From Chitinophagaceae bacterium (GTDB lineage: Bacteria > Bacteroidota > Bacteroidia > Chitinophagales > Chitinophagaceae): DNA of 64,000 nt. Positions 1-64,000 of this stretch are shown here, piece by piece. The stretch is from NCBI GenBank assembly GCA_025923075.1, contig JAICGN010000003.1, positions 1 through 64,000 on the forward strand, written 5' to 3'. The position numbers and the translations under genes are program-made. Under the pieces are notes generated by a model that was given only the letters and a program-made list of their open reading frames with translations, ran no database searches and had not been told where the DNA came from. Every line of letters begins with the position of its first letter. Position 1 is the first letter of the stretch.

Positions 1-351
1 CCGGCTTCTCATCATTAGCCAATTGTATGAAGTGGAATGCTGAACAGCGTGGCCACATTCGTGCGCCGCTACGGCCGCCGCCGAAATGCTAGTTCCTGTA
101 TATACCTCAGGGCTAAGATTTACCGTCTTATTGACCGGGTTATAGTGATCGGACAAAAACCCCTGTGAAGCAGTAACCTGGACATCATAAATACCATTCT
201 CCCGCAACATCTTTTCCGCAATTTGCTTTCCGCTCAGGCCGCTTGCGAGTGGTATTTTGCTATATTTTGAAAATTTCCCTTTCAGTATCATTGAAACAAT
301 CAAACTGATTCCAACAAATAATAAGGAAACTAAAAGAATTCCTGGTGTCAT
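1..351 (-). CDS. YugP-like membrane Zn metallopeptidase (3' end outside window)
   Basis: Only the first 117 codons lie in the window; the gene runs off the left edge. It starts at an ATG at 351 with a hydrophobic N-terminal segment (about residues 3-22), followed by a soluble stretch and then the zinc-protease signature HECGHAVQH at about residues 95-103. This combination matches the neutral zinc metallopeptidase 2 family (YugP), integral membrane proteases of unknown substrate. His, Glu and His of HExxH would bind zinc and activate water. It is divergent from radA across a 518-bp gap. The family call is confident; the physiological role is not known. Confidence 0.85.
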   Translation of the reverse strand, partial: MTPGILLVSLLFVGISLIVSMILKGKFSKYSKIPLASGLSGKQIAEKMLRENGIYDVQVTASQGFLSDHYNPVNKTVNLSPEVYTGTSISAAAVAAHECGHAVQHSTSYNWLMMRSR

Positions 352-660
352 ATTATTTTGATTTTTAGAGTAAATATATCAAAGCTGGGTCCATTTTTTT
401 TACATGCAAAAACGTCAACCTTAGTATAGAATCTGCAGCCTTTTTGACATTGGCAAGATGTGAAAATTAATCAACAAATTCATAAAAGGCAGAATACTGA
501 TTTGTAAAGATACTGTTCTAAATACATGAATGTTAAACTATTACACCAGTTTTAATGGTTGCCTGTTTAAAAAATAGATAACTGTGGAAGTTAACCGAAA
601 AGTTATACACAGCAAGAAAAAATTATTTTGAAATGTGAGTCAGAATTGTAACTTAGTACC

Positions 661-713
661 AGAATTTAATGGGTTAGTAAGTAAGAGGGTCAATCAAAAG
701 ATTGGCCCTTTTT
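661..713 (+). ncRNA. Candidate small RNA R1 upstream of radA
   Basis: The sequence shows TTTG at 627-630, an 18-base spacer and TAACTTAG at 649-656, which fits the Bacteroidota promoter TTTG-N17-20-TAnnTTTG with one mismatch. It is followed by about 52 nt and an intrinsic terminator (687-713). No plus-strand gene lies upstream, so the terminator must end a transcript born in this gap. The RNA contains ATGGGTTAGTAAGTA (669-683), exactly complementary to a segment of the R2 candidate at 22661-22675. The alternative is an attenuated leader of radA, whose start is 157 nt downstream. I do not recognise an Rfam family. Confidence 0.5.
687..713 (+). terminator. Intrinsic terminator of R1
   Basis: A nine-pair stem (687-695 with 700-708, one G-U pair) closes an AAAA loop and is followed by five T at 709-713. 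On the minus strand there is no T-run after the stem, so it works for plus-strand transcripts only. Confidence 0.75.
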
Positions 714-869
714 ACATTCAATTCTTCACCATTTAATCAACTTTTTATTTTTTTCTTTATTTAAGTTCACTCACTTCACAATCACTTCGCTAATTGAATT
801 TATCTTTTTCAATTGAAATTAGTTTTCTGTAAACGAAACCAGATGTTGATGAAAACCTAACTTTATTTT

Positions 870-2243
870 ATGAGTAAGGTGAAAAAAGCTTTTTTCTGCC
901 AAAACTGCGGCTATGAAAGCGTGAAATGGCTCGGTCAGTGTCCTTCCTGTAATCAATGGAACAGTTTTGTCGAAGAATTAATACAAAAAGAAACTGCGAA
1001 AGAAAATGGATGGCAGCATTACCATCAAACAACAGAACGACCAAACAAAACAATTCAACTTGATGACATAAATAATAGTGAAGAAAAAAGATTGATGACC
1101 ACTGATGAAGAATTGAATCGTGTGTTAGGCGGTGGAGTCGTTCCCGGCAGCCTTGTACTTATTGCAGGCGAACCGGGCATCGGGAAATCAACCTTGTTTT
1201 TGCAAAATGGATTAAAACTCACCAATAAAACTGTTCTTTATATAAGTGGTGAAGAAAGTGAGCAGCAAATAAAAATGCGTGCTGACAGATTGAATGTTAA
1301 GAACAAAAGCTTTTACTTACTCACCGAAACATCAACTCAAATTATTTTCCAGGAAATAAAAAAACTAAAACCCGATCTGGTCATTATCGATTCAATTCAA
1401 ACTTTACAAACACCCTATATTGATTCATCGCCGGGGAGCATATCACAAATACGGGAATGTGCTGCCGAATTTCAACGTTTTGCAAAAGAAACGCATACTC
1501 CGGTTTTTCTAATTGGCCATATTACCAAAGAAGGATTTATTGCCGGACCAAAGATCCTTGAGCATATGGTTGATACTGTTTTGCAATTCGAGGGCGATCG
1601 TCATTATGCTTATCGAATTCTCAGAACATTAAAAAATCGCTATGGCAGCACGTCAGAGCTCGGTATTTATGAAATGACCGATGTTGGAATGAGAGCTGTA
1701 ACAAATCCCAGTGAAATTTTAATTACCCAAAAAGAAGAACAACTTAGTGGAATTGCAATTGCGGCGACGATCGAAGGAATGCGGCCATTGTTGATAGAGC
1801 TACAAGCATTAGTTACCCAATCTGTTTACGGAACGCCGCAAAGAACAGTAAGCGGTTTCGACCTGAGGAGATTGCAATTGTTATTAGCTGTGCTGGAAAA
1901 AAGAGGTGGTTTTCATTTTGGAGTAAAAGATGTTTTTATCAACATCGCAGGTGGATTAAAGATCGAAGATCCATCTATTGACCTTGCGGTGTTGTGCGCA
2001 ATCTTATCTTCGTATGAGGATACTCCTTTGCCTCATCATATTTGTTTTGCAGGTGAAGTTGGGCTTAGCGGCGAAATAAGAGCTGTAAACCGGATTGATC
2101 AAAGAATTGCAGAAGCTGAAAAACTGGGCTTTGAAAAGATCATTGTTTCAAGATACAATCAAAAAGGACTGGGCAAGCAAAAATTCAATATTGAAATAGT
2201 GACGATGGGGCAAGTGGAAGAAGTGTACAGATACCTATTTTAG
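870..2243 (+). CDS. radA: DNA repair protein RadA
   Basis: RadA is a RecA-like ATPase that helps branch migration and processing of recombination intermediates. The 457-aa length is normal. In order: a four-Cys zinc finger (C10, C13, C24, C27), Walker A GEPGIGKST at 100-108, the RadA-specific motif KNRYG (KNRFG in most members) near residue 256, and a C-terminal Lon-protease-like domain without protease activity. It is followed 11 bp later by comF on the same strand, so the two may be cotranscribed. A near-consensus -7 box (TAACTTTA) ends five bases before the ATG, suggesting a very short leader. Confidence 0.97.
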   Translation: MSKVKKAFFCQNCGYESVKWLGQCPSCNQWNSFVEELIQKETAKENGWQHYHQTTERPNKTIQLDDINNSEEKRLMTTDEELNRVLGGGVVPGSLVLIAGEPGIGKSTLFLQNGLKLTNKTVLYISGEESEQQIKMRADRLNVKNKSFYLLTETSTQIIFQEIKKLKPDLVIIDSIQTLQTPYIDSSPGSISQIRECAAEFQRFAKETHTPVFLIGHITKEGFIAGPKILEHMVDTVLQFEGDRHYAYRILRTLKNRYGSTSELGIYEMTDVGMRAVTNPSEILITQKEEQLSGIAIAATIEGMRPLLIELQALVTQSVYGTPQRTVSGFDLRRLQLLLAVLEKRGGFHFGVKDVFINIAGGLKIEDPSIDLAVLCAILSSYEDTPLPHHICFAGEVGLSGEIRAVNRIDQRIAEAEKLGFEKIIVSRYNQKGLGKQKFNIEIVTMGQVEEVYRYLF

Positions 2244-2254
2244 TTTGAAAATCA

Positions 2255-2956
2255 ATGTTGCGTTTTAAAGAAATAAAAGATTCCCTGTTCCATGTCGTTT
2301 TTCCCCACGTATGTGACGGATGCGGAAGCGATCTGTTAACTGTCGAGAGTCGGTTGTGCATTCGCTGCGTAGCTTCCTTGCCTGCAACAAATTTTGAACA
2401 GCATGCTGGTAACCCGGTTGAAAAAACATTTTGGGGCCGGCTGTTAATTGTGAACGCTGCTGCCCATTTTTATTTTACAAAAGAATCACTTATCCAGCAC
2501 CTTATGCATCAATTCAAATACAAAGGCAACAAGGAAGTTGGTTTGCAACTGGGAAGAATGATGGCTTATGCAATAAGATATTCAACCCGTTTTAATAATA
2601 TCGATGCATTAGTGCCTTTGCCACTCTTCCCTTTCAAAGAAAAAAAGCGAGGTTACAACCAGGCAACTGTGCTTTGTGAAGGAATGGCAGAAGTTTTATG
2701 TCTTCCTGTTTTCGATAATATAATAACACGACCGCACGATACGGAAACACAAACCCAAAAAGGACGGATCGAAAGATGGCGGAATATCGAGGGAAAATTT
2801 TTTTTGAAAGATCCCGAGGCAATCAAGAATAAACATTTGCTGTTGGTAGATGATGTTATCACTACCGGTGCAACTCTGGAAGCATGTGGCAATGAGCTTT
2901 TATCAGCAGAAAACGTATCATTATCTTTAGCTACTCTATGCATGGCTTCAAGGTGA
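2255..2956 (+). CDS. comF: ComF family phosphoribosyltransferase-like protein
   Basis: The 233-aa protein has an N-terminal zinc ribbon (C20, C23, C35, C38) and a C-terminal type I phosphoribosyltransferase fold with the PRPP loop LLVDDVITTGATLEAC near residues 196-211. This is the layout of ComF/GntX proteins, involved in DNA uptake and, in some bacteria, helicase partner functions. It lies 11 bp after radA; a shared transcript linking recombination and DNA uptake is plausible but inferred. Family assignment is secure; the competence role is not shown for this organism. Confidence 0.92.
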   Translation: MLRFKEIKDSLFHVVFPHVCDGCGSDLLTVESRLCIRCVASLPATNFEQHAGNPVEKTFWGRLLIVNAAAHFYFTKESLIQHLMHQFKYKGNKEVGLQLGRMMAYAIRYSTRFNNIDALVPLPLFPFKEKKRGYNQATVLCEGMAEVLCLPVFDNIITRPHDTETQTQKGRIERWRNIEGKFFLKDPEAIKNKHLLLVDDVITTGATLEACGNELLSAENVSLSLATLCMASR

Positions 2957-3008
2957 TCGCTTGTTCAAATTTTATCGGAAGTCATTTCCTCCTTTCAACT
3001 CTTCGTTC

Positions 3009-3016
3009 TATTTTTG
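3009..3016 (+). promoter_or_regulatory. -7 promoter box before the lipoprotein gene
   Basis: TATTTTTG matches the Bacteroidota -7 consensus TAnnTTTG perfectly and ends seven bases before the ATG at 3024, so the transcript would have almost no leader. No clear TTTG -33 box is visible. Confidence 0.45.
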
Positions 3017-3023
3017 AGGGTCA

Positions 3024-4433
3024 ATGAAGAACCTTGCTTTAATTTCAATATCCATTCTTATCCTTTTTTATTCCTGCAAAAAGGAATCTTTCATAACCAG
3101 CCCCGATGCACAGGTCAGTATGTCTGCTGACGAAATAAAATTTGATACTGTTTTTACGACAACAGGATCCATCACGCAATTTTTTAAAATATTCAATGAC
3201 AACGATCAAAAGCTTCGTCTTTCATCCATTAAACTGATGGGTGGCAACGCATCTTATTTTAAAATAAATGCGGACGGCTTCATTGGACCTGAGATTCCTA
3301 ACATTGAAATTGAAGCAAATGACAGTGTTTACGTTTTTGTTTCTGTAAGCATCGACCAAAGCACAGCTAATATTCCTTTTATAATTCAGGACAGTATACA
3401 AATAACTTATAATGGCACAACCCAACAGGTAAACCTGGAAGCGTGGGGACAGAATGCTCATTTTTACCGCGATAAAAAGATCACCGCTGATGAAGCATGG
3501 GATAATGATTTACCTTATGTAATTCTGGGATCTTTGACTGTTGATGCAAATAATAAACTGACGATAAATAAAGGATGTCGAATTTATGTACATGCTGATG
3601 CTCCCATACTTGTTGACGGAACATTGGAAATAAATGGAGAGAAAGACAGCGTCGATTGGGTTCAGCTGCAAGGTGATCGTCTCGATGAACCTTATAATGA
3701 TTTCCCAGCCGGTTGGCCGGGTATCTTTTTCAGAAACACGAGCAAGGATAATGTATTGAATTATGCTGTAATAAAAAATGCCTATCAGGCTTTGGCTGTG
3801 GTTGACCCTTCAACAAATGCTAATCCCAAACTTGTTTTGAACGAATGTATTGTAGATAATGCTTATGATGCCGGCATTATTGCGATCAACAGCAGTATAA
3901 GAGCTACGAATTGTTTGGTAAGCAATTGTGGTAAAAATGTGATACTGGCCAAAGGTGGGAATTATCAATTTACCCATTGTACTATTGCCAGTATTTCGAA
4001 CATTTATATTCTTCATCGTGAACCCGTGCTGTATGTAAGTAATTACATCAAGGTGAATAATGTGCCTGTCCTAGCAGCCCTTACAGCAGTATTCCGAAAC
4101 TGTATCTTCTGGGGTGAAAATGGAACCGTGGATGATGAAGTGGTCGTTGACAAAGATCCAGGCGCAAACCTGAACGTGAATTTTGATTACAACTTATGGA
4201 AAGTTCAAAATAACCCAAGTGCAATTACTGGAGTTATCAGTTCCGGCATAATTAATAACCAGAATCCTCTCTTTGACAGTATTAATACTACACAACGATT
4301 TTACAATTTCCGCCTAAAGGATGAATCTCCCGCTAAAAACAAAGCAACCAATGCCGGTGTTTCTTTCGATTTGGATGGAAAACCCAGGCCGGTTGGAATT
4401 GCGCCAGATCTGGGTTGTTATGAAAGGCAATGA
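3024..4433 (+). CDS. Lipoprotein with parallel beta-helix repeats
   Basis: A 469-aa secreted protein. The N-terminus is a lipoprotein signal ending in YSC (C18), so it should be anchored in the envelope. The middle (roughly 160-430) has the repetitive Asn/Gly-rich pattern of a right-handed parallel beta-helix, with runs describing 'nature of change in position' typical of Pbp1/choice-of-anchor Q proteins. The C-terminus ends in DLGCYERQ, the DxGxYE signature of choice-of-anchor Q. No catalytic residues can be recognised; adhesion, polysaccharide binding or lyase-like function are all possible. The -7 box at 3009-3016 suggests its own promoter. Confidence 0.8.
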   Translation: MKNLALISISILILFYSCKKESFITSPDAQVSMSADEIKFDTVFTTTGSITQFFKIFNDNDQKLRLSSIKLMGGNASYFKINADGFIGPEIPNIEIEANDSVYVFVSVSIDQSTANIPFIIQDSIQITYNGTTQQVNLEAWGQNAHFYRDKKITADEAWDNDLPYVILGSLTVDANNKLTINKGCRIYVHADAPILVDGTLEINGEKDSVDWVQLQGDRLDEPYNDFPAGWPGIFFRNTSKDNVLNYAVIKNAYQALAVVDPSTNANPKLVLNECIVDNAYDAGIIAINSSIRATNCLVSNCGKNVILAKGGNYQFTHCTIASISNIYILHREPVLYVSNYIKVNNVPVLAALTAVFRNCIFWGENGTVDDEVVVDKDPGANLNVNFDYNLWKVQNNPSAITGVISSGIINNQNPLFDSINTTQRFYNFRLKDESPAKNKATNAGVSFDLDGKPRPVGIAPDLGCYERQ

Positions 4434-4517
4434 TCCGGCAGGATTTCGTGGTAAAAAGATTATTGGGAAATACGTACAGGAGCGTCTTAACTTTGTTATC
4501 CTCTAAAAAAAAAGATC

Positions 4518-5084
4518 ATGAAAATATTTTTGCTTGCACTGATATTGTCAGTCACACTCGAAGGACCGGCTATTTACGATTTCAAAGTGCCGGGACTTGA
4601 TGGAACTCCAATTGATTTTTCTGCTTACAAAGGCAAAAAAATAATGATAGTGAACACTGCTTCCAAATGCGGCAACACACCTCAGTACGCCGAGCTTGAA
4701 AAATTGTACGGGAAATATAAAAACAAACTGGTTATTGTTGGTTTTCCTGCAAACAATTTCGGCGAACAGGAACCTGGTAGCAACACTGAAATAAAGGAGT
4801 TTTGCAAAAAGAATTACGGGGTTACTTTTCCCATGGCTGAAAAAGTTTCTGTCAGAGGCGATGATATGCATCCTTTATACAAATGGCTGGTGGATCAATC
4901 AAAAGAATTGGCGAAGAGTGTACCGTCTGATAATTCTAAAGACATTGTCTGGAAAAGATATTTACAGGATCCTGTCAACTGGAACTTCACAAAATTCCTG
5001 GTAGATGAAAAAGGAAATTTGGTTGCTGTGTTCCATAATAAAGTGAGCCCGATGAGTGAAGAGATCACGAAATATCTTAACTAA
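4518..5084 (+). CDS. Glutathione peroxidase-family thiol peroxidase
   Basis: A 188-aa thioredoxin-fold peroxidase that should reduce hydroperoxides, probably using thioredoxin rather than glutathione. The peroxidatic Cys is C51 in NTASKCGNTPQY; the WNFTKF motif supplies the catalytic Trp and Asn. The usual GFPCNQF is GFPANNF here, so the tetrad Gln is Asn (N80) and the neighbouring Cys is Ala. A short hydrophobic N-terminus (residues 1-13) may be a signal peptide, placing it in the envelope. A strong terminator follows at 5117-5153. A second paralogue is at 31725-32429. Confidence 0.9.
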   Translation: MKIFLLALILSVTLEGPAIYDFKVPGLDGTPIDFSAYKGKKIMIVNTASKCGNTPQYAELEKLYGKYKNKLVIVGFPANNFGEQEPGSNTEIKEFCKKNYGVTFPMAEKVSVRGDDMHPLYKWLVDQSKELAKSVPSDNSKDIVWKRYLQDPVNWNFTKFLVDEKGNLVAVFHNKVSPMSEEITKYLN

Positions 5085-5099
5085 TAGAAGTCCTACCAT

Positions 5100-5116
5100 C
5101 CCGATAGCCATCGGGG
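5100..5116. repeat. CCCGATAGCYATCGGG palindrome
   Basis: CCCGATAGCCATCGGGG is an almost perfect palindrome. A near-identical copy occurs inside mutL coding sequence at 13590-13605, so this is a dispersed short palindrome and not just part of the gpx terminator. Confidence 0.6.
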
Positions 5117-5153
5117 AAAAAAGCGTTCTGAAAACCGGAACGCTTTTTTATTT
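5117..5153 (+). terminator. Intrinsic terminator after glutathione peroxidase
   Basis: AAAAAGCGTTC pairs with GAACGCTTTTT around a nine-base loop and is followed by T-rich sequence. It is placed 33 bp after the peroxidase stop codon and before holB. Confidence 0.85.
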
Positions 5154-5176
5154 TAAGAAGATTTATTTTCGCTTCA

Positions 5177-6379
5177 ATGCAATTCTCAAAGATTATCAAC
5201 CAACAGGAAGTAAAGCAACAATTGGTTGAGCTGATACAACACAACCGTCTCAGCCATGCCTTGCTTTTTTTAAGTAAAGAAGGCAGCGGGGCCCTGGCGC
5301 TTGCATTAGCATTGGCTCAGTATCTAACGTGTGAAAAAGCAAATCCAAAAGTAAAAAGCCAAACCTCATCTCTGTTTGAAGAAGAACTCACGCCTGACGT
5401 CTCACGTCTCACGATTCAAAACGACAGCTGTGGAGTTTGTGCTTCATGTATTAAAGCGAGCCAATTGGTCCACCCGGATATTCATTTCTCGTATCCTGTT
5501 GTTACAAAAAAATCAGGAACTCCGCCGTTGAGTGTTGATTATATAACTGAATGGCGGGAATTTATAAATGACTACCCCTACGGGAATGTGTATGACTGGC
5601 TGCAATTCATCGGGGCTGAAAACAAACAAGGTAACATAACAGCCAACGAATGTAATGACATTATTCACAAGCTGAGCCTGAAAAGTTTTGAAAGCGAATA
5701 CAAAGTGCTTATTATGTGGATGCCGGAATATCTTGGTGCAGAGGGCAACAAGTTGCTCAAGCTGATCGAAGAACCGCCGGCTAACACCCTATTTATACTG
5801 GTAGCAGAAAATGAAACATTATTATTACCAACCATTGTCAGTCGCTGCCAGATGATAAAAATCCCAAGGCTTGAACCAGCCGATATTGAAACAGCCCTGA
5901 TCGAAAATAAGATTGATCCGTTAAAAGCAAGACAGGTGGCCGCCACTGCAGAAGGTAGCTACCGGGAAGCAATACAATTGTTACAAAATGCAGAGGAAGA
6001 CTGGCAGGCCTTGCTCCGTGATTGGCTGAATTCAATTATCAAAACCGGCCCGATCGCACAAACAAAATGGGTGGAAGAGATTAGCCGGCTTGGCCGGGAA
6101 AAACAAAAACAGTTTCTTCGCTATTTCAATCACCTCCTGGAACAATCAATTCGTTCAAAAGCTACAGGCAGCAATGTTTACCTGGCAGATAATGAGAAAG
6201 ATTTTGCCGACCGGCTGAACCGGCTTGCAGATATCAGTCAGCAACAGGCGATTATAGAAGAATTGGACCGGGCCACCTATTATATAGAACGAAACGCTAA
6301 CGCCAAGATCCTCTTTCATGCCCTCACTATTAAGCTTTATCATGTCATTCAGGACAAAATTGTATTTTTGGCAACTTGA
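5177..6379 (+). CDS. holB: DNA polymerase III delta-prime subunit
   Basis: Clamp-loader subunit of the replicative polymerase. The 400-aa protein shows the delta-prime features: N-terminal QQEVKQQLVELI helix, a non-functional P-loop region (SKEGSGALAL without GKT), a zinc module (C52, C85, C88, C91), and SRC-like motif VSRCQ after NTLFILVAENE. The segment between C52 and C85 is about 32 residues, much longer than in E. coli. Part of it (about 71-80) is encoded by a CTCACGtCTCACG-type direct repeat at 5387-5416. The order holB then RicT-like gene is the same as in Bacillus, supporting both calls. Confidence 0.93.
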   Translation: MQFSKIINQQEVKQQLVELIQHNRLSHALLFLSKEGSGALALALALAQYLTCEKANPKVKSQTSSLFEEELTPDVSRLTIQNDSCGVCASCIKASQLVHPDIHFSYPVVTKKSGTPPLSVDYITEWREFINDYPYGNVYDWLQFIGAENKQGNITANECNDIIHKLSLKSFESEYKVLIMWMPEYLGAEGNKLLKLIEEPPANTLFILVAENETLLLPTIVSRCQMIKIPRLEPADIETALIENKIDPLKARQVAATAEGSYREAIQLLQNAEEDWQALLRDWLNSIIKTGPIAQTKWVEEISRLGREKQKQFLRYFNHLLEQSIRSKATGSNVYLADNEKDFADRLNRLADISQQQAIIEELDRATYYIERNANAKILFHALTIKLYHVIQDKIVFLAT

Positions 6380-6446
6380 GGAAAAGGTAAGTGAGACCGG
6401 AAAGTGCAGAAGGAGAAATGTGAGTATAATTATTGAGTCATCTTTC

Positions 6447-6484
6447 TGATCTATATTCAACGATGTTGCGTCGCACGCTTCAAC
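6447..6484 (-). repeat. Dispersed TTGAASxGxGCGACGCAAC repeat, partial copy
   Basis: Read on the minus strand this stretch begins GTTGAAGCGTGCGACGCAAC, matching copies at 15619-15657 and 43797-43840. The match fades after the CGCAAC core, so this is a truncated or decayed copy. Confidence 0.5.
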
Positions 6485-6639
6485 ACCTGTACATGCATGA
6501 GCCAACATCGAGTTGCTCTGCCAGATGCGGAGTAGACTTATGAATGTACGCGTGAACAATTTGCGGGGTAAAGCAGCAAATTGGAAACAACAGGGGATTG
6601 AAATAGTAGTGCAGCCGGCTCCATAATTATCTCCCTCAA

Positions 6640-6670
6640 TTATTAATTCTTAATTTTTAATTCTTAATTG
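6640..6670. repeat. AT-rich AATTCTTAATT tandem motif
   Basis: Two copies of TTAATTCTTAATT lie just before the RicT-like ATG. A related AT-only tract (TTAATAATTATT) is at 30324-30358 before dusB. It may act as an AT-rich upstream element or simply be slippage-prone sequence. Confidence 0.45.
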
Positions 6671-6675
6671 CAAAC

Positions 6676-7947
6676 ATGGGTTGCGATAGTTGCGGAACGG
6701 GTAAGCCAAATGGATGTAAGAGCAACGGCGGGTGTAGTACCGGCGGATGCAACCGCATGAATGCATTTGACTGGCTGATGAATATGCCTGTTGCTGACGT
6801 GTCGGATGAATGCAGGGTGATCGAGGTGAGCTTCAACCAGGGCAGTCGCAAAGATTTTTTTCGCAACACCACACTGCAACATTTTGAAAAAGGAGACCTG
6901 ATCTGTGTGGAAGGTGTTAGCGGTTTCGATCTTGGTGAAGTATCATTGACCGGAGAGGTTGTTCGATTGCAAATGAAGAAGCATGAGGTGAAGGAAGATA
7001 ATCCGGAAATGAAAAAAGTATTACGCCGCGCCAGCGATCGTGACATTGATACATGGCGACACAGTAAGAGCAGGGAAAAAGAAGCGGTGATCCGCAGCCG
7101 CGCAATTGCCAAACAGCTAAAGCTCGACATGAAAATAAGCCAGGTGGAGATCCAGGCCGATAGCCGTAAGGCCACTTTCTTTTATATTGCTGATGGCCGT
7201 GTGGATTTTCGTGAATTGATAAAAATATATGCTTCGGAATTCAAGCTGAAAGTAGAGATGCGGCAGATCGGTGCAAGACAGGAAAGCGCAAAAGTTGGGG
7301 GTATTGGCAGTTGCGGCCGCGAGCTTTGCTGCAGCACATGGCTGACTGAGTTCAAATCTGTAAATACGACTGCTGCCCGTTATCAGAATCTTTCTATTAA
7401 TCAGACAAAACTCAGCGGCCAATGCGGACGCTTGAAGTGCTGTTTGAATTATGAGCTGGATACCTACCTCGATGCATTGCAACAGTTTCCCGATAACTGC
7501 GATAATATACAAGTAGCAAAAGGAAATGCATCGCTGATAAAGAAAGATATTTTCAAAAACCTGATGTGGTATGTATTGCCCGACAGCAATAAACAATACC
7601 CGGTTACAATTGAAAGAGTGAGAAAAATAAAATCACTCAATGCACAGGGTGTAATTCCTGAAGAGTTGGAGGTTGCCGAAATAACCTCATCAAAAATAAA
7701 AGAGGTAGAACCTGAATTTGTGGAACTCGTTGGCCAGATAAGTTTGCAATCGCTTGAAAAAGCTGATAGGAAACGAAAACAAAAACACCAGCAGAAACAA
7801 AAACCGCAACACCCGTCTCAACAACAAAGAGGACAGCAACCACGAGGACAACAACAAGGTCCCAAACAAAATCCTAACCGTCCTCCGCAAGGTGGCCAGC
7901 AACGGGGGCCTCATCGTCCACCACAACAACCACGAAAAGATAAGTAA
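6676..7947 (+). CDS. ricT: PSP1/RicT-family protein with Gln/Pro/Arg-rich tail
   Basis: A 423-aa member of the PSP1 (RicT/YaaT) family. In Bacillus RicT works with RicA and RicF, carries Fe-S clusters and helps RNase Y process mRNA. The family cysteine motifs are clear: GSCGRELCCSTW near 213-224 and QCGRLKCCLNYELD near 249-262, plus an extra Cys-rich N-terminus (CDSCGTGKPNGCKSNGGC). The last ~45 residues are low-complexity K/Q/P/R/G, resembling an RNA-binding tail. Its position right after holB repeats the Firmicutes order. RNA-processing function is inferred from the family. Confidence 0.88.
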   Translation: MGCDSCGTGKPNGCKSNGGCSTGGCNRMNAFDWLMNMPVADVSDECRVIEVSFNQGSRKDFFRNTTLQHFEKGDLICVEGVSGFDLGEVSLTGEVVRLQMKKHEVKEDNPEMKKVLRRASDRDIDTWRHSKSREKEAVIRSRAIAKQLKLDMKISQVEIQADSRKATFFYIADGRVDFRELIKIYASEFKLKVEMRQIGARQESAKVGGIGSCGRELCCSTWLTEFKSVNTTAARYQNLSINQTKLSGQCGRLKCCLNYELDTYLDALQQFPDNCDNIQVAKGNASLIKKDIFKNLMWYVLPDSNKQYPVTIERVRKIKSLNAQGVIPEELEVAEITSSKIKEVEPEFVELVGQISLQSLEKADRKRKQKHQQKQKPQHPSQQQRGQQPRGQQQGPKQNPNRPPQGGQQRGPHRPPQQPRKDK

Positions 7948-8100
7948 ACAGGGTATAAAAAGTAAATAGAGTTTATAAAGTTTCTCATTTTACTTTTATA
8001 CTTTATAATCTATATATACCCGAGAAGAGATAAGCGAAAAAGGTATAAAAAGTAATAGAGTTTATAAAGTTTTCCATTTTACTTTTATACTTTATAAACC
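7936..8100. repeat. Two-copy direct repeat of a ~70-bp hairpin element
   Basis: Two copies (7936-8010 and 8027-8100, offset 90 bp) share GATAAG, GTATAAAAAGTAA, AGAGTTTATAAAGTTT and TTTTACTTTTATACTTTATAA. Within each copy the GTATAAAAAGTAA arm is complementary to TTACTTTTATAC, so each can form a hairpin. The first copy starts inside the last codons of the RicT-like gene. It may serve as a terminator or mRNA-end structure. Confidence 0.7.
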
Positions 8101-8149
8101 TTCTACCTCCGGCAGTAAACAATCATACAGCCGCAGTATTTTTTCTTTG

Positions 8150-8157
8150 TAGGTTTG
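8150..8157 (+). promoter_or_regulatory. -7 promoter box before alpha/beta hydrolase
   Basis: TAGGTTTG is a perfect TAnnTTTG match ending four bases before the ATG at 8162, which points to a leaderless transcript. No good -33 TTTG is visible. Confidence 0.45.
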
Positions 8158-8161
8158 ATCG

Positions 8162-9022
8162 ATGAAACGAAAAGCCTTTAGACGATTGCTGATTGGTTTT
8201 TTCATATTTATTACTGCCTGGGTGATATTAGCACAATGCACGATGAAACATCGTATAAATGACAATAAAGCAAAAGAAAAGTTTTCAAGGGCCGGAGTTT
8301 CGCTTACTACTGAAACTAAAAGGATAAATGGTTTTGATATACACTACGCAAAAACAGGTAATGATACATTTCCAACTCTATTTTTTGTACATGGCTCTCC
8401 GGATGGGTGGACCAGGTATGAAGAATTTATGCAGGATAAAGAATTGCTCTCCAGGTACAGAATGATCTCTATTGATCGTCCGGGTTTCGGTCACAGTCAA
8501 TTTGGCAATGCAAAAAATTTAGAAGATCAATCGAAGTTAATCAGTCCACTTGTAAGATCGATTAAGAATGGTAAGCCGATATATGCAGTTGGTCATTCTT
8601 ACGGGGGACCGGTAATTGTAAAATTGCAGGTGGATAACCAGGATCTGTTTGATGGTTTAGTGCTTCTTGCGGCTTCCGTTGATCCGAAGAAAGAAAAACC
8701 GGAGAAATGGAGGTACATAATGCAGGTGCCGCCATTAAAATATTTTTTGCCCGGTGCATTCAGACCAAGCAACACAGAACTTGTCTTCCTGAAAAACGAT
8801 TTAAAAGAATTAGATAAAGAATGGGAAAAGATCAGCTGTCCTGTTTGGATCCTTCACGGAGACAAAGACACCTATGTTCCTGTTGCCAATGCTGATTATG
8901 CAGAAAAGAAATTGACAAAAGCAAAGTCAGTTGAAGTCAAAATTTTACCGGATGCTGATCATTTCATTCCGAAAGAACGGTATGAGGAGGTTAAAGAAGT
9001 GTTGATGAACTTGCCTGTTTAA
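8162..9022 (+). CDS. Membrane- or lipid-anchored alpha/beta hydrolase
   Basis: A 286-aa alpha/beta hydrolase. It begins with a hydrophobic segment (about residues 9-25) ending LAQC, which could be a lipobox or a signal anchor. Catalytic triad candidates are Ser in GHSYGG, Asp in HGDKDTYVP, and His in DADHFIP; the oxyanion motif HGSPDGW precedes them. The substrate cannot be read from the sequence; small esters or lactones are usual for this group. It stands alone between a repeat region and a convergent GH3 gene. Confidence 0.85.
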   Translation: MKRKAFRRLLIGFFIFITAWVILAQCTMKHRINDNKAKEKFSRAGVSLTTETKRINGFDIHYAKTGNDTFPTLFFVHGSPDGWTRYEEFMQDKELLSRYRMISIDRPGFGHSQFGNAKNLEDQSKLISPLVRSIKNGKPIYAVGHSYGGPVIVKLQVDNQDLFDGLVLLAASVDPKKEKPEKWRYIMQVPPLKYFLPGAFRPSNTELVFLKNDLKELDKEWEKISCPVWILHGDKDTYVPVANADYAEKKLTKAKSVEVKILPDADHFIPKERYEEVKEVLMNLPV

Positions 9023-9353
9023 AAAAATGTCAAAATACAAATTCCAAACTCCAAACAAATTTCAAATCAAAAATTTTAAAATAATAGTTTGAAATTTTTT
9101 TACCGAAGCTTATTTCGATATTTGAGACCTGGGCAGATTTTTTAGTCTGTCATGTAAGTTGCCTGAATATATCCAGCACTACTGTGCGTATTGGAATGAG
9201 TGACTGACCGCCTGCTTACTACCTTGTTTAAAACTCAAGTAAACCTTCGTCAATGGAAATATTTTAGTTATAATTTCAATTTGCTTTCTATCTCAAGCAG
9301 CAGATTTTTGATTTTAAATTATTTGACATTTGGAACTTGACATTTGGAATTTC
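9023..9353. repeat. Convergent gap with CAAATTCC/GGAATTTG inverted repeat
   Basis: The 331-bp gap between convergent genes has a left arm (about 9031-9079) of CCAAACTCCAAACAAATTTC type and a right arm (about 9307-9352) of TTTGACATTTGGAACTTG type, roughly reverse complements. The same architecture recurs at 25996-26100 and 55043-55132. The middle (9080-9306) holds nothing I can identify. Confidence 0.5.
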
Positions 9354-12242
9354 TCACCTTATCGCCTCAATGATCGCATCCTGAATTTTACCTCTGACCA
9401 GCAACGATGAAAGCAAAGGATTATTTCTTGTCGGGTTTACCCTGTTAGAAAGGAAAATATAAACAAGATCATATTCCGGATCTACCCAGACACAGGTGCC
9501 GGTAAAACCCGTATGACCGAAAGTTTGTGGTGATGCAAGTAATGCAGGATAAGGTTCTTTGCGAGTTATATTGTCTTTCTCCGGCTTGTCGAAACCCAGT
9601 CCCCTGCGACTGTCCTTGCTATGATACTTTGTAAATAATTTAATTGTCTCCTCCTTTAGAAACCTTTCCCCGTTAAATGTGCCGCCATTTAACAGCATTT
9701 GATAAAGCATGGCCAGATCATACGCGTTGGAAAATAATCCGGCATGACCGGCAACACCACCAAACATGGAAGCTCCTTCATCATGTACATCGCCTTGTAT
9801 CAATTGTTGTCGAAAATGTTTTTCATATTCAGTAGGCACAATCGATCCCTCTTTCCAAAAACGTTCTCTGGGTTTGAACCCCGTCGTTCTCATTCCGATC
9901 CTGTTATAGAAAGTTTTGTGCACATACTGATCAAGTGTCATTCCCGTAAGCTGCTCGACAATTTTTCCAAGGAAAATAAAATCATTGTCACTATAAACAT
10001 AGCGACCTTGTCTACTCAAGGGACTTTGCAAAACTCGTTTTATCATCGTATCCTGCCAGTCATTTCGTATGTAGAGATTTTCTGCAACTCGTATGCTAAA
10101 ACCGGGCTTTGCGGTATCAGAATAAATTTGCGAATTGGGATTGCCGGTCGCCGTATCAATTGTTTCTCTATAAAACGGAATGAAGGGAACAAGCCCTGCC
10201 TCATGAAGCAATATATCTTCTATTTCAAGATCGGCTTTATCAGTGCCTTTTACCCAGGGCAGGTAGTCACCCAGCTTTTTTTTTAAACTGAGCTTGCCTT
10301 CCTCATAAAGCTTCATCACTGACACGGTAGTCGCGGAGATTTTTGTAACCGAAGCCAGATCATAAATGCTTTCAAGTGTAACGGGCTGAGAATTTTCAAA
10401 CGTATAATTACCAAAAGCCTGGTTGTAAATAATTTCCCCGTTTTGTAATGCCATTATTACACAACCCGGAAATGCTTTCTGAGAAATTGCATCGCTAACG
10501 ATTGAATCGATCGTTTGAACCATAAAAGCTCTTCTTTCCAATGGATCGGGTCTTTCAGTAGCTACCACATCAATACCAAAACCAGCAGGATAGCTGCAAA
10601 CCCTTACCGGTAATCTTCCTGATGCTTTGATTTTTCCTTTCAACAGATCAGCAGCTACCTTTCTTGTGACATTATCATCCTGGTAACAGGCAATTAGTGT
10701 ATTAGCCTTACAGAAATTTGAGGAGGCTAAAACATTCCCAAAAACAAGGGTTACACTATTCGCTTTATTGAGTCTGCGCCACAACGAAAGAGACGAATTG
10801 GTAATGCCATAATTGTTTGCAGGTCGGTTGCTGAAATTATGAATGCCAATTACCACTGCATCATACTTATCCATCACCTTTTCAAAAATTTCATCTGCTT
10901 TATCGTCTCCATCTTTCCATGAGAATAAGTAGGAGTCTGTTTTATAAGTGTCACTTAATGCTCTCCCAAAACTATTTATATCAGAATCACCAATGGCTAT
11001 ATAGGCTATCTTGTTATTTTTTTTCAAAGGCACTAAAACATTACCACTTGCCTGTTTCAGGACAGTAATAGTTTCTTTCGCCACTTTCAACCCGATAGCA
11101 TCCGTTTTCGCATTCAGATCACGAAGAAGATTTGTTGTTTCAATTGGTTTTAATTGGTTTAGTCCAAGCTGGTATTTTGCTTTTAAAACTTTTCTCACTT
11201 TTTCATCAATAGCAGCCCAGCTCAATTTATTCCCATCAATCGCTTTTTTTATCGCATCTATGGCATTTCCTACATCTTCAGGAAGACAAAGCATATCGTT
11301 ACCAGCAATCAAAGCCTCAACAGAAATAACTCCGCCCGGGAAATATTTTGCAACACCTTTCATCTCCAATGCATCAGTAAATGTGAGGCCGGTGAATCCA
11401 ATATCATCCCGTAGAACACCTGTGACAGTGTTTTTAGAAATAGAAGATGCACGATGTTCGCCTGCATCAATAGAAGGCACGGAAAGATGCGCCACCATTA
11501 CGCTTCCGATGCCTGCATTTATTAATTCACGAAAAGGTTTTAGCTCATTTGAATCAAGTTCAGCTCTCGTTTTATTTATCACTGGCAGATCAAGATGCGA
11601 GTCCACATCGACATCGCCATGCCCCGGGAAATGCTTGGCACAAGCCATGATACCAGCATCCTGCATTCCTTTCATATACGCAATACCAAACTTTATTACT
11701 TTATCCCTGTCTTCACCAAAAGAACGATAACCGATCACGGGATTGTTTGGATTATTATTGATATCAACGACGGGTGCATAGTTAACATGAATACCAAGCC
11801 GCTTGCATTGTGCACCAACTGCTAATCCCATTTCGTATACCAGGCGCTGATCATCCATGGCGCCAAGTGTAAGCTGGTAAGGAAATTTTGTAACACTATC
11901 GAGACGCATCCCAACACCCCATTCTCCATCGATCGTGATCATCAAGGGAGTTTTTGTCATGTGTTGATAGAAATTCGTGAGATTTGCCTGGCGTATCGGT
12001 CCACCCTGGAAAAAACATAATGCCCCAACATTGTATTGCTGAATATCGCTGGTCACTTTTGCAATATGATCCGGGCCAAGGTTTGAATGAGCTCTTATCA
12101 CCATCAGTTGTGCTATTCTTTGTTCTTTGGATAAAGAATTAAAAACACTGTCCACCCACTGATCAACAGAAAGCCTGCTGCTGTATTGAGAAAAAACAAC
12201 AGAAGAAGCCAGGAGCGACACAATAAACAATATTTTTTTCAT
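9354..12242 (-). CDS. Glycoside hydrolase family 3 / serine beta-lactamase-fold fusion
   Basis: A 962-aa secreted fusion with an N-terminal signal peptide (cleaved near VVFSQ). Residues ~25-360 form a GH3 catalytic domain of the NagZ/beta-N-acetylhexosaminidase type: KHFPGHGDVDVDSH carries the NagZ His/Asp pair, and TDALEM carries the nucleophile Asp. Residues ~390-560 look like the GH3 C-terminal domain. Residues ~580-962 form a class C beta-lactamase/EstB-like domain with SVTK (SxxK), YSD and HTG motifs. NagZ-type enzymes release GlcNAc from muropeptides, so the whole protein is probably a periplasmic peptidoglycan-recycling enzyme. The second domain may be a peptidase or esterase rather than a lactamase. 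Confidence 0.92.
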   Translation of the reverse strand: MKKILFIVSLLASSVVFSQYSSRLSVDQWVDSVFNSLSKEQRIAQLMVIRAHSNLGPDHIAKVTSDIQQYNVGALCFFQGGPIRQANLTNFYQHMTKTPLMITIDGEWGVGMRLDSVTKFPYQLTLGAMDDQRLVYEMGLAVGAQCKRLGIHVNYAPVVDINNNPNNPVIGYRSFGEDRDKVIKFGIAYMKGMQDAGIMACAKHFPGHGDVDVDSHLDLPVINKTRAELDSNELKPFRELINAGIGSVMVAHLSVPSIDAGEHRASSISKNTVTGVLRDDIGFTGLTFTDALEMKGVAKYFPGGVISVEALIAGNDMLCLPEDVGNAIDAIKKAIDGNKLSWAAIDEKVRKVLKAKYQLGLNQLKPIETTNLLRDLNAKTDAIGLKVAKETITVLKQASGNVLVPLKKNNKIAYIAIGDSDINSFGRALSDTYKTDSYLFSWKDGDDKADEIFEKVMDKYDAVVIGIHNFSNRPANNYGITNSSLSLWRRLNKANSVTLVFGNVLASSNFCKANTLIACYQDDNVTRKVAADLLKGKIKASGRLPVRVCSYPAGFGIDVVATERPDPLERRAFMVQTIDSIVSDAISQKAFPGCVIMALQNGEIIYNQAFGNYTFENSQPVTLESIYDLASVTKISATTVSVMKLYEEGKLSLKKKLGDYLPWVKGTDKADLEIEDILLHEAGLVPFIPFYRETIDTATGNPNSQIYSDTAKPGFSIRVAENLYIRNDWQDTMIKRVLQSPLSRQGRYVYSDNDFIFLGKIVEQLTGMTLDQYVHKTFYNRIGMRTTGFKPRERFWKEGSIVPTEYEKHFRQQLIQGDVHDEGASMFGGVAGHAGLFSNAYDLAMLYQMLLNGGTFNGERFLKEETIKLFTKYHSKDSRRGLGFDKPEKDNITRKEPYPALLASPQTFGHTGFTGTCVWVDPEYDLVYIFLSNRVNPTRNNPLLSSLLVRGKIQDAIIEAIR

Positions 12243-12293
12243 GCAAGTTGCTTGAGATAATCAACGTATTTTAGCAGCCCAAATTACGAAGAA

Positions 12294-14180
12294 TTGCCCG
12301 ACAAGATTTCATTATTACCCGATAACATTGCCAATCAGATTGCAGCCGGTGAAGTGATCCAACGACCTGCAAGTGCTGTTAAAGAATTACTTGAAAACGC
12401 AGTTGATGCCGGGGCTACAGAAATTAAACTTATTATTAACGATGCAGGAAAATCATTGGTGCAAGTTATCGATAATGGTGCTGGCATGAGCGAAACCGAT
12501 GCGAGGATGAGCTTTGAACGGCACGCAACTTCGAAAATCACAACGATCGAAGATCTCTTTCATATAAAAACGATGGGCTTTCGCGGAGAGGCGCTGGCCT
12601 CGATTGCTGCGGTGGCACAGGTAGAATTAAAAACAAGAAGGCTTCATGATGAAACAGGAATTTATATTGAAATTGAAAACAGTGTTGTAAAAAAACAGGA
12701 ACCTGTTGCCGCTTCTGAAGGAACCAGCATTGCGATGAAGAATTTATTCTTCAATGTTCCAGCCCGAAGAAATTTTTTAAAAAGCAATACTGCAGAGATG
12801 CGGCATATAGTCGATGAGTTTACACGGGTGGCACTAGCGTTCCCCCACGTATTTTTTTCCCTCACTGCAAATAACCAACAGATCTTCCACCTGGAGCCCG
12901 GCAATTTAAAACAACGTATTCTTCAACTGCTCGGCAATTATTATAATACAAAACTTGTAACAGTTAAAGAAGATACTGATTATATGAACATTTACGGGTT
13001 TGTGGGTAAGCCCGAGACCGCCAAAAAGACAAGGGGAGATCAATACTTTTTTGTTAATAATCGTTTTATCAAAAGTGCCTACCTGAACCACGCCGTAATG
13101 AATGCATACCAGGAAATGGTAACCAAAGACAGTTTTCCAATGTATGTGCTTTTTATTGACCTTGATCCGACCCAGGTAGATGTAAACGTGCACCCCACCA
13201 AACAGGAAATAAAATTTGAAGATGAAAAAATAGTTTATGCTTTTGTCCAGGCAGCGGTCAAGCATGCCTTGGCGCAGTTCAGCATTACTCCTACTTTGGA
13301 TTTTGACCTCGATGTCTCTATTCAGCAATTATCTTCGGTACAACAACCCTTCACTGAAGAACAAAAATCAGCAGCAGCTTCTACTTCGATCTTCAAAGGT
13401 TTTACTGAAAAAAATAAAGCCCATTTTATTGAACCAACAAATAGAAGTGAGCTGAGAAATTGGAGAGATTTTTATGAAAGCCGGGAGTCGGGAGTCAGGA
13501 GTCAGGAGTCAGGAGTTCGGAATTCGGAGTTCGGAAAAGAGAATGCTCAGTCGCCAGGTGAAGCTCCTTTTCCAATTCACCATTCACCTCCTGATAGCTA
13601 TCGGGACACCACTCATGATTCACGATTAACGCAACTTCATAATGAATACATTCTTTTCCAAACTGCGAAGGGTTTTATCCTGATCAACCAACAAGCAGCA
13701 CACGAAAGAATAATCTTTGAACGATTGCAGGAAGCGGCGAAAGGAAAAGCTGTAGCTACACAACGAAGCATGTTCCCTGTCACAATTGAATTAGCACCTG
13801 CTGATACGGTTTTATTACAGGAAATAATGGGGGATCTGCAACAGCTCGGCTATATGATCGAGCCATTTGGAAAAAACACTTTTGTTGTTCAGGGCACACC
13901 CGCGGATGTGACACAGGGCAATGAAAAACAGGTCATTGATTCTTTATTGGAACAATTCAAACACTTCAGTAATGATCTGAAATTTTCAAAACGAGAAAAG
14001 CTGATTCGTTCACTTGCATGGCAACAATCGATCAAAGCGGGAAGACAACTTTCCGAAAAGGAAATGGAAGCGTTGATTGAGGACCTCTTCAACTGCAAGC
14101 AACCTAACTCCGCGCCTAACGGCAACCCCACCTATTTAGAATTTAAGAAAGAACAGTTGGAGAAAATGTTTGGAGGCTAA
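12294..14180 (+). CDS. mutL: DNA mismatch repair protein MutL
   Basis: MutL couples mismatch recognition by MutS to strand removal. The N-terminal GHKL ATPase is complete (LLENAVDAGAT, DNGAGM, TMGFRGEAL) and is followed by the transducer domain to about residue 340. The linker (~345-450) contains repeat-derived sequence. The C-terminal dimerisation domain starts near 450. Its endonuclease motif, DQHA(x)2E(x)4E in nicking MutLs, reads NQQAAHERIIFE at 465-476, and the final CPHGRP-type motif reads APNGNP, so nicking activity is doubtful. The start is a TTG at 12294; no in-frame ATG precedes it. The stop codon lies in an inverted repeat. Confidence 0.95.
   Translation: MPDKISLLPDNIANQIAAGEVIQRPASAVKELLENAVDAGATEIKLIINDAGKSLVQVIDNGAGMSETDARMSFERHATSKITTIEDLFHIKTMGFRGEALASIAAVAQVELKTRRLHDETGIYIEIENSVVKKQEPVAASEGTSIAMKNLFFNVPARRNFLKSNTAEMRHIVDEFTRVALAFPHVFFSLTANNQQIFHLEPGNLKQRILQLLGNYYNTKLVTVKEDTDYMNIYGFVGKPETAKKTRGDQYFFVNNRFIKSAYLNHAVMNAYQEMVTKDSFPMYVLFIDLDPTQVDVNVHPTKQEIKFEDEKIVYAFVQAAVKHALAQFSITPTLDFDLDVSIQQLSSVQQPFTEEQKSAAASTSIFKGFTEKNKAHFIEPTNRSELRNWRDFYESRESGVRSQESGVRNSEFGKENAQSPGEAPFPIHHSPPDSYRDTTHDSRLTQLHNEYILFQTAKGFILINQQAAHERIIFERLQEAAKGKAVATQRSMFPVTIELAPADTVLLQEIMGDLQQLGYMIEPFGKNTFVVQGTPADVTQGNEKQVIDSLLEQFKHFSNDLKFSKREKLIRSLAWQQSIKAGRQLSEKEMEALIEDLFNCKQPNSAPNGNPTYLEFKKEQLEKMFGG
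13483..13640 (+). repeat. Repeat-derived segment within mutL linker
   Basis: The coding sequence contains tandem GGAGTC(A/G) units (13487-13515), GGAGTTCGGAATTCGG units, the palindrome CCTGATAGCTATCGGG (13590-13605) and a CTCATGATTCACGATTAACG segment. All resemble intergenic repeats seen elsewhere in this window, here read in frame as ESGVRSQESGVRNSEF and DSYRDTTHDSRLT. Confidence 0.75.
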
Positions 14181-14256
14181 GAGAGTAAAAGAGAGAAAGA
14201 GACAAAGAGTTGGCTCGGGATCTCTCTCGTACTCATTTTCTCCTTTCGCCTCTTAG
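14177..14256. repeat. CTAAGAG inverted repeat spanning mutL and PBP4 stop codons
   Basis: Left end CTAAGAG (14177-14183) and right end CTCTTAG (14250-14256) are exact reverse complements, joined by purine-rich GAGAGAAAGAG and pyrimidine-rich TCTCCTTTCGCC arms. The TAA of mutL (14178-14180) and the TAA of the convergent PBP4 gene (14255-14253) are both inside the termini. A related element lies at 16921-17098. Confidence 0.75.
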
Positions 14257-15587
14257 TATTTATTTCTGATTCCCTGGATAAATTGTTCCACCGATCTTCT
14301 TACAGCAGTTGATGAAGCCTGGTGGTTGTTGACCAATATAGAAAAGATGAGAAGCTTACCCTTTTTAGTATATAAAAACCCACTCAAAGCAACGACACCA
14401 GAGAGCGTTCCTGTTTTGACAAAAATAAAACTGCTGTCGGCTCTGTAATAGCTGGTGATCGTGCCTTCGCCGCCGGTTGGAAAAATGACTTTTATTCTTT
14501 CCATTCCAAATTCATTTTTCATTTTATTCAGAATAGAAACAAAATCCAGTGGAGTGAATAAATTGTAGCGGCTGAGACCGGAACCATCAGCCCATCTCGG
14601 TCGTTGAGGCAGATCTTTAAAATCTGTTTTTAACAATGTATCAATGATCTTTGTATCATTCATCACACCAAGCTTTTCATTACTCACCATTAATAAACTT
14701 TGTTCTGCAAAAAAATTATCGCTGCGGTGCATCATGGGTTTAAGGAGTGAATCGGTGAGTTGAGAGTGAAAAGTATTAAAATCGTTTTTTTCAACCTTGC
14801 TGACCAATCCTACTGTAAAAGGGATTTCTAAAGTATCTGAAAGAAGTTCGGCCTGAATCGAAGGAATCCAGTTAATAAAAGATTTACCCGTACTGAAGGG
14901 GATTACCTGGTTTTTATTATTGCCGTTATTTATTCTGAAATCGTTTGAATCTATTGCACGGGTAACGCTAAAACCAATGGCATTTGGGGTAGAGGAAACT
15001 CTTATTTGTTTATTAAAAAAGACAGGAACAACTATTACCCTATTATCCTGTAAATAAAAAGTTGCCGTATTCCCGTATATCGGGAAGGGACTCCTCTCGG
15101 CCATATAGGCTGCAGTGTAGTCATTCCACGACCAGCCGCTTCCCCATTTATCCCAAACAATATTGTTGGCAAGTAAAGAGCCGCTTTTGAATTTTTTTAT
15201 GAGTTCCATCGCTCTCGAAGAATTATAATCCGCGTGTAAAAAACTGGGATCACCTGTGGGCAAAATAATAATCTCACTATCATGAACCATATACCTGAAC
15301 CCCACCAAACTATCTCCCAAATATTTCATCGCAGCATAGCAAGTAGGGATCTTTGTATTGCTGGCCGGTACAAAATATTTATCGCCCTGGTAATTGTACC
15401 AGTACTTTCCAGATTCAGTATCATAAATGCTGATGCCTACATGTGCGGTAAGTAATGAACCGTCTTTAATAACCTTCTGTGCTGACTTTGAAATTTTTTG
15501 CTGGATAGAACAAGAAGAAAGCAAGAGACAACAGGCAATTGACAATAAGCAAAACCTGATTCTGTAGCTGAATTGAAAATTGAGCAT
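14253..15587 (-). CDS. dacB: D-alanyl-D-alanine carboxypeptidase/endopeptidase (PBP4 family)
   Basis: A 444-aa class C low-molecular-weight penicillin-binding protein. It trims or cuts D-Ala cross-links in peptidoglycan. Active-site motifs are visible: SNTK (SxxK) near residue 77, SDN (SxN) near 292, and KTGTL (KTG) near 393. The N-terminus is a lipoprotein signal ending LLLSSC, so it should be membrane anchored. The signal-peptide DNA contains TTGCC/TTGTC-type repeats similar to those in gldH. It converges on mutL, sharing the inverted repeat at the stop codons. Confidence 0.9.
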   Translation of the reverse strand: MLNFQFSYRIRFCLLSIACCLLLSSCSIQQKISKSAQKVIKDGSLLTAHVGISIYDTESGKYWYNYQGDKYFVPASNTKIPTCYAAMKYLGDSLVGFRYMVHDSEIIILPTGDPSFLHADYNSSRAMELIKKFKSGSLLANNIVWDKWGSGWSWNDYTAAYMAERSPFPIYGNTATFYLQDNRVIVVPVFFNKQIRVSSTPNAIGFSVTRAIDSNDFRINNGNNKNQVIPFSTGKSFINWIPSIQAELLSDTLEIPFTVGLVSKVEKNDFNTFHSQLTDSLLKPMMHRSDNFFAEQSLLMVSNEKLGVMNDTKIIDTLLKTDFKDLPQRPRWADGSGLSRYNLFTPLDFVSILNKMKNEFGMERIKVIFPTGGEGTITSYYRADSSFIFVKTGTLSGVVALSGFLYTKKGKLLIFSILVNNHQASSTAVRRSVEQFIQGIRNKY

Positions 15588-15618
15588 TGAATATTTATTG
15601 ATGAATAGCGAACAGAAT

Positions 15619-15657
15619 GTTGAAGAGTGCGACGCAACGGAAGTTTAATAGCAGCAC
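15619..15657 (+). repeat. Dispersed TTGAA-GCGACGCAACGGAAGTT repeat
   Basis: This copy reads GTTGAAGAGTGCGACGCAAC then GGAAGTTTAATAGCAGCAC. Related copies occur at 43797-43840 (+), 18171-18230 (-) and 6447-6484 (-, partial). All are intergenic. No ORF or known element is recognised in it. Confidence 0.65.
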
Positions 15658-15767
15658 TTCAGCTGGCAACACAGATTAAAAATAGCAACAAAAGAACTAT
15701 AGATAAAAATAGTGAATCTTTAAATCTAAGTCTCTCCGCCTTAGGCGGCGGACAGGGGGTTTGGTTT

Positions 15768-16910
15768 TTAACTTCTCTCCTGCGCTCTCAACCATCTTTC
15801 CGGGATCTCATTGCTGCTTGCCAGCAGGTAATCTTTATAACTACAGGCGATAAAACGTTTATCCGGCAGCTGCATCCACCAGCGACCCGTTTTCTTACTT
15901 TGGATAAAAGTTGTTTCCACTTCCGCAAATGCCATGTGGTATTCATTGAAAGATTCACGTTCATCGATCTTGGCTTCTTTTCTGCCACGGCTCCGACCAT
16001 CTAATAAATACCAAAGCATCTGGCTGATCTGTTTAGCTGTAAGATCATGCTGGTCCTTATCCGGATCATAACCATAAATACCGATTGTACTTACATTCGG
16101 ACTCATACCGGCATAACGCATCAGCACGCAGCTTTCTTCCCCATTAAAACCATTAGGCGAACCGGTAGTATTGGCCGGGGCATATGCGTAAGCCAGCGCA
16201 GAAATATCAAAACTGAATAACTGTGAATTGCGCAGCACAGGTTCCATTTCATCAATATTCTCTTTTACATGACCAACACGGAAACAATCAAAGCGCAGTT
16301 TATCCATTGTTTCCAGCATTCGGGGATGAACAAAATAACTTTGGAAACCGATATGATTATAATGACGAACATAATTCGGTTCGCCGGTCAGCATTTCCAT
16401 TAGAAAATTATCACATCGAAAATCAGAATCAAGATTGAGATCGATCAGCGCATCTACATTAGTTACTTCAATAATGGATTTGTTTTGCTCGTATGCATAA
16501 TACTGGGCAAGTGTAAGATCATGTGATCCGCCAAGAATAATCACAGTCTTTTTCTCATTGATCAATTCATTGATAACAGTTCGTAACGCAGCATAAGTAT
16601 CCACCAGACCCGCACCCTTGCGAAGATTGCCAAGATCAGCCAACCGAAGATCCTGGTGCCAAAAAAATAATTGATAAAACTGGCGGCGGATCGCATCAGG
16701 TCCCGCACTGTAAGCCAGGTGATGACCATTCCCTCTTTGCTCACCACAACCGATAAAGACAAGATCGGCATCGTCAACATCCGGAAAATTTTCTTCGTCA
16801 TGTACTTTTATATTGGAACCAATTGTGCCTTCCTTGTAACCCTGGTCAAAACTCAGTTCAGCCTTGCTTATTGGCGAAAGAAAGTCTGCAATATTTAGAA
16901 AATCTGACAT
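15768..16910 (-). CDS. Arginase/formimidoylglutamase-fold protein with altered metal site
   Basis: A 380-aa ureohydrolase-fold protein, of the kind usually annotated as formimidoylglutamase in Bacteroidota. The fold motifs are present but changed. GGSHDL keeps His130. The DAHxD motif reads DALID (D153, L155, D157). The SFDxDxxDP motif reads SFDISALAY (D235, S237). By alignment to arginase, the four ligands of metal A are kept, while the two ligands unique to metal B (His126 and Asp234 in rat arginase) are Leu and Ser. Hydrolysis of guanidino or formimino groups is therefore uncertain. No hut genes are adjacent. The function could be a single-metal or non-catalytic one. Confidence 0.8.
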   Translation of the reverse strand: MSDFLNIADFLSPISKAELSFDQGYKEGTIGSNIKVHDEENFPDVDDADLVFIGCGEQRGNGHHLAYSAGPDAIRRQFYQLFFWHQDLRLADLGNLRKGAGLVDTYAALRTVINELINEKKTVIILGGSHDLTLAQYYAYEQNKSIIEVTNVDALIDLNLDSDFRCDNFLMEMLTGEPNYVRHYNHIGFQSYFVHPRMLETMDKLRFDCFRVGHVKENIDEMEPVLRNSQLFSFDISALAYAYAPANTTGSPNGFNGEESCVLMRYAGMSPNVSTIGIYGYDPDKDQHDLTAKQISQMLWYLLDGRSRGRKEAKIDERESFNEYHMAFAEVETTFIQSKKTGRWWMQLPDKRFIACSYKDYLLASSNEIPERWLRAQERS

Positions 16911-16920
16911 AAGTGCAAGT

Positions 16921-17098
16921 TAAGCTAAGAGAATAAAAGAGAGAAGGAGAAAAAGAGCTAATGCGCTGCTGTTGAAAAGTTGTAAATGGCCGGGAACTAC
17001 TCTCCTTACCTCTTTTTTCCTTTGCCTCTTAGCTTATCTTTTTATCCTTCTCTCTTCCTTTCTTCTCTTTTTCTCCTTAGTGTCTTAGCTTATCTTTG
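16921..17098. repeat. CTAAGAG-type inverted repeat with duplicated right arm
   Basis: TAAGCTAAGAG (16921-16931) is the exact reverse complement of CTCTTAGCTTA (17026-17036). A second right arm ends TCTTAGCTTATCTTTG at 17083-17098. The arms are purine-rich on the left and pyrimidine-rich on the right, as in the 14177-14256 element. The second right arm contains the pheS -7 box. Confidence 0.7.
17091..17098 (+). promoter_or_regulatory. -7 promoter box of pheS within a repeat arm
   Basis: TATCTTTG is a perfect TAnnTTTG match ending six bases before the pheS ATG at 17105. It is the end of the repeat arm CTTAGCTTATCTTTG, and the upstream copy at 17029-17042 has CTTAGCTTATCTTT. Confidence 0.5.
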
Positions 17099-17104
17099 CC
17101 GGCT

Positions 17105-18136
17105 ATGGAAGAATTGCTGCAACAAATAGAAAATTACAAATCAGAGATCGAGACTTACGCCGCAGCTGATGAAAAAGCAGTGGAGGAATTTCGCATCAAA
17201 TGGCTTGGCACAAAAGGATTGGTGAAACACCTGATGGGCGAAATGAAGAATGTGCCAAACGAAAGGAAGAAAGAATTCGGACAGATATTAAATGAGTTCA
17301 AGCAATTCACTGAAGCAAAATATGAAGAGCTCAAAACAGCACTGAACTCTGAACTCAGAACGAAGAGCTCCGAACTTGACCTGACTCTTCCTGGAGATGA
17401 TATACCTGTCGGCACCCGTCACCCGATCAGTTTAATGACGAATCGTATCATTTCCATTTTTCAGCGTCTCGGTTTTGCAGTTGCTGAAGGGCCCGAGATC
17501 GAGGACGATTGGCACAACTTTACCGCATTGAATCTTCCCGAGCATCACCCGGCCAGAGATATGCAGGATACGTTTTATGTACAGCAAAACCCTGACTGGC
17601 TACTTCGTACGCATACCAGTAATATCCAGATCCGTGAAATGCAGAAAGGCAAATTGCCAATCCGCATCATTTGCCCCGGTCGTGTGTATAGAAATGAAAC
17701 AGTGAGTGCAAGAAGTCATTGCTTTTTTCACCAGGTGGAAGCTTTATATATTGATGAAAATGTTTCTTTTGCCGATTTGAAACAAACGCTTTATTTTTTT
17801 GCTAAAGAAATGTATGGAACCGATGTAAAGATCTGTTTCCGTCCTTCTTATTTTCCCTTCACTGAGCCAAGTGCCGAAATGGACATCAGCTGTATGCTTT
17901 GCAAAGGTGTCGGTTGCAATGTGTGTAAGAAAACCGGATGGCTTGAAATTCTTGGCAGCGGTATGGTGCATCCGAATGTTTTATCCAACTGCGGCATCGA
18001 TCCTAACAAATACACTGGCTTTGCATTCGGGATGGGTATCGAAAGGCCCGCATTACTAAAATACGGCATCAATGATATTCGACTCTTCAGCGATAATGAT
18101 GTAAGGTTTTTGAAACAGTTTACGAGTGCAGTTTAG
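17105..18136 (+). CDS. pheS: Phenylalanine-tRNA ligase alpha subunit
   Basis: Catalytic subunit of the (alpha-beta)2 enzyme that charges tRNA-Phe. The N-terminal coiled coil (1-85) binds tRNA. The class II core has motif 2 GRVYRNETVSARSHCFFHQ and motif 3 FGMGIERPALLKYGI. Length is 343 aa. The ATG at 17105 is preferred over a TTG three codons upstream, because that TTG is part of the -7 box. The linker at about residues 79-92 is encoded by GAACTC-type repeats (17340-17378). pheT is not in the window, so the two subunits are encoded apart. Confidence 0.96.
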   Translation: MEELLQQIENYKSEIETYAAADEKAVEEFRIKWLGTKGLVKHLMGEMKNVPNERKKEFGQILNEFKQFTEAKYEELKTALNSELRTKSSELDLTLPGDDIPVGTRHPISLMTNRIISIFQRLGFAVAEGPEIEDDWHNFTALNLPEHHPARDMQDTFYVQQNPDWLLRTHTSNIQIREMQKGKLPIRIICPGRVYRNETVSARSHCFFHQVEALYIDENVSFADLKQTLYFFAKEMYGTDVKICFRPSYFPFTEPSAEMDISCMLCKGVGCNVCKKTGWLEILGSGMVHPNVLSNCGIDPNKYTGFAFGMGIERPALLKYGINDIRLFSDNDVRFLKQFTSAV

Positions 18137-18170
18137 AGTTTATTGTTCATGGTTTTTGGTTTTTGTTTAT

Positions 18171-18230
18171 CAGCTTCTGAATTACTATTAAGCTTCTCTT
18201 GCAACGCTCCGTTCATCGTTCAGTTCAACA
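18171..18230 (-). repeat. Dispersed GAACGGAGCGTTGCAA repeat
   Basis: On the minus strand this reads TGAACGGAGCGTTGCAAGAG then AAGCTTAATAGTAATTC, the same element as 43797-43840 with a few changes. An AAGCTTGTCGAAGG stretch (18263-18277) nearby resembles TTTGACAAGCTCAGG next to the 43-kb copy, so the two loci share a composite repeat. Confidence 0.55.
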
Positions 18231-18357
18231 TTGAAGAAATGCGTCGTCCCGATTTAATGGGGAAGCTTGTCGAAGGGTCGTACTCTTGTGCACCTGTAAT
18301 TCTGCTGACCTTGCCGAAGTATCTGCTACCTTTATCCTTATAATCCCTCTTAATCGC

Positions 18358-19206
18358 ATGAATCCGGGTTCTATAATTTGTATTTGTGGCGCAGGCACTA
18401 TGGGCAGCGGTATTGCGCAAACTGCTGCCTCATCTGGTTTTTCAACAATTCTATATGAATTAAATGACGCAATTCTTGAAAAAGCCAGCACATCCATTGA
18501 AAAGAATCTACAATCACTGGTTGAAAAACGTAAGATCACGGGAACCGCAAAAGAAGAAACGCTGAATAATCTTCGTTTCACCAACAACCTGCATGATTGC
18601 GTCGGTGATGTAATTATCGAAGCGATCGTTGAAAAAACGGACGCTAAAATTGCGTTGTTCAATCAGCTGGCGGAGATCAATCACAGCAAAACTGTTTTTG
18701 CCAGCAATACATCCTCACTTTCTATCACCAAAATTGCAAAAGGAGTAAAAAATCCTGAAAGGGTTATCGGCATGCATTTTTTTAATCCTGCTACAATCAT
18801 GAAACTGGTTGAAGTGGTGAAAACAGATCTTACAAATGAGCAGACAGCTAATGCGATCATAGAACTCTCCCAACTGTTAGGTAAAACACCCGTGCTCTGC
18901 AAAGATTCGCCCGGCTTTATCGTAAACCGTGTCGCAAGACCTTATTATATTGAATCATTGCGATTGGCAGAAGAAAATACAGGCGATTTCACAACGATTG
19001 ATTCACTTATGGAATCCACGGGTTTTAAAATGGGACCATTTAAGCTAATGGATCTGATTGGGAACGATATTAACTACGCGGTCAGCTGCTCCATTTATGA
19101 GCAACTTGACAAACCAGAGCGATTAAAACCCTCTTCTATTCAAAAAGAAAAAGTAGAGACTGGTCAACTGGGAAAGAAAACTAATAAAGGCTATTATAGT
19201 TATTAA
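18358..19206 (+). CDS. 3-hydroxyacyl-CoA (3-hydroxybutyryl-CoA) dehydrogenase
   Basis: A 282-aa enzyme oxidising (S)-3-hydroxyacyl-CoA with NAD. The Rossmann motif GAGTMGSGIAQTAA begins at residue 9; HFFNPATIMKLVEVV holds the catalytic His and Asn region; KDSPGFIVNRV starts the C-terminal dimerisation domain. The start at ATG 18358 gives the standard N-terminus; an upstream in-frame start would add a non-conserved tail. Beta-oxidation partners are not adjacent. It precedes an SDR-type reductase by 52 bp. Confidence 0.92.
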   Translation: MNPGSIICICGAGTMGSGIAQTAASSGFSTILYELNDAILEKASTSIEKNLQSLVEKRKITGTAKEETLNNLRFTNNLHDCVGDVIIEAIVEKTDAKIALFNQLAEINHSKTVFASNTSSLSITKIAKGVKNPERVIGMHFFNPATIMKLVEVVKTDLTNEQTANAIIELSQLLGKTPVLCKDSPGFIVNRVARPYYIESLRLAEENTGDFTTIDSLMESTGFKMGPFKLMDLIGNDINYAVSCSIYEQLDKPERLKPSSIQKEKVETGQLGKKTNKGYYSY

Positions 19207-19232
19207 TGCCTAATCATTTCACTCACTTCACA

Positions 19233-19240
19233 TAAGTTTG
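19233..19240 (+). promoter_or_regulatory. -7 promoter box before SDR epimerase gene
   Basis: TAAGTTTG matches TAnnTTTG exactly, 18 bases before the ATG at 19259. A clear -33 box is not seen. Confidence 0.35.
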
Positions 19241-19258
19241 CAGGTAACTACAATTTAA

Positions 19259-20296
19259 ATGAATCGTCAAAACTCCCCTTTAGGGGTTGGGGGTAAAGTA
19301 CTTGTAACAGGCGGCACTGGTTTTATTGGCGCTTACATCATCAAAGCACTTGTTGAAAAAGGGTATCCTGTTCGTGCTATCCGCCGTAGTAGTAAGCTTC
19401 CATTTTTTATTTCCCCCGAGATTTTAAATAAGGTTGAATGGGTTATCAGTGATGTGCTGGATGTTATCTCCCTTAATGAAGCGATGGATGGTATTGATGC
19501 CGTTATTCATTCAGCAGCATTGGTTTCATTCGTAAAAAGTGAAAGAAGACAGATGTACAATACAAATGTGGATGGTACCGCAAACATTGTGAACCTTGCA
19601 CTTGAAAACGGAATAAAGAAGCTGGTGCATATCAGTTCTATTTCTGCATTGGGGCGAACCTTTGCCGGCGAACATGTTACTGAAGAAAAGAAATGGACCA
19701 CCAGCAAATTGAATTCACATTATGGCATTAGTAAGTATAAAGCTGAAATGGAAGTATGGCGTGGAATGGCTGAAGGATTGGATGCAGTGATCATAAATCC
19801 GAGCACCGTACTTGGGTTTGGAAACTGGCATGACAGCAGTTGCGCAATTTTTAAAAACATGTACAAAGGATTTCCATGGTACACAACCGGCGTCAATGGC
19901 TTTGTTGATGTCGAAGATGTAGCTAAGCTCGCGGTGCTGTTAATGGAAAGCGATATCACTGAAGAGCGCTTTATAATCAACCATGAAAACTGGGAGTTCA
20001 AAAAATTATTTGATCTCCTGGCCGATGGCTTTGGACAAAAGCATCCCTCATGGCATGCTACTCCTTTTTTAAGCAGCATTGCCTGGCGGATTGAAAAACT
20101 GAAATCCGTTTTAAAAGGCGCAAAGCCGCTCCTTACGAAAGAAACGACATTGATCGCTTTAAGTAAAACCTATTGGGAAAACGATAAAATACTCAGGGCC
20201 ATACCGGGTTTTTCCTTTACTTCTTTAGAACACTGTATCATAAAAGCCTGCAAAAACTACGTTGATGCCGTAAACAATATGCAACTAAAACCATAA
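19259..20296 (+). CDS. NAD-dependent epimerase/dehydratase (extended SDR)
   Basis: A 345-aa extended short-chain dehydrogenase. The cofactor motif TGGTGFIGAYI is at residues 19-29, the YxxxK catalytic pair in HYGISKYK is near 158-165, and the upstream Ser is in HISSISALG. This resembles dihydroflavonol-4-reductase/3-beta-HSD-type proteins acting on aldehydes or ketones. The first 13 residues (to GVGGK) are encoded by a CCCCTTTAGGGG repeat element, and the conserved part starts at KVLVTGG. Substrate unknown. Confidence 0.88.
   Translation: MNRQNSPLGVGGKVLVTGGTGFIGAYIIKALVEKGYPVRAIRRSSKLPFFISPEILNKVEWVISDVLDVISLNEAMDGIDAVIHSAALVSFVKSERRQMYNTNVDGTANIVNLALENGIKKLVHISSISALGRTFAGEHVTEEKKWTTSKLNSHYGISKYKAEMEVWRGMAEGLDAVIINPSTVLGFGNWHDSSCAIFKNMYKGFPWYTTGVNGFVDVEDVAKLAVLLMESDITEERFIINHENWEFKKLFDLLADGFGQKHPSWHATPFLSSIAWRIEKLKSVLKGAKPLLTKETTLIALSKTYWENDKILRAIPGFSFTSLEHCIIKACKNYVDAVNNMQLKP
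19266..19297 (+). repeat. CCCCTTTAGGGG element as N-terminal extension (copy 1)
   Basis: CTCCCCTTTAGGGGTTGGGG lies in the first codons of the epimerase gene and reads NSPLGVGGK in frame. Related copies are at 26798-26831, 26917-26947, 41192-41220 and about 46655-46675. Confidence 0.75.
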
Positions 20297-20328
20297 GTGC
20301 ATTATCTTTATCGGGCAATAGTTATTCT

Positions 20329-21408
20329 ATGAAAAATTTATTCCTGCTCACCCTTTGGATTTTTTCTTTTGGTTCTGCGTTCAGCCAGTCAAATTTTACA
20401 GTTTCCGGTAAAGTAATTGATTCCGCGTCAAGAGACCCCCTGGCGTTTGCCTCTGTTTTTTGTCAAAACACGACACAGGGTACCGCAACCAATAAGGAAG
20501 GTTCATTTTCCCTCAGCCTGAAAGAAGGTGGTTATGATTTGGTGATCACTTACACCGGTTATAAATCACAACTGATACGCATTAGTCCTGAAATGAAAAC
20601 AACGGAGCTGGAAATTGTCATGACAAAGGAAGAAAAAAGCATTGAAGAAGTGGTGATCCGCAGCAGCAATGAAGTAAAAGATGGTTGGAAAAAATATGGC
20701 AAGTTCTTTATTGAAAATTTTATCGGCAGCACTCCCTTTTCGTCTCAGTGTGTCTTAACAAATCCCGAGGTGTTGAAGTTTTATTATTTCAGAAAGTCTG
20801 AAAAGCTGAAAGTAATGGCTGATTCGCCATTGGTCATTTCCAACAATGCACTTGGATATGACCTTAGGTATAATCTTGATTCCTTTCTTTTTATGTACAA
20901 AACGGACCTGTGCAGTTACAGGGGTTTAGGTTTTTATGAAGAAAAGACCGGTACTGCAGATAGTGTCAAAATCTGGAAAAAGAACAGGCAAAAGGCATAT
21001 TTGGGAAGCCGCCTCCATTTCATGCATAGTTATTATGACAGCTCTTTAACTGAAGCCGGTTTTATAATTGCCACGCTTGACAAAGAAGATGATAAAAAAT
21101 TTAATAAGATAACGGAGCCTTATGATACCACGTGGTACGCTCCTGCAGATTCGGTAAGTGAAATTGACATTTATTTTCCATCGAGAATAAGTATCACCTA
21201 TACGAAACGAACTCCTGAAAATGAGTATTTAAAAAAGTATAAGCTGCCTATGAATGTTGGTGTGCAAGTTTCTTATATCGATCTTCTTGATGTTATAACT
21301 ATTAAGCAAAACGGCTACTATTACGATCAGAAAGACTGGATAAATTTTGGTTACTGGAGTTGGAAAAATATTGCGGACCAGGTGCCAAATGATTACACAC
21401 CAGATTAA
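20329..21408 (+). CDS. Secreted carboxypeptidase-regulatory-like domain protein
   Basis: A 359-aa protein with a signal peptide (cleaved near AFSQ). Residues ~24-105 form a CarboxypepD_reg-like beta-sandwich (VSGKVIDSASRDPLAFASV), the domain found at the N-terminus of TonB-dependent receptors, here without a barrel. The remaining ~250 residues resemble a domain found in Bacteroidota proteins of unknown function. It is probably periplasmic or outer-membrane associated. It converges on lpxD with 7 bp between the stop codons. No enzymatic motif is visible. Confidence 0.8.
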   Translation: MKNLFLLTLWIFSFGSAFSQSNFTVSGKVIDSASRDPLAFASVFCQNTTQGTATNKEGSFSLSLKEGGYDLVITYTGYKSQLIRISPEMKTTELEIVMTKEEKSIEEVVIRSSNEVKDGWKKYGKFFIENFIGSTPFSSQCVLTNPEVLKFYYFRKSEKLKVMADSPLVISNNALGYDLRYNLDSFLFMYKTDLCSYRGLGFYEEKTGTADSVKIWKKNRQKAYLGSRLHFMHSYYDSSLTEAGFIIATLDKEDDKKFNKITEPYDTTWYAPADSVSEIDIYFPSRISITYTKRTPENEYLKKYKLPMNVGVQVSYIDLLDVITIKQNGYYYDQKDWINFGYWSWKNIADQVPNDYTPD

Positions 21409-21415
21409 ATATTTT

Positions 21416-22372
21416 TTAGCCTTCAGCCTTTTTCCCCATTACTTTTTCCCAGAGCTGGGGAATTCGTTTGATCCAAACAAACTCTTTCATTTTTTCCCTT
21501 GCATCTACAGCAGGTGAACCAAAATAGGTTTTACCACCTTCAAGCGATGCCGGTGCACCACTTTGTGCGTAAAGAACGGCTCCTTTCCCAATGGTAAGCG
21601 TTTTACTAACTCCCACCTGCCCCCAAAGAATTACGTTGTCTTCAATTTTTGTTGAGCCTGCGATGCCTACCTGCCCCGCAAATAAACAATTTTTACCAAT
21701 TTCTGTATCATGCCCGATGTGTACGAGGTTATCGATCTTTGTTCCTGCACCAATTACAGTATCTCCGCTGACACCGCGGTCAATAGTGCAGTTAGCGCCA
21801 ATTTCAACATGGTCTTCGATCACTACGCGTCCACAGCTATTCATTTTCTTATAATGGATGTCCCGGTTCGTTTTTTTATTGTAATAAAATGCGTCGCTGC
21901 CAATTACAGTACCCGCCTGTATAATAACATTGTTTCCTATTACACAATGGTCAAGAATGGTAACATTGGGGTGGATGATGCAATCATTACCTATCACGAC
22001 ATGATTACCGATAAAACCATTCGGCATGATCACGCTATCCCTGCCGATCGAAGAAGAATCACTCCTGCTTTTCGAAGATGGACTAAAAGGCCTGAAATGA
22101 TTTACTAATTTCAGATATGCTTCAAATGGATCATCCACGATCAGCAAAGTTTTTTCATCCGGACAATCTGCATCTTTATTAATAATGATTACGGTAGCAG
22201 CAGAATTAATACAGGTGTCATAATATTTGGGATGATCGACAAAAGCAATATCCCCCTGTTCCACTTTATGAATTTCATTAATGCCTGTTGCCCGTCCATT
22301 GGCATTACCTTCTATTTCTGCCCCGATGAACTCTGCAATCCATTGTACCGGTACTGGTTTATCCAATCGCAT
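21416..22372 (-). CDS. lpxD: UDP-3-O-acylglucosamine N-acyltransferase
   Basis: LpxD adds the N-linked acyl chain in lipid A synthesis. The 318-aa protein has an N-terminal uridine-binding domain (~1-100) and a left-handed beta-helix of hexapeptide repeats (~105-280), including DNLVHIGHDTEIGKNC with the catalytic His region. It ends with a helical tail. It is slightly shorter than the E. coli enzyme (341). The rest of the lipid A pathway is not nearby, so this may be one of two LpxD paralogues, which are common in this phylum. Confidence 0.9.
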   Translation of the reverse strand: MRLDKPVPVQWIAEFIGAEIEGNANGRATGINEIHKVEQGDIAFVDHPKYYDTCINSAATVIIINKDADCPDEKTLLIVDDPFEAYLKLVNHFRPFSPSSKSRSDSSSIGRDSVIMPNGFIGNHVVIGNDCIIHPNVTILDHCVIGNNVIIQAGTVIGSDAFYYNKKTNRDIHYKKMNSCGRVVIEDHVEIGANCTIDRGVSGDTVIGAGTKIDNLVHIGHDTEIGKNCLFAGQVGIAGSTKIEDNVILWGQVGVSKTLTIGKGAVLYAQSGAPASLEGGKTYFGSPAVDAREKMKEFVWIKRIPQLWEKVMGKKAEG

Positions 22373-22388
22373 AGTAAAAGTATTTCTT

Positions 22389-22396
22389 CAAAGGTA
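22389..22396 (-). promoter_or_regulatory. -7 promoter box of lpxD
   Basis: On the minus strand TACCTTTG is a perfect TAnnTTTG match, 16 bases before the ATG. A second near-match (TACTTTTA) lies directly before the ATG. Confidence 0.4.
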
Positions 22397-22509
22397 TAGG
22401 CTTTACGATGCATTTTTATACGAAGAAATCAAATGCATTAGGTGATCTCCTGTCAAGCGCTGCAAGCGATTGTAACTACACTTTTATTAAGAATCTTTAA
22501 AGGGTCATT

Positions 22510-22530
22510 AATGAATGATCAACATTCATT
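22510..22530. promoter_or_regulatory. Perfect 8-bp inverted repeat, possible operator
   Basis: AATGAATG and CATTCATT are separated by five bases in the lpxD-yicC gap. It could be an operator for a dimeric regulator or an RNA hairpin. No T-run follows, so it is not a terminator. Confidence 0.3.
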
Positions 22531-22642
22531 TGATTTGAATCCATTGATTATCGATTCTATTATCCACAAGTAAAATTGAAATGTTAATAAAATTTCTTTA
22601 AAAAATTTTTTAGTTAGAAAAAAATGTTACTAATATTGTGAA

Positions 22643-22714
22643 GGGAAATTTATTTCCCGGTACTTACTAACCCATCCACATAGTTCTCCCCCGAATCTTC
22701 GGGGGAGATTTTTT
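22643..22714 (+). ncRNA. Candidate small RNA R2 upstream of yicC
   Basis: A TTTT-N19-TAATATTG promoter-like pair (TAATATTG at 22631-22638) precedes a 5' hairpin GGGAAAT-TT-ATTTCCC (22643-22658). A single-stranded segment TACTTACTAACCCAT (22661-22675) and a strong terminator follow. No plus-strand gene is upstream. The single-stranded segment is the exact complement of 669-683 in R1. It could instead be a yicC leader attenuator, 130 nt before the yicC start. Confidence 0.55.
22686..22714 (+). terminator. Intrinsic terminator of R2
   Basis: CTCCCCCG pairs with CGGGGGAG around a small AATCTT loop, followed by A and six T (22709-22714). It is a strong plus-strand terminator; the minus strand lacks a T-run. 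Confidence 0.85.
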
Positions 22715-22845
22715 ATTATAGATCACTCGTTTTACAAAAGTCACATCGCTATTTTCATTGGAGAATTACTATCACATGCCGACTTTTATTAACTAATCAA
22801 CCGTCAATTTTTTCCAATACCTTTACTTCATCCAAAAAAAATTAC

Positions 22846-23721
22846 ATGCTGAAATCGATGACTGGCTTTGGAAGAGCTGAAAAATCTGTTGGTGGTAAAA
22901 CTTTCCTCGTTGACATAAAATCTCTTAATGGTAAACAATTCGAGCTCCAATTAAAGCTTCCTGCTTTTCTGAAACCCTTTGAATTTGATATCCGTCGTAT
23001 CCTTTCCACTAAACTTGGCCGTGGCAGTGTAGACTGCACCATCAGCTTGAAAGAAACAGGTAACGCAAAACCTGTTACGATTAATATTGAGTTGGCAAAG
23101 GCCTATTTCAAACCCCTGGCGGACCTTTCAAAGGAATTGAACCTTGATCCGTCACATATTTTAAGTACCCTCGTAAAATTACCTGAAGTAATCACACCCA
23201 CCAGTGAGACCTTAACAGATGATGAATGGAAAGCATTTGAAAAAGTGATAATGGCTGCCATAGACGATCTCAATATTCATCGTGATGATGAAGGTAAATC
23301 GCTGGAAAAGGACCTCCTCCACCGGATCGATAATGTTCTCGTTCAATTAGCAGAAGTACAAAAGCTGGAACCACAGCGCAAACAGGTTATTCGTGACGAC
23401 ATAACCAAATTAATGGAAGAATTTGCAGGGAAAGAAAACTATGATAAAAACAGACTTGAGCAGGAACTGATCTATTATATTGAAAAAATTGACATTAGCG
23501 AAGAAATGGTGCGACTAAGGAATCATTGTGATTATTTTAAAGTGGTCCTTGCTGAAGCGGAAGAATCAAAAGGAAAGAAGCTTTCTTTTATTTTACAGGA
23601 AATCGGCAGGGAAATAAATACTACTGGCGCCAAAGCCTATGACTCAACCATACAAAAATGCGTGGTAATGATGAAAGACGAACTGGAAAAAGCAAAAGAG
23701 CAAATATTGAATGTGCTGTAA
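22846..23721 (+). CDS. yicC: YicC family endoribonuclease-like protein
   Basis: A 291-aa YicC protein starting with the family hallmark MLKSMTGFGRAE and ending with a helical domain with EIGREINTTGAKAYDSTIQ. YicC homologues have been linked to RNA turnover and stationary-phase survival. In many bacteria yicC is next to gmk; here gmk is about 40 kb away (62601). It is followed 42 bp later by gldH. Confidence 0.93.
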   Translation: MLKSMTGFGRAEKSVGGKTFLVDIKSLNGKQFELQLKLPAFLKPFEFDIRRILSTKLGRGSVDCTISLKETGNAKPVTINIELAKAYFKPLADLSKELNLDPSHILSTLVKLPEVITPTSETLTDDEWKAFEKVIMAAIDDLNIHRDDEGKSLEKDLLHRIDNVLVQLAEVQKLEPQRKQVIRDDITKLMEEFAGKENYDKNRLEQELIYYIEKIDISEEMVRLRNHCDYFKVVLAEAEESKGKKLSFILQEIGREINTTGAKAYDSTIQKCVVMMKDELEKAKEQILNVL

Positions 23722-23762
23722 TTCTACTTTTGCATAAAGAAAGATTTTTCAAACATTATTCA

Positions 23763-24269
23763 ATGTTCAATTTTAAAAAAGAGCATAATCATAAGATTTA
23801 TCGATCGTTTAGTGCCTTTTGTTTTTTGCCAACCGCCTTTTGCCTTTTGCTTATTTCCTGTACTACTTCTGATCTATACGAAAAGCATGTCTCTCTTCCA
23901 AACCACGAGTGGAAAAATGAGTACAAACCTGCGTTCGATTTTACCATACAAGATACCACATCGCTTTACAAAGTTTTCTTTGTTATAAGACACACTGAAA
24001 AATACAGGTATAAGAATATCTGGATCAACCTTTACTCCCAGCCCGCTGGTGATACATTACACAAAGCTCAATATGAATTGCAACTGGCTACAAACGAAAA
24101 AGGATGGCTGGCTACTGGTATGGGAGATATTTACGAACATAGAAAAGAACTTACCCGACCAGTAAGACTTAGATCAGGAACATACAAATTAATACTTGAA
24201 AATATCATGCGGGAAGATCCACTTCAGCATGTATTAAACGTTGGAATCAGGATTGAAAAAATCAAATAA
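23763..24269 (+). CDS. gldH: Gliding motility lipoprotein GldH
   Basis: A 168-aa lipoprotein with lipobox LLISC near residue 27 and the GldH core: FDFTIQDTTSLYKVFFVIRH, a Tyr/Trp-rich beta-sandwich, and a C-terminal EDPLQHVLNVGIRIEK. In Flavobacterium johnsoniae GldH is needed for gliding and for the GldJ-dependent motility machinery. The ATG at 23763 is chosen because it gives a standard signal peptide; an upstream in-frame ATG overlaps yicC. The signal-peptide DNA (23815-23855) has TTTTGCC-type repeats. The downstream histidine kinase begins 9 bp later. Confidence 0.85.
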   Translation: MFNFKKEHNHKIYRSFSAFCFLPTAFCLLLISCTTSDLYEKHVSLPNHEWKNEYKPAFDFTIQDTTSLYKVFFVIRHTEKYRYKNIWINLYSQPAGDTLHKAQYELQLATNEKGWLATGMGDIYEHRKELTRPVRLRSGTYKLILENIMREDPLQHVLNVGIRIEKIK

Positions 24270-24278
24270 CGTTTCGGT

Positions 24279-25268
24279 ATGGCAAGATCTGCCAGTAGAA
24301 AATTCAGAATCGTTACTATAATTTACTGGTTGTTACTTTTATATATAGTTGCAGCACTGGTATGGTGGTTTATTACCCTCGAAAAGCAAAACCGGCATTT
24401 AACAGATCTCCGCGTCAGCGAACTCAACTCTAAGAAATATACACTTGAACCAGGAAATTTCGCCGAACAGTATTTGAAAATTAAAAGTGACTCAGCACGG
24501 AACACAAATAAATATATTGCTGAAGGAGTAACATTTCTGATATTAATATTCATTGGAGCTTTTTTTGTTTTTCGGTCTGTGCGCAGGCAGTTCTTGATGC
24601 AATACCAGCAGCAAAATTTTATGATGGCCATTACGCATGAATTAAAAACTCCTATTTCCGTTGCTACATTAAATCTTGAAACACTTCAGAAATATCAGCT
24701 TGATGCGGAAAAACAAAAAAAACTGATTAGAATGACGTTGCAGGAAACATCCCGGCTGGACACCTTGATCAATAATATTCTTGTTTCATCGCAATTGGAA
24801 GGTGGTGGTTATGTTTTTTCAAAGGAAGAGCTTGACTTCTCCTCTTTATTTAAAGATTGCATTCGGGACGCAAGGAGCCGTTACCCGGATAGAATTTTTC
24901 TGGAAGAAATAGCACCGGAGATAGAAATAGCAGGCGATCCGCTTTTACTGCAGCTAATGATCAGCAATCTTATTGAGAATGCGATCAAATATTCATCCAA
25001 AGAAAAGACGATTACCTGCCAACTCAGTAAATCTGGTGATAATGTAATACTAAATATAATAGATGAAGGCATTGGCATTTCGGACAGTGAAAAGACCAGA
25101 ATATTTCAAAAGTTTTATCGTACAGGCAATGAAGCCACGCGCAAAACGCAGGGCACGGGATTAGGTCTTTATCTTTGCAGCAAGATTGCCGAAGATCATA
25201 ATGCCGACATTTCGGTGACAAACAATGTACCTTCCGGTAGTAATTTCGCAATCCATTTTCATAAATAG
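24279..25268 (+). CDS. Sensor histidine kinase
   Basis: A 329-aa membrane kinase with two transmembrane helices (about 13-32 and 84-103) around a ~50-residue periplasmic loop. The cytoplasmic part has H-box THELKTP, N-box LIENAIKYS, G1 DEGIGI and G2 GTGLGLYL. No HAMP domain is obvious. It directly precedes its probable partner, with 4 bp before the response regulator start. The signal is unknown; proximity to gldH suggests but does not show an envelope role. Confidence 0.93.
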   Translation: MARSASRKFRIVTIIYWLLLLYIVAALVWWFITLEKQNRHLTDLRVSELNSKKYTLEPGNFAEQYLKIKSDSARNTNKYIAEGVTFLILIFIGAFFVFRSVRRQFLMQYQQQNFMMAITHELKTPISVATLNLETLQKYQLDAEKQKKLIRMTLQETSRLDTLINNILVSSQLEGGGYVFSKEELDFSSLFKDCIRDARSRYPDRIFLEEIAPEIEIAGDPLLLQLMISNLIENAIKYSSKEKTITCQLSKSGDNVILNIIDEGIGISDSEKTRIFQKFYRTGNEATRKTQGTGLGLYLCSKIAEDHNADISVTNNVPSGSNFAIHFHK

Positions 25269-25272
25269 TAGT

Positions 25273-25983
25273 ATGACTAAGGAGAATGCAAAAGCTTCTA
25301 TATTGTTAGTAGAGGACGAAGAGAATCTTCACGATGCCTTAAAGCTGAATCTTGAATTGGAGGGGTATGAAGTTTCCTCAGCCTTTGATGGCGGCGCGGC
25401 CATCAAAGCGGTACAGGCAGAATACTTTGATCTTATCATACTTGATGTGATGCTACCTGAAATGGATGGCATTAATGTAACAGAAACCATCCGCCTGAGC
25501 AATAATGAAGTGCCAATACTCATTCTGAGCGCCAAGAACAGCAGTGCTGATAAGGTGATTGGCCTTAAAAAAGGCGCTGACGATTACATGACCAAGCCTT
25601 TCAACCTTGAAGAGCTTTTGTTACGTGTTCAGAAGCTAATTGAAAAGAATAAAAAAATCCAGGACAAGGAAACGATTGGCAACACCTACTCTTTTGGAAA
25701 CAATGTTATTGATTTTAAAGCACAGGAAGCCACGACAGTTCGTGGCGAAAAAATACAGCTAAGCAAAAAAGAGGGAATGCTACTAAAATTGCTCATCGAA
25801 AATAAAAATGAGGTAGTGCCAAGAGAAAAGATACTACAGGTTGTCTGGGGTTATAATGTGTATCCTACCACAAGAACCATTGATAACTTCATACTCAACT
25901 TTCGTAAATATTTTGAGGAAGACAGCCGTAATCCCAAATACTTTCATTCAGTTCGTGGAGTCGGTTATAAATATTCTGAGTAA
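25273..25983 (+). CDS. OmpR-family response regulator
   Basis: A 236-aa regulator with an N-terminal receiver domain (acidic ED pair, phospho-acceptor Asp in IILDVMLPEMDG, Lys in MTKPF) and a C-terminal winged helix (LSKKEGMLLKLLIE, YPTTRTIDNFILNFRKYFE). The ATG at 25273 is 4 bp after the kinase stop and begins the conserved domain. It pairs with the preceding kinase. Targets unknown. Confidence 0.94.
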   Translation: MTKENAKASILLVEDEENLHDALKLNLELEGYEVSSAFDGGAAIKAVQAEYFDLIILDVMLPEMDGINVTETIRLSNNEVPILILSAKNSSADKVIGLKKGADDYMTKPFNLEELLLRVQKLIEKNKKIQDKETIGNTYSFGNNVIDFKAQEATTVRGEKIQLSKKEGMLLKLLIENKNEVVPREKILQVVWGYNVYPTTRTIDNFILNFRKYFEEDSRNPKYFHSVRGVGYKYSE

Positions 25984-25995
25984 AATCACAAAAGA

Positions 25996-26100
25996 CAAGT
26001 TCCAGGTTCCAACTAAACTTCAAAACAAAAATCAGAAGCCATAGTTGAGGATTTTATTTTTCTAATTTATTTGGAGCTTGTTATTTGAAGCTTGGAATTT
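25996..26100. repeat. CAAGTTCC/GGAATTT inverted repeat in a convergent gap
   Basis: Left arm (25996-26024) with CAAGTTCCAGGTTCC and right arm (26068-26100) with AGCTTGTTATTTGAAGCTTGG are imperfect reverse complements between two convergent genes. Same layout as 9031-9352 and 55043-55132. Possibly a bidirectional transcript end. Confidence 0.5.
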
Positions 26101-26105
26101 CTTCG

Positions 26106-26840
26106 TCAAAGATCCCCCAACTGAGGTCTTATCAAAATATCCTCCACACAAGCAGCAGCCGAAAGTTGTGAGCAGGCAAAGATCATTTTAGCAATATCTG
26201 CTGCTTCCATAATTCTTTTGGAAGAGTTGTCATAATCCCGCCATGAATCAGTAAGAACAGCGCCAGGATGAACTGATGTGACTTTTATATTGTAAGGCTT
26301 CATTTCTTCCCTCAGGTTTTTGCTGAAACCATACATGGCAAATTTGCTGATACTATATGCACCTCCATTTTCATAGGCATTTAGCGAAGCAATTGAACAA
26401 AGGTTAAAAATATGACCTGATCTACGCTCCATCATTTTGGGTAATAAGGTTCTTGTTACATGATAAGCACTATTAAGATTGATACCAAGTTGCTTTTCCA
26501 ACAATCCTTCTGGTTCATTGTGCACACTTCCAGGTTCAAACAAACCGGCATTATTTACGATAATATCGGGAACAACGTACTTCAAACACCAGTTTCCCAG
26601 GTCTTTTGCCTGTTGCTTATCGGTTAGATCAAAGGCTTTTGCTTTTATGGAAATAGCAGGGTATTTAGTTTGTAATTCTTCCATCGATTTGTACAAAGCA
26701 ATTTCGTTCCGGCTGCTTAGAAACAGATTGTGACCATTCGCCGCAAATATGTCAGCCACTGCCTTTCCAATCCCTCTTGATGCACCGGTTATAATAACAT
26801 ACCTACCCCTATCCCCTAAAGGGGGATTTTTGTCTACCAT
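26106..26840 (-). CDS. SDR family oxidoreductase
   Basis: A 244-aa classical short-chain dehydrogenase/reductase. It shows TGASRGIGKAVA (cofactor), NNAG, catalytic Ser in LCSIAS, and YSISK (YxxxK). NADP or NAD-dependent ketone/aldehyde reduction is expected; substrate unknown. The first ~12 residues (DKNPPLGDRGR) are encoded by a CCCCTTTAGGGG repeat element; the conserved domain starts at YVIITGASRG. It is divergent from the HAD gene, which has the same element. Confidence 0.9.
   Translation of the reverse strand: MVDKNPPLGDRGRYVIITGASRGIGKAVADIFAANGHNLFLSSRNEIALYKSMEELQTKYPAISIKAKAFDLTDKQQAKDLGNWCLKYVVPDIIVNNAGLFEPGSVHNEPEGLLEKQLGINLNSAYHVTRTLLPKMMERRSGHIFNLCSIASLNAYENGGAYSISKFAMYGFSKNLREEMKPYNIKVTSVHPGAVLTDSWRDYDNSSKRIMEAADIAKMIFACSQLSAAACVEDILIRPQLGDL
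26798..26831 (-). repeat. CCCCTTTAGGGG element as N-terminal extension (copy 2)
   Basis: On the minus strand AATCCCCCTTTAGGGGATAG lies in the first codons of the SDR gene and reads NPPLGDRGR in frame, just before the conserved YVIITG. Confidence 0.75.
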
Positions 26841-26887
26841 GTTTGAAGATTAGTTAAGTAATTTGCAATCATAAGTATCAAAAATAA

Positions 26888-27634
26888 ATGATGTTGGAGA
26901 AAGTAAAGAATATTCAGAACACCCCTTTAGTGGATGGGGGTAAATACCGCCACTTATTCTTTGATCTTGATCATACCCTTTGGGATTTCGAGGCTAATGC
27001 AAGGGTTACACTGCTTGAGCTTTATCAAAACATGCAATTAGAGAAAAGAGGTGTAAATGATTTTGATCTTTTTCATAAAAACTACCTGGCCCATAATGAA
27101 AAATTATGGGAACGCTATAGAAATGGTTATATAAAACAGGAAGAGTTAAGGATTAAAAGAATGTGGCTTGCATTGCTTGATTTTAAAATTGCAGACGAAT
27201 TGCTGGCAAAAGAGATGAGTATACGATTTCTCGATCTCTTACCAACTCGGACAATTCTCTTTCCCTATACAATGGAAATACTGCAATATTTAACGAATAA
27301 AAAGTATGAGCTTCATTTGATCACCAATGGTTTTGAAAAAACACAACACAGCAAATTAAAATACTCCGGGCTTGATAAATATTTTAAAGAAGTCATAACT
27401 TCTGAAGGAAGCAGTAGTTTGAAACCAAACAAAGCGATCTTTGATTTTGCTTTTAGCCGCACCGGCGCAACGCCCGCTGAAAGCATTATGCTTGGCGATA
27501 GTATTGATGTAGACATTCTGGGGGCAATGAAGGCCGGTATTGACCAGGTGTTTATTAATCACCTAAACATTTCCATTGATATTAAACCAACTTATGTCGT
27601 TAGTTCGCTAAAAGAGTTGGAAAAGATATTTTAA
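26888..27634 (+). CDS. YjjG-family HAD pyrimidine 5'-nucleotidase
   Basis: A 248-aa HAD hydrolase of the YjjG type, which dephosphorylates (noncanonical) nucleoside monophosphates. Motif I DLDHTLWDF, motif II ITNG, motif III Lys in SLKPNK, and motif IV MLGDSIDVDI are all present. The conserved domain starts at KYRHLFFDLD; the preceding ~17 residues come from upstream sequence plus a CCCCTTTAGTGG repeat copy. ATG codons at 26888 and 26891 are equally possible. Confidence 0.88.
   Translation: MMLEKVKNIQNTPLVDGGKYRHLFFDLDHTLWDFEANARVTLLELYQNMQLEKRGVNDFDLFHKNYLAHNEKLWERYRNGYIKQEELRIKRMWLALLDFKIADELLAKEMSIRFLDLLPTRTILFPYTMEILQYLTNKKYELHLITNGFEKTQHSKLKYSGLDKYFKEVITSEGSSSLKPNKAIFDFAFSRTGATPAESIMLGDSIDVDILGAMKAGIDQVFINHLNISIDIKPTYVVSSLKELEKIF
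26917..26947 (+). repeat. CCCCTTTAGGGG element as N-terminal extension (copy 3)
   Basis: ACACCCCTTTAGTGGATGGG followed by GGTAAA reads NTPLVDGGK in frame, immediately before the conserved YRHLFFDLD of the HAD protein. It is a diverged copy. Confidence 0.65.
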
Positions 27635-27686
27635 TGTGCCGGTCATTCTTAACCGGTACATTGTCAAGATGCAAATCGCCCACTGA

Positions 27687-28343
27687 TTACCATAATGCCA
27701 CGACAGTTACGCCGCCTTTTACCATTTCCCCGATCTTCACTTGTATTTTCGCATTTAATGGCAGTAAAATGTCAACCCTGGACCCGAATTTGATAAAACC
27801 CATCTCCTCGCCTTGCTTTACCTGTTGACCGGCTTGTAAATAATTCACGATCCGTTTGGCCAAAGCGCCGGCAATTTGTTTGATAAGTAATTCTTTTCCG
27901 TTTGCTTTAAAAACGACAGTATGACGTTCATTTTCAGTAGACGATTTGGGATGCCATGCAACCAAATATTTCCCTTTGTGGTACTCGCTGTAAAGGACGT
28001 CGCCACTTATCGGGTTCCTGTTTGCATGCACATTCAGTGGACTCATAAAAATAGAAACCTGTAAACGTCGATCAGCAAAATATTCGTCGGCTTCTACTTC
28101 TTCAATTGCAACAACTTTTCCATCAGCAGGTGCAACCACTGCATTATCCTGAACAGTTAATTGCCTTTTGGGGATGCGAAAAAAGGAAATAAGAAAAACA
28201 AGTAACCCTAATGTGGCTATAAAAATGATCCAGCTTAATGCCGGAGAAGAATAACTGATAAAATAAAATGAGAGTATATTGATTACGCCAAACAAAATGG
28301 TTGCCCAGGCAATGCTACTATAACCTTCCTTGTGAATTGTCAT
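27687..28343 (-). CDS. psd: Phosphatidylserine decarboxylase family protein
   Basis: A 218-aa short-form decarboxylase producing phosphatidylethanolamine. Two N-terminal transmembrane segments (about 10-55) precede the catalytic domain with VAPADGKV, FMSPLNVHANRNP and the self-cleavage motif FGSRVD, where Ser becomes the pyruvoyl group. The start ATG at 28343 (MTIHKEGYSS) is preferred over one eight codons upstream. It follows cdsA by 60 bp in the same direction, so both phospholipid genes probably share a transcript. Confidence 0.92.
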   Translation of the reverse strand: MTIHKEGYSSIAWATILFGVINILSFYFISYSSPALSWIIFIATLGLLVFLISFFRIPKRQLTVQDNAVVAPADGKVVAIEEVEADEYFADRRLQVSIFMSPLNVHANRNPISGDVLYSEYHKGKYLVAWHPKSSTENERHTVVFKANGKELLIKQIAGALAKRIVNYLQAGQQVKQGEEMGFIKFGSRVDILLPLNAKIQVKIGEMVKGGVTVVALW

Positions 28344-28403
28344 AAAGCAAATATAGGAAAATGGCAAATGGAGAATTGAAAATGGAATGCGGAGAATTGC
28401 GAT

Positions 28404-29279
28404 TTAGGACTGTTTCATAAAAAGAAAAACATAGAGCCAAACGGCAGGAATTGCTAGCAACAATGAATCAAACCGATCTAAGAAACCACCGTGCCCGGGC
28501 ATGATGTTGCCACTATCTTTTACGTCCGCCATTCGTTTTAGTTTGGATTCAAGAAGATCGCCGAGGGTCCCAATTGCCGAAGATATAGCAGCAATAATTA
28601 TCACAGTTAGTACATCATAGCGTGTTGACCATGCAATCACACCCATAATTATTATTGCCAGGATCATACCTCCAATTGTTCCTTCCCATGTTTTCTTCGG
28701 TGAAATTTTAGATAATGGTGTTTTCCCTATTAATGATCCAACTACATAAGCCATCGTATCATTTACCCATATGGAAAAAATTATAGCAAGAGGCGGGAGT
28801 ATTCCAAAATCGACCATTGAAAAATTATCGTTGAATACGATACCATATTGCCTCAAACTCATCATCAATCCCCAACTCAATGAAATATAAAGGAAGCCTA
28901 AAGCTGCGATGCCAAATGTCTTTAAACTGATCTTTCTGGTTTGAAAAATCCCTAGTCCGAGCATAACAAAACCGGCAAGAGAAACAGGCAAAGAGAAATT
29001 TTGATTTAATTGATAGTCATTGACCTGAAAAACCCGGTCACAAAACATAAGCATAATACCATAACCAATCAGCATAAAACCGATACGTGTATAACGATGA
29101 TAAGTTGTATTATAGATTTTTTCCAAAAGATTAAAATACTCCCACCAGCATCCAAAATGAATAATGGAAAACAAAACAAGAAAACTCCATTGATTCCACA
29201 ACAAACCAACCAGCATTACTGCCGCGAAAATAATCGCGGTAAGAGTTCTTGTTCGAAATGTTTGCCAGTTAAACGCCAT
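28404..29279 (-). CDS. cdsA: Phosphatidate cytidylyltransferase
   Basis: A 291-aa integral membrane enzyme making CDP-diacylglycerol. It has about eight transmembrane segments, NDTMAYVVGSLIGKTPL, SPKKTWEG, and the C-terminal signature GDLLESKLKRMADVKDSGN followed by PGHGGFLDRFDS. It lies upstream of psd and downstream of the CPBP protease gene on the minus strand, 36 bp from the latter. Confidence 0.96.
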   Translation of the reverse strand: MAFNWQTFRTRTLTAIIFAAVMLVGLLWNQWSFLVLFSIIHFGCWWEYFNLLEKIYNTTYHRYTRIGFMLIGYGIMLMFCDRVFQVNDYQLNQNFSLPVSLAGFVMLGLGIFQTRKISLKTFGIAALGFLYISLSWGLMMSLRQYGIVFNDNFSMVDFGILPPLAIIFSIWVNDTMAYVVGSLIGKTPLSKISPKKTWEGTIGGMILAIIIMGVIAWSTRYDVLTVIIIAAISSAIGTLGDLLESKLKRMADVKDSGNIMPGHGGFLDRFDSLLLAIPAVWLYVFLFMKQS

Positions 29280-29315
29280 GAATTGAATACGAGTGAATAG
29301 AATGATAGCTTGTGG

Positions 29316-30266
29316 TTATCCAAAAGGGTTTGACTCGTCAATAGTATCTCTTGCATAGACTGTTGCATAACTATTCGTTGACCTTTTCTTCATCGCAACT
29401 ATAATGGCGATGACCAATGCTGCGCTAATGGCTGCCAGCACCGTTTGATTTCCCAGTGATATGCTGACACTGTCCTGCTCGGCCAATGCCGGATTAAAAT
29501 AGATCATGATAATTGCAAAAGCATCATAAGCAAAATGTGCGATGATCGCCGGCCATAGACTACCACTATACCAATAAATCAATCCGAGTAAAATACCGAG
29601 TATAAATCTTGGTATAAATCCATAAAACTGGAAATGAAAAGCGGAAAAGATAAATGCTGTAACAAGAATACCGGCCCATGCATTCTTAAAGATTTTGATA
29701 AATAACCGCTGCAATACGCCCCGAAAAAATAATTCTTCACCCACGCCGGCAAAGACAGCAACAAACAGGAGATTAAGCAGTAGATCCTGTATGTTTTGTC
29801 GCTTTAGCAGAAACTCGATTTGCTTTGCTGCAGATTCCTCGCTTGCCTTCATCCATTTGCCGATCGATGTTGTTTCGGGTATTAATTGCTGGTTAATTGT
29901 GCCTGACCAATCAACGAAAGGCAGCGCTACTATCAAAACAGTAATTCCTAAGATAAAATACACGGGCTTCGCGGGCCTCAAACCCAACCACTCGCGGGGT
30001 TTTGAATCAGAAAGTCTTGCAAAGAGAAAAACGGGAATTATAAATAATCCGAGGAATTGAATGACCAGCATACCTCTTATAAAAGTGAGAAGTGCCGGGT
30101 TGGAATAATCCCATTTATCGGGATCGCTTAGCTCCATAAGGTCTAAGCCGGTGACCTTTGCCAGCATTAAGGTGCCAATAAACCCAAAGATCATAAAACA
30201 ACCTACTGCTATGCCCGCAAATATGAGTAATTGGAGAAATGGATGGGTCTTTTTAAAATATGACAT
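29316..30266 (-). CDS. CPBP family intramembrane metalloprotease
   Basis: A 316-aa multi-pass membrane protein. EELFFRGVLQRLF is the EExxxR motif, FxxxHFQFYG-like and HFAYDAF supply further His ligands. These are features of CAAX-protease/bacteriocin-processing (Abi) proteins. The start at 30266 (MSYFKKTHPF) is favoured over an ATG 15 codons upstream. It probably heads the cdsA-psd unit. Substrate unknown. Confidence 0.9.
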   Translation of the reverse strand: MSYFKKTHPFLQLLIFAGIAVGCFMIFGFIGTLMLAKVTGLDLMELSDPDKWDYSNPALLTFIRGMLVIQFLGLFIIPVFLFARLSDSKPREWLGLRPAKPVYFILGITVLIVALPFVDWSGTINQQLIPETTSIGKWMKASEESAAKQIEFLLKRQNIQDLLLNLLFVAVFAGVGEELFFRGVLQRLFIKIFKNAWAGILVTAFIFSAFHFQFYGFIPRFILGILLGLIYWYSGSLWPAIIAHFAYDAFAIIMIYFNPALAEQDSVSISLGNQTVLAAISAALVIAIIVAMKKRSTNSYATVYARDTIDESNPFG

Positions 30267-30323
30267 AATAATAAAACTCCTCGCTTTTGAATTGTAAATT
30301 TGCCGCTTCAAATGTAGGTACCA

Positions 30324-30358
30324 ATTAATAATTATTGATTAATAATTATTAATTCAAT
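30324..30358. repeat. AT-only tandem tract before dusB
   Basis: TTAATAATTATT units are repeated twice with TTAATTCAATTTC following. It lies between the divergent CPBP and dusB genes and may be promoter-associated. Confidence 0.4.
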
Positions 30359-30369
30359 TTCAGGAATTT

Positions 30370-31407
30370 ATGATAAAGATTGGAAACATACAACTTCCCG
30401 ATTTCCCATTGCTTCTTGCTCCTATGGAGGATGTAAGCGATCCGCCTTTCCGTGCTGTGTGCAAAGACAATGGTGCTGACCTGATGTTTAGTGAATTTAT
30501 TTCAAGCGAAGGCTTGATTCGTGATGCGATGAAAAGTAAGATGAAACTTGATTTCAGTGAAGAAGAACGTCCTTTTGGCATTCAGATCTTTGGCGGTGAT
30601 GAAGAAGCCATGGCAATGAGTGCAAAGATTTGTGAAACAGTAAGTCCTGACCTGGTTGATATAAATTTTGGTTGCCCGGTAAAAAAAGTTGTAAGCAAAG
30701 GAGCTGGTGCCGGCGTACTAAGAGATGTCGATTTGATGGTGAGGCTTACGGGAGCTGTGGTAAGATCCACGGCATTGCCGGTAACGATCAAAACAAGATT
30801 GGGTTGGGATGATAATAGCAAAAACATTGAAGAAGTCGCCGAACGCTTGCAGGATGTCGGTATCAAAGCAATTTCAATTCACGGCAGAACAAGAGCACAA
30901 CTTTATAAAGGCGAGGCTGACTGGACGCTTATCGCTAAAGTGAAAGAGAATCCCCGCATCCAAATCCCTGTGTTTGGCAATGGCGATATCGATTCTCCTG
31001 AAAAAGCCCTGGAATACAAAAATCGATACGGTGTTGATGGGATTATGATCGGTCGTGCTGCTATTGGCTATCCCTGGATTTTTAATGAGATAAAACATTT
31101 CATTAAAAGGGGTGAACATCTACCAGCTCCGACGATTGAACAAAGAATTGAAGTTATCCGCAAACATTTATATCGTTCTGTGGAATGGAAAAATGCAGTA
31201 GTAGGTGTAAATGAGATGCGCCGTCATTATGCAAACTATTTAAAAGGCATGCCCAACATAAAAGAATACCGGAATAAATTGGTGACGTTAAAAACTGTGG
31301 AAGAAATTGATGAGGTGCTGGATGAAATAATAAAGACCTATTCAGATTTTGAATTTGAAAGAATGGTTATCGAATTGCCGAACTACCACGAGAAGTGTTC
31401 TGCCTAG
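30370..31407 (+). CDS. dusB: tRNA-dihydrouridine synthase DusB
   Basis: A 345-aa flavoenzyme that reduces uridine to dihydrouridine in tRNA. N-terminal LLLAPMEDVSDPPFR binds FMN; NFGCPVKKVVSKGAGAGVL contains the catalytic Cys; HGRTRAQLYKGEADW and GNGDI follow. The C-terminal helical domain binds tRNA. It converges with a small membrane-protein gene; a GC-rich imperfect hairpin (31413-31443) sits between them. Confidence 0.95.
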   Translation: MIKIGNIQLPDFPLLLAPMEDVSDPPFRAVCKDNGADLMFSEFISSEGLIRDAMKSKMKLDFSEEERPFGIQIFGGDEEAMAMSAKICETVSPDLVDINFGCPVKKVVSKGAGAGVLRDVDLMVRLTGAVVRSTALPVTIKTRLGWDDNSKNIEEVAERLQDVGIKAISIHGRTRAQLYKGEADWTLIAKVKENPRIQIPVFGNGDIDSPEKALEYKNRYGVDGIMIGRAAIGYPWIFNEIKHFIKRGEHLPAPTIEQRIEVIRKHLYRSVEWKNAVVGVNEMRRHYANYLKGMPNIKEYRNKLVTLKTVEEIDEVLDEIIKTYSDFEFERMVIELPNYHEKCSA

Positions 31408-31425
31408 GACCGGGTCAGGCCGCTT

Positions 31426-31689
31426 TCAGCGCCCCGACCGTTCAAACAATACTTTAGCATTCCGGTTTTTGAATAATCCATATACAGATACTAGTGTCCA
31501 GATCGCCTCTAATATAACAAATGGCATAAAATTAATCAGTACCGCGGCATAACAACTCAATGCCCCACCAATTACATTTAATATAAAAAAGAACTTGCCG
31601 TTTTCCGGCACCCATTTCATGGTATGCAGAAAGTAGGCAATTAATATAAGTCCAACGCCGATGGTACCGATCCAGTCGTTATATGTCAT
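31426..31689 (-). CDS. Small CBU_0592-like membrane protein
   Basis: An 87-aa protein with three transmembrane segments (about 6-23, 33-52, 55-73) and a short basic tail. The N-terminal pattern DWIGTIGVGLILIAYFLHT matches the CBU_0592 small membrane family of unknown function. It is 35 bp downstream of the second glutathione peroxidase and may share its transcript. Its last codons overlap the GC-rich hairpin near dusB. Confidence 0.75.
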   Translation of the reverse strand: MTYNDWIGTIGVGLILIAYFLHTMKWVPENGKFFFILNVIGGALSCYAAVLINFMPFVILEAIWTLVSVYGLFKNRNAKVLFERSGR

Positions 31690-31724
31690 AATAGAAATTT
31701 ATGGGGAAAGAATCTGCGATAAAA

Positions 31725-32429
31725 TTATTTGTTGACTGCCTCCCTTACTTCTTTGCCTGTAGGAGAAATAGTAGGGTCGAAATAGTTAACAAGCATTCCT
31801 TCTTCATTTATCAAATACTTTGAAAAATTCCAGCTAGGTTTTTTGCTTGTCCAGCCATTTTTATTTTTGTCTGTTAGCCATTGGAACACGGGATTTTGAT
31901 CAGGCCCCGGTATTACGGTACTTTTTTTTGCTAACGGAAACGTAACGCCATAATTCAATTTGCAAAATTGTGCTATCTCTTCATCTGTGCCTTTTTCCTG
32001 TTCTTTAAAATCATTGGCAGGAAACCCTATTATCACCAGTTTATCTTTATTTTCCTGATACAACTTCTGCAGATCATCATACTGATCGGTATAGCCGCAA
32101 TCTGAAGCTGTATTTACTAACAATAACTTTTTGCCTTTATAGGTTGACAAGGGAACTGAATCCCCACTGTTTAATGCAACAGAAAGATCATATAAAGATT
32201 GCGGGGGAACAGTTGGGGATTCATTGGTAAATACTTTACTATTCTTTCCGGAAATTCTTCCCCACCAGGTGAATGCAGGGTAAACTGCTTTCAATACTCT
32301 TTGCCTTATCGTCATTTCTTTTATGTTTCGCGTTACCATCGTTACATAGCCGCTGAATGCTATGAGAAATAATAGCAAAGCTATGAACAGCTTTTTAAGA
32401 AACCTGAGTATTTTACTTTCTCTGCTCAT
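31725..32429 (-). CDS. Membrane-anchored glutathione peroxidase-family protein
   Basis: A 234-aa peroxidase with an N-terminal transmembrane anchor (residues 11-31) and ~50-residue spacer, so the catalytic domain faces the periplasm. The peroxidatic Cys is C111 in NTASDCGYTDQY. WNFSKY supplies Trp and Asn. GFPANDF replaces GFPCNQF, so the tetrad Gln is Asp (D140). This is the second paralogue here; the first (4518) has Asn at that site. Thioredoxin-like electron donors are likely. Confidence 0.88.
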   Translation of the reverse strand: MSRESKILRFLKKLFIALLLFLIAFSGYVTMVTRNIKEMTIRQRVLKAVYPAFTWWGRISGKNSKVFTNESPTVPPQSLYDLSVALNSGDSVPLSTYKGKKLLLVNTASDCGYTDQYDDLQKLYQENKDKLVIIGFPANDFKEQEKGTDEEIAQFCKLNYGVTFPLAKKSTVIPGPDQNPVFQWLTDKNKNGWTSKKPSWNFSKYLINEEGMLVNYFDPTISPTGKEVREAVNK

Positions 32430-32564
32430 ACCGAATAGATTTACTATAGTCCAAGTGAGTGATCCTCGATAACTTCGGGATAAACTGAACCGCGATGATT
32501 GTAGTAATGTCGATGACTACATACCCTTATTCACCATTCATTATTGACCATTCACCCCGCACAC

Positions 32565-33935
32565 TCACCTGATCACCCATTTAAACAATTTCAATTTTCC
32601 TTTGAATGGCGGATACTTAATTGCCGGGTCAAACCAGGTTGGCGTTTTCATCACGGCTTTTTTATGGCTGAATGTATCGAACGAATATTTGCCATGATAA
32701 TTTCCCATGCCACTGGAACCGCGACCCCCAAATGGCAGGTGATGATTGGTCAGGTGCCAGCTTGCATTGTTCACACAACCACCACCGAAGGCGACGCTAT
32801 TCAGCCATTCGTTTTCTTTTGCACCGCTGGATGTAAAAACATAAAATGCCAAAGGGTTTGGATGCTGCTCTATTATTTTTAACGCCTCTTCTTTTGTCTT
32901 AAATGAAATGATGGGAAGAACAGGACCGAATATCTCATCTTTCATCACCGCATCATTACTATTTACATCATCGATCAACGTGGGTTCAATAAATAAGTTC
33001 TGTTTATCCATGCGACCGCCAAAAATTATTTTACTATTGGATAAATAACCGGCAATCCGATCAAATTGCCTTTCGTTAATGATCTTTCCATAGTTATAGC
33101 TTTGCTCGGGCTTATTGCCGAAAAATTTTTGCACTGTTTCTTCTATGGCTCCAATGAATTTTGCTTTTACTGATTCATGTATAAGGACGTAATCGGGCGC
33201 TACACACATTTGGCCGGCATTCGAAAATTTTGCGATGGCAATCCGGCGTGCGGCTACTTTCATATTCGCGTCGCTTTCAACAACGCAGGGACTTTTGCCC
33301 CCTAATTCCAGTGTAACGGGTACCAATTTTTCGGCCGCCATCTTATAAACTAATTTTCCAACTGCAGTGCTCCCAGTATAAAACACATGATCAAATGCGA
33401 AATTGTTCATCATTTCCGGGACAACTGCGGCGCCATCACCCTGCACATATAAAATATATTCCCTGGAAAAAACATCTTCAATAATTTTTTTCATCACCAC
33501 ATCCGTCGCTGACGCGAATTCACTTGGTTTTAAGACAACACAATTACCGGCTGCAATGGCGCCAACCAACGGATTTACCAAAAGCTGGAATGGATAATTC
33601 CACGGGCCAATAATTAAAACGACACCAAGCGGCTCTCTTAGGATCTTACTGCTCGATGGAAGATTTAATAAGTTAGTTTCAACATTTTCAGGCTGCATCC
33701 ATAAATGAAGATTCTTAATGGCAGCATTTAATTCACTTATCACCAGCCCCGTTTCAGTTACCCATGTCTCTTCCGGGCTTTTCTTCAGATCTGTATACAG
33801 GGTTTTATACAGGTCCTGCTCATGCTTTAATATGGATGCCTTTAGTTTTTTTAATTGCTCCTTTCTGAAACTGTAGTCTTTAGTAATCCCGGAATTAAAA
33901 TAATCACGCAAAAGCTGTAAAGAAGATAAGAGCAT
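32565..33935 (-). CDS. Aldehyde dehydrogenase (ALDH3-like)
   Basis: A 456-aa NAD(P)-dependent aldehyde dehydrogenase of the shorter ALDH3-type. IIGPWNYPFQ binds cofactor, LELGGKSP has the general-base Glu, and NAGQMCVAPDYV has the catalytic Cys. The C-terminus (RGSSGMGNYHGKYSFDTFSHKK) is typical. Probable substrates are medium to long-chain aldehydes. It stands alone, divergent from a Gfo/Idh/MocA gene. Confidence 0.93.
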   Translation of the reverse strand: MLLSSLQLLRDYFNSGITKDYSFRKEQLKKLKASILKHEQDLYKTLYTDLKKSPEETWVTETGLVISELNAAIKNLHLWMQPENVETNLLNLPSSSKILREPLGVVLIIGPWNYPFQLLVNPLVGAIAAGNCVVLKPSEFASATDVVMKKIIEDVFSREYILYVQGDGAAVVPEMMNNFAFDHVFYTGSTAVGKLVYKMAAEKLVPVTLELGGKSPCVVESDANMKVAARRIAIAKFSNAGQMCVAPDYVLIHESVKAKFIGAIEETVQKFFGNKPEQSYNYGKIINERQFDRIAGYLSNSKIIFGGRMDKQNLFIEPTLIDDVNSNDAVMKDEIFGPVLPIISFKTKEEALKIIEQHPNPLAFYVFTSSGAKENEWLNSVAFGGGCVNNASWHLTNHHLPFGGRGSSGMGNYHGKYSFDTFSHKKAVMKTPTWFDPAIKYPPFKGKLKLFKWVIR

Positions 33936-33983
33936 ATAAATAGTTATAAAGTGTAATTTACAATCATTCCTTAATTTACTGTC

Positions 33984-34982
33984 ATGAATGAATCTAAGGT
34001 AAGATGGGGCATACTCGGATGCGGACGCATTGCACGAAAGTTTGCAGCCGATCTTCGTTGGGTCGCTGATGCCGAATTAACGGCCATTGCGAGCCGTAAC
34101 AATGAAACATTGGAACTATTTGCAAAAGATTTTCCATGTAAGCACCTTCATAATAATTACGAAAGCCTCGTAACCAACAAAGAAGTAGATGTAATTTATG
34201 TGGCTACTCCTCATTCTCATCATTATGAACATACGATGCTTTGCCTAAACAATAATAAAGCAGTTTTATGTGAAAAGGCATTTGCCATAAACAGCAGGCA
34301 GGCTGTAGAAATGGTCAAAACAGCCAGAGCGAATAAAGTTTTTTTAATGGAAGCTCTTTGGACAAAATTTTTACCGCATTATAAAAAATTGCAGGAAATG
34401 CTGCAACAAAATACACTTGGTGATATAAAAAGTGTGCTGATAAATTTTGGTTTCAATACAGCTGGAAATCCTGCACAAAGATTGTTTGATCCTTCACTCG
34501 GGGGTGGCACATTACTCGACATTGGTATTTATAATGTTTTTATGACGATGTCCGTTTTAGGTAAACCCGATTTTACCGAAGCTACCATGACTCCGGCATC
34601 CTCCGGTGTAGATGAACAGATCGCTGTTCTCTTTAAATATAAAAATGGGGCAATAGCACAACTGTTTTCCTCATTTGTTACTAACCTGCCAACGCAGGCT
34701 GAAATAAATGGCACGGCTGGATGTATTACACTTACTTCAAGATTTTATGAGCCATCAGCTACAATTCAATTATCAAAAAAAGTACCTTACGAAAGAGAAA
34801 TTATTCCTGTTGACAAAGAAGGCGGGTTTGGCTATCAATATGAAGCAAGACATGTAAATGAATGTTTGAAAAAAGGATTAATTGAAAGCCCGGTGATGAC
34901 ACATGCCGATACATTAACGCTGATGGAAGTATTAGACATGATAAGGATTAAGGCTGGCATAAAGTATCCCGCCGATCGTTAA
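33984..34982 (+). CDS. Gfo/Idh/MocA family oxidoreductase (cytoplasmic)
   Basis: A 332-aa NAD(P)-dependent oxidoreductase. ILGCGRIARKFA begins the Rossmann fold; VATPHSHHYEH and CEKAFAINSRQA contain the conserved EKP-like motif (here EKA). It resembles trans-1,2-dihydrobenzene-1,2-diol/1,5-anhydro-sugar dehydrogenases. No signal peptide. tadA starts 13 bp later. The change of Pro to Ala in EKP is seen in the dihydrodiol dehydrogenase branch. Confidence 0.88.
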   Translation: MNESKVRWGILGCGRIARKFAADLRWVADAELTAIASRNNETLELFAKDFPCKHLHNNYESLVTNKEVDVIYVATPHSHHYEHTMLCLNNNKAVLCEKAFAINSRQAVEMVKTARANKVFLMEALWTKFLPHYKKLQEMLQQNTLGDIKSVLINFGFNTAGNPAQRLFDPSLGGGTLLDIGIYNVFMTMSVLGKPDFTEATMTPASSGVDEQIAVLFKYKNGAIAQLFSSFVTNLPTQAEINGTAGCITLTSRFYEPSATIQLSKKVPYEREIIPVDKEGGFGYQYEARHVNECLKKGLIESPVMTHADTLTLMEVLDMIRIKAGIKYPADR

Positions 34983-34995
34983 TGAATAAACATAC

Positions 34996-35433
34996 ATGAC
35001 TGACGAATATTATATGACGCAGGCATTGAAAGAAGCAAAGAAGGCTTTTGATGAAGATGAGGTCCCGATCGGCGCCGTCGTGGTCATAAACGGAAAGATT
35101 ATTGCCCGTGGTCACAATATGACCGAAAAGCTAAGTGATCCGACTGCTCATGCTGAAATGATCGCACTGACTTCTGCTTTCAATTTATTGGGGAGTAAAT
35201 ACTTGCCTGAAGCTACCTTATACATAACCATAGAACCTTGCCTGATGTGTGCCGGGGCAATGTATTGGAGCAAAGTGGGAAAAATAATCTGGGGCGCTGA
35301 TGATGAAAAAAATGGACATAGGAGAATTACAGGAACTAACTGGCCTTTCCATCAGAAAACAGAAATAATATATGGCGTAATGAAAGAAGAATGTGGCCAG
35401 CTGATGAAGGATTTTTTTAAAAAGAAAAGATAG
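34996..35433 (+). CDS. tadA: tRNA adenosine(34) deaminase
   Basis: A 145-aa zinc deaminase that makes inosine at the wobble position. AHAEM holds the His ligand and catalytic Glu; PCLMCAGA holds the two Cys ligands. VPIGAVVV is the standard N-terminal strand. It is tightly packed between the Gfo gene (13 bp) and a small DUF6958-like gene (2 bp), so all three may form one transcript. Confidence 0.92.
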   Translation: MTDEYYMTQALKEAKKAFDEDEVPIGAVVVINGKIIARGHNMTEKLSDPTAHAEMIALTSAFNLLGSKYLPEATLYITIEPCLMCAGAMYWSKVGKIIWGADDEKNGHRRITGTNWPFHQKTEIIYGVMKEECGQLMKDFFKKKR

Positions 35434-35435
35434 TT

Positions 35436-35741
35436 ATGGCAAAAGCAACAAAACGTAAAACTGTAACAACTCATCCTGAAACGAAACGACAAATGAAAGT
35501 CGATGCTGCTATTTATGAACCGGTGAAAGCAGCTATTCTTCAAAGCCTGAAAGGGAGTAAAGGAAAAACTTTTACTGAACTATCAGATGATGTTGTAAAG
35601 ATCATCCGCAAAAAAATGCCCGGCTTCAAACGATCAATTCCATGGTACACTATTTCCATCCGACTTGATCTGGAAACAAGAGGTATTGTAGAAACATTTG
35701 TTGAAAAAGGAAAGAAACTTAACCGGCTGAAAAAAGATTAG
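35436..35741 (+). CDS. Small DUF6958-like protein
   Basis: A 101-aa basic protein without membrane segments. The core VDAAIYEPVKAAILQSL, a central helix and WYTISIRLDLETRGIVE suggest a small winged-helix-like domain as in DUF6958. The N-terminus is Lys/Thr-rich. Two bases separate it from tadA, so it is probably cotranscribed. DNA binding is a guess from charge and fold pattern. Confidence 0.65.
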   Translation: MAKATKRKTVTTHPETKRQMKVDAAIYEPVKAAILQSLKGSKGKTFTELSDDVVKIIRKKMPGFKRSIPWYTISIRLDLETRGIVETFVEKGKKLNRLKKD

Positions 35742-35796
35742 CTCACAGATGTCACGGATTAATACACACTTCTTCCAGTCAGTCAATGGCAAGCAA

Positions 35797-36501
35797 CTAA
35801 AGCGGTTTTAGTTTTATGTTCTTAAAAGCAACGCCGCCGCCATGATCCTGCAAGGCAATATGTCCGGATTTTGACATACCATAAGTTTTTACATCTTTCC
35901 ACTTGCTGTTTGCTTTTGTTTGTTCCCATTCCGGCGACCATAGCTGGTAATCGACCACTTTGGTTCCATTTAGCCAATGCTCTACATGACCTTTGTTGAT
36001 GATGATCTTAGTATGATTGTATTCTCCTGCAGGTTTCACCGTTTTTGCCGAAGGCGCATTCATATCATAGTTAGCGCCGCTTAATTGTTTGTCTTGTAAT
36101 TTTGCGGGATAACCGATATCATCGATCAATTGGTATTCCGGCCCGGATTCATAACTGGCGCCGTTCTCTTCTGTCACCATATAAATTATGCCGCTGTTCT
36201 TCTTTGGCGAGATCTTCCAATCGATCAGTAATTCATAGTTCTCATACATACTATTTGTGATCAGGTCGGCTCTTTTTGTGACGCCCTCGTCCTTACAATA
36301 AAGTTCACCGTTCCTTACATCCCACCCCTGTGACTCCTTGTTTTTGTAGGTACGCCACCCATTCATGCTGGTTCCATCAAATAACAAAACCCAACCTTCT
36401 TTTTTTTCCTTTTCGGAAAGTGTGTTTTCTTTTTGTTTATTGTTTGTCATAAATGACATTGTTAATACCACAGTTGAAATAAATAATAACGCTTTTTTCA
36501 T
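35797..36501 (-). CDS. DUF1080 / 3-keto-disaccharide hydrolase-domain protein
   Basis: A 234-aa secreted protein with signal peptide (MKKALLFISTVVLTMSF). The DUF1080 concanavalin-like fold is clear: EGWVLLFDGTSMNGWRTY, ELLIDWKI, NSGIIYMV, and a C-terminal GHIALQDHGGGVAFKNIKL. Some family members cleave 3-keto-glycosides. The start at 36501 is 10 bp after the stop of the Tat-exported oxidoreductase gene, which may supply the keto group. Confidence 0.88.
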   Translation of the reverse strand: MKKALLFISTVVLTMSFMTNNKQKENTLSEKEKKEGWVLLFDGTSMNGWRTYKNKESQGWDVRNGELYCKDEGVTKRADLITNSMYENYELLIDWKISPKKNSGIIYMVTEENGASYESGPEYQLIDDIGYPAKLQDKQLSGANYDMNAPSAKTVKPAGEYNHTKIIINKGHVEHWLNGTKVVDYQLWSPEWEQTKANSKWKDVKTYGMSKSGHIALQDHGGGVAFKNIKLKPL

Positions 36502-36511
36502 GTTATATTTT

Positions 36512-37861
36512 TTAAGCAAGCAATTTTAAATTGAGTGGATCCCATTTGATTGGTTTTCCCTGGAAGTAGCTGTCGTTACATAACAAGGCAGGTGCGGCAG
36601 CACGATAACCAAACAAAGCATCTTCGATGGCCGGCTTTCCTTCACGCACCGCTTTTATCCAATTATAAAGATGATCATAATGGGCGCCCTTGTACCCATC
36701 CTGAACTTTGAAGACTGTTGTATCAGGTTCTTTTATTTTTTTACGATCATAATCCGCAGCATACTGTTTTGCCTTTAATACCTGGGCATAATTATCTGGA
36801 GGATAAGAAAAGTTCTTTGTTAACGTTACATCATTCCAGTCGACAAGCATCGAACCTTCGTTACCTACCATTCGGAAGTAAGATCCGTCCTTAGTGCTGT
36901 CTACAAAATTCACTCTTAGTGATAAATTAAATGCCGGATGCTTACCTGTTTGCGGATAATCGAACATGCCCAACATAATATCCGGGACGTCACGACCATC
37001 TTTCCAATAACGAAGACCACCGGTTGACATAATTCTTGTCGGTCCCATTGAACTGATAATATAATGTAAACTTGATATCAGGTGAACAAACAGGTCGCCG
37101 CAAACACCCGTGCCATAATCTTTGAAACAGCGCCACCGGAAAAATCGTTTTGGATCATAAGGAAGTTGCGGTTTATCCTTTAAAAATCTTTTCCAGTCAA
37201 CATTTTTTTCTGAAGCATTGTCTGGCAAATTATATTGCCATGCACCACCCGGGGTATTGCGTGCCCAAAATCCTTCTACATAATTTAATTGTCCGATTGC
37301 GCCGGATTCAAATAATTCTTTTGCTTTTTCATTGCCAACAGAACTCATTCCCTGGCTTCCTACCTGCAAAACCTTACCACTACGTTTTTGTGCATCCACC
37401 ACTGCCTGCCCTTCATTTATTTGCTGCACCATAGGTTTTTCAACATAGACATGTTTGCCGCTGTTTAATGCGTCAACCGCAATATCTCTATGCCAGTGGT
37501 CAGGTGTACCAATGATAACGGCATCAATATCTTTTCTCACCAATATTTCTTTGTAATCTCTTGTTGTAAAAATATCGGAACCGAAATTCTTTTTGGCCTC
37601 ATCCAGTCTTGGATCGAACAGATCGCAGGCCGCAACAATTTTTACTCCCGGTATTGTTTTCGCTGTTTGTGCGTCTGCAGTGCCCATACCACCAGCACCA
37701 ATCAACGCAACCTCGATATCATCATTAGCACCATAATAATCCCGAAGCTTCAACGCCTCATTTTTTTCATTAACTGAGCCCTTTATTATATGCGGTACCG
37801 AAGCGGCAAGAGCTGTGCCTGCGATACCCTTGATAAATTTGCGGCGAGAATCGTTTCCCAT
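36512..37861 (-). CDS. Tat-exported Gfo/Idh/MocA family oxidoreductase
   Basis: A 449-aa oxidoreductase with a twin-arginine signal (SRRKFIKGIAGTALAASVP). GAGGMGTADAQ is the Rossmann loop and YVEKPMVQQ the EKP motif. Tat export implies it folds with its nucleotide before reaching the periplasm. It is the first gene of a pair with DUF1080. Together they may oxidise sugar C3 hydroxyls and then cleave the glycoside; this is inferred from related characterised pairs. Confidence 0.9.
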   Translation of the reverse strand: MGNDSRRKFIKGIAGTALAASVPHIIKGSVNEKNEALKLRDYYGANDDIEVALIGAGGMGTADAQTAKTIPGVKIVAACDLFDPRLDEAKKNFGSDIFTTRDYKEILVRKDIDAVIIGTPDHWHRDIAVDALNSGKHVYVEKPMVQQINEGQAVVDAQKRSGKVLQVGSQGMSSVGNEKAKELFESGAIGQLNYVEGFWARNTPGGAWQYNLPDNASEKNVDWKRFLKDKPQLPYDPKRFFRWRCFKDYGTGVCGDLFVHLISSLHYIISSMGPTRIMSTGGLRYWKDGRDVPDIMLGMFDYPQTGKHPAFNLSLRVNFVDSTKDGSYFRMVGNEGSMLVDWNDVTLTKNFSYPPDNYAQVLKAKQYAADYDRKKIKEPDTTVFKVQDGYKGAHYDHLYNWIKAVREGKPAIEDALFGYRAAAPALLCNDSYFQGKPIKWDPLNLKLLA

Positions 37862-37950
37862 ATTCTTTATGTGGTTAAAACAGCAAAGAAAGTTACATTA
37901 AAAATCAAAAGATGGTTGAATTTTATTCCATATCTCGAAAAATCATATTG

Positions 37951-37980
37951 TTTGGCATCAATATTTCAATCGTAAATTTG
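37951..37980 (+). promoter_or_regulatory. Strong sigma-A-type promoter of sodA
   Basis: TTTG (37951-37954), an 18-base spacer and TAAATTTG (37973-37980) match the Bacteroidota consensus at all defined positions. The predicted leader is about 38 nt. It is the best-formed promoter seen in the window. Confidence 0.75.
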
Positions 37981-38023
37981 TTGTCCGGTAAAACATTAAA
38001 TCACAAGATTAAATCTTAATCGT

Positions 38024-38647
38024 ATGGCATTTACATTAGCTCCGCTTCCATTTGCACATGACGCATTGGAACCCCATATTGACACGACGACCATGCAAAT
38101 ACATCATGGTAAACACCACCAGGCGTATGTGGATAACCTGAACAAAGCAATCGCTGGTACAGAGCATGAAAACAAAAGCCTGGAAGAATTGATGAAAAGT
38201 GCAGGCAAGATTTCCCCGGCTGTTCGCAATAATGGCGGGGGCCATTGGAATCATACTTTCTTTTGGGAAACCCTGGATGAGAACGGTGGCAGCATGCCTG
38301 CCGGCGATTTAGCGAAGGCAGTTCATGATACATTTGGAACATTCGAAGTATTTAAAGAGAAATTTGCCAATGCCGCCATGACTAGATTTGGCAGTGGGTG
38401 GGCCTGGCTGATTGTGAAAGATGGTAAGCTTGAGATCACTTCAACCCCTAACCAGGATAATCCATTGATGGATGTTGCAGAAGTAAAAGGAACTCCAATC
38501 CTTGGTGTGGACGTCTGGGAACACGCTTATTATTTGAAATACCAAAATCGCCGTGCTGAATATCTGGCCGCATTTTGGAATGTGGTGGATTGGAAGAAAG
38601 TGGCCGATCGATATGAAAAGGCGATGCCGAAAGTGAAAGCGAACTGA
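38024..38647 (+). CDS. sodA: Superoxide dismutase, Mn-type or cambialistic
   Basis: A 207-aa Fe/Mn superoxide dismutase. Metal ligands are His in [10 protein letters not shown], His in HWNHTFFW, and Asp/His in [17 protein letters not shown] (Gly at the position of Fe-type Gln) and TPNQDNP (second-sphere Gln supplied late, as in Mn enzymes) favour Mn, although cambialistic members occur. No signal peptide, so cytoplasmic. A strong promoter precedes it and an inverted repeat (38670-38713) follows. Confidence 0.94.
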
Positions 38648-38669
38648 TATATGTTTTTATAATTTTTTA

Positions 38670-38713
38670 ACCGTAGGGACGCGTGGGTGATACATTCACT
38701 GCGCCTCTACGGT
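38670..38713. repeat. ACCGTAGGGACGCG-type inverted repeat after sodA
   Basis: ACCGTAG (38670-38676) pairs with CTACGGT (38707-38713), with further GCG pairing inside. It lies between sodA and the crp-type gene. It may act as a transcript end, but only a weak T-rich tail follows. Confidence 0.6.
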
Positions 38714-38722
38714 CATTTATTT

Positions 38723-38730
38723 TAAATTTG
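38723..38730 (+). promoter_or_regulatory. -7 promoter box of the Crp/Fnr gene
   Basis: TAAATTTG is a perfect TAnnTTTG match ending four bases before the ATG at 38735, predicting a leaderless mRNA. Confidence 0.45.
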
Positions 38731-38734
38731 GAAG

Positions 38735-39325
38735 ATGTACGACCTCATCCTCAAAAACATTGCTCGGTTTATAACGCTCACCCCGGAAGAAGAACAATAT
38801 TTTACTTCGCTTCTTAAAGTAAAAAAATTAAGAAAAAAACAATACTTATTGCAGGAAGGCGACATCACCCGTCATGAATATTTTGTAAACAAAGGATGTC
38901 TGCGTACTTACACCATTGATGAAAAGGGACAGGAACATATTATCCAGTTTGCTATTGAAGACTGGTGGACAGGGGATATGTACAGTTTTTTGACACAAAC
39001 TCCGGCACGTTATACAATCGATGCAATTGAGGATTCAGAATTACTTTGCCTTGAAAAAAGTGCATTGGAAGAACTGTATATCAAAGTTCCGAAGTTTGAG
39101 AAATTTTTTCGTCATCTCTTACAAAACGCATTTATCTCATTACAGGAACGAGTAATTGGTAATCTTAGCCAGCCAGCCGACGAACGCTACTGTACCTTTA
39201 TTACAAAATATGCTGATATGGAAAAACGATTACCGCTGAAACAAATAGCCAGCTACCTTGGTATTACTCCAGAATCGCTTAGCCGCATACGAAGCAATTA
39301 CATAAAGACAAACAAAACCGCTTAA
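38735..39325 (+). CDS. Crp/Fnr family transcriptional regulator
   Basis: A 196-aa regulator with a cyclic-nucleotide-binding-fold N-terminus (~20-115, LLQEGDITRHEYFVNKGCLRTY) and a C-terminal helix-turn-helix (LPLKQIASYLGITPESLSRIRS). There are no Cys clusters for Fe-S as in Fnr, and the cAMP-contact Arg-Ser pair is not evident, so the ligand is unknown. It is common in Bacteroidota near stress genes. Confidence 0.9.
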   Translation: MYDLILKNIARFITLTPEEEQYFTSLLKVKKLRKKQYLLQEGDITRHEYFVNKGCLRTYTIDEKGQEHIIQFAIEDWWTGDMYSFLTQTPARYTIDAIEDSELLCLEKSALEELYIKVPKFEKFFRHLLQNAFISLQERVIGNLSQPADERYCTFITKYADMEKRLPLKQIASYLGITPESLSRIRSNYIKTNKTA

Positions 39326-39407
39326 CACAGGTCAAGCTGATTTCTTTGCCTGCATCAATGGAAGCAGGCCTTGACTCGTTGCAACTTTACATTCTAAAAT
39401 AAAAGTT

Positions 39408-39761
39408 ATGCAAACGATCAAAGAAAAAATTAATCATTTGAATCAGCTGATACTTGAAGGCAAAGCCCTTGAAGGATTCGATCTCTACTACGATGATGAA
39501 GTTGTAATGCAGGAAAACGAAAACCCGGCTACTATTGGTAAAGAATCAAATCGCCGAAGAGAAATTGATTTCTTTGGCAGCATCACTGAGTTTCGCGGAG
39601 CTAAAGCATTAGACGTTGCAGTAGGAGAAAACATAAGCTACGTAAAATGGCATTTCGATTATACGCACAAAGATTGGGGCGTACGAAAATATACACAGGT
39701 GTCAGCACAGCATTGGAAAGATGGTAAGATCGTAAAAGAACAATTTTTCTACGGTGGATAA
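39408..39761 (+). CDS. SnoaL-like/NTF2-fold protein
   Basis: A 117-aa soluble protein with the NTF2 cone fold pattern: N-terminal helices (IKEKINHLNQLILEGKALEG), YYDDEVVMQEN, then strands ending VSAQHWKDGKIVKEQFFY. Such proteins can be isomerases or ligand-binding subunits; no catalytic residue can be identified. It follows the Crp/Fnr gene by 82 bp. Confidence 0.8.
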   Translation: MQTIKEKINHLNQLILEGKALEGFDLYYDDEVVMQENENPATIGKESNRRREIDFFGSITEFRGAKALDVAVGENISYVKWHFDYTHKDWGVRKYTQVSAQHWKDGKIVKEQFFYGG

Positions 39762-39813
39762 TAAATCGTCATTTTAAATAAAAGGGGTTTATGAACAAAG
39801 CCCTTTTCCTAAC

Positions 39814-40440
39814 CTATTTTCGGGGATCATTCAGCCTGTTGATTGCCTCCACTTTATTTCTTACATGGAGCTTTGTATAAATATTTTTTAGATGGCTTTT
39901 CACCGTATAGTTGCTTAATGACAGCTGATCGGATATTTCCTTAACCAAAAGTCCTTCAGCCACCAGGTTCAGCACCTCGTTTTCTCTTGATGTGAGCTCT
40001 GCCAGATGATGAGCTACAAGTTTTTCATGAAATGTAGATAGTACCTTCTTTGCAATATACCGGCTCATTGGCGCCCCGCCCCGCTGCAATTCTTCGAGCG
40101 ATTCAATAATTTCGGATGGCATAGCATCTTTCAATAAATATCCGCAGGCGCCATTTTTTATGGCGCTGAAAACATAATCGTCGCTATCATAATAGGAGCA
40201 GACCATGCAAAGCAGATCGGGTACCGCATTTTTCAATTCTTTGATTAGCTCAACACCACTCTTACCCGGAAGTTTGATATCGACAATAGCAATATCGGGA
40301 GGTTGTTTTATTATTAGCGGAAGTGCTTCTTCTGCAGAAGCGCAACTGGACATAACTTCAAAATTCTTCGAGTTGCGTATTAAAACTTCAAGAGCAGACC
40401 TGAAATGCGGATCATCTTCTATAATAGAAACGGTAGTCAA
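39814..40440 (-). CDS. NarL/LuxR-type response regulator
   Basis: A 208-aa regulator: receiver domain with phospho-acceptor Asp in IAIVDIKLPGKSG, and a C-terminal LuxR helix-turn-helix (LTSRENEVLNLVAEGLLVKEISDQL). The start is TTG (40440-40438): an in-frame stop lies four codons upstream and no ATG is available. No histidine kinase is adjacent; the partner is encoded elsewhere. Confidence 0.9.
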   Translation of the reverse strand: MTTVSIIEDDPHFRSALEVLIRNSKNFEVMSSCASAEEALPLIIKQPPDIAIVDIKLPGKSGVELIKELKNAVPDLLCMVCSYYDSDDYVFSAIKNGACGYLLKDAMPSEIIESLEELQRGGAPMSRYIAKKVLSTFHEKLVAHHLAELTSRENEVLNLVAEGLLVKEISDQLSLSNYTVKSHLKNIYTKLHVRNKVEAINRLNDPRK

Positions 40441-40512
40441 AGCCTTAGTTTATAGAATACAAGATAGTTATTTATCAATGAATGTATACCCGGTATAAAA
40501 ACGGTATTTTAT

Positions 40513-40743
40513 TCATGGTACCGGGTCATAGCCACTGCCTCCCCAGGGATGGCAACGTGAAATTCTTTTGATAGCCAGCCACATTCCTTTGAATACGCCG
40601 TGCTTTTTTAATGCTTCTGCAGCATAGTGCGAGCATGAAGGAGTAAACCTGCATTTAGGGCCAAGTATAGGAGAAATGACCCATTGATAAATTTTTATCA
40701 ATGCAATAAACGGGAGACTAAGAATTCTGAGAAATGCTTTCAT
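40513..40743 (-). CDS. yidD: Membrane protein insertion efficiency factor YidD
   Basis: A 76-aa YidD protein, with an amphipathic N-terminal helix and the family core [21 protein letters not shown] and [12 protein letters not shown]. It helps the YidC insertase. Its start overlaps the rnpA end by 26 bp, the usual rpmH-rnpA-yidD order. Confidence 0.96.
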
Positions 40744-41137
40744 CTATTGTATCAACTAACTTTTTCAAAGCTACATTTACTTTATCTTTCACCATTGCAA
40801 AATCGGGAAGCTCTTTACCTGTATAAATAAAAAAAACATTTAACTGTTTTACGGATGCTTTTACCTTTTCCTCTAATGCATTTTTCTGCAAACGCCAGGC
40901 TTCTTTCGTGAGTCTTTTAATCCGGTTTCGCTCAACTGCTTTCTTAAAATTTTTTGAACTGGCGCCAACTCCAAATTGAAGCAGGCTTCTTTCCTTGCCC
41001 GCTGACAACTCACTATTCAAAATAAAATAAACCCTGAACGGCGTAACTACAAAACTCTTTCCTGTATCAAACAACTGCTCGATCAGCTTCCGGCTTTTTA
41101 GCCTTTCATCTTTTCCAAGTGTGAATTGTTTTGACAT
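40718..41137 (-). CDS. rnpA: Ribonuclease P protein component
   Basis: A 139-aa basic protein that assists the RNase P RNA in maturing tRNA 5' ends. The RNR motif region reads [21 protein letters not shown] 41137 ([13 protein letters not shown]) is chosen because it begins the conserved part; an upstream in-frame ATG would pass through the hairpin ATAGCCC-TAAAA-GGGCTAT (41142-41170). Overlaps yidD. Confidence 0.93.
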
Positions 41138-41191
41138 TTCACAAAATAAAATAGCCCTAAAAGGGCTATTCAAAATATTTATGATCTTCAA

Positions 41192-41220
41192 AAGCCCCCT
41201 TTAGGGGGTTTGGGGGTTTA
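41192..41220. repeat. CCCCCTTTAGGGGG element between rpmH and rnpA
   Basis: AGCCCCCTTTAGGGGGTTTG followed by GGGG lies directly after the rpmH stop codon. It is the intergenic, most palindromic copy of the element found at three N-termini. On the minus strand it could fold as a hairpin between rpmH and rnpA. Confidence 0.7.
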
Positions 41221-41385
41221 TTATTTAGCTTTCCTTTCGTCAGAAACTGTCAGCTTTTTGCGACCCTTCCTGCGGCGAGCTGATAATACTTTGCGGCCAT
41301 CGGCAGTTTTCATGCGTTTACGAAAACCGTGCACCGACTTCCGGCGGCGTTTATGTGGCTGATAGGTTCTTTTTTTACCTGGCAT
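41221..41385 (-). CDS. rpmH: 50S ribosomal protein L34
   Basis: A 54-aa, strongly basic protein: [20 protein letters not shown] begins the L34 signature, followed by [14 protein letters not shown] and [11 protein letters not shown]. It is slightly longer than E. coli L34 (46), with a VSDERKAK tail. It heads the rpmH-rnpA-yidD cluster. dnaA is not next to it in this window. Confidence 0.97.
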
Positions 41386-41406
41386 AATCTTATTTTTTTC
41401 CTTTTA

Positions 41407-41426
41407 AAATGTCTCGCCTTAGGCGA
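41407..41426. promoter_or_regulatory. TCTCGCCTTAGGCGAGA palindrome in rpmH leader
   Basis: A perfect palindrome about 20 bp upstream of the rpmH start. The related TCCGCCTTAGGCGGCGG is at 15736-15752. It may be a leader hairpin or another dispersed palindrome. Confidence 0.4.
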
Positions 41427-41490
41427 GAAGACACGGGATATTTAGTTCATCCAGCGGGAACACCACTTCCCACTGTTTGTGAAAGGACGG

Positions 41491-41498
41491 CAAAGGTA
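41491..41498 (-). promoter_or_regulatory. -7 promoter box of rpmH
   Basis: On the minus strand TACCTTTG matches TAnnTTTG perfectly, giving a leader of about 100 nt that includes the 41407-41426 palindrome. The -33 region has no clean TTTG. Confidence 0.4.
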
Positions 41499-41608
41499 GG
41501 GGTTGAAATGCAGATTTAGGTTCCACATTCTAGATTTTTATGTGGCGACTATTTAACCCCGTTGATAATTACTGTTAATGCATAGCCTGCGCTGAAGAAG
41601 CGAAGAAT

Positions 41609-42469
41609 TCAACCTCCAGTTCCCTGAACGTCAAAGTTTTTGGCCTCGAGATCAACATGAATAGACCTTATTTCTGCACCGTAAAAATTCGCTGCATGCC
41701 TGTCAAAATCGTCCGCCGAATCAGTGGTATAGAAATGACGGCTTCCACCAAGGGTTAGCTTTTTTTCCGTTTCAGGATGCCGTTGCAGGTAATCTCCCAA
41801 ACTGTTGGCTACAATCTGACCCTGCGATAAAATTTTTATATCAGCGGGTGTAAACTCCCTGATCTTATCATGTAGCAATGGATAATGTGTACATGCCAGT
41901 AAAATTGTATCGATCACCGGAGATTGGTCAAGTAATTGATTAATGTACTTCTTGATAAAAAAGTCAGCGCCGTGTGTGTCGTATTCTTCATTCTCCACCA
42001 GCGGAACCCACATGGGGCATGCCTGCTGAAATACTTTCACGTCAGGAAAAAACTTCTCGATCTCTATTACATAACTTTTAGAACTGACGGTGCCGGTAGT
42101 TGCCAGTATCCCAATACTCTTTGAATCTGAATAATTACCGATCACTTCTGTAGTTGGTCTTATTACACCAAGCACTCTTTTCTGCGGGTCAATTCCATTC
42201 AAATCATTTTGCTGAATTGTACGCAAGGCCTTTGCAGATGCTGTGTTGCACGCCAGCACTACAAGCGGGCAACCCTGGCTGAAAAACCATTTTACACATT
42301 GCAAGGTGTAGCGGTATACAGTTTCAAAAGAACGCGGACCATATGGAGACCTTGCATTATCACCCAGGTAAATATAATCGTAGTGAGGGAGTTTGTTTAC
42401 AATTTCTCTCATTACCGTTAGGCCGCCATAACCAGAATCAAAAATGCCAATAGGTATTGATGAAGCCAT
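41609..42469 (-). CDS. murI: Glutamate racemase
   Basis: A 286-aa enzyme supplying D-glutamate for peptidoglycan. IGIFDSGYGGLTV, LACNTASA (first catalytic Cys) and LLACTHYPLL (second catalytic Cys) are all present. It follows the bamA-ompH-ompH unit but has its own promoter: a -7 box lies four bases before its ATG, overlapping the terminator of the upstream unit. Confidence 0.96.
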   Translation of the reverse strand: MASSIPIGIFDSGYGGLTVMREIVNKLPHYDYIYLGDNARSPYGPRSFETVYRYTLQCVKWFFSQGCPLVVLACNTASAKALRTIQQNDLNGIDPQKRVLGVIRPTTEVIGNYSDSKSIGILATTGTVSSKSYVIEIEKFFPDVKVFQQACPMWVPLVENEEYDTHGADFFIKKYINQLLDQSPVIDTILLACTHYPLLHDKIREFTPADIKILSQGQIVANSLGDYLQRHPETEKKLTLGGSRHFYTTDSADDFDRHAANFYGAEIRSIHVDLEAKNFDVQGTGG

Positions 42470-42473
42470 AGTG

Positions 42474-42481
42474 CAAAAATA
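42474..42481 (-). promoter_or_regulatory. -7 promoter box of murI overlapping a terminator T-tract
   Basis: On the minus strand TATTTTTG is a perfect -7 match, four bases before the murI ATG. These T residues are also the U-tract of the terminator at 42474-42509. The TTG of the hairpin lies 17 bases upstream and could serve as -33. Confidence 0.55.
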
Positions 42482-42509
42482 AAAGAGGCTGTTGTAAGCA
42501 ACAGCCTCT
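42474..42509 (-). terminator. Intrinsic terminator after the ompH pair
   Basis: AGAGGCTGTTG and CAACAGCCTCT form a perfect 11-bp stem with a four-base loop (42484-42509); on the minus strand TTTTATTTTT follows. It ends the bamA-ompH-ompH transcript. Confidence 0.9.
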
Positions 42510-42528
42510 CTCGAATATTGTTTAGATA

Positions 42529-43086
42529 TTAATTATTGGTTTTCGCGGCTGGCTTGGTCGTAGACTGCGGATTAGTTGCCGTTGGTAATTTTACCTTCAG
42601 CTTTTCTGCAACCAATGGCAGCAAATTATCTACAGGTGGCCCTACCAGCAATGCTTCCCTGTTAAATACATAGTTGTATCCCTTTTCTTTTGCTACGTCA
42701 TCAATTGCTTTTAACACTTTATCATATACTGGCTGTAAAAGGGCGTTTTGTTTTGCTTCAATAAGCTGTTGAGCGGATGCTTGCCAATTTTGTAACTCAC
42801 CAAGGTAATCGGCTCTTTGTCTTGCTGCTTGCTGGCGTACTACTGATGTTTGCTTCGCTGAATCAGTCGCAATGCTATCATAATATTGATATTGACTCAA
42901 AAGATAATTATACGTTCTTGGTAAAGTATCGTTTTGATAGCTGAGCAGTAAAGTATCAATTTTCTTCAATTCGGGCATCAGGGATACCATTTCATCCACC
43001 CGGATAAACGCGAATTTGTTTTGCGCATGTACAGTGCCACTAACCAGGCCGGCAGCCAACACAAAAATTGCAATGATCTTTTTCAT
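42529..43086 (-). CDS. OmpH/Skp family periplasmic chaperone (second copy)
   Basis: A 185-aa protein with a signal peptide (cleaved near VHAQ). The rest is mostly helical, long-armed Skp/OmpH-like: FAFIRVDEMVSLMPELKKID, then a coiled coil. It has a Thr/Lys/Ala-rich tail. Skp holds unfolded outer-membrane proteins for BamA. It is a diverged tandem paralogue of the gene at 43183. Confidence 0.87.
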   Translation of the reverse strand: MKKIIAIFVLAAGLVSGTVHAQNKFAFIRVDEMVSLMPELKKIDTLLLSYQNDTLPRTYNYLLSQYQYYDSIATDSAKQTSVVRQQAARQRADYLGELQNWQASAQQLIEAKQNALLQPVYDKVLKAIDDVAKEKGYNYVFNREALLVGPPVDNLLPLVAEKLKVKLPTATNPQSTTKPAAKTNN

Positions 43087-43182
43087 TTTGATTTACGTTA
43101 TTGTTTTTTTATGAGTAATTTCTGAAGGTCAAAGTTGCCTGTTCAGAAATCTTTAACATTTAATGGCTACCGGATTTGCTGT

Positions 43183-43695
43183 TTATTTTATTCCCAATTC
43201 CCGTAGGACATCTTCACTCTTGTCCAATTTTGGGTCGGCAAAGATAACGGTAATTCCCTCACTTTTATCTAAAATAAAATCGTAGCTACGGGCCACTGCC
43301 ATCTTCTGCACCGCATTGTAAACCTTGTCCTGTACCGGCTTTACAAGCTCCTGTCTCTTCTTAAACAGATCGCCTTCAAAACCAAAGCGTTTACGCTGCA
43401 GGTCACGCAGTGTTTTTTCTTTATTAAAAAGTTGATCTTCCCTTTTTTTCTTTAGCTCCTCACTCAGCATTACCTGCTCGGCTTCAAAATCCCGGTACAT
43501 TTTATCCAATTCGACTTGCTGGCCGTCAATTTCTTTTTGCCAGCCCATAGCAATATCATTGAGTTTCTTTTGCGCCTCCGTATATTCCGGCAATTTGTCC
43601 AGAATATATTTGGTATCAATTATGGCGTATTTCTGTGCATTAGCTGCAAAGCCTGCGAGCCATATGCTACACACTACAAGCAATACTTTTTTCAT
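43183..43695 (-). CDS. OmpH/Skp family periplasmic chaperone (first copy)
   Basis: A 170-aa protein with a signal peptide (cleaved near ANAQ) and a Skp-like coiled-coil core (YAIIDTKYILDKLPEYTEAQ, then heptad-rich helices). It follows bamA, as in many Bacteroidota and Proteobacteria. The pair with 42529 probably forms mixed or separate trimers; this is inferred. Confidence 0.9.
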   Translation of the reverse strand: MKKVLLVVCSIWLAGFAANAQKYAIIDTKYILDKLPEYTEAQKKLNDIAMGWQKEIDGQQVELDKMYRDFEAEQVMLSEELKKKREDQLFNKEKTLRDLQRKRFGFEGDLFKKRQELVKPVQDKVYNAVQKMAVARSYDFILDKSEGITVIFADPKLDKSEDVLRELGIK

Positions 43696-43796
43696 ATTAG
43701 AAATGTTTTAATGATGAACAAAATTACAGAACCTGCAGCTGAGTGACGCTTTGACAAGCTCAGGCCAAACTGCAAGTGCTGAATATTGGACGATAT

Positions 43797-43840
43797 GTTG
43801 AACGGAGCGTCGCAACGGAAGTTAAATAGTAGTAATGAAG
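43797..43840 (+). repeat. Dispersed TTGAACGGAGCGTCGCAACGG repeat
   Basis: This copy begins TTGAACGGAGCGTCGCAACG and continues GAAGTTAAATAGTAGTAATG. TTTGACAAGCTCAGG lies just upstream (43751-43765). Compare 15619-15657 and 18171-18230. Confidence 0.6.
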
Positions 43841-43854
43841 TTTGGTTAATAAAT

Positions 43855-46596
43855 TTATTCCGGCTCATACCCCAGCATGAATGTAAACTTAGATGCCGAT
43901 TTCAACCCTGTGCCTGGCTTAATCCGGTCAATGCCGATACCATAATCAAATCCTAACAATCCGAACATGGGGAGAAAGAACCTCATACCAAGGCCCACAC
44001 TGCGGCGTAACCGGAAAGGATTGTACTCTTTGAAACTATACCAACCATTGGCCGCCTCGAAAAATCCAAGACCATAAATGGTGCTTTGAGGGTTCGTAGC
44101 GAAAGGATAACGCATCTCCAACTGGTATTTATTAAATATGGTAAAGAATCTTTGAGCCTGCGATGGATCGTCGATGGGATTTATGTGTGGATTTGAATTT
44201 TGATAAATTGGATACCCGCGATGTGCAATGATGTCGTATCCGAGTAATCCGAAACTGTTTGCCATTCCTGCATCACCAAGCTGGAACCTTTCAAATGGTG
44301 ACACTTCAAGCTTTGGATTATACTTTCCCATGAATCCATACTTTACTGCCAGCTTAAGAACAAATTGTCTGTTCTTTTCTGCACCCATTGGTCTGCCAAG
44401 CGGCACATACCACTCTCCATTGAATCTCCATTTATGATACTCCGGATGCCCGTATGGGTCGTCAGTTACAAGTGTGGGATCAAATACTGAATACGGCGGT
44501 GTGGCCTGTACGCTTAAAAGAAAATTAGAACCACTCGTCGGGAAGATAGGATTGGGACCGGCAGAGTTTCGCTGCAAAGCAATTTTCAAACTTATATTGG
44601 TAGAATTTCCGCTATCAAGACCAACAAAAATCGGATAATTCAACCATTTGTATCGTGTAAAATTGAGGGTATAAATAAGACTGAAAAAGTCATCCGGCCA
44701 TTTCAATTGTTTTCCAAGTGAAATACTTGCTCCAAGCGTCTTCAGATAACTTGAATCCGCTCTTTCTTTTAAGAAACGACCGGTAGCGTAATCGTAACCG
44801 TTGGTAAACTTACTTTTATAAAGGCTAAATGTGAGTGAGTTTCTTTTTTTACCGCCAAGCCATGGTTCGGTAAATGAAAAATTATAGGAACTGTAGGCTT
44901 TTCCATTTGATTGAACCCGCACACTTAATTTTTGTCCATCACCTGTTGGCAAAGGATCCCATGATTTTTTGTTGAAAATATTTTTGATTGAGAAATTATT
45001 AAATGAAACTCCGAGTGTCCCCGTCAAACCAATTCCTCCGCCCCAACCTGCAGAAAGCTCCAGCTGGTCTGAAGATTTTTCTTCAAGTTTATAATGGATA
45101 TCAACTGTACCGTCGTCAGGATTTGGTATAGGATTAATGCCAATAGTCTCCTGGTTAAAGTAATTTAACTGGCCTAATTCCCTTTGTGAACGAATAAGGT
45201 CTGAACGGCTGAACAGTTCGCCCGGTATTGTTCTTAATTCACGACGAATTACATGTTCCTTGGTTCTGTCATTCCCAAAAATCTTTATATTCTTGATCCT
45301 CGCCTGAGGGCCCTCAATCATTCTTATTTCATGATCGATGGTATCATTATAAACAGCCGTTTCCACTGCTTCCGCACGGAAGAATAGATAGCCGTCATCC
45401 ATATATAATCCGCTAATGTCTCCGCCTTCGGGCGTAAGTTGTTTACCCAGGCGCTGGTTAAGCGTTTCAATATTATACACATCACCTTTGTGAATCCCTA
45501 AGATCACATTCAGCACGGAATCGCTGTATTTCGAATTTCCTTTCCATGTAATATTTCCAAAATAATATTTATGGCCTTCGCTTACTTTGAAATCGATATT
45601 GATATTTTTTTCAGAAACCGTATAGGGTTTTACATCCTCAATTATCGCATCACGATAACCAACGGAATTGTAATACTCGATGATCTTCTCTTTATCTTCC
45701 TCAAATTTCTTTTCATTGAACTTGGCAGAAGAAAATAATTTAAACCGGAACCAGGGATCAAGGAAATTCTTTGTTTTGCTTATAGAAAGAAAACCTTTAT
45801 CGTGGATGTATTGCTTGAAAGATATCCGTGGGTTTTCGCCAAAAAGTGTTGAATCTTTTTTAGGAAAAAGTGTAAGACGACTAACCTCTTTTGTGCCTTT
45901 CAATTGTTTCTTTAGCTTAAGATCTGATACGGTTTCATTGCCAAAGAAATTAATATTATTCACCTTTACCTTCTCCCCCTTGTCAATATCAAATAAAAGA
46001 AAAATAGAATTGACATAGCTTGTATCGGGGCTTTCAATTATCCTGAGCTTTAGATTGAGGTAGCCTTTTTCGCCATAATATTTCTTAATAACCTCATCGG
46101 CAGTGCGCCGGGTATTTTCTGTAACGATGGTTTGTTTTGCCAGCCCGATCTTTCCTACCAGTTCCTCTTCTTCCGATTTCTTTATTCCTTTGAATTTATA
46201 ATTACCCAATCTCGGCCGTTCCATCACGTGGATCTCAATATCTATATTATCGCCGGTGATCTTAGTAACAAATATCTCAACGTTGGAAAATAGTTTTTGT
46301 TTCCAAAGATTCTGGATGGCTTTTGGAAATTCATCGCCTCCCGGGTGCAAAATCTTATCGCCGGCCTGCAAACCTGATATGCTTGCAACAATGGCGGAAT
46401 CAAGGAAAAAAACACCTGAGACTTTTATGCTCGCTATAGTATATTCTTTCGGACGCGTGGCATCACGCCATGCTATAAGATTGGGATCAACTGAGGTTGG
46501 TTTTGACGTATCAACGGGTTCTTGAGCGTTTAAACTGAAGAAAGAAGTAAAAACTACAGTAAATAATAAACCAAATCTTTTCAGAATTCTTTGCAT
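43855..46596 (-). CDS. bamA: Outer membrane protein assembly factor BamA
   Basis: The essential core of the outer-membrane insertion machine. The 913-aa protein has a signal peptide (cleaved near SLNAQ), about five POTRA domains (~30-480, e.g. VKVNNINFFGNE and ARIKNIKIFGNDRT), and a 16-stranded barrel with the C-terminal FMLGYEPE. ATG 46596 gives the signal peptide; an upstream in-frame start would add 26 residues partly coded by a CCCCTTTAAAGG repeat. It leads the unit with two ompH genes. Confidence 0.95.
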   Translation of the reverse strand: MQRILKRFGLLFTVVFTSFFSLNAQEPVDTSKPTSVDPNLIAWRDATRPKEYTIASIKVSGVFFLDSAIVASISGLQAGDKILHPGGDEFPKAIQNLWKQKLFSNVEIFVTKITGDNIDIEIHVMERPRLGNYKFKGIKKSEEEELVGKIGLAKQTIVTENTRRTADEVIKKYYGEKGYLNLKLRIIESPDTSYVNSIFLLFDIDKGEKVKVNNINFFGNETVSDLKLKKQLKGTKEVSRLTLFPKKDSTLFGENPRISFKQYIHDKGFLSISKTKNFLDPWFRFKLFSSAKFNEKKFEEDKEKIIEYYNSVGYRDAIIEDVKPYTVSEKNINIDFKVSEGHKYYFGNITWKGNSKYSDSVLNVILGIHKGDVYNIETLNQRLGKQLTPEGGDISGLYMDDGYLFFRAEAVETAVYNDTIDHEIRMIEGPQARIKNIKIFGNDRTKEHVIRRELRTIPGELFSRSDLIRSQRELGQLNYFNQETIGINPIPNPDDGTVDIHYKLEEKSSDQLELSAGWGGGIGLTGTLGVSFNNFSIKNIFNKKSWDPLPTGDGQKLSVRVQSNGKAYSSYNFSFTEPWLGGKKRNSLTFSLYKSKFTNGYDYATGRFLKERADSSYLKTLGASISLGKQLKWPDDFFSLIYTLNFTRYKWLNYPIFVGLDSGNSTNISLKIALQRNSAGPNPIFPTSGSNFLLSVQATPPYSVFDPTLVTDDPYGHPEYHKWRFNGEWYVPLGRPMGAEKNRQFVLKLAVKYGFMGKYNPKLEVSPFERFQLGDAGMANSFGLLGYDIIAHRGYPIYQNSNPHINPIDDPSQAQRFFTIFNKYQLEMRYPFATNPQSTIYGLGFFEAANGWYSFKEYNPFRLRRSVGLGMRFFLPMFGLLGFDYGIGIDRIKPGTGLKSASKFTFMLGYEPE

Positions 46597-46649
46597 TGTT
46601 AGGTTGATCAGTTCAGTCAATATTGCGGTCTCAAACTCCGGAGAAATCG

Positions 46650-46675
46650 GCAACGTCCCCTTTAAAGGCGGCAAA
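46650..46675. repeat. Diverged CCCCTTTAAAGG element upstream of bamA
   Basis: GTCCCCTTTAAAGGCGGC resembles the element at 19266, 26798 and 41192. It lies outside the bamA coding region as called here, though an open in-frame extension runs through it. Confidence 0.4.
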
Positions 46676-46801
46676 TTAACGGTAAAAAATTGAAGTGTTT
46701 GTTAAAGAAAAAGCCAAATGACGAAAAAAGTTATACAGCCCTATTGATAGCGGCCAAGGGATCTGTATGGCCCAACCCTTGAAAATACTGTTTGATACAT
46801 T

Positions 46802-47563
46802 TTAATGACTAATTTCCTCGGGTTTTACCTGTTCTCCCGTTTTCCCAAACCGGCGTTCTCTGCTCTGGTAATCAATAATGGCTTCGTAGAGATGTTGTTT
46901 CCTGAAATCCGGCCATCGGACCTGGGTAAAATACAATTCTGCGTAAGCTAATTGATACAATAAAAAATTGCTGATCCTGTATTCTCCGCTGGTTCTTATC
47001 ATGAGTTCAGGATCAGGGAAATCACTTGTAACCAGGTGTTGCTGCAAAACATCCTGGTCAATATCTTCTACAGCCAATGTTCCTTTTTTTACTTTGTGGG
47101 CAATACTTTTAACGGCATTCAACAACTCCCACCGGCCGCTGTAGCTTAATGCCATAATAAGATTCAGCCCTGAATTATTCTTAGTGTAAACCAGCGCTTC
47201 CTCCAGTTCTTTCTTTGCGTAATCAGGCAGCATATTCATGTCACCGATAACATGCAGGCGAATATTGTTTTTATGAAGGCTTTCAACTTCATTATGAATA
47301 GTAGAAACCAACAATTCCATTAAACCAACCACTTCATATTCCGGCCTTTCCCAATTTTCAGTTGAAAACGCATAAAGCGTTAAATATTCAACCCCCAACT
47401 CAGCGCATCCTTCAACAATGTTTCTTACGCTCTCTACTCCATGGAAGTGGCCAAAAAGTCTATCCTGACCCTGCTCCTTTGCCCAGCGTCCATTGCCATC
47501 CATAATGATCGCAATATGACGAGGAAGGCGAGCTTTATCGACCTGGCTTAATAAATCAGACAT
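46802..47563 (-). CDS. uppS: Isoprenyl transferase (undecaprenyl diphosphate synthase)
   Basis: A 253-aa cis-prenyltransferase making the C55 lipid carrier. AIIMDGNGRWAKEQG binds the substrate diphosphate and Mg; SDFPDPELMIRTSGE and RWPDFRK are conserved C-terminal motifs. A -7 box on the minus strand (47585-47592) suggests its own start; bamA begins 205 bp downstream. Confidence 0.96.
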   Translation of the reverse strand: MSDLLSQVDKARLPRHIAIIMDGNGRWAKEQGQDRLFGHFHGVESVRNIVEGCAELGVEYLTLYAFSTENWERPEYEVVGLMELLVSTIHNEVESLHKNNIRLHVIGDMNMLPDYAKKELEEALVYTKNNSGLNLIMALSYSGRWELLNAVKSIAHKVKKGTLAVEDIDQDVLQQHLVTSDFPDPELMIRTSGEYRISNFLLYQLAYAELYFTQVRWPDFRKQHLYEAIIDYQSRERRFGKTGEQVKPEEISH

Positions 47564-47584
47564 CTTAGTTTAAAAATTAGCGAC

Positions 47585-47592
47585 CAAAGTTA
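47585..47592 (-). promoter_or_regulatory. -7 promoter box of uppS
   Basis: On the minus strand TAACTTTG matches TAnnTTTG perfectly, 21 bases before the ATG. Confidence 0.4.
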
Positions 47593-47735
47593 GGAAAACA
47601 AAGCCGATGCATGGCTCGATATTTCAGAAATAAAATTAGCAATAAGGGCAGCGTGTCCTGACGATTCTGCGGGGAAATTTCAATTTTTTAACGCGTCGTA
47701 AAACGCCGATACCAAATGTGATTATCTCCTGCAAA

Positions 47736-48551
47736 TCACAATTTCTCGCCACAGTACTTACAGAAAACTGCATTGTCATCATGACCTTCTTTTCCGCAAC
47801 CCGGACAAGCTTCATGTCCTCTTTTTGTCGATCTCGACATCAATGCAATCTCAGTCGTTAATATTCCGGTCGGAACTGCAATGATACTGTAGCCGATTAA
47901 CATGATCACGCTGGCAATAAATTTTCCGGCTGGTGTTACCGGGGTCATATCTCCATAACCTACCGTTGTGATCGTTACTATAGCCCAATAAATACTTTCC
48001 GGAATGCTCGTGAAGCCATTTTCTTCACTTTCTACCAAATACATAATAGATCCGAGGATTATCACAATTGCAATAACTATCAGCATGAATATGCTTATTT
48101 TTTTTGCACTGGACCGTAAGGCAGCGCCCAAAAAACTTATTTCGGACAGGAAATGCGTTAATTTGAAAATCCTGAAAATTCGTAAAAACCGCAAGGCTCT
48201 TAAAACAAGGAGGGACTGAGCGCCAACAAGAAATATGCTCAGGTACATCGGAATAATTGCAAGCAAGTCCACCAGACCAAGGAAACTAAAGACATATAGT
48301 AAAGGTCGTTTTACTGCGATCAGTCTAAGTAAATACTCGATCGTGAATAAAATTGTAAATGCCCATTCAAGGATAAAAAAAATTCTACCGTAACGTAGAT
48401 GAAAGGAAGCTATACTGTCAAGCATTACCACCGCCATGCTGGCGAGTATGGAGATAAGTAAACATATATCAAATGCTTTTCCTGCCGAAGTATTCGATTC
48501 GAAAATTACCTCATGTAGTCTCGATCTCCATGTGTTAATCTGCAAATTCAT
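47736..48551 (-). CDS. Voltage-gated-type K+ channel with C-terminal zinc ribbon
   Basis: A 271-aa six-helix cation channel. S4 carries spaced Arg residues (LRALRFLRIFRIFK), and the pore has the K+ filter TTVGYGDMTP. After S6 the protein ends in a four-Cys ribbon, CPGCGKEGHDD then CKYCGEKL, which probably binds zinc. ATG 48551 (MNLQINTWRS) is preferred to one 12 codons upstream. The role may be potassium flux or membrane-potential control. Confidence 0.9.
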   Translation of the reverse strand: MNLQINTWRSRLHEVIFESNTSAGKAFDICLLISILASMAVVMLDSIASFHLRYGRIFFILEWAFTILFTIEYLLRLIAVKRPLLYVFSFLGLVDLLAIIPMYLSIFLVGAQSLLVLRALRFLRIFRIFKLTHFLSEISFLGAALRSSAKKISIFMLIVIAIVIILGSIMYLVESEENGFTSIPESIYWAIVTITTVGYGDMTPVTPAGKFIASVIMLIGYSIIAVPTGILTTEIALMSRSTKRGHEACPGCGKEGHDDNAVFCKYCGEKL

Positions 48552-48642
48552 ATAGCACGTCCGGTTGGCATATGAATATTTATACAATACCTTTTACTAA
48601 TAAATACTTTAGTGTGTAGTTAACCCTTACTGTCAGGAAGAC

Positions 48643-48933
48643 TCAATACCTGTTAGGTCCGACAAATGCTTTTCGAAGTAAAGCCATAATAAGGGTAAAT
48701 ATAGCTGAACCGATCACTGCCCATACAATTGGAAAGGGCTTGCCTTCGATATTGATGGTAAAAAATTCTGGTAGCCCCATCTTTCCGGCAATCCATAAAC
48801 CAAGATATGCGCCAACAAAACCAACGATTATTGATACAAGGCATCCGCCCAAACTATACCCTGCCAATGATTGACCAATTGCACCGCATATCGCGGCAAT
48901 TGCCAGTAGAACCAAAAATCCTATTAGTGTCAT
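48643..48933 (-). CDS. GlsB/YeaQ/YmgE-type small membrane protein
   Basis: A 96-aa protein with three hydrophobic segments and Gly-rich transmembrane packing (GFVGAYLGLWIAGKMGLP). This is the transglycosylase-associated/GlsB family, often stress-induced; no catalytic activity is known. It lies between the channel and the DUF6089 gene. Confidence 0.85.
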   Translation of the reverse strand: MTLIGFLVLLAIAAICGAIGQSLAGYSLGGCLVSIIVGFVGAYLGLWIAGKMGLPEFFTINIEGKPFPIVWAVIGSAIFTLIMALLRKAFVGPNRY

Positions 48934-49059
48934 GGTTTAAAATTTAACTAAAAGTATCAATATTTATGGTGCCATGCCAATCAATTTAAATCCCATTGCG
49001 GCAGAAAATAAAAAAACTACCATAGAGGTAGTTCAGAAAAAAAGACTATTTCGAGTCTG

Positions 49060-49911
49060 TTATTCAGCGGTAGGGCATTTATAGCTCTGCAAATTGAATG
49101 AGATGTAAAACATTGCAGTTGCAAATTGATCTTTCTGTGTACTGACACCACGCTGCCTGCCCGGGAGTCCAATTGGATCGCCTAATTCATAGGAACGATC
49201 ATGCAGTAAATATGCCGGTGATGGACTTCCGTCAGGTAAAGGTGGAAATAAAGAAGTGTTGACATAAGTTTTACTCACGTCATCCAGATAATCCGTTCCT
49301 GTAACACGATGTATAATTTCAAAACCAACATTTATTCTTTCATTGATACAATACTTAACTCCTACACCGAAAGGCACGCAGAATGCCATTGAGCCATAAG
49401 GTTTACGATCAGGATACAATGATGACCCCTGGCCTTCGGTATTTAAAGGACGGAGATAGTGTTTCTGACCGGCCAGCATGGCATATGGATCATAATTAAA
49501 AACACCTACACCAAAGGTGACATACGGTGTAAAATTGTATTCAGGTTCACCGGGCATAAAACGAAAGAAATTAAAATCGCCCTGCAACGCTAACTCCCAC
49601 ACATTGGAATTAAAACTCAGATTGCGGGTCTGCATGTAAGAATTGTGATCATTATAGATATCCGAATAGCCCAGTTGTGCAAAGCTTGCACCTACTCTAA
49701 CTGCAATGTAGTTCCCGAAATTTTTACGAAAAAAAGCAGTGGCGGCAATTTTAGGTCTGTTCAGATGCGCTCTGGTATTTAAGTCGCCAAAATAATGCCC
49801 GGCACCGATACCAACGCCAAATTCCCCTTCCTGTATTACAGCTTCACGCTGTGCAGAAACAAAAAGAGAAGATAAACCAATAACCGTCAGAAGTAAGAAA
49901 GTCCGAAACAT
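49060..49911 (-). CDS. DUF6089 outer-membrane beta-barrel protein
   Basis: A 283-aa protein with a signal peptide (cleaved near FVSAQ) and alternating strands of an eight-strand-like barrel (GEFGVGIGAGHYFGDLN at the start). DUF6089 genes are regularly found next to nadK and bamA in Bacteroidota, as here. It may be an envelope-assembly accessory; function unproven. Confidence 0.85.
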   Translation of the reverse strand: MFRTFLLLTVIGLSSLFVSAQREAVIQEGEFGVGIGAGHYFGDLNTRAHLNRPKIAATAFFRKNFGNYIAVRVGASFAQLGYSDIYNDHNSYMQTRNLSFNSNVWELALQGDFNFFRFMPGEPEYNFTPYVTFGVGVFNYDPYAMLAGQKHYLRPLNTEGQGSSLYPDRKPYGSMAFCVPFGVGVKYCINERINVGFEIIHRVTGTDYLDDVSKTYVNTSLFPPLPDGSPSPAYLLHDRSYELGDPIGLPGRQRGVSTQKDQFATAMFYISFNLQSYKCPTAE

Positions 49912-50044
49912 CGTGCAAAATAAGAATTCAGTCTCTTAAAACGAAAAAAACTATCCTGCATTGCGCAGAATTAAAATGATTTCACGATTCTTTATACTCT
50001 TGTGTGAATTGATCTTATTACGGCCAGGCTACTTACAGGTGGTT

Positions 50045-50923
50045 CTAATTGCGTTTATCGAGTCCCCAGGTAAGCTTATTATGTAGTGTTTGAAGGAAGT
50101 TGTTTTCGGTCAGCCGAACAAGATTAAGTAGAAAAGTCTCTTTTTTTACTGCCAGCTGCACGTTTTTACTTACTATTTCCCTGCGACTATCGAGTGCACA
50201 AATTATCTGGTCCGTCCGGCTTTCTACTTCGAAAGAAACAATATTATCGTCAGGCACAAGAATAGATCTAACGTTCAAGTTATGCGGGGCAACCGGCGTA
50301 ATTAAAAAACTTCCTGAGTCGGGAAAAACAATAGGGCCATTACAACTTAAAGAATACCCGGTAGAGCCCGTTGGCGTAGCAACAATTAATCCATCTGCCC
50401 AATATGTATTTAGAAACTCACCATTGAGATAGGTGTGAATTTTGATCATTGGCGCAGTATCTCTTTTATGAATCGAAAATTCGTTGAGTGCAAAAGAAAC
50501 ATTTCCAAACATAGAAATACTTGCATCCAAATGGATCATAGTTCTTTTATCAATAATATAGGTTTGCTTTTTTAATGCCTTCACTGCATCGGCAAGTTGC
50601 TCACGACCTATGCTTGCAAGAAATCCAAGGCGGCCAAAGTTGATCCCCATGATCGGAATGCCTTTATCTCTGACTAATCCAACCGTATCAAGCAAAGTGC
50701 CATCACCACCCAGGCTAATTATGAATTCGATTTCACTATTAAGATCATCCGATAAGTAGAAAGTGCTTATACCTTCAGGAAGGTTGATCCTGTCTTTTAT
50801 TTCCTCATAAAAAGGCAAAAAAACTGCAGCTGCAATTTTTTGACGGGCCAGTTCATCAAAAAAAAACTGAACATCGCTTCGCTTATCTTCTTCGAGTAAC
50901 CTGCTGTAAATAGCAATCTTCAT
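50045..50923 (-). CDS. nadK: NAD kinase
   Basis: A 292-aa enzyme making NADP. The signature GGDGTLLDT, NFGRLGFLAS, and TPTGSTGYSLSCNGPIV are present. It starts 12 bp after the BamA-like gene stop, so the two are probably cotranscribed. Confidence 0.96.
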   Translation of the reverse strand: MKIAIYSRLLEEDKRSDVQFFFDELARQKIAAAVFLPFYEEIKDRINLPEGISTFYLSDDLNSEIEFIISLGGDGTLLDTVGLVRDKGIPIMGINFGRLGFLASIGREQLADAVKALKKQTYIIDKRTMIHLDASISMFGNVSFALNEFSIHKRDTAPMIKIHTYLNGEFLNTYWADGLIVATPTGSTGYSLSCNGPIVFPDSGSFLITPVAPHNLNVRSILVPDDNIVSFEVESRTDQIICALDSRREIVSKNVQLAVKKETFLLNLVRLTENNFLQTLHNKLTWGLDKRN

Positions 50924-50935
50924 AAATGTGGAGAA

Positions 50936-52390
50936 TCAGAAATAGGACTTCCTGTGTAAATATAAACCGTTTTCTCCTAAGAGGTTGAAACTCCATTCAA
51001 ACTTTAGAGTAAAATCATAGTGAGTGATAATGTCAATACCAAGACCTGCTGAATACAGCATGCGATTATTAAGTATGTTCGTTCCCGGATCGGGATGATA
51101 TGCATAACCGGCATTCACAAACGTTTTTGCATAGGCCCGGAAGGGCACGCGGTATGGTATTACATCTTTCTTTCTTTTTACATGGAATCCTAAATTCAGG
51201 ATCTCCCTGGATAAAACTGCTTTTGCATACCCACCTGCGACTCCATCAACCACATAGTACTCATATCCCTGCATAAAAAAATCGCTGTAGCCAAGAAACC
51301 GTTGATTAAAATAAGGTTGGCAAAAAGGCACTTTTATGGCACCCGCTAACCGAGCACCAAAGTATGTTTTCTTTGCTATTTCCCAACTACCGCTCGCTTT
51401 TGCACTCAGCAACCACATATTGATTATATTGTTAAGTCCCCGTTTTGCAACATACAGCTCAGCTATATATCCTTTTAAAGGGTAAGGATTATAATCAACA
51501 TCAATATAATTCATGAGGTAATAGAATTCGGGGAACGCAATTTTATCCCTCCCGTTCGTAAAATAAGAAGGGTTAAGAGCTACGATAGTATCAGTTATAG
51601 TTTCTACGGTGTAAGAAATACCAAAGCGATGTCTGGTTTTTATTGCCGGGCGATAAGTTGCCTCACCAAATACCCTGAAAAAAGAACGAACAAAGTTATT
51701 AGTATCTTTAAAAAATACCTGCTTATCGTTGATCGTATTGTAATTTACTTCCCTGTTACGGCCAATCGCCAATCCCGTATTGATACCCCATTTCATTTTC
51801 TTATCGATGTATGGTCTGTCATAACTTAGTGAAATTTGTTTTGTGTATCCGTTGATCAGGTATAGATTTAATTTATCGTTGTGGCCGCTAACGTTATTGT
51901 ACAATAGCTTTATACCATAGTTTACCCGGCTAAGCTTCGCATTTTGTTCGACCAACCATTGATTGAGGTTTCTGTCAACGAATTTTATATAGGGGATGGG
52001 AAACAAATACCATCTCTCTTTTACAGCCACCATTATGTCTACATTGTTGCCTTCAAAACTCTTTAATGCAACTACTACTTCGTGAAACAAGGCAGTATTC
52101 ATTAACTGTTTTCGCGCATCTTCAAATTTCTTGACCAGTTCTGATAAAGCGTAAGTATCGCCTGAACCAAAGGGAAGTTCACGAAGAATTACTGATTCTT
52201 TTGTTTTCTTGTTCCCGGAAATATCAATTTCCCGTACAGTAAAAATATTTTCTGTTAATTGTTGTTTTATCAAGCTTTGCGTCGAAGAATCCGTTACAGC
52301 TAAGCTTTCCGGACCCGATTGTGAAAACATAACGGCTCCGGACGTGAGTGAGATAAATGCTACAATGAAATATTTCGCCATCCGCTTCAT
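50936..52390 (-). CDS. POTRA/BamA-like outer membrane protein
   Basis: A 484-aa secreted protein with signal peptide (MKRMAKYFIVAFISL region). One POTRA-like domain (~40-130, VREIDISGNKKTKESVILRE) precedes a C-terminal 16-strand-type barrel. This is a short relative of BamA/TamA. An alternative ATG at 52465 overlaps the CBS stop as TGATG, which would allow translational coupling but adds 25 residues before the signal peptide. It may insert or translocate specific proteins or lipids. Confidence 0.83.
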   Translation of the reverse strand: MKRMAKYFIVAFISLTSGAVMFSQSGPESLAVTDSSTQSLIKQQLTENIFTVREIDISGNKKTKESVILRELPFGSGDTYALSELVKKFEDARKQLMNTALFHEVVVALKSFEGNNVDIMVAVKERWYLFPIPYIKFVDRNLNQWLVEQNAKLSRVNYGIKLLYNNVSGHNDKLNLYLINGYTKQISLSYDRPYIDKKMKWGINTGLAIGRNREVNYNTINDKQVFFKDTNNFVRSFFRVFGEATYRPAIKTRHRFGISYTVETITDTIVALNPSYFTNGRDKIAFPEFYYLMNYIDVDYNPYPLKGYIAELYVAKRGLNNIINMWLLSAKASGSWEIAKKTYFGARLAGAIKVPFCQPYFNQRFLGYSDFFMQGYEYYVVDGVAGGYAKAVLSREILNLGFHVKRKKDVIPYRVPFRAYAKTFVNAGYAYHPDPGTNILNNRMLYSAGLGIDIITHYDFTLKFEWSFNLLGENGLYLHRKSYF

Positions 52391-52464
52391 AAACTCTGCT
52401 ATGTAAAAACCAATTTTATCAGGATAATAGATTTTAAGGTTTGAAAATAAGAGAAAGAATTTCA

Positions 52465-53127
52465 TCAGAGTTTAAGATAATTCATGAGGTTATCATAGTT
52501 GCTCCGTAGTTCGTTCTCATACAATTCCTCGCCAAAATAATACTTTACAATATACTCATAGCGTTGAAAGGTAGCGACGATATCAGATATTTCAGTTTTA
52601 TTAATCTTAATAGTAACCTGCATCATGCCCGTTTGCGGATCAGTATGCGTATTCAGTTGAGTGATTTGTGCGTCATTTGTTTCCACAAGCCTGCTAATTT
52701 CGCTAAAAGAGTAGTTGGTGTTCTCCATTTCCAATACAATTAGCCCGCCAGGATCTTTAACATTCATAAATTCCGATGCCTTTTTCAGCATTTCACGGTA
52801 GCTTACAACACCAAGCAAGCCCTTATCTTCATCAATCACTGGTATAACACTAAGCCTGTTTTCAACAGCCAATTGCATCGCTTTCAAAAAATGATCGTTT
52901 TCATTGACACAAAAAGCAGGGAATCCTTCTTTAAGTTCTCTCAGTTCAATAGTATCATCCTGTGCCTGCATCAAACCTTCTTCATTTACTAATCCCACAT
53001 ACTTTCCTTCATCATCAACCGCCAAATGAGATACATGGCAGTCGTTCATCATTTGCAGTGCATTAAAAACTTTGTCATGCAAATGGAGAACAGGCAACGA
53101 TGGAGATATAAGTTCACGGGTTAACAT
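52465..53127 (-). CDS. CBS-domain protein
   Basis: A 220-aa protein with a pair of CBS domains (~1-120: VFNALQMMNDCHVSHLAV and FLKAMQLAVENRLSVIPV) followed by an ACT-like region. CBS pairs usually sense adenosine nucleotides. Start ATG 53127 (MLTRELISP) fits homologues better than one six codons upstream. It sits between the alpha/beta hydrolase and the BamA-like gene. Confidence 0.85.
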   Translation of the reverse strand: MLTRELISPSLPVLHLHDKVFNALQMMNDCHVSHLAVDDEGKYVGLVNEEGLMQAQDDTIELRELKEGFPAFCVNENDHFLKAMQLAVENRLSVIPVIDEDKGLLGVVSYREMLKKASEFMNVKDPGGLIVLEMENTNYSFSEISRLVETNDAQITQLNTHTDPQTGMMQVTIKINKTEISDIVATFQRYEYIVKYYFGEELYENELRSNYDNLMNYLKL

Positions 53128-53161
53128 GAAATAGCGGCTTTTCATTTAGAGACAGCAACTC

Positions 53162-53938
53162 CTATGCTACTGTTGCAGGCTCGTTGAGTTTTTTTAAAAA
53201 TTTATGCAATATGATATTGAATTCATCAGGCACCTCCATCATTGGAGCATGCCCGCATTTGTCTATGAAATACAATTCACTGTTGGGTATCAACTTATTG
53301 AACTCACGGGCTACAAAAGGCGGGGTGATGTTGTCATTATTCCCCCATATTAATAACGTAGGTTGTTTGATTTGATTGAGTTCTTCGCCAAGATTATTTC
53401 TTATAGCGCTTTTAGCGAGGGATATTATTTTGATGGCCTTAATCCGATTATTAACGATGCCGTAAACTTCGTCCACCAATTCCTTGGTTGCTGTTTTCGG
53501 ATCAAAAAACGTCAACTCGGTTTTGTTTTTTATATACTCATAATCGCCCCTCTTTGGATAGCTATCACCCATGCCATTTTCAAATAAGCCAGAGCTGCCT
53601 GTTAATATCAATGATTTTATTCTTTCAGGGTGTTTGAGTACATGAATCAATGCGACATGACCACCCAGTGAATTGCCGAGAATATGTACATTTTTCAGAT
53701 CCCGCGAATCCAGAAATTTATTTACAAACTTGGCAAGACCTCCGACAGTTGAATGAAGAATATCGAGCTCAAATAAGGGAAGGATCGGTACGATAACTCT
53801 ATTGTGTTGACGAAAATACTCAATAAGTGATTCGAAATTACTAAGGGCTCCAAAAAGCCCATGTAAAAGCACAAGAGGTTCGCCTTCACCTTCTTCCACA
53901 AAGCGGAACTTATCCTTTTGTTTTACCTCGTAGGGCAT
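53162..53938 (-). CDS. Alpha/beta hydrolase
   Basis: A 258-aa cytoplasmic alpha/beta hydrolase. LHGLFGALSNF forms the oxyanion region; GNSLGGHVA holds the nucleophile Ser; WGNNDNITPP and DKCGHAPMMEVP give the Asp and His. The closest styles are ring-opening hydrolases, but the substrate is not determinable. No signal peptide. Sits upstream of the CBS gene. Confidence 0.9.
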   Translation of the reverse strand: MPYEVKQKDKFRFVEEGEGEPLVLLHGLFGALSNFESLIEYFRQHNRVIVPILPLFELDILHSTVGGLAKFVNKFLDSRDLKNVHILGNSLGGHVALIHVLKHPERIKSLILTGSSGLFENGMGDSYPKRGDYEYIKNKTELTFFDPKTATKELVDEVYGIVNNRIKAIKIISLAKSAIRNNLGEELNQIKQPTLLIWGNNDNITPPFVAREFNKLIPNSELYFIDKCGHAPMMEVPDEFNIILHKFLKKLNEPATVA

Positions 53939-54019
53939 AATATTCCAAGCAATTAATTTTTGCTAAAATAGTTGATTTACTGCAAAGTTCAGGGTTAATT
54001 GAATGCTGTCATTCAAAAA

Positions 54020-54565
54020 TTAGCCGGCCCGCGGTACTTGTTTTGAAACGCCATCAAAAAAATCTTCAAGGTCTTTAAACATCCCTTTAAAAACTGGGAT
54101 AATTTTCCCTAATCCTTCCATCAATTTTGGCCCCCATGGCTGGACATACGCATAAGTGATAGACTCATTTTTCGTTTCGGGTTTTATAAAACCCAACTGA
54201 TCCGCATAAAAAATTAAAATACTGAAAATTAAAATGTATAAACCTGCATATAGTAAAATCCCGCCGATCTTGTTCAGCCAGCCAAGCATAGCAAGCTCAA
54301 CACTTTTTTGAATAAATTTTGCCCCCAATCTCACCAACAAAACGACTATTAAAAACACAACAGCAAAAGAGATTATTGGCAGCCATTTGTCCGAGATCTT
54401 AACGGCGTTACCAATATAACCAGCAACAACAACTGAAAGTTTTATGGCGGCAGCAAGACCTACAATGAATGCTACTACTGAAAAAAGCGCAACGATTAAT
54501 CCTTGTCTGTATCCTTTGATAACGGCAAGTAGCAAAATCACTGCAATAATTATATCAAGAATCAT
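54020..54565 (-). CDS. CvpA family membrane protein
   Basis: A 181-aa protein with four transmembrane segments (residues 3-20, 27-47, 62-83, 100-122) and a cytoplasmic tail. The IIIAVILLLAVIKGYRQG start is typical of CvpA (colicin V production protein). It follows the YqeY gene by 9 bp. Role in envelope homeostasis is inferred. Confidence 0.9.
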   Translation of the reverse strand: MILDIIIAVILLLAVIKGYRQGLIVALFSVVAFIVGLAAAIKLSVVVAGYIGNAVKISDKWLPIISFAVVFLIVVLLVRLGAKFIQKSVELAMLGWLNKIGGILLYAGLYILIFSILIFYADQLGFIKPETKNESITYAYVQPWGPKLMEGLGKIIPVFKGMFKDLEDFFDGVSKQVPRAG

Positions 54566-54574
54566 TCGTTGCTG

Positions 54575-55039
54575 TTAACTCTTAGACAAAAGCTCTTTGA
54601 CCAGGGCCGAAATTGTTTTACCATCTGCTTTGCCAGCAAATTTTTTTGTTGCTGCGGCCATCACTTTTCCCATATCAGCCGGAGAAGAGGCACCGACTTC
54701 GCTAATCACTGCAGCCAATGCTGATCTGAGTTCATCAGCAGACAGTTGCTTTGGTAAAAATTTTTCGATCACTTCAATTTCTTCCCTTTCTTTTTGTGCC
54801 AGATCATTCCGGTTCTGCTGCTGGAAAATCTCCAATGAATCTTTACGTTGCTTTACCAGTTTTTGCAACAGTTTAATTTCATCGTCCGCTGTCAGTTCAC
54901 CCCGACCCGTCGGAGCACCCTCCGAGGTTTTTGCCAATAAGATAGCAGCTTTAATCGCCCTGAGACTGCGCAATGCCTTTTCATCTTTTGCAAGCATGGC
55001 TGTTTTTAATTCACCCATTATTTTTTGTTCGAGACTCAT
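54575..55039 (-). CDS. GatB/YqeY domain protein
   Basis: A 154-aa YqeY protein: two helical bundles with LRSLRAIKAAILLAKT, FLPKQLSADEL and DMGKVMAAATKKFAGKADGK. This domain also forms the tRNA-binding tail of GatB. It may act on tRNA or aminoacylation; unproven. The start is near the left arm of the inverted repeat at 55043-55132. Confidence 0.93.
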   Translation of the reverse strand: MSLEQKIMGELKTAMLAKDEKALRSLRAIKAAILLAKTSEGAPTGRGELTADDEIKLLQKLVKQRKDSLEIFQQQNRNDLAQKEREEIEVIEKFLPKQLSADELRSALAAVISEVGASSPADMGKVMAAATKKFAGKADGKTISALVKELLSKS

Positions 55040-55042
55040 GGT

Positions 55043-55132
55043 AGTTTGAGGTTTGAAGTCCGAAGTTCGAGGTTAGCATTTAAAAAGTTTTGATGTTCTT
55101 TTTATTCCAAACATCACCTCAAACTTCAAACA
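55043..55132. repeat. GTTTGAGG/CCTCAAAC inverted repeat between gldC and yqeY
   Basis: Left arm (55043-55074) GTTTGAGGTTTGAAGTCCGA and right arm (55106-55132) ACCTCAAACTTCAAAC are reverse complements with mismatches. The GTTCGAGG/GAAGTTC units resemble those in the mutL and pheS linkers. Confidence 0.55.
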
Positions 55133-55134
55133 GT

Positions 55135-55482
55135 TTAGGCTTTGTTTTCCTGCAATTGTTTTTCTTTTGACTTATGATAAAATTCATGAGCAAATTTTTT
55201 CATGCTTTCCACCAATTCCTCGTGTTGTGTGGCACGGTTATAAGAATCTGCCATTGTCATGAAGGTCTGGTAGAAAAAATCAGTCATTTCATCTACCATC
55301 ATATCTTTTGTCCAAAGATCAATTCGTAAGGCCGTTTTTTCTGCGCCATCCCAAAATGCCAACATCATTGCCTTTGCTCTTTGCGCATGTTCGATCGTGG
55401 AATCAGATGCATTCCATAGAATGGCTTCAGGCACTTTGTCATCGTTCAGCTGAACATCTACGGTAATTGTTGAAGTTTTCAT
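55135..55482 (-). CDS. gldC: Gliding motility protein GldC
   Basis: A 115-aa protein of the GldC family: VDVQLNDDKVPEAILWNASDS at its start, ALRIDLWTKDMMVDEMTDF, and a helical end with Lys-rich tail. GldC is a soluble accessory of the Bacteroidota gliding apparatus. ATG 55482 (MKTSTITV) is preferred over one nine codons upstream. The only other gld gene in the window is gldH. Confidence 0.88.
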   Translation of the reverse strand: MKTSTITVDVQLNDDKVPEAILWNASDSTIEHAQRAKAMMLAFWDGAEKTALRIDLWTKDMMVDEMTDFFYQTFMTMADSYNRATQHEELVESMKKFAHEFYHKSKEKQLQENKA

Positions 55483-55506
55483 TTCTATAAAATTATAAGG
55501 TGGCGG

Positions 55507-55514
55507 CAAAAATA
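55507..55514 (-). promoter_or_regulatory. -7 promoter box of gldC
   Basis: On the minus strand TATTTTTG is a perfect match, 24 bases before the gldC ATG, between the glycosyltransferase and gldC. Confidence 0.4.
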
Positions 55515-55521
55515 ACTTAAA

Positions 55522-56571
55522 TCATTGTAAGCCTTTCATAATAGATTGCCATAGGCTTTCAGCCGTTTTCTCCTGCGTAAATGTCGCAGCCAATGACTTT
55601 CCTTTGCCGATTAATGAAGAACGAAGATTTTCATCCTTATACAGCAACATCATCTTATCACCAATGTCGTCTATTCCTTTTTCTGCATACAACACTGCGT
55701 CACCTGTCATTTCACTTATAACGGAATTTTTTGTTGCAATAACGGGCACACCCGACTGCATAGAATTTAATGCGGCGATCATGCTTTCATTAGTATTAAT
55801 TGGAAGAACAACGGCATACGCTGCAGCAGTGATCATTGCCGGATCATTTTTTATCCCAATGTATTTAATATCGCTCCTGTATTTGTACGTAGAAAGACTT
55901 TTTTCAAATCCTGAATTCGATTCAGTCAACAACAATAACTTGAAACTGCTTTGCTGTCGTCTCTTAAAATGAGAAAAGGATTTTAGCAATTCGATCAGGT
56001 CTCCTTTTTTTGAAAACTGGCTGCTGCATAAAAAAAATTCTTTCCCCTCGCTGTGTTCCGCTTTTATACACTCTTTTTCTTTATCGTCAGCCAATCTAAA
56101 ACGTTTAGACGCAAACGGGTAGATGGTTGCTATTTTTTTGTCTTGCACACCATGGTTGGTTCTTAACTGATTTCTCATTGATTCATTCAGGACAAAAACC
56201 AATTGAGCCTTGTTTATAAATGGCGGCCTTATCGTCTCCGTTGGTTGAAGCAAGATGGATTGCGGTATTGACACAGTCAGTGAACACCGGTTTTCAAATG
56301 ATATAAAAAGATCAGTTTTAATTTTCTTTAAAATAGCTGGCATCCTCAGTTCCCACCAAATCTTCTTCAGTAAAGCATTCTTGGGGATGGGTCTTACGAG
56401 TAAGATCTCGGTATTTGTTGGAAACGAATTCTGAGGCGCTGTATCTGTTAATATAAAGAACTTTTTATCTGGATGGTGTAGTATAAAAGCCGAAAGTGTT
56501 TCAACAATAAACTCCCGTGAAATAGAATAATCTTCTTTGAATAAAGAAGGAGACCAAACTGCAATAGTCAT
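55522..56571 (-). CDS. Glycosyltransferase family 1/4-like protein
   Basis: A 349-aa GT-B fold glycosyltransferase. The C-terminal domain carries the EX7E-like region NESMIAALNSMQSGVPVIA, typical of group 1 enzymes, and KGDLIELLKSF. Start ATG 56571 (MTIAVWSPSLF) lies six bases after a perfect -7 box. No polysaccharide cluster surrounds it; the acceptor is unknown. Confidence 0.87.
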   Translation of the reverse strand: MTIAVWSPSLFKEDYSISREFIVETLSAFILHHPDKKFFILTDTAPQNSFPTNTEILLVRPIPKNALLKKIWWELRMPAILKKIKTDLFISFENRCSLTVSIPQSILLQPTETIRPPFINKAQLVFVLNESMRNQLRTNHGVQDKKIATIYPFASKRFRLADDKEKECIKAEHSEGKEFFLCSSQFSKKGDLIELLKSFSHFKRRQQSSFKLLLLTESNSGFEKSLSTYKYRSDIKYIGIKNDPAMITAAAYAVVLPINTNESMIAALNSMQSGVPVIATKNSVISEMTGDAVLYAEKGIDDIGDKMMLLYKDENLRSSLIGKGKSLAATFTQEKTAESLWQSIMKGLQ

Positions 56572-56577
56572 ATTCAA

Positions 56578-56585
56578 CAAAGGTA
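56578..56585 (-). promoter_or_regulatory. -7 promoter box of the glycosyltransferase gene
   Basis: On the minus strand TACCTTTG is a perfect TAnnTTTG match, six bases before the ATG, so the transcript would be nearly leaderless. Confidence 0.45.
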
Positions 56586-56949
56586 CCAGTCTGTGATTTT
56601 GCACTAAAAAATCTCCCATCCGTTTCCGAACGAGTTAGGAGAAATAGCAAAAGAGCTACGTGGTATTAATTCAACTTTTTACACTGGAATGACGAAGGAA
56701 AGTTTTCTGCCAAAATTGAGTTTTCAACCGTTAAAACAGCAGGCATATTTACAGTTGCTATTGAGAATAACTGGCTTTACATTTGTCAATATGGTTACCA
56801 AAACACTGTTATATGATCTTTCTCTATTTACCGCAGCAATGAACCAAAATAATTGCGGAAAATCAAAATCATAAAACATTATTGGTATCATATTTGTTAC
56901 TCTAAGCAGCGAAAATTTCTTAAAAAAGGTCTTTTTTTTATACATAATT

Positions 56950-57147
56950 GCAGCAGATCAGAGTTTGACGCCAGTGCTGACCTATGAACAAACCGCCGTT
57001 ACAAAGCGAAAATGGAATGCAGTTGGCACGAATGTAACGAGTCCGCTGTCCAGTCGTCAATCAACTTCTGATCATTAAACGACCTCTTAGGTGGAAGAGG
57101 ATGGTGGCTTGTAAAAGGGGCCTTGGTTCGGGGCCCCTTCTTTTTTT
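56950..57147 (+). ncRNA. Candidate structured RNA R3 upstream of DUF4290-murA
   Basis: Plus-strand helices are visible: CGTTACA with TGTAACG (56997-57003/57033-57039), GTCGT with ACGAC (57053-57057/57079-57083), CCTCTT with AAGAGG (57083-57088/57095-57100), then a strong terminator (57115-57147). No plus-strand gene is upstream. The 5' end is not certain and no clear promoter was found. It may be a stable small RNA or an attenuator leader of DUF4290, 78 nt downstream. It is not tmRNA, RNase P RNA or SRP RNA by motif. Confidence 0.5.
57115..57147 (+). terminator. Intrinsic terminator of R3
   Basis: AAGGGGCC (57115-57122) pairs with GGCCCCTT (57132-57139) around a nine-base loop, followed by C and seven T. 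Confidence 0.88.
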
Positions 57148-57195
57148 CATTTTTCTCCAAACTTTGGAACTTTTAAACTTCTCGAACTCTTTTTC

Positions 57196-57203
57196 TACAT
57201 TTG
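57196..57203 (+). promoter_or_regulatory. -7 promoter box of DUF4290-murA
   Basis: TACATTTG is a perfect TAnnTTTG match 21 bases before the DUF4290 ATG. It supports a separate promoter downstream of R3. Confidence 0.45.
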
Positions 57204-57224
57204 TTACTTCACTAACAATAATTC

Positions 57225-57923
57225 ATGGAATATAATACGATAAGAAACCAGCTGGTAATGCGTGAATATGGGCGGCATATCCAAAAAATGATTGAACACT
57301 TAGTTAGCATTGAAGACCCGGAACGACGCCAGGCTAATGCCCAGGCTGTAATTGAACTAATGGGCTTCTTAAACCCGCACCTTAAAAACGTTGAAGATTT
57401 CAGACATAAATTATGGGATCATCTTTTTCTGATATCGGATTTCAAGCTTGAAGTAAAGTCACCTTACCCTATTCCAACGAAGGAAACGCTCAAGGCAAAG
57501 CCTAAACCTCTTCATTATCCCAAACGCTACCCAAAGTTTTCTCATCTTGGGAAAAACCTGGAAGTAATTATCAACAAAGCATTAAAAGAAGAAAACCCTG
57601 ATAAACGACTTGGCTTTGCAAATGCGGTCGCTTATTATATGAAACTGGCTTATAATAACTGGCATAAGGAAATTGTACATGATGATGCGATTCAAAGCGA
57701 ACTGACAGCCATTACCGACGGTCAGCTGACTTTCACGAATACGCCATTCGTCAAAGCATATCGTCCACAGCAGGATAGCCGGGATAGAGACCGGGGCGGC
57801 TACGGAAAACCACGAGGAGGAAAATTTCAGCAGCGAGGTGGCGGGGGAGGCAATGGCGGTGGTAGAAGACATGATAATCGCGGTGGTGGTGGCGGCGGTG
57901 GATACAAAAAGAAACGATACTAA
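57225..57923 (+). CDS. DUF4290 protein with RGG-rich tail
   Basis: A 232-aa protein. Residues 1-180 form the DUF4290 domain (EYNTIRNQLVMREYGRHIQ, HLVSIEDPERRQANAQAVIELM, DFRHKLWDHLFLIS), known almost only from Bacteroidota, function unknown. The last ~45 residues are Arg/Gly-rich with RGG and GGGG runs ending KKKRY, resembling RNA-binding tails. It precedes murA by 140 bp. The structured RNA R3 lies just upstream; a link is speculation. Confidence 0.85.
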   Translation: MEYNTIRNQLVMREYGRHIQKMIEHLVSIEDPERRQANAQAVIELMGFLNPHLKNVEDFRHKLWDHLFLISDFKLEVKSPYPIPTKETLKAKPKPLHYPKRYPKFSHLGKNLEVIINKALKEENPDKRLGFANAVAYYMKLAYNNWHKEIVHDDAIQSELTAITDGQLTFTNTPFVKAYRPQQDSRDRDRGGYGKPRGGKFQQRGGGGGNGGGRRHDNRGGGGGGGYKKKRY

Positions 57924-58063
57924 TCTCCGAAAGCGTAGTTAGCATATAAAGTATAAAAGTTGACCCGAACTGTGGCCAGCTTTTTTAGTTTCAACGGACC
58001 TTAAGACTTATATACGATATATACCTGATATACCTTTATACCCATAACTCAATCATTCATCAA

Positions 58064-59368
58064 ATGCATTCTTTCGAAGTTCAGGGCGGTAATAAATTAA
58101 AAGGTGAAATAATTCCGCAAGGCGCAAAGAATGAGGCCTTACAAATCATTAGCGCGGTTTTGCTTACAGCTGAAAAAGTAACTGTCAGTAATATTCCCGA
58201 TATACTTGATGTAAATCTTTTGATTGAGTTGCTGGGAGACATGAACGTAAAAATTGAAAGACCACAAAAAGATACCTGTGTTTTTCAGGCCGACGACGTA
58301 AATATTGATCATCTGCACAGCGAAACGTTCAGAAAGAAAAGCGGGAGGCTGCGGGGCTCGGTGATGTTTGCAGGACCTATGTTATCCAGATTCAGAAAGG
58401 CCTTTATTCCAAAACCAGGCGGCGACAAAATTGGAAGGCGAAGACTTGACACTCATATTTCAGGTTTTGAAAAACTCGGCGCTGCGGTCACCTATCATGA
58501 GGAAGATGGCTTTTTTCATCTTGAAGCGCCCAATCTGAAAGGCGCTAATTTATTACTTGACGAACCCTCAGTGACCGGAACGGCCAACATCGTTATGGCT
58601 TCGGTGATGGCAGAGGGGGTGACAACAATTTATAATTCAGCCTGTGAGCCCTATATCCAGCAACTGTGTCATATGCTGAATAGAATGGGTGCAAAGATCA
58701 ACGGAGTCGGCAGTAATAAACTTATTATTAAAGGTGTCACGGAACTGGGGGGTACAAAGCATAGGATGCTCACAGACATGATCGAAGTAGGTTCATTTAT
58801 TGGCCTGGCTGCAATGACACAAAGTGATATAGTTATTAAAAATGCCGGGACCGAACATCTTGGTATCATACCCGAGAAATTTCAACAGTTGGGAATACAA
58901 TTGAATTTTATTGGCGATGATATTCATATACCTGAACAGGAAATTTATGAAGTGCATCGTTACTTCGATGGGGGCGTACTTACTATTTATGACCATCCAT
59001 GGCCGGGATTTACCCCCGATCTTTTGAGTATTGTATTGGTGACAGCAATACAAGCAAAAGGCAGTGTGCTGATCCATCAGAAAATGTTTGAAAGCCGTTT
59101 GTTTTTTGTAGATAAACTCATTGACATGGGTGCACAGATCATTCTTTGTGATCCGCATCGCGCTGTCGTGATTGGTTTGGAACGCAAACAAAAACTTCGC
59201 GGGATTAAAATGAGCAGCCCTGATATACGTGCGGGGGTGGCATTGTTAATCGCTGCACTCAGCGCTGAAGGAACAAGTGTGATTCAAAATATTGAACAGA
59301 TCGACCGCGGTTATCAGCAGATTGATGAACGATTGAGAAGGTTGGGAGCGGATATAAAAAGAATTTGA
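58064..59368 (+). CDS. murA: UDP-N-acetylglucosamine 1-carboxyvinyltransferase
   Basis: A 434-aa enzyme of the first committed peptidoglycan step. The two-domain inside-out barrel is complete: GAKNEALQIIS, PGGDKIGRRRLDTHI, TGTANIVMAS and the C-terminal DIRAGVALLIAAL. The flexible-loop Cys (Cys115 in E. coli) that fosfomycin alkylates is Asp121 here, a change known to give intrinsic fosfomycin resistance. Follows DUF4290 in the conserved phylum order. Confidence 0.96.
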   Translation: MHSFEVQGGNKLKGEIIPQGAKNEALQIISAVLLTAEKVTVSNIPDILDVNLLIELLGDMNVKIERPQKDTCVFQADDVNIDHLHSETFRKKSGRLRGSVMFAGPMLSRFRKAFIPKPGGDKIGRRRLDTHISGFEKLGAAVTYHEEDGFFHLEAPNLKGANLLLDEPSVTGTANIVMASVMAEGVTTIYNSACEPYIQQLCHMLNRMGAKINGVGSNKLIIKGVTELGGTKHRMLTDMIEVGSFIGLAAMTQSDIVIKNAGTEHLGIIPEKFQQLGIQLNFIGDDIHIPEQEIYEVHRYFDGGVLTIYDHPWPGFTPDLLSIVLVTAIQAKGSVLIHQKMFESRLFFVDKLIDMGAQIILCDPHRAVVIGLERKQKLRGIKMSSPDIRAGVALLIAALSAEGTSVIQNIEQIDRGYQQIDERLRRLGADIKRI

Positions 59369-59422
59369 TCTTTAGTAATTACACTCTTCTTAAGCAAAAG
59401 CTATTTTCCATATCTTTTCCCA

Positions 59423-60703
59423 ATGCTAAATCGAAGTATCAGTAAATGGGCAATGGTGTTGCTCGTTATCAATGGTGTCATCGGCTCTGGCATTTTTGGG
59501 TTGCCGTCAAAAACGTTTAAAGAAATCGGCGTTTATAGTATCGCTGCCTTTCTTGTTTGCGCCGTTGCTGTCTTCGTTATCATCTTATGTTTTGCAGAAG
59601 TAAGTAGCCGTTTTGAAAAAACCGGCGGACCTTATCTATATGCACTGTCCTCCTTTGGCCCGTTGCCGGCTTTTCTTACTGGTTGGCTGTTACTGATAAC
59701 AAGGATTATTACTTACGCGGCGCTGATCAATTTGCTTGTCACTTATCTTTCTGTTTTTTCTGATTGGTTCATACAACCCCGGCCCCGCATCATTACAATC
59801 ATCACGCTCACTTTGCTTTTAGCATATATCAATCATGTAGGAGTTAAAAACAGTACCAAAGTCAATAATTTTTTAACCGTTGGCAAACTCCTGCCTCTGC
59901 TATTATTTATCATCGTTGGATTTTTTTTCGTTGAGCCGGCTTATTATGAAATAAAAAACGTCCCCGGGTTTGCTTCGTTTTCTTCTGCAGTATTACTACT
60001 TGTTTTTGCATTTGGCGGTTTTGAATCTGTATTAGTAAATAGTGGTGAAGTAAAAAATCCCGCAAAGAGCTTGCCTTTCGCATTATTGCTGGCAGCATTA
60101 ATAATTGGAACTGTTTATATGCTAGTACAGATTGTAAGTATCGGGACATTGCCGTCACTTGCTTCCTCGGATAAACCATTGGCAGAGGCAGCAGGTTTAT
60201 TTATGGGAAAAACCGGTGCAATCATAATTGCTATAGGTGCTATGTTCTCAGTTATTGGCACCCTGAATGCAATCATGCTTGTTGGCTCAAGATTACCTTT
60301 TGCTTTTAGTGAAGAAAAACAGTTCCCAGCCATTTTTTCCTTTATACATCCGAGATATAAAACACCAACCTGGTCATTGTTGCTTTTCATGGCTGTAACA
60401 ACAATTATCTCGCTTAACTATTCATTTCTTTCCGCGGCCTCGATAAGCGCCATAACAAGAGTGATGATCTATGCCATCGTTTGCATTACGCTCATAATAC
60501 TTCGCAAAAAGAAGCCGGATCAGGCGGGCTTTTTTAAAGTAAAATATGGCGATATAATAGCGGTAATTGGTGTGCTGATTACTATGTGGTTACTAAGCAG
60601 CGCAACAATTAAAGAGCTGAAGCATATCGGAATCGCAATCGGGATCGGTTTGGCAATTTATTTGTTGATGGAACTGTCAAAACGAAGTAGGCCGAATAAA
60701 TAA
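59423..60703 (+). CDS. APC-family amino acid permease
   Basis: A 426-aa, 12-transmembrane permease. GVIGSGIFGLPSKTFKEIG is the unwound helix 1 of APC transporters; FAFGGFESVLVNSGEVKNPAKSLP is the helix 6 region. Substrate is probably an amino acid or polyamine. It stands 54 bp after murA. A near -7 match (TATCTTTT) lies just before the ATG. Confidence 0.9.
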   Translation: MLNRSISKWAMVLLVINGVIGSGIFGLPSKTFKEIGVYSIAAFLVCAVAVFVIILCFAEVSSRFEKTGGPYLYALSSFGPLPAFLTGWLLLITRIITYAALINLLVTYLSVFSDWFIQPRPRIITIITLTLLLAYINHVGVKNSTKVNNFLTVGKLLPLLLFIIVGFFFVEPAYYEIKNVPGFASFSSAVLLLVFAFGGFESVLVNSGEVKNPAKSLPFALLLAALIIGTVYMLVQIVSIGTLPSLASSDKPLAEAAGLFMGKTGAIIIAIGAMFSVIGTLNAIMLVGSRLPFAFSEEKQFPAIFSFIHPRYKTPTWSLLLFMAVTTIISLNYSFLSAASISAITRVMIYAIVCITLIILRKKKPDQAGFFKVKYGDIIAVIGVLITMWLLSSATIKELKHIGIAIGIGLAIYLLMELSKRSRPNK

Positions 60704-60786
60704 AAATCTTTCTGCTGCTGTCCAATATCCATTCCTTCATTTGTTATTAATGTATAAACCATTTAATAACATTAAAACTTAAAAAA

Positions 60787-61149
60787 ATGGAAGAGTACGC
60801 ATTAATTATGAGACATGAAGATGGAGCAAAGATCGCTTCACCTGAACAGATGCAAGTGTGGATGAAACAGACGATGGATTGGATAGGTGGCATTGCGGCA
60901 CAAAACAAATTTGTTAGCGGCACCGGTTTGCCGTTCGATGGCGCCAGGGTGGTAACAACAAAAAATTCAAAACCTGTTGTTACCAACGGCCCATTTGGTG
61001 ACATAAAAGAAACCATCGGTGGGCTTATTATTGTGAAAGCCGGTTCATTCGACGAAGCCGTTGAATTTGCAAAAGGTTGCCCGGTGTTACAAGGCGAAGG
61101 GAATAGCCTGGAAGTAAGGAAAATTGCAAAAGATGATGGAATACATTAA
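60787..61149 (+). CDS. DGPF/YCII-related protein
   Basis: A 120-aa ferredoxin-like-fold protein. It starts EEYALIMRHEDGAK and contains TNGPFGDIKETIGG, the place of the family DGPF motif. DGPF proteins accompany ECF42 sigma factors, and exactly such a gene follows 39 bp later. The protein's own role is unknown; it is probably a target or effector of the sigma factor. Confidence 0.9.
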   Translation: MEEYALIMRHEDGAKIASPEQMQVWMKQTMDWIGGIAAQNKFVSGTGLPFDGARVVTTKNSKPVVTNGPFGDIKETIGGLIIVKAGSFDEAVEFAKGCPVLQGEGNSLEVRKIAKDDGIH

Positions 61150-61188
61150 GAAATAGTAAGCCTGTGCGAAATTGCATCGGCTTTTTTT

Positions 61189-62448
61189 ATGATGGAAAAA
61201 CAAGAATTAATACCGCATTTATTCAGAACCGAGTTCAGAAAAATAACTGCTGTGCTCTGTAAGCATTTTGGAATAGCGCATATCGAGATTGCAGAAGACA
61301 TTGCCAGCGATACTTTTTTACTGGCCGTTGAAACCTGGACCTATAAAGGCTTACCTGCTAATCCAACCGCCTGGCTTTATACGGTTGCAAAAAACAAAGC
61401 AAAGAACTTTATTCATCGAAGTGATATTTTCGGCGAAAAGATTGCTTTGGAAATAAAAAGAGCTTCTTTGGAAACAGAACAGCCAGAAATTGATTTATCC
61501 GAACAAAACATTATAGACAGTCAATTACAGATGCTCTTTGCAATCTGTCATCCTTCTATTCCCCCTGAGGCACAAATTGGTTTGGCCCTTCGCATTCTTT
61601 GTGGATTTGGGATCAACGAAATTGCAACTGCTTTTTTGACCAATAACGCTACGATCAACAAGCGACTATTCAGAGCAAAAGAAAAATTGCGGGCCGAAAA
61701 AGTAAAGATTCAACCCCATGATAAATCAACTATCAATAGTCGGTTAGGACCTGTACTGACAACTTTATATTTACTTTTCAGTGAAGGATATTATTCTGAA
61801 AGTGACGATATAATATTACGGGAAGAGCTCTGCGAAGAAGCAATGCGATTAACATCGATGCTTATTGAAAACGAAGGAACAAATCATCCCAACGTAAATG
61901 CACTTTATTCTTTAATGTGTTTTCATTCTTCGCGGTTTGCGGCAAGAAAAAACGCAAAAGGCGAAATGATCTTATATCATGATCAGGATGAATCGCTGTG
62001 GAACCAGGAATTGATCATCAAAGGAATTTATTTTCTTCATGAAGCCGCAAAAGGAAATGACGTTTCAAAATATCATATCGAAGCAAGTATTGCTTATTGG
62101 CATACTATTAAAACTGACACAAAGGAAAAATGGGAAAATATTTTACAACTCTATAATAAATTGTTGCAAATAGAATATTCACCAATTGCTGCCCTCAACA
62201 GGACTTTTGCGCTATCAAAGGCAAATGGAAAACAAGAAGCTATTATTGAAGCGGAGAAGTTGAATTTAGTGACCAATCATTTCTATTTCACGCTTCTTGG
62301 AGAACTTTATACAAACATAAATGTTGATAAAGCAAAAGAAAATTTTCAAAGAGCTTTGTCATTAGCAAAAACACAAACAGACAAACACACGATTCAAAAG
62401 AAGATCGGACGCCTGGCAATGCATACGTCAACTAGCAGTCTTATTTAA
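61189..62448 (+). CDS. ECF42-type RNA polymerase sigma factor
   Basis: A 419-aa extracytoplasmic-function sigma factor. Sigma2 (residues ~10-80, EDIASDTFLLAVETWTYKGL, TAWLYTVAKNKAKN) and sigma4 (~125-170, GFGINEIATAFLTNNATIN) are followed by a ~230-residue C-terminal extension with TPR-like helices (DUF6596). That extension and the DGPF neighbour define ECF42. No anti-sigma gene is present, and the extension is thought to replace it. ATG 61189 or 61192. Confidence 0.92.
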   Translation: MMEKQELIPHLFRTEFRKITAVLCKHFGIAHIEIAEDIASDTFLLAVETWTYKGLPANPTAWLYTVAKNKAKNFIHRSDIFGEKIALEIKRASLETEQPEIDLSEQNIIDSQLQMLFAICHPSIPPEAQIGLALRILCGFGINEIATAFLTNNATINKRLFRAKEKLRAEKVKIQPHDKSTINSRLGPVLTTLYLLFSEGYYSESDDIILREELCEEAMRLTSMLIENEGTNHPNVNALYSLMCFHSSRFAARKNAKGEMILYHDQDESLWNQELIIKGIYFLHEAAKGNDVSKYHIEASIAYWHTIKTDTKEKWENILQLYNKLLQIEYSPIAALNRTFALSKANGKQEAIIEAEKLNLVTNHFYFTLLGELYTNINVDKAKENFQRALSLAKTQTDKHTIQKKIGRLAMHTSTSSLI

Positions 62449-62600
62449 TGAACTTGACCCTCATAGGAACAACGCCGGCACCAACCGGGTTGGCATTTCT
62501 GCGATAAGATTTCCGTTTGGTATATGCTCTTTGAAGTCCATAGCTTTCGAACGTAAAGTTATTAAACCCCTTCAATTAAAAATTCTTCCTTTCTTTGTGC

Positions 62601-63176
62601 ATGTCTTTATCGCATAAAATCATCATCATTACAGCTCCTTCAGGTGCAGGTAAAACTTCCATCACAAAATATTTACTTAAGACTTTTCCGGATCAATTAA
62701 CATTTTCTATTTCGGCCGCTACACGGCAAAGACGACAATATGAAGAAGACGGAGTCGATTATCATTTTATGAGTGTGGAAGAGTTCAAAGAAAGAATACG
62801 GAACAATTCTTTTGTGGAATGGGAAATGGTGTACGAAGGCAAATACTATGGAACGCTGAAATCGGAGATCCACAGAATTTGGAAAGAAGGAAAAACGCCT
62901 TTGCTTGATATTGATGTCCAGGGCGCCGTACATGTGCGGCAACAACATCCCGATCAAACACTTTCCCTTTTTATTGAACCACCATCGGTGGATGAATTAA
63001 AGAAAAGACTGAACACCCGCGGTACTGAAACCCTGGAAAGCCTTGACACCCGACTAAATAAAGCCACTTATGAGCTTACATTTAAAGATCATTTTGATAA
63101 AGTGATCATAAACGACAACCTTGAAAAGGCGTGTCAGGAGGCGGTTAGGATCGTTTCAGTTTTCCTTTCAAAATAA
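62601..63176 (+). CDS. gmk: Guanylate kinase
   Basis: A 191-aa enzyme making GDP from GMP. TAPSGAGKTSI is the P-loop; SFSAATRQ-like ISAATRQRRQ and YHFMSVEEFKERI bind GMP; DIDVQGAVHVRQQ and RLNKATYEL follow. Start at ATG 62601; a TTG two codons upstream is unlikely. In many Bacteroidota it is next to yicC, which here is at 22846. Confidence 0.96.
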   Translation: MSLSHKIIIITAPSGAGKTSITKYLLKTFPDQLTFSISAATRQRRQYEEDGVDYHFMSVEEFKERIRNNSFVEWEMVYEGKYYGTLKSEIHRIWKEGKTPLLDIDVQGAVHVRQQHPDQTLSLFIEPPSVDELKKRLNTRGTETLESLDTRLNKATYELTFKDHFDKVIINDNLEKACQEAVRIVSVFLSK

Positions 63177-63250
63177 GCGTTTTACAGCATGTTTTACTTC
63201 GTGCTTCTTCTCATGCTGTATCTGCTGCGTTTGTTTATCTTTACTCTCCC

Positions 63251-64000
63251 ATGTTTGAGATTCGCATCATAATTTGGTTTATACTCACAATACTGCTGAT
63301 GGGATTCTTTGCCGGCATTGAAATGGCGTTTTACAGTGCGAACAAAATGAGCATTGAACTAAAAAAGAAACAGGGAAGAGCCAGTGGCCAGATTCTTGAT
63401 CAGTTCATAGATCATCCTGTTTATTTTCTTGGCACAACGTTGATCGGCTTCAATGTATTTTTGGTATTCTTCGGGTTGCAGATCAGTAAGGTAATGGAGC
63501 CTGTATGGAACAGGTTAGATGTTGGCTCCTATTCTTTGCGCATATTGATCGAAATTCTTTTATCAACGTTTCTTGTTCTTGTTTTTGCCGAATTTCTCCC
63601 CCGCGCTATTTTCCGTGCCAGAGCCAATGCACTACTCAGCCGGCTGGCTCAATTGATCGATATGTTTTATCAAATGTTCTACCCGATTGCTGCAGCATGC
63701 ATTGCATTAGCGAACTGGTTGCTGAAATACGTTTTTAATGTGCGGGTGGATGAGAAGAAAGAGGTATTTGGCCGCACCGATCTTGAACACCTTTTTCGAC
63801 AGGCAAAAGAGGCAGATGAAGAAAAACAACCGTTGAACACAGAATTCTTTGAAAATGCTCTTGAGTTGCCAAAAATCAGGATTCGCCAAAGCTTAGTGCC
63901 CCGTAAAGAAATTGTCGGCATTGATATCAAAGAATCGATCGATGCGTTGCGTAGTCTTTTAATTGAGACCAAACTATCAAGAATAGTTGTTTACGACGGA
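63251..64000 (+). CDS. CNNM/CorC-type (DUF21-CBS) membrane protein (3' end outside window)
   Basis: The first 250 codons of a hemolysin-type/CorC protein that continues past the right edge. The DUF21 domain with about four transmembrane segments (residues 1-140: GFFAGIEMAFYSANKMSIEL, FAEFLPRAIFRARA) is followed by the start of a CBS pair (SLVPRKEIVGIDIKES). Such proteins are linked to magnesium or cobalt export. A TATCTTTA near-match to the -7 box lies seven bases before the ATG. No earlier in-frame start exists. Confidence 0.9.
   Translation, partial: MFEIRIIIWFILTILLMGFFAGIEMAFYSANKMSIELKKKQGRASGQILDQFIDHPVYFLGTTLIGFNVFLVFFGLQISKVMEPVWNRLDVGSYSLRILIEILLSTFLVLVFAEFLPRAIFRARANALLSRLAQLIDMFYQMFYPIAAACIALANWLLKYVFNVRVDEKKEVFGRTDLEHLFRQAKEADEEKQPLNTEFFENALELPKIRIRQSLVPRKEIVGIDIKESIDALRSLLIETKLSRIVVYDG

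Follow-up and report, generated by a model that had tools for sequence, protein, structure and literature searches.

What does a protein with an arginase fold do when the ligands of one of the two arginase metals are missing? This question is raised by a gene of a Chitinophagaceae bacterium, located in the 64,000-nucleotide stretch of DNA that we analysed as a whole (the window). The original prediction was that the product of this gene has an arginase fold, that it keeps the ligands of metal A and has lost exactly the two that are specific to metal B, and that it could be a mononuclear enzyme or have taken on a new role. The gene, the codons of the six ligand positions and the neighbouring genes are listed in Table 1.

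Table 1. Features of the arginase-fold gene and its neighbourhood in the window
Feature	Coordinates	Strand	Remarks
Peptidase_S13 (PBP4/DacB-like) gene	14253..15587	minus	downstream, same strand as the arginase-fold gene; frequent Chitinophagaceae neighbour
Gene of arginase-fold protein without metal-B-only ligands	15768..16910	minus	380 aa; ORF and translation, Pfam Arginase, AlphaFold2 model, PDB fold search
C-terminal extension, residues 307-380	15771..15992	minus	past the Pfam Arginase domain (match stops at residue 302); conservation; model
S237 codon	16200..16202	minus	metal-B Asp position; Asp in 3/193, never with H155
D235 codon	16206..16208	minus	bridging Asp position; 97% conserved
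D157 codon	16440..16442	minus	metal-A Asp position; Asn in ~9%
L155 codon	16446..16448	minus	position of the metal-B His; unconstrained, with 16 kinds of residue
D153 codon	16452..16454	minus	bridging Asp position; 97% conserved
H130 codon	16521..16523	minus	position of the metal-A His; one third of the relatives have Gln
pheS	17096..18136	plus	divergently oriented; conserved next to the gene in many Chitinophagaceae; listed for context

Fold and metal-ligand positions of the window protein

The window protein matches Pfam Arginase (PF00491) with E=4.1e-19 and 69.6 bits, against a cut-off of 22. Its AlphaFold2 model has a pLDDT of 90 and a pTM of 0.91, and the top matches in the PDB fold search were metformin hydrolases, agmatinases and the formimidoylglutamases of B. 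subtilis and T. cruzi, with E-values reaching 1e-17 and TM-scores of up to 0.84 when normalised to 4mxr. By Pfam and fold search alike, the protein is a member of the arginase/ureohydrolase fold family, as the original prediction had it. Three diverged relatives (in the loci L070, L080 and L076) score under the Pfam report threshold. Strands and helices are predicted in the C-terminal extension of the model, and no signal peptide was evident on inspection of the window protein by eye.

The metal-A and metal-B ligand positions of arginase were matched by alignment to canonical relatives. The host genome encodes three canonical members of the arginase family, all of which read H-D-H-D-D-D at the six positions, the pattern of a binuclear Mn/Ni ureohydrolase, whereas the window protein reads H-D-L-D-D-S. 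Read directly and in this alignment, H130, D153, D157 and D235 stand where arginase has its metal-A ligands, while the two positions that belong to metal B only are taken by L155 and S237, so that this part of the prediction was correct residue by residue. Shifted residues that might substitute for the lost metal-B ligands are not evident in the aligned motifs. The position of the substrate-binding Glu of arginase (E277) is Gly in the window protein and in 113/193 members of its family, and no consistent proton-shuttle His was found at the corresponding column of the 193 members, whichever of the three canonical proteins was used to place it.

Distribution and gene neighbourhood

The arginase-fold gene is present in all 61 sampled genomes of the window's family and in 279 of the 296 genomes sampled from the class; the nearest named organisms with relatives are Terrimonas and other Chitinophagaceae. 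That the gene is decaying is ruled out by its open frame in each of the 61 family genomes and by the many near-invariant residues of its product.

In the window, the gene is placed between the downstream Peptidase_S13 gene and the divergent pheS, and this order recurs in many Chitinophagaceae. The window also encodes, at 9354-12242 on the minus strand, a 962-residue protein that combines a glycosyl hydrolase family 3 domain with a beta-lactamase-type (serine hydrolase) domain, and a gene of this type is likewise found near the arginase-fold gene in many Chitinophagaceae. No genes of the type IX secretion system (T9SS), which is encoded together with the gliding machinery, were found near the window gene in its own genome or family, and GldM is encoded on another contig.

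Many families outside the Chitinophagaceae have the genes on one strand in the order topA, arginase-fold gene, (porP), gldK, gldL, gldM and gldN, so that the gene is encoded with T9SS genes in diverse lineages, though not in the window's own family. The names of the T9SS genes were assigned by NCBIfam on representative loci, and the other loci were labelled by BLAST similarity to those. In lists made up of the best-scoring matches rather than a random draw, the start of GldM lies 3.3-6.3 kb from the arginase-fold gene in 45/77 genomes and 18/30 families. In most loci topA is directly upstream of the arginase-fold gene, and the gap is often shorter than ~50 bp or replaced by an overlap. A second setting is seen in L070 and L080, where the gene occurs with murF, gldJ, porP, porU and porV, and in L077, where the same neighbours except porP are found; all three loci have no topA upstream, and an OmpA-family gene is located on the opposite side of their short arginase-fold gene. 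In L214 the gene is more loosely near gldJ and porP, also with no topA upstream, and L202 and L075 have T9SS neighbours with topA not directly upstream. The existence of two different T9SS settings makes a chance neighbourhood less likely. The pair of topA and the arginase-fold gene is found without adjacent T9SS genes in L069, L215 and L218. As for the spacing within the pair, the two genes overlap or are a few bases apart in L066, L062, L196, L211 and other loci.

Of the genomes in the class sample, 277 carry the arginase-fold gene together with GldM, 12 have GldM only, 2 have the gene only and 5 have neither; the corresponding numbers for GldJ are 275, 6, 4 and 11. The raw odds ratios of co-occurrence (58 with GldM and 126 with GldJ) are strongly confounded by kinship and overstate the association, because the presence or absence of the gene accounts for about two changes on the GldM tree. 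In the phylum sample, strong matches (>200 bits) were obtained in 45 genomes, and exactly these 45 carry GldM; weaker matches elsewhere (up to 150 bits) end at the arginase domain and resemble canonical relatives. Members of the class without T9SS are few or absent in the two samples, which leaves a thin control group. The arginase-fold gene is missing from two clades that bear T9SS and is therefore not required for T9SS everywhere. One of these clades is also without GldJ and the other keeps a GldJ-like protein; G190, G249 and G584 (family code f10; loci L238-L240) encode GldK, GldL, GldM and a GldJ-like protein and have no arginase-fold gene. We detected no copy of the gene, not even a diverged one, at the gldKLMN loci of the two clades. 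Genome G523 (family code f3) keeps the gene, and GldM, GldJ and GldB were not detected in it, so either the gene can outlive T9SS or this genome is incomplete.

The topA/gldKLMN order in many families, the second setting with gldJ, porU and porV, and the match with GldM across the phylum sample point to T9SS. The best reading of the protein, to which we give even chances, is a cytoplasmic arginase-fold pseudoenzyme that serves T9SS/gliding. Several observations argue against the T9SS part of this reading, namely the place of the gene beside dacB and pheS in the window's family, with GldM on another contig, the two T9SS-bearing clades that lack the gene, the retention of the gene in G523, and the strong confounding of the co-occurrence by descent. 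It is rather unlikely that the protein is instead a pseudoenzyme or regulator linked to growth (to topA, pheS and the cell-wall genes dacB/murF) and that the T9SS genes are mere neighbours in many lineages. The overlap of topA and the arginase-fold gene, or the gap of a few bases between them, suggests translational coupling with DNA topoisomerase I, and since the pair also occurs without T9SS genes (L069, L215 and L218), topA could be the real partner; the dacB/pheS neighbours in Chitinophagaceae and the case of G523 fit such a link to growth as well. However, topA and pheS are near-universal in bacteria, whereas in the phylum sample we found this family in no class other than the one that bears T9SS, and the five loci L070, L077, L080, L202 and L075 combine T9SS neighbours with a topA that is not directly upstream.

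Variation of the metal site and conservation elsewhere

A survey of the six positions across homologues had been put forward together with the prediction of a complementary, non-random loss. We ran it on 193 distinct relatives, of which 188 could be read at each of the six sites. Not one of these 188 has both H155 and D237, and 179 have neither, so that in the aligned sequences the loss of the metal-B ligands is family-wide. The full metal-A set without either metal-B ligand was found in 104/188 relatives, and when Gln or Asn was permitted at position 130, the metal-A set was found in 167/188. The survey thus upheld the complementary character of the loss, as the metal-B pair is never complete, but metal A turned out not to be strictly kept. 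Few positions of the protein vary more than 155 (entropy rank 348/380, with 16 different residues), whereas positions 153 and 235 rank 23 and 29, with D153 and D235 kept in 97% of the relatives. Since position 155 is free to vary and positions 153, 157 and 235 are not, something selects for acidic residues.

The departures from the metal-A set concern mainly H130 and D157, both of which vary in the family. Across the class, 60% of the members have His at position 130 and 33% have Gln, and on a quick tree, built without column 130, we counted at least 13 H/Q/N changes at position 130 and at least 14 D/N changes at position 157. In the window's own family (Chitinophagaceae, 110 members) H130 is present in 106/110 and D157 in 99/110, and D153 and D235 are always present where readable. 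The diverged members in L069, L081 and L076 have lost D153, D157 and/or D235; such losses were seen in two groups other than the window's family.

These numbers bear on the first of the two explanations offered originally, by which the protein would be a mononuclear metalloenzyme, or a metal-dependent binder, that uses the metal-A site (H130, D153, D157 and D235) alone. The retention of the site in the window's family and, with Gln/Asn permitted at 130, in most of the 188 relatives argues for it and against a metal-free protein, as does the contrast between the free variation of position 155 and the constraint on 153, 157 and 235. Exchanges of a His ligand for Gln or Asn, or of an Asp ligand for Asn, normally weaken or abolish metal binding, and the many such changes at positions 130 and 157 therefore speak against this explanation; so do the losses of D153, D157 and/or D235 in diverged members, the lack of a consistent proton-shuttle His, the absence of E277 from the window protein, and neighbours that suggest no substrate pathway. 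We consider a protein working through metal A unlikely, although a single metal may be bound in the window's own lineage. The alternative half of the original explanation, a new role, fits the T9SS context of the relatives.

The strongest conservation in the 193 relatives falls on residues outside the metal motifs. Near-invariant are Q190, E223, P224, R227, W300, W344 and C356, with a motif E223-P-x-x-R227; G254 and F335 are also among the most conserved residues, and the C-terminal extension has near-invariant F335, W344, W345, C356, D360 and Y361. Shortened family members of 277-335 residues are encoded in L070 (9451-10284), L080 (8996-9832) and L077 (8652-9659). In all three, most of the N-terminal region with the metal motifs is gone and the C-terminal half is kept, and the predicted structure of the short form from L070 is still arginase-like, with modest scores. 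Judged from these patterns of conservation, the fold looks as if it were kept for binding and not for binuclear hydrolysis.

Binding could in principle be directed at another member of the same family. The protein would then resemble MetCb of metformin hydrolase, which contains no metal and activates MetCa, and would do the same for a canonical partner from the arginase family. This is improbable: the fold search ranks chains of metformin hydrolase first, MetCb binds its active cognate without carrying metal itself (PMC11271267) and the window's genome encodes three canonical relatives, but in no neighbourhood that we read is a canonical partner adjacent to the gene, and in 3 of 32 host genomes (G138, G178 and G548) a Pfam search found no second arginase-family gene. 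In the window's own genome, a partner could still be encoded at a distance from the gene.

The doubt that had been cast on the common label formimidoylglutamase proved to be justified. The best sub-threshold NCBIfam match of the window protein is hutG (TIGR01227; E=2.3e-21), with 76.3 bits against an equivalog cut-off of 229.15; agmatinase (TIGR01230; 43.1 bits against 174.3) and arginase RocF (TIGR01229; 16.9 bits against 227.6) also stay below their cut-offs. No hut genes were found beside the window gene, whose neighbours are dacB and pheS. The three further arginase-family genes of the host genome each have all six ligands, and one of them adjoins ftcD, identified from its sequence (L005 6839-8002 and 8306-9958, genome contig C10); by its sequence and position this gene is the likely candidate for the host's formimidoylglutamase. 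That the window gene is the ordinary formimidoylglutamase of histidine breakdown is hardly credible and was rejected, because the hutG score, the metal B that is never complete in relatives, the lack of adjacent hut genes and the separate six-ligand gene beside ftcD outweigh the hutG match and the presence of formimidoylglutamases among the nearest sequences and folds.

Proposed role and comparison with known systems

The reading of the protein as a pseudoenzyme that serves T9SS/gliding is consistent with the absence of a complete metal-B pair from all 188 relatives, the exchange of H130 and D157 for Gln/Asn, the Gly at the E277 position of most members, the diverged members that keep their C-terminal half without most of the metal motif, the near-invariant residues outside the metal motifs, and the precedent of an arginase-family pseudoenzyme (PMC11271267). 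From these data we infer the loss of hydrolase activity, the cytoplasmic location, a physical link to T9SS/gliding and any particular partner. In this reading, arginase-fold pseudoenzymes would form a family that extends across the class, and the window gene would represent it in the Chitinophagaceae. The ancestor of the family may have been a ureohydrolase of the formimidoylglutamase/agmatinase type; the descendants would have lost the two metal-B-only ligands, carry a C-terminal extension, and have been retained because they are cytoplasmic partners of the T9SS/gliding machinery, in a structural or regulatory capacity, and no longer for binuclear hydrolysis. Such a partner might contribute to the assembly, stability or regulation of the T9SS/gliding core, and its place may be where the GldL/GldM motor faces the cytoplasm. 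A possible site of action is the assembly of the GldKLMN core or the cytoplasmic domain of the motor protein GldL, which comprises residues 59-189 in F. johnsoniae (PMC8986121). The acidic residues D131, D153, D157 and D235 may have been kept for a hydrogen-bond network in the pocket, possibly one that includes a ligand or a single loosely bound cation. More specifically, we tentatively propose, at less than even chances, that the protein is an unrecognised, nearly class-wide T9SS/gliding component, which was recruited from a metabolic hydrolase and acts on the GldKLMN motor complex from the cytoplasm, as an accessory protein or a regulator.

In the literature that we searched, this protein was not found as a named T9SS component, and we found no report that joins a formimidoylglutamase or arginase with gldK and no mention of Fjoh_1852, which may be the F. 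johnsoniae homologue. Nor did this limited search, which is weak evidence, return a report of a class-wide arginase-fold family tied to T9SS by gene order. New here are the presence of the gene in nearly all sampled genomes of family and class and its place in the gene order of T9SS/gliding operons. Pseudoenzymes of the arginase family are not new as a kind, as shown by MetCb (PMC11271267) and by a T. brucei protein to which both PMC11271267 and PMC5602898 refer.

Histone deacetylases have a fold related to that of arginase and bind only one metal, in the equivalent of the metal-B site. The window family shares with them the fold and a single set of metal-site residues, but the retained residues are the opposite ones, those of metal A; if the metal-A explanation were true after all, this would be an arginase-fold protein that keeps the metal site opposite to that of the histone deacetylases. 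HutG (TIGR01227; PDB 3m1r from B. subtilis and 4mxr from T. cruzi) has the same fold and is the closest subfamily in sequence, and the arginase-fold gene is liable to be taken for such an enzyme of histidine degradation. Unlike HutG, the window protein lacks both metal-B-only ligands, scores far under the hutG cut-off, has an additional conserved C-terminal extension and has no hut neighbours. MetCb, the metal-free subunit of metformin hydrolase, binds its active cognate MetCa (PMC11271267; PDB 8x3g, 8snf and 8ryi) and is thus an arginase-fold pseudoenzyme acting as a protein partner and not as a catalyst, which is demonstrated for MetCb and presumed for the window family; unlike MetCb, this family has no adjacent canonical partner, and some hosts have no other arginase-family gene. 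The arginase-like protein TbARG of T. brucei (Hai et al. 2015), as it is cited in PMC11271267 and PMC5602898, is a pseudoenzyme of the arginase family without the binuclear centre, and in those citations its function is given as unknown. Going by the same citations, the window family differs from TbARG in that it keeps most metal-A residues and always loses only the metal-B-specific pair, and it belongs to another lineage. In many lineages the arginase-fold gene is clustered with the T9SS/gliding core (GldK-GldL-GldM-GldN, PorP/SprF, GldJ, PorU and PorV) and occurs in the same hosts; it differs from this core in its absence from two T9SS-bearing clades, and the f10 clade offers natural test cases for the dispensability of the gene in T9SS. 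If the T9SS reading is true, a gene present in nearly every sampled genome of a large class of Bacteroidota has been missed as a partner of the T9SS/gliding motor, and it clearly exemplifies how an enzyme of metabolism can become part of a machine.
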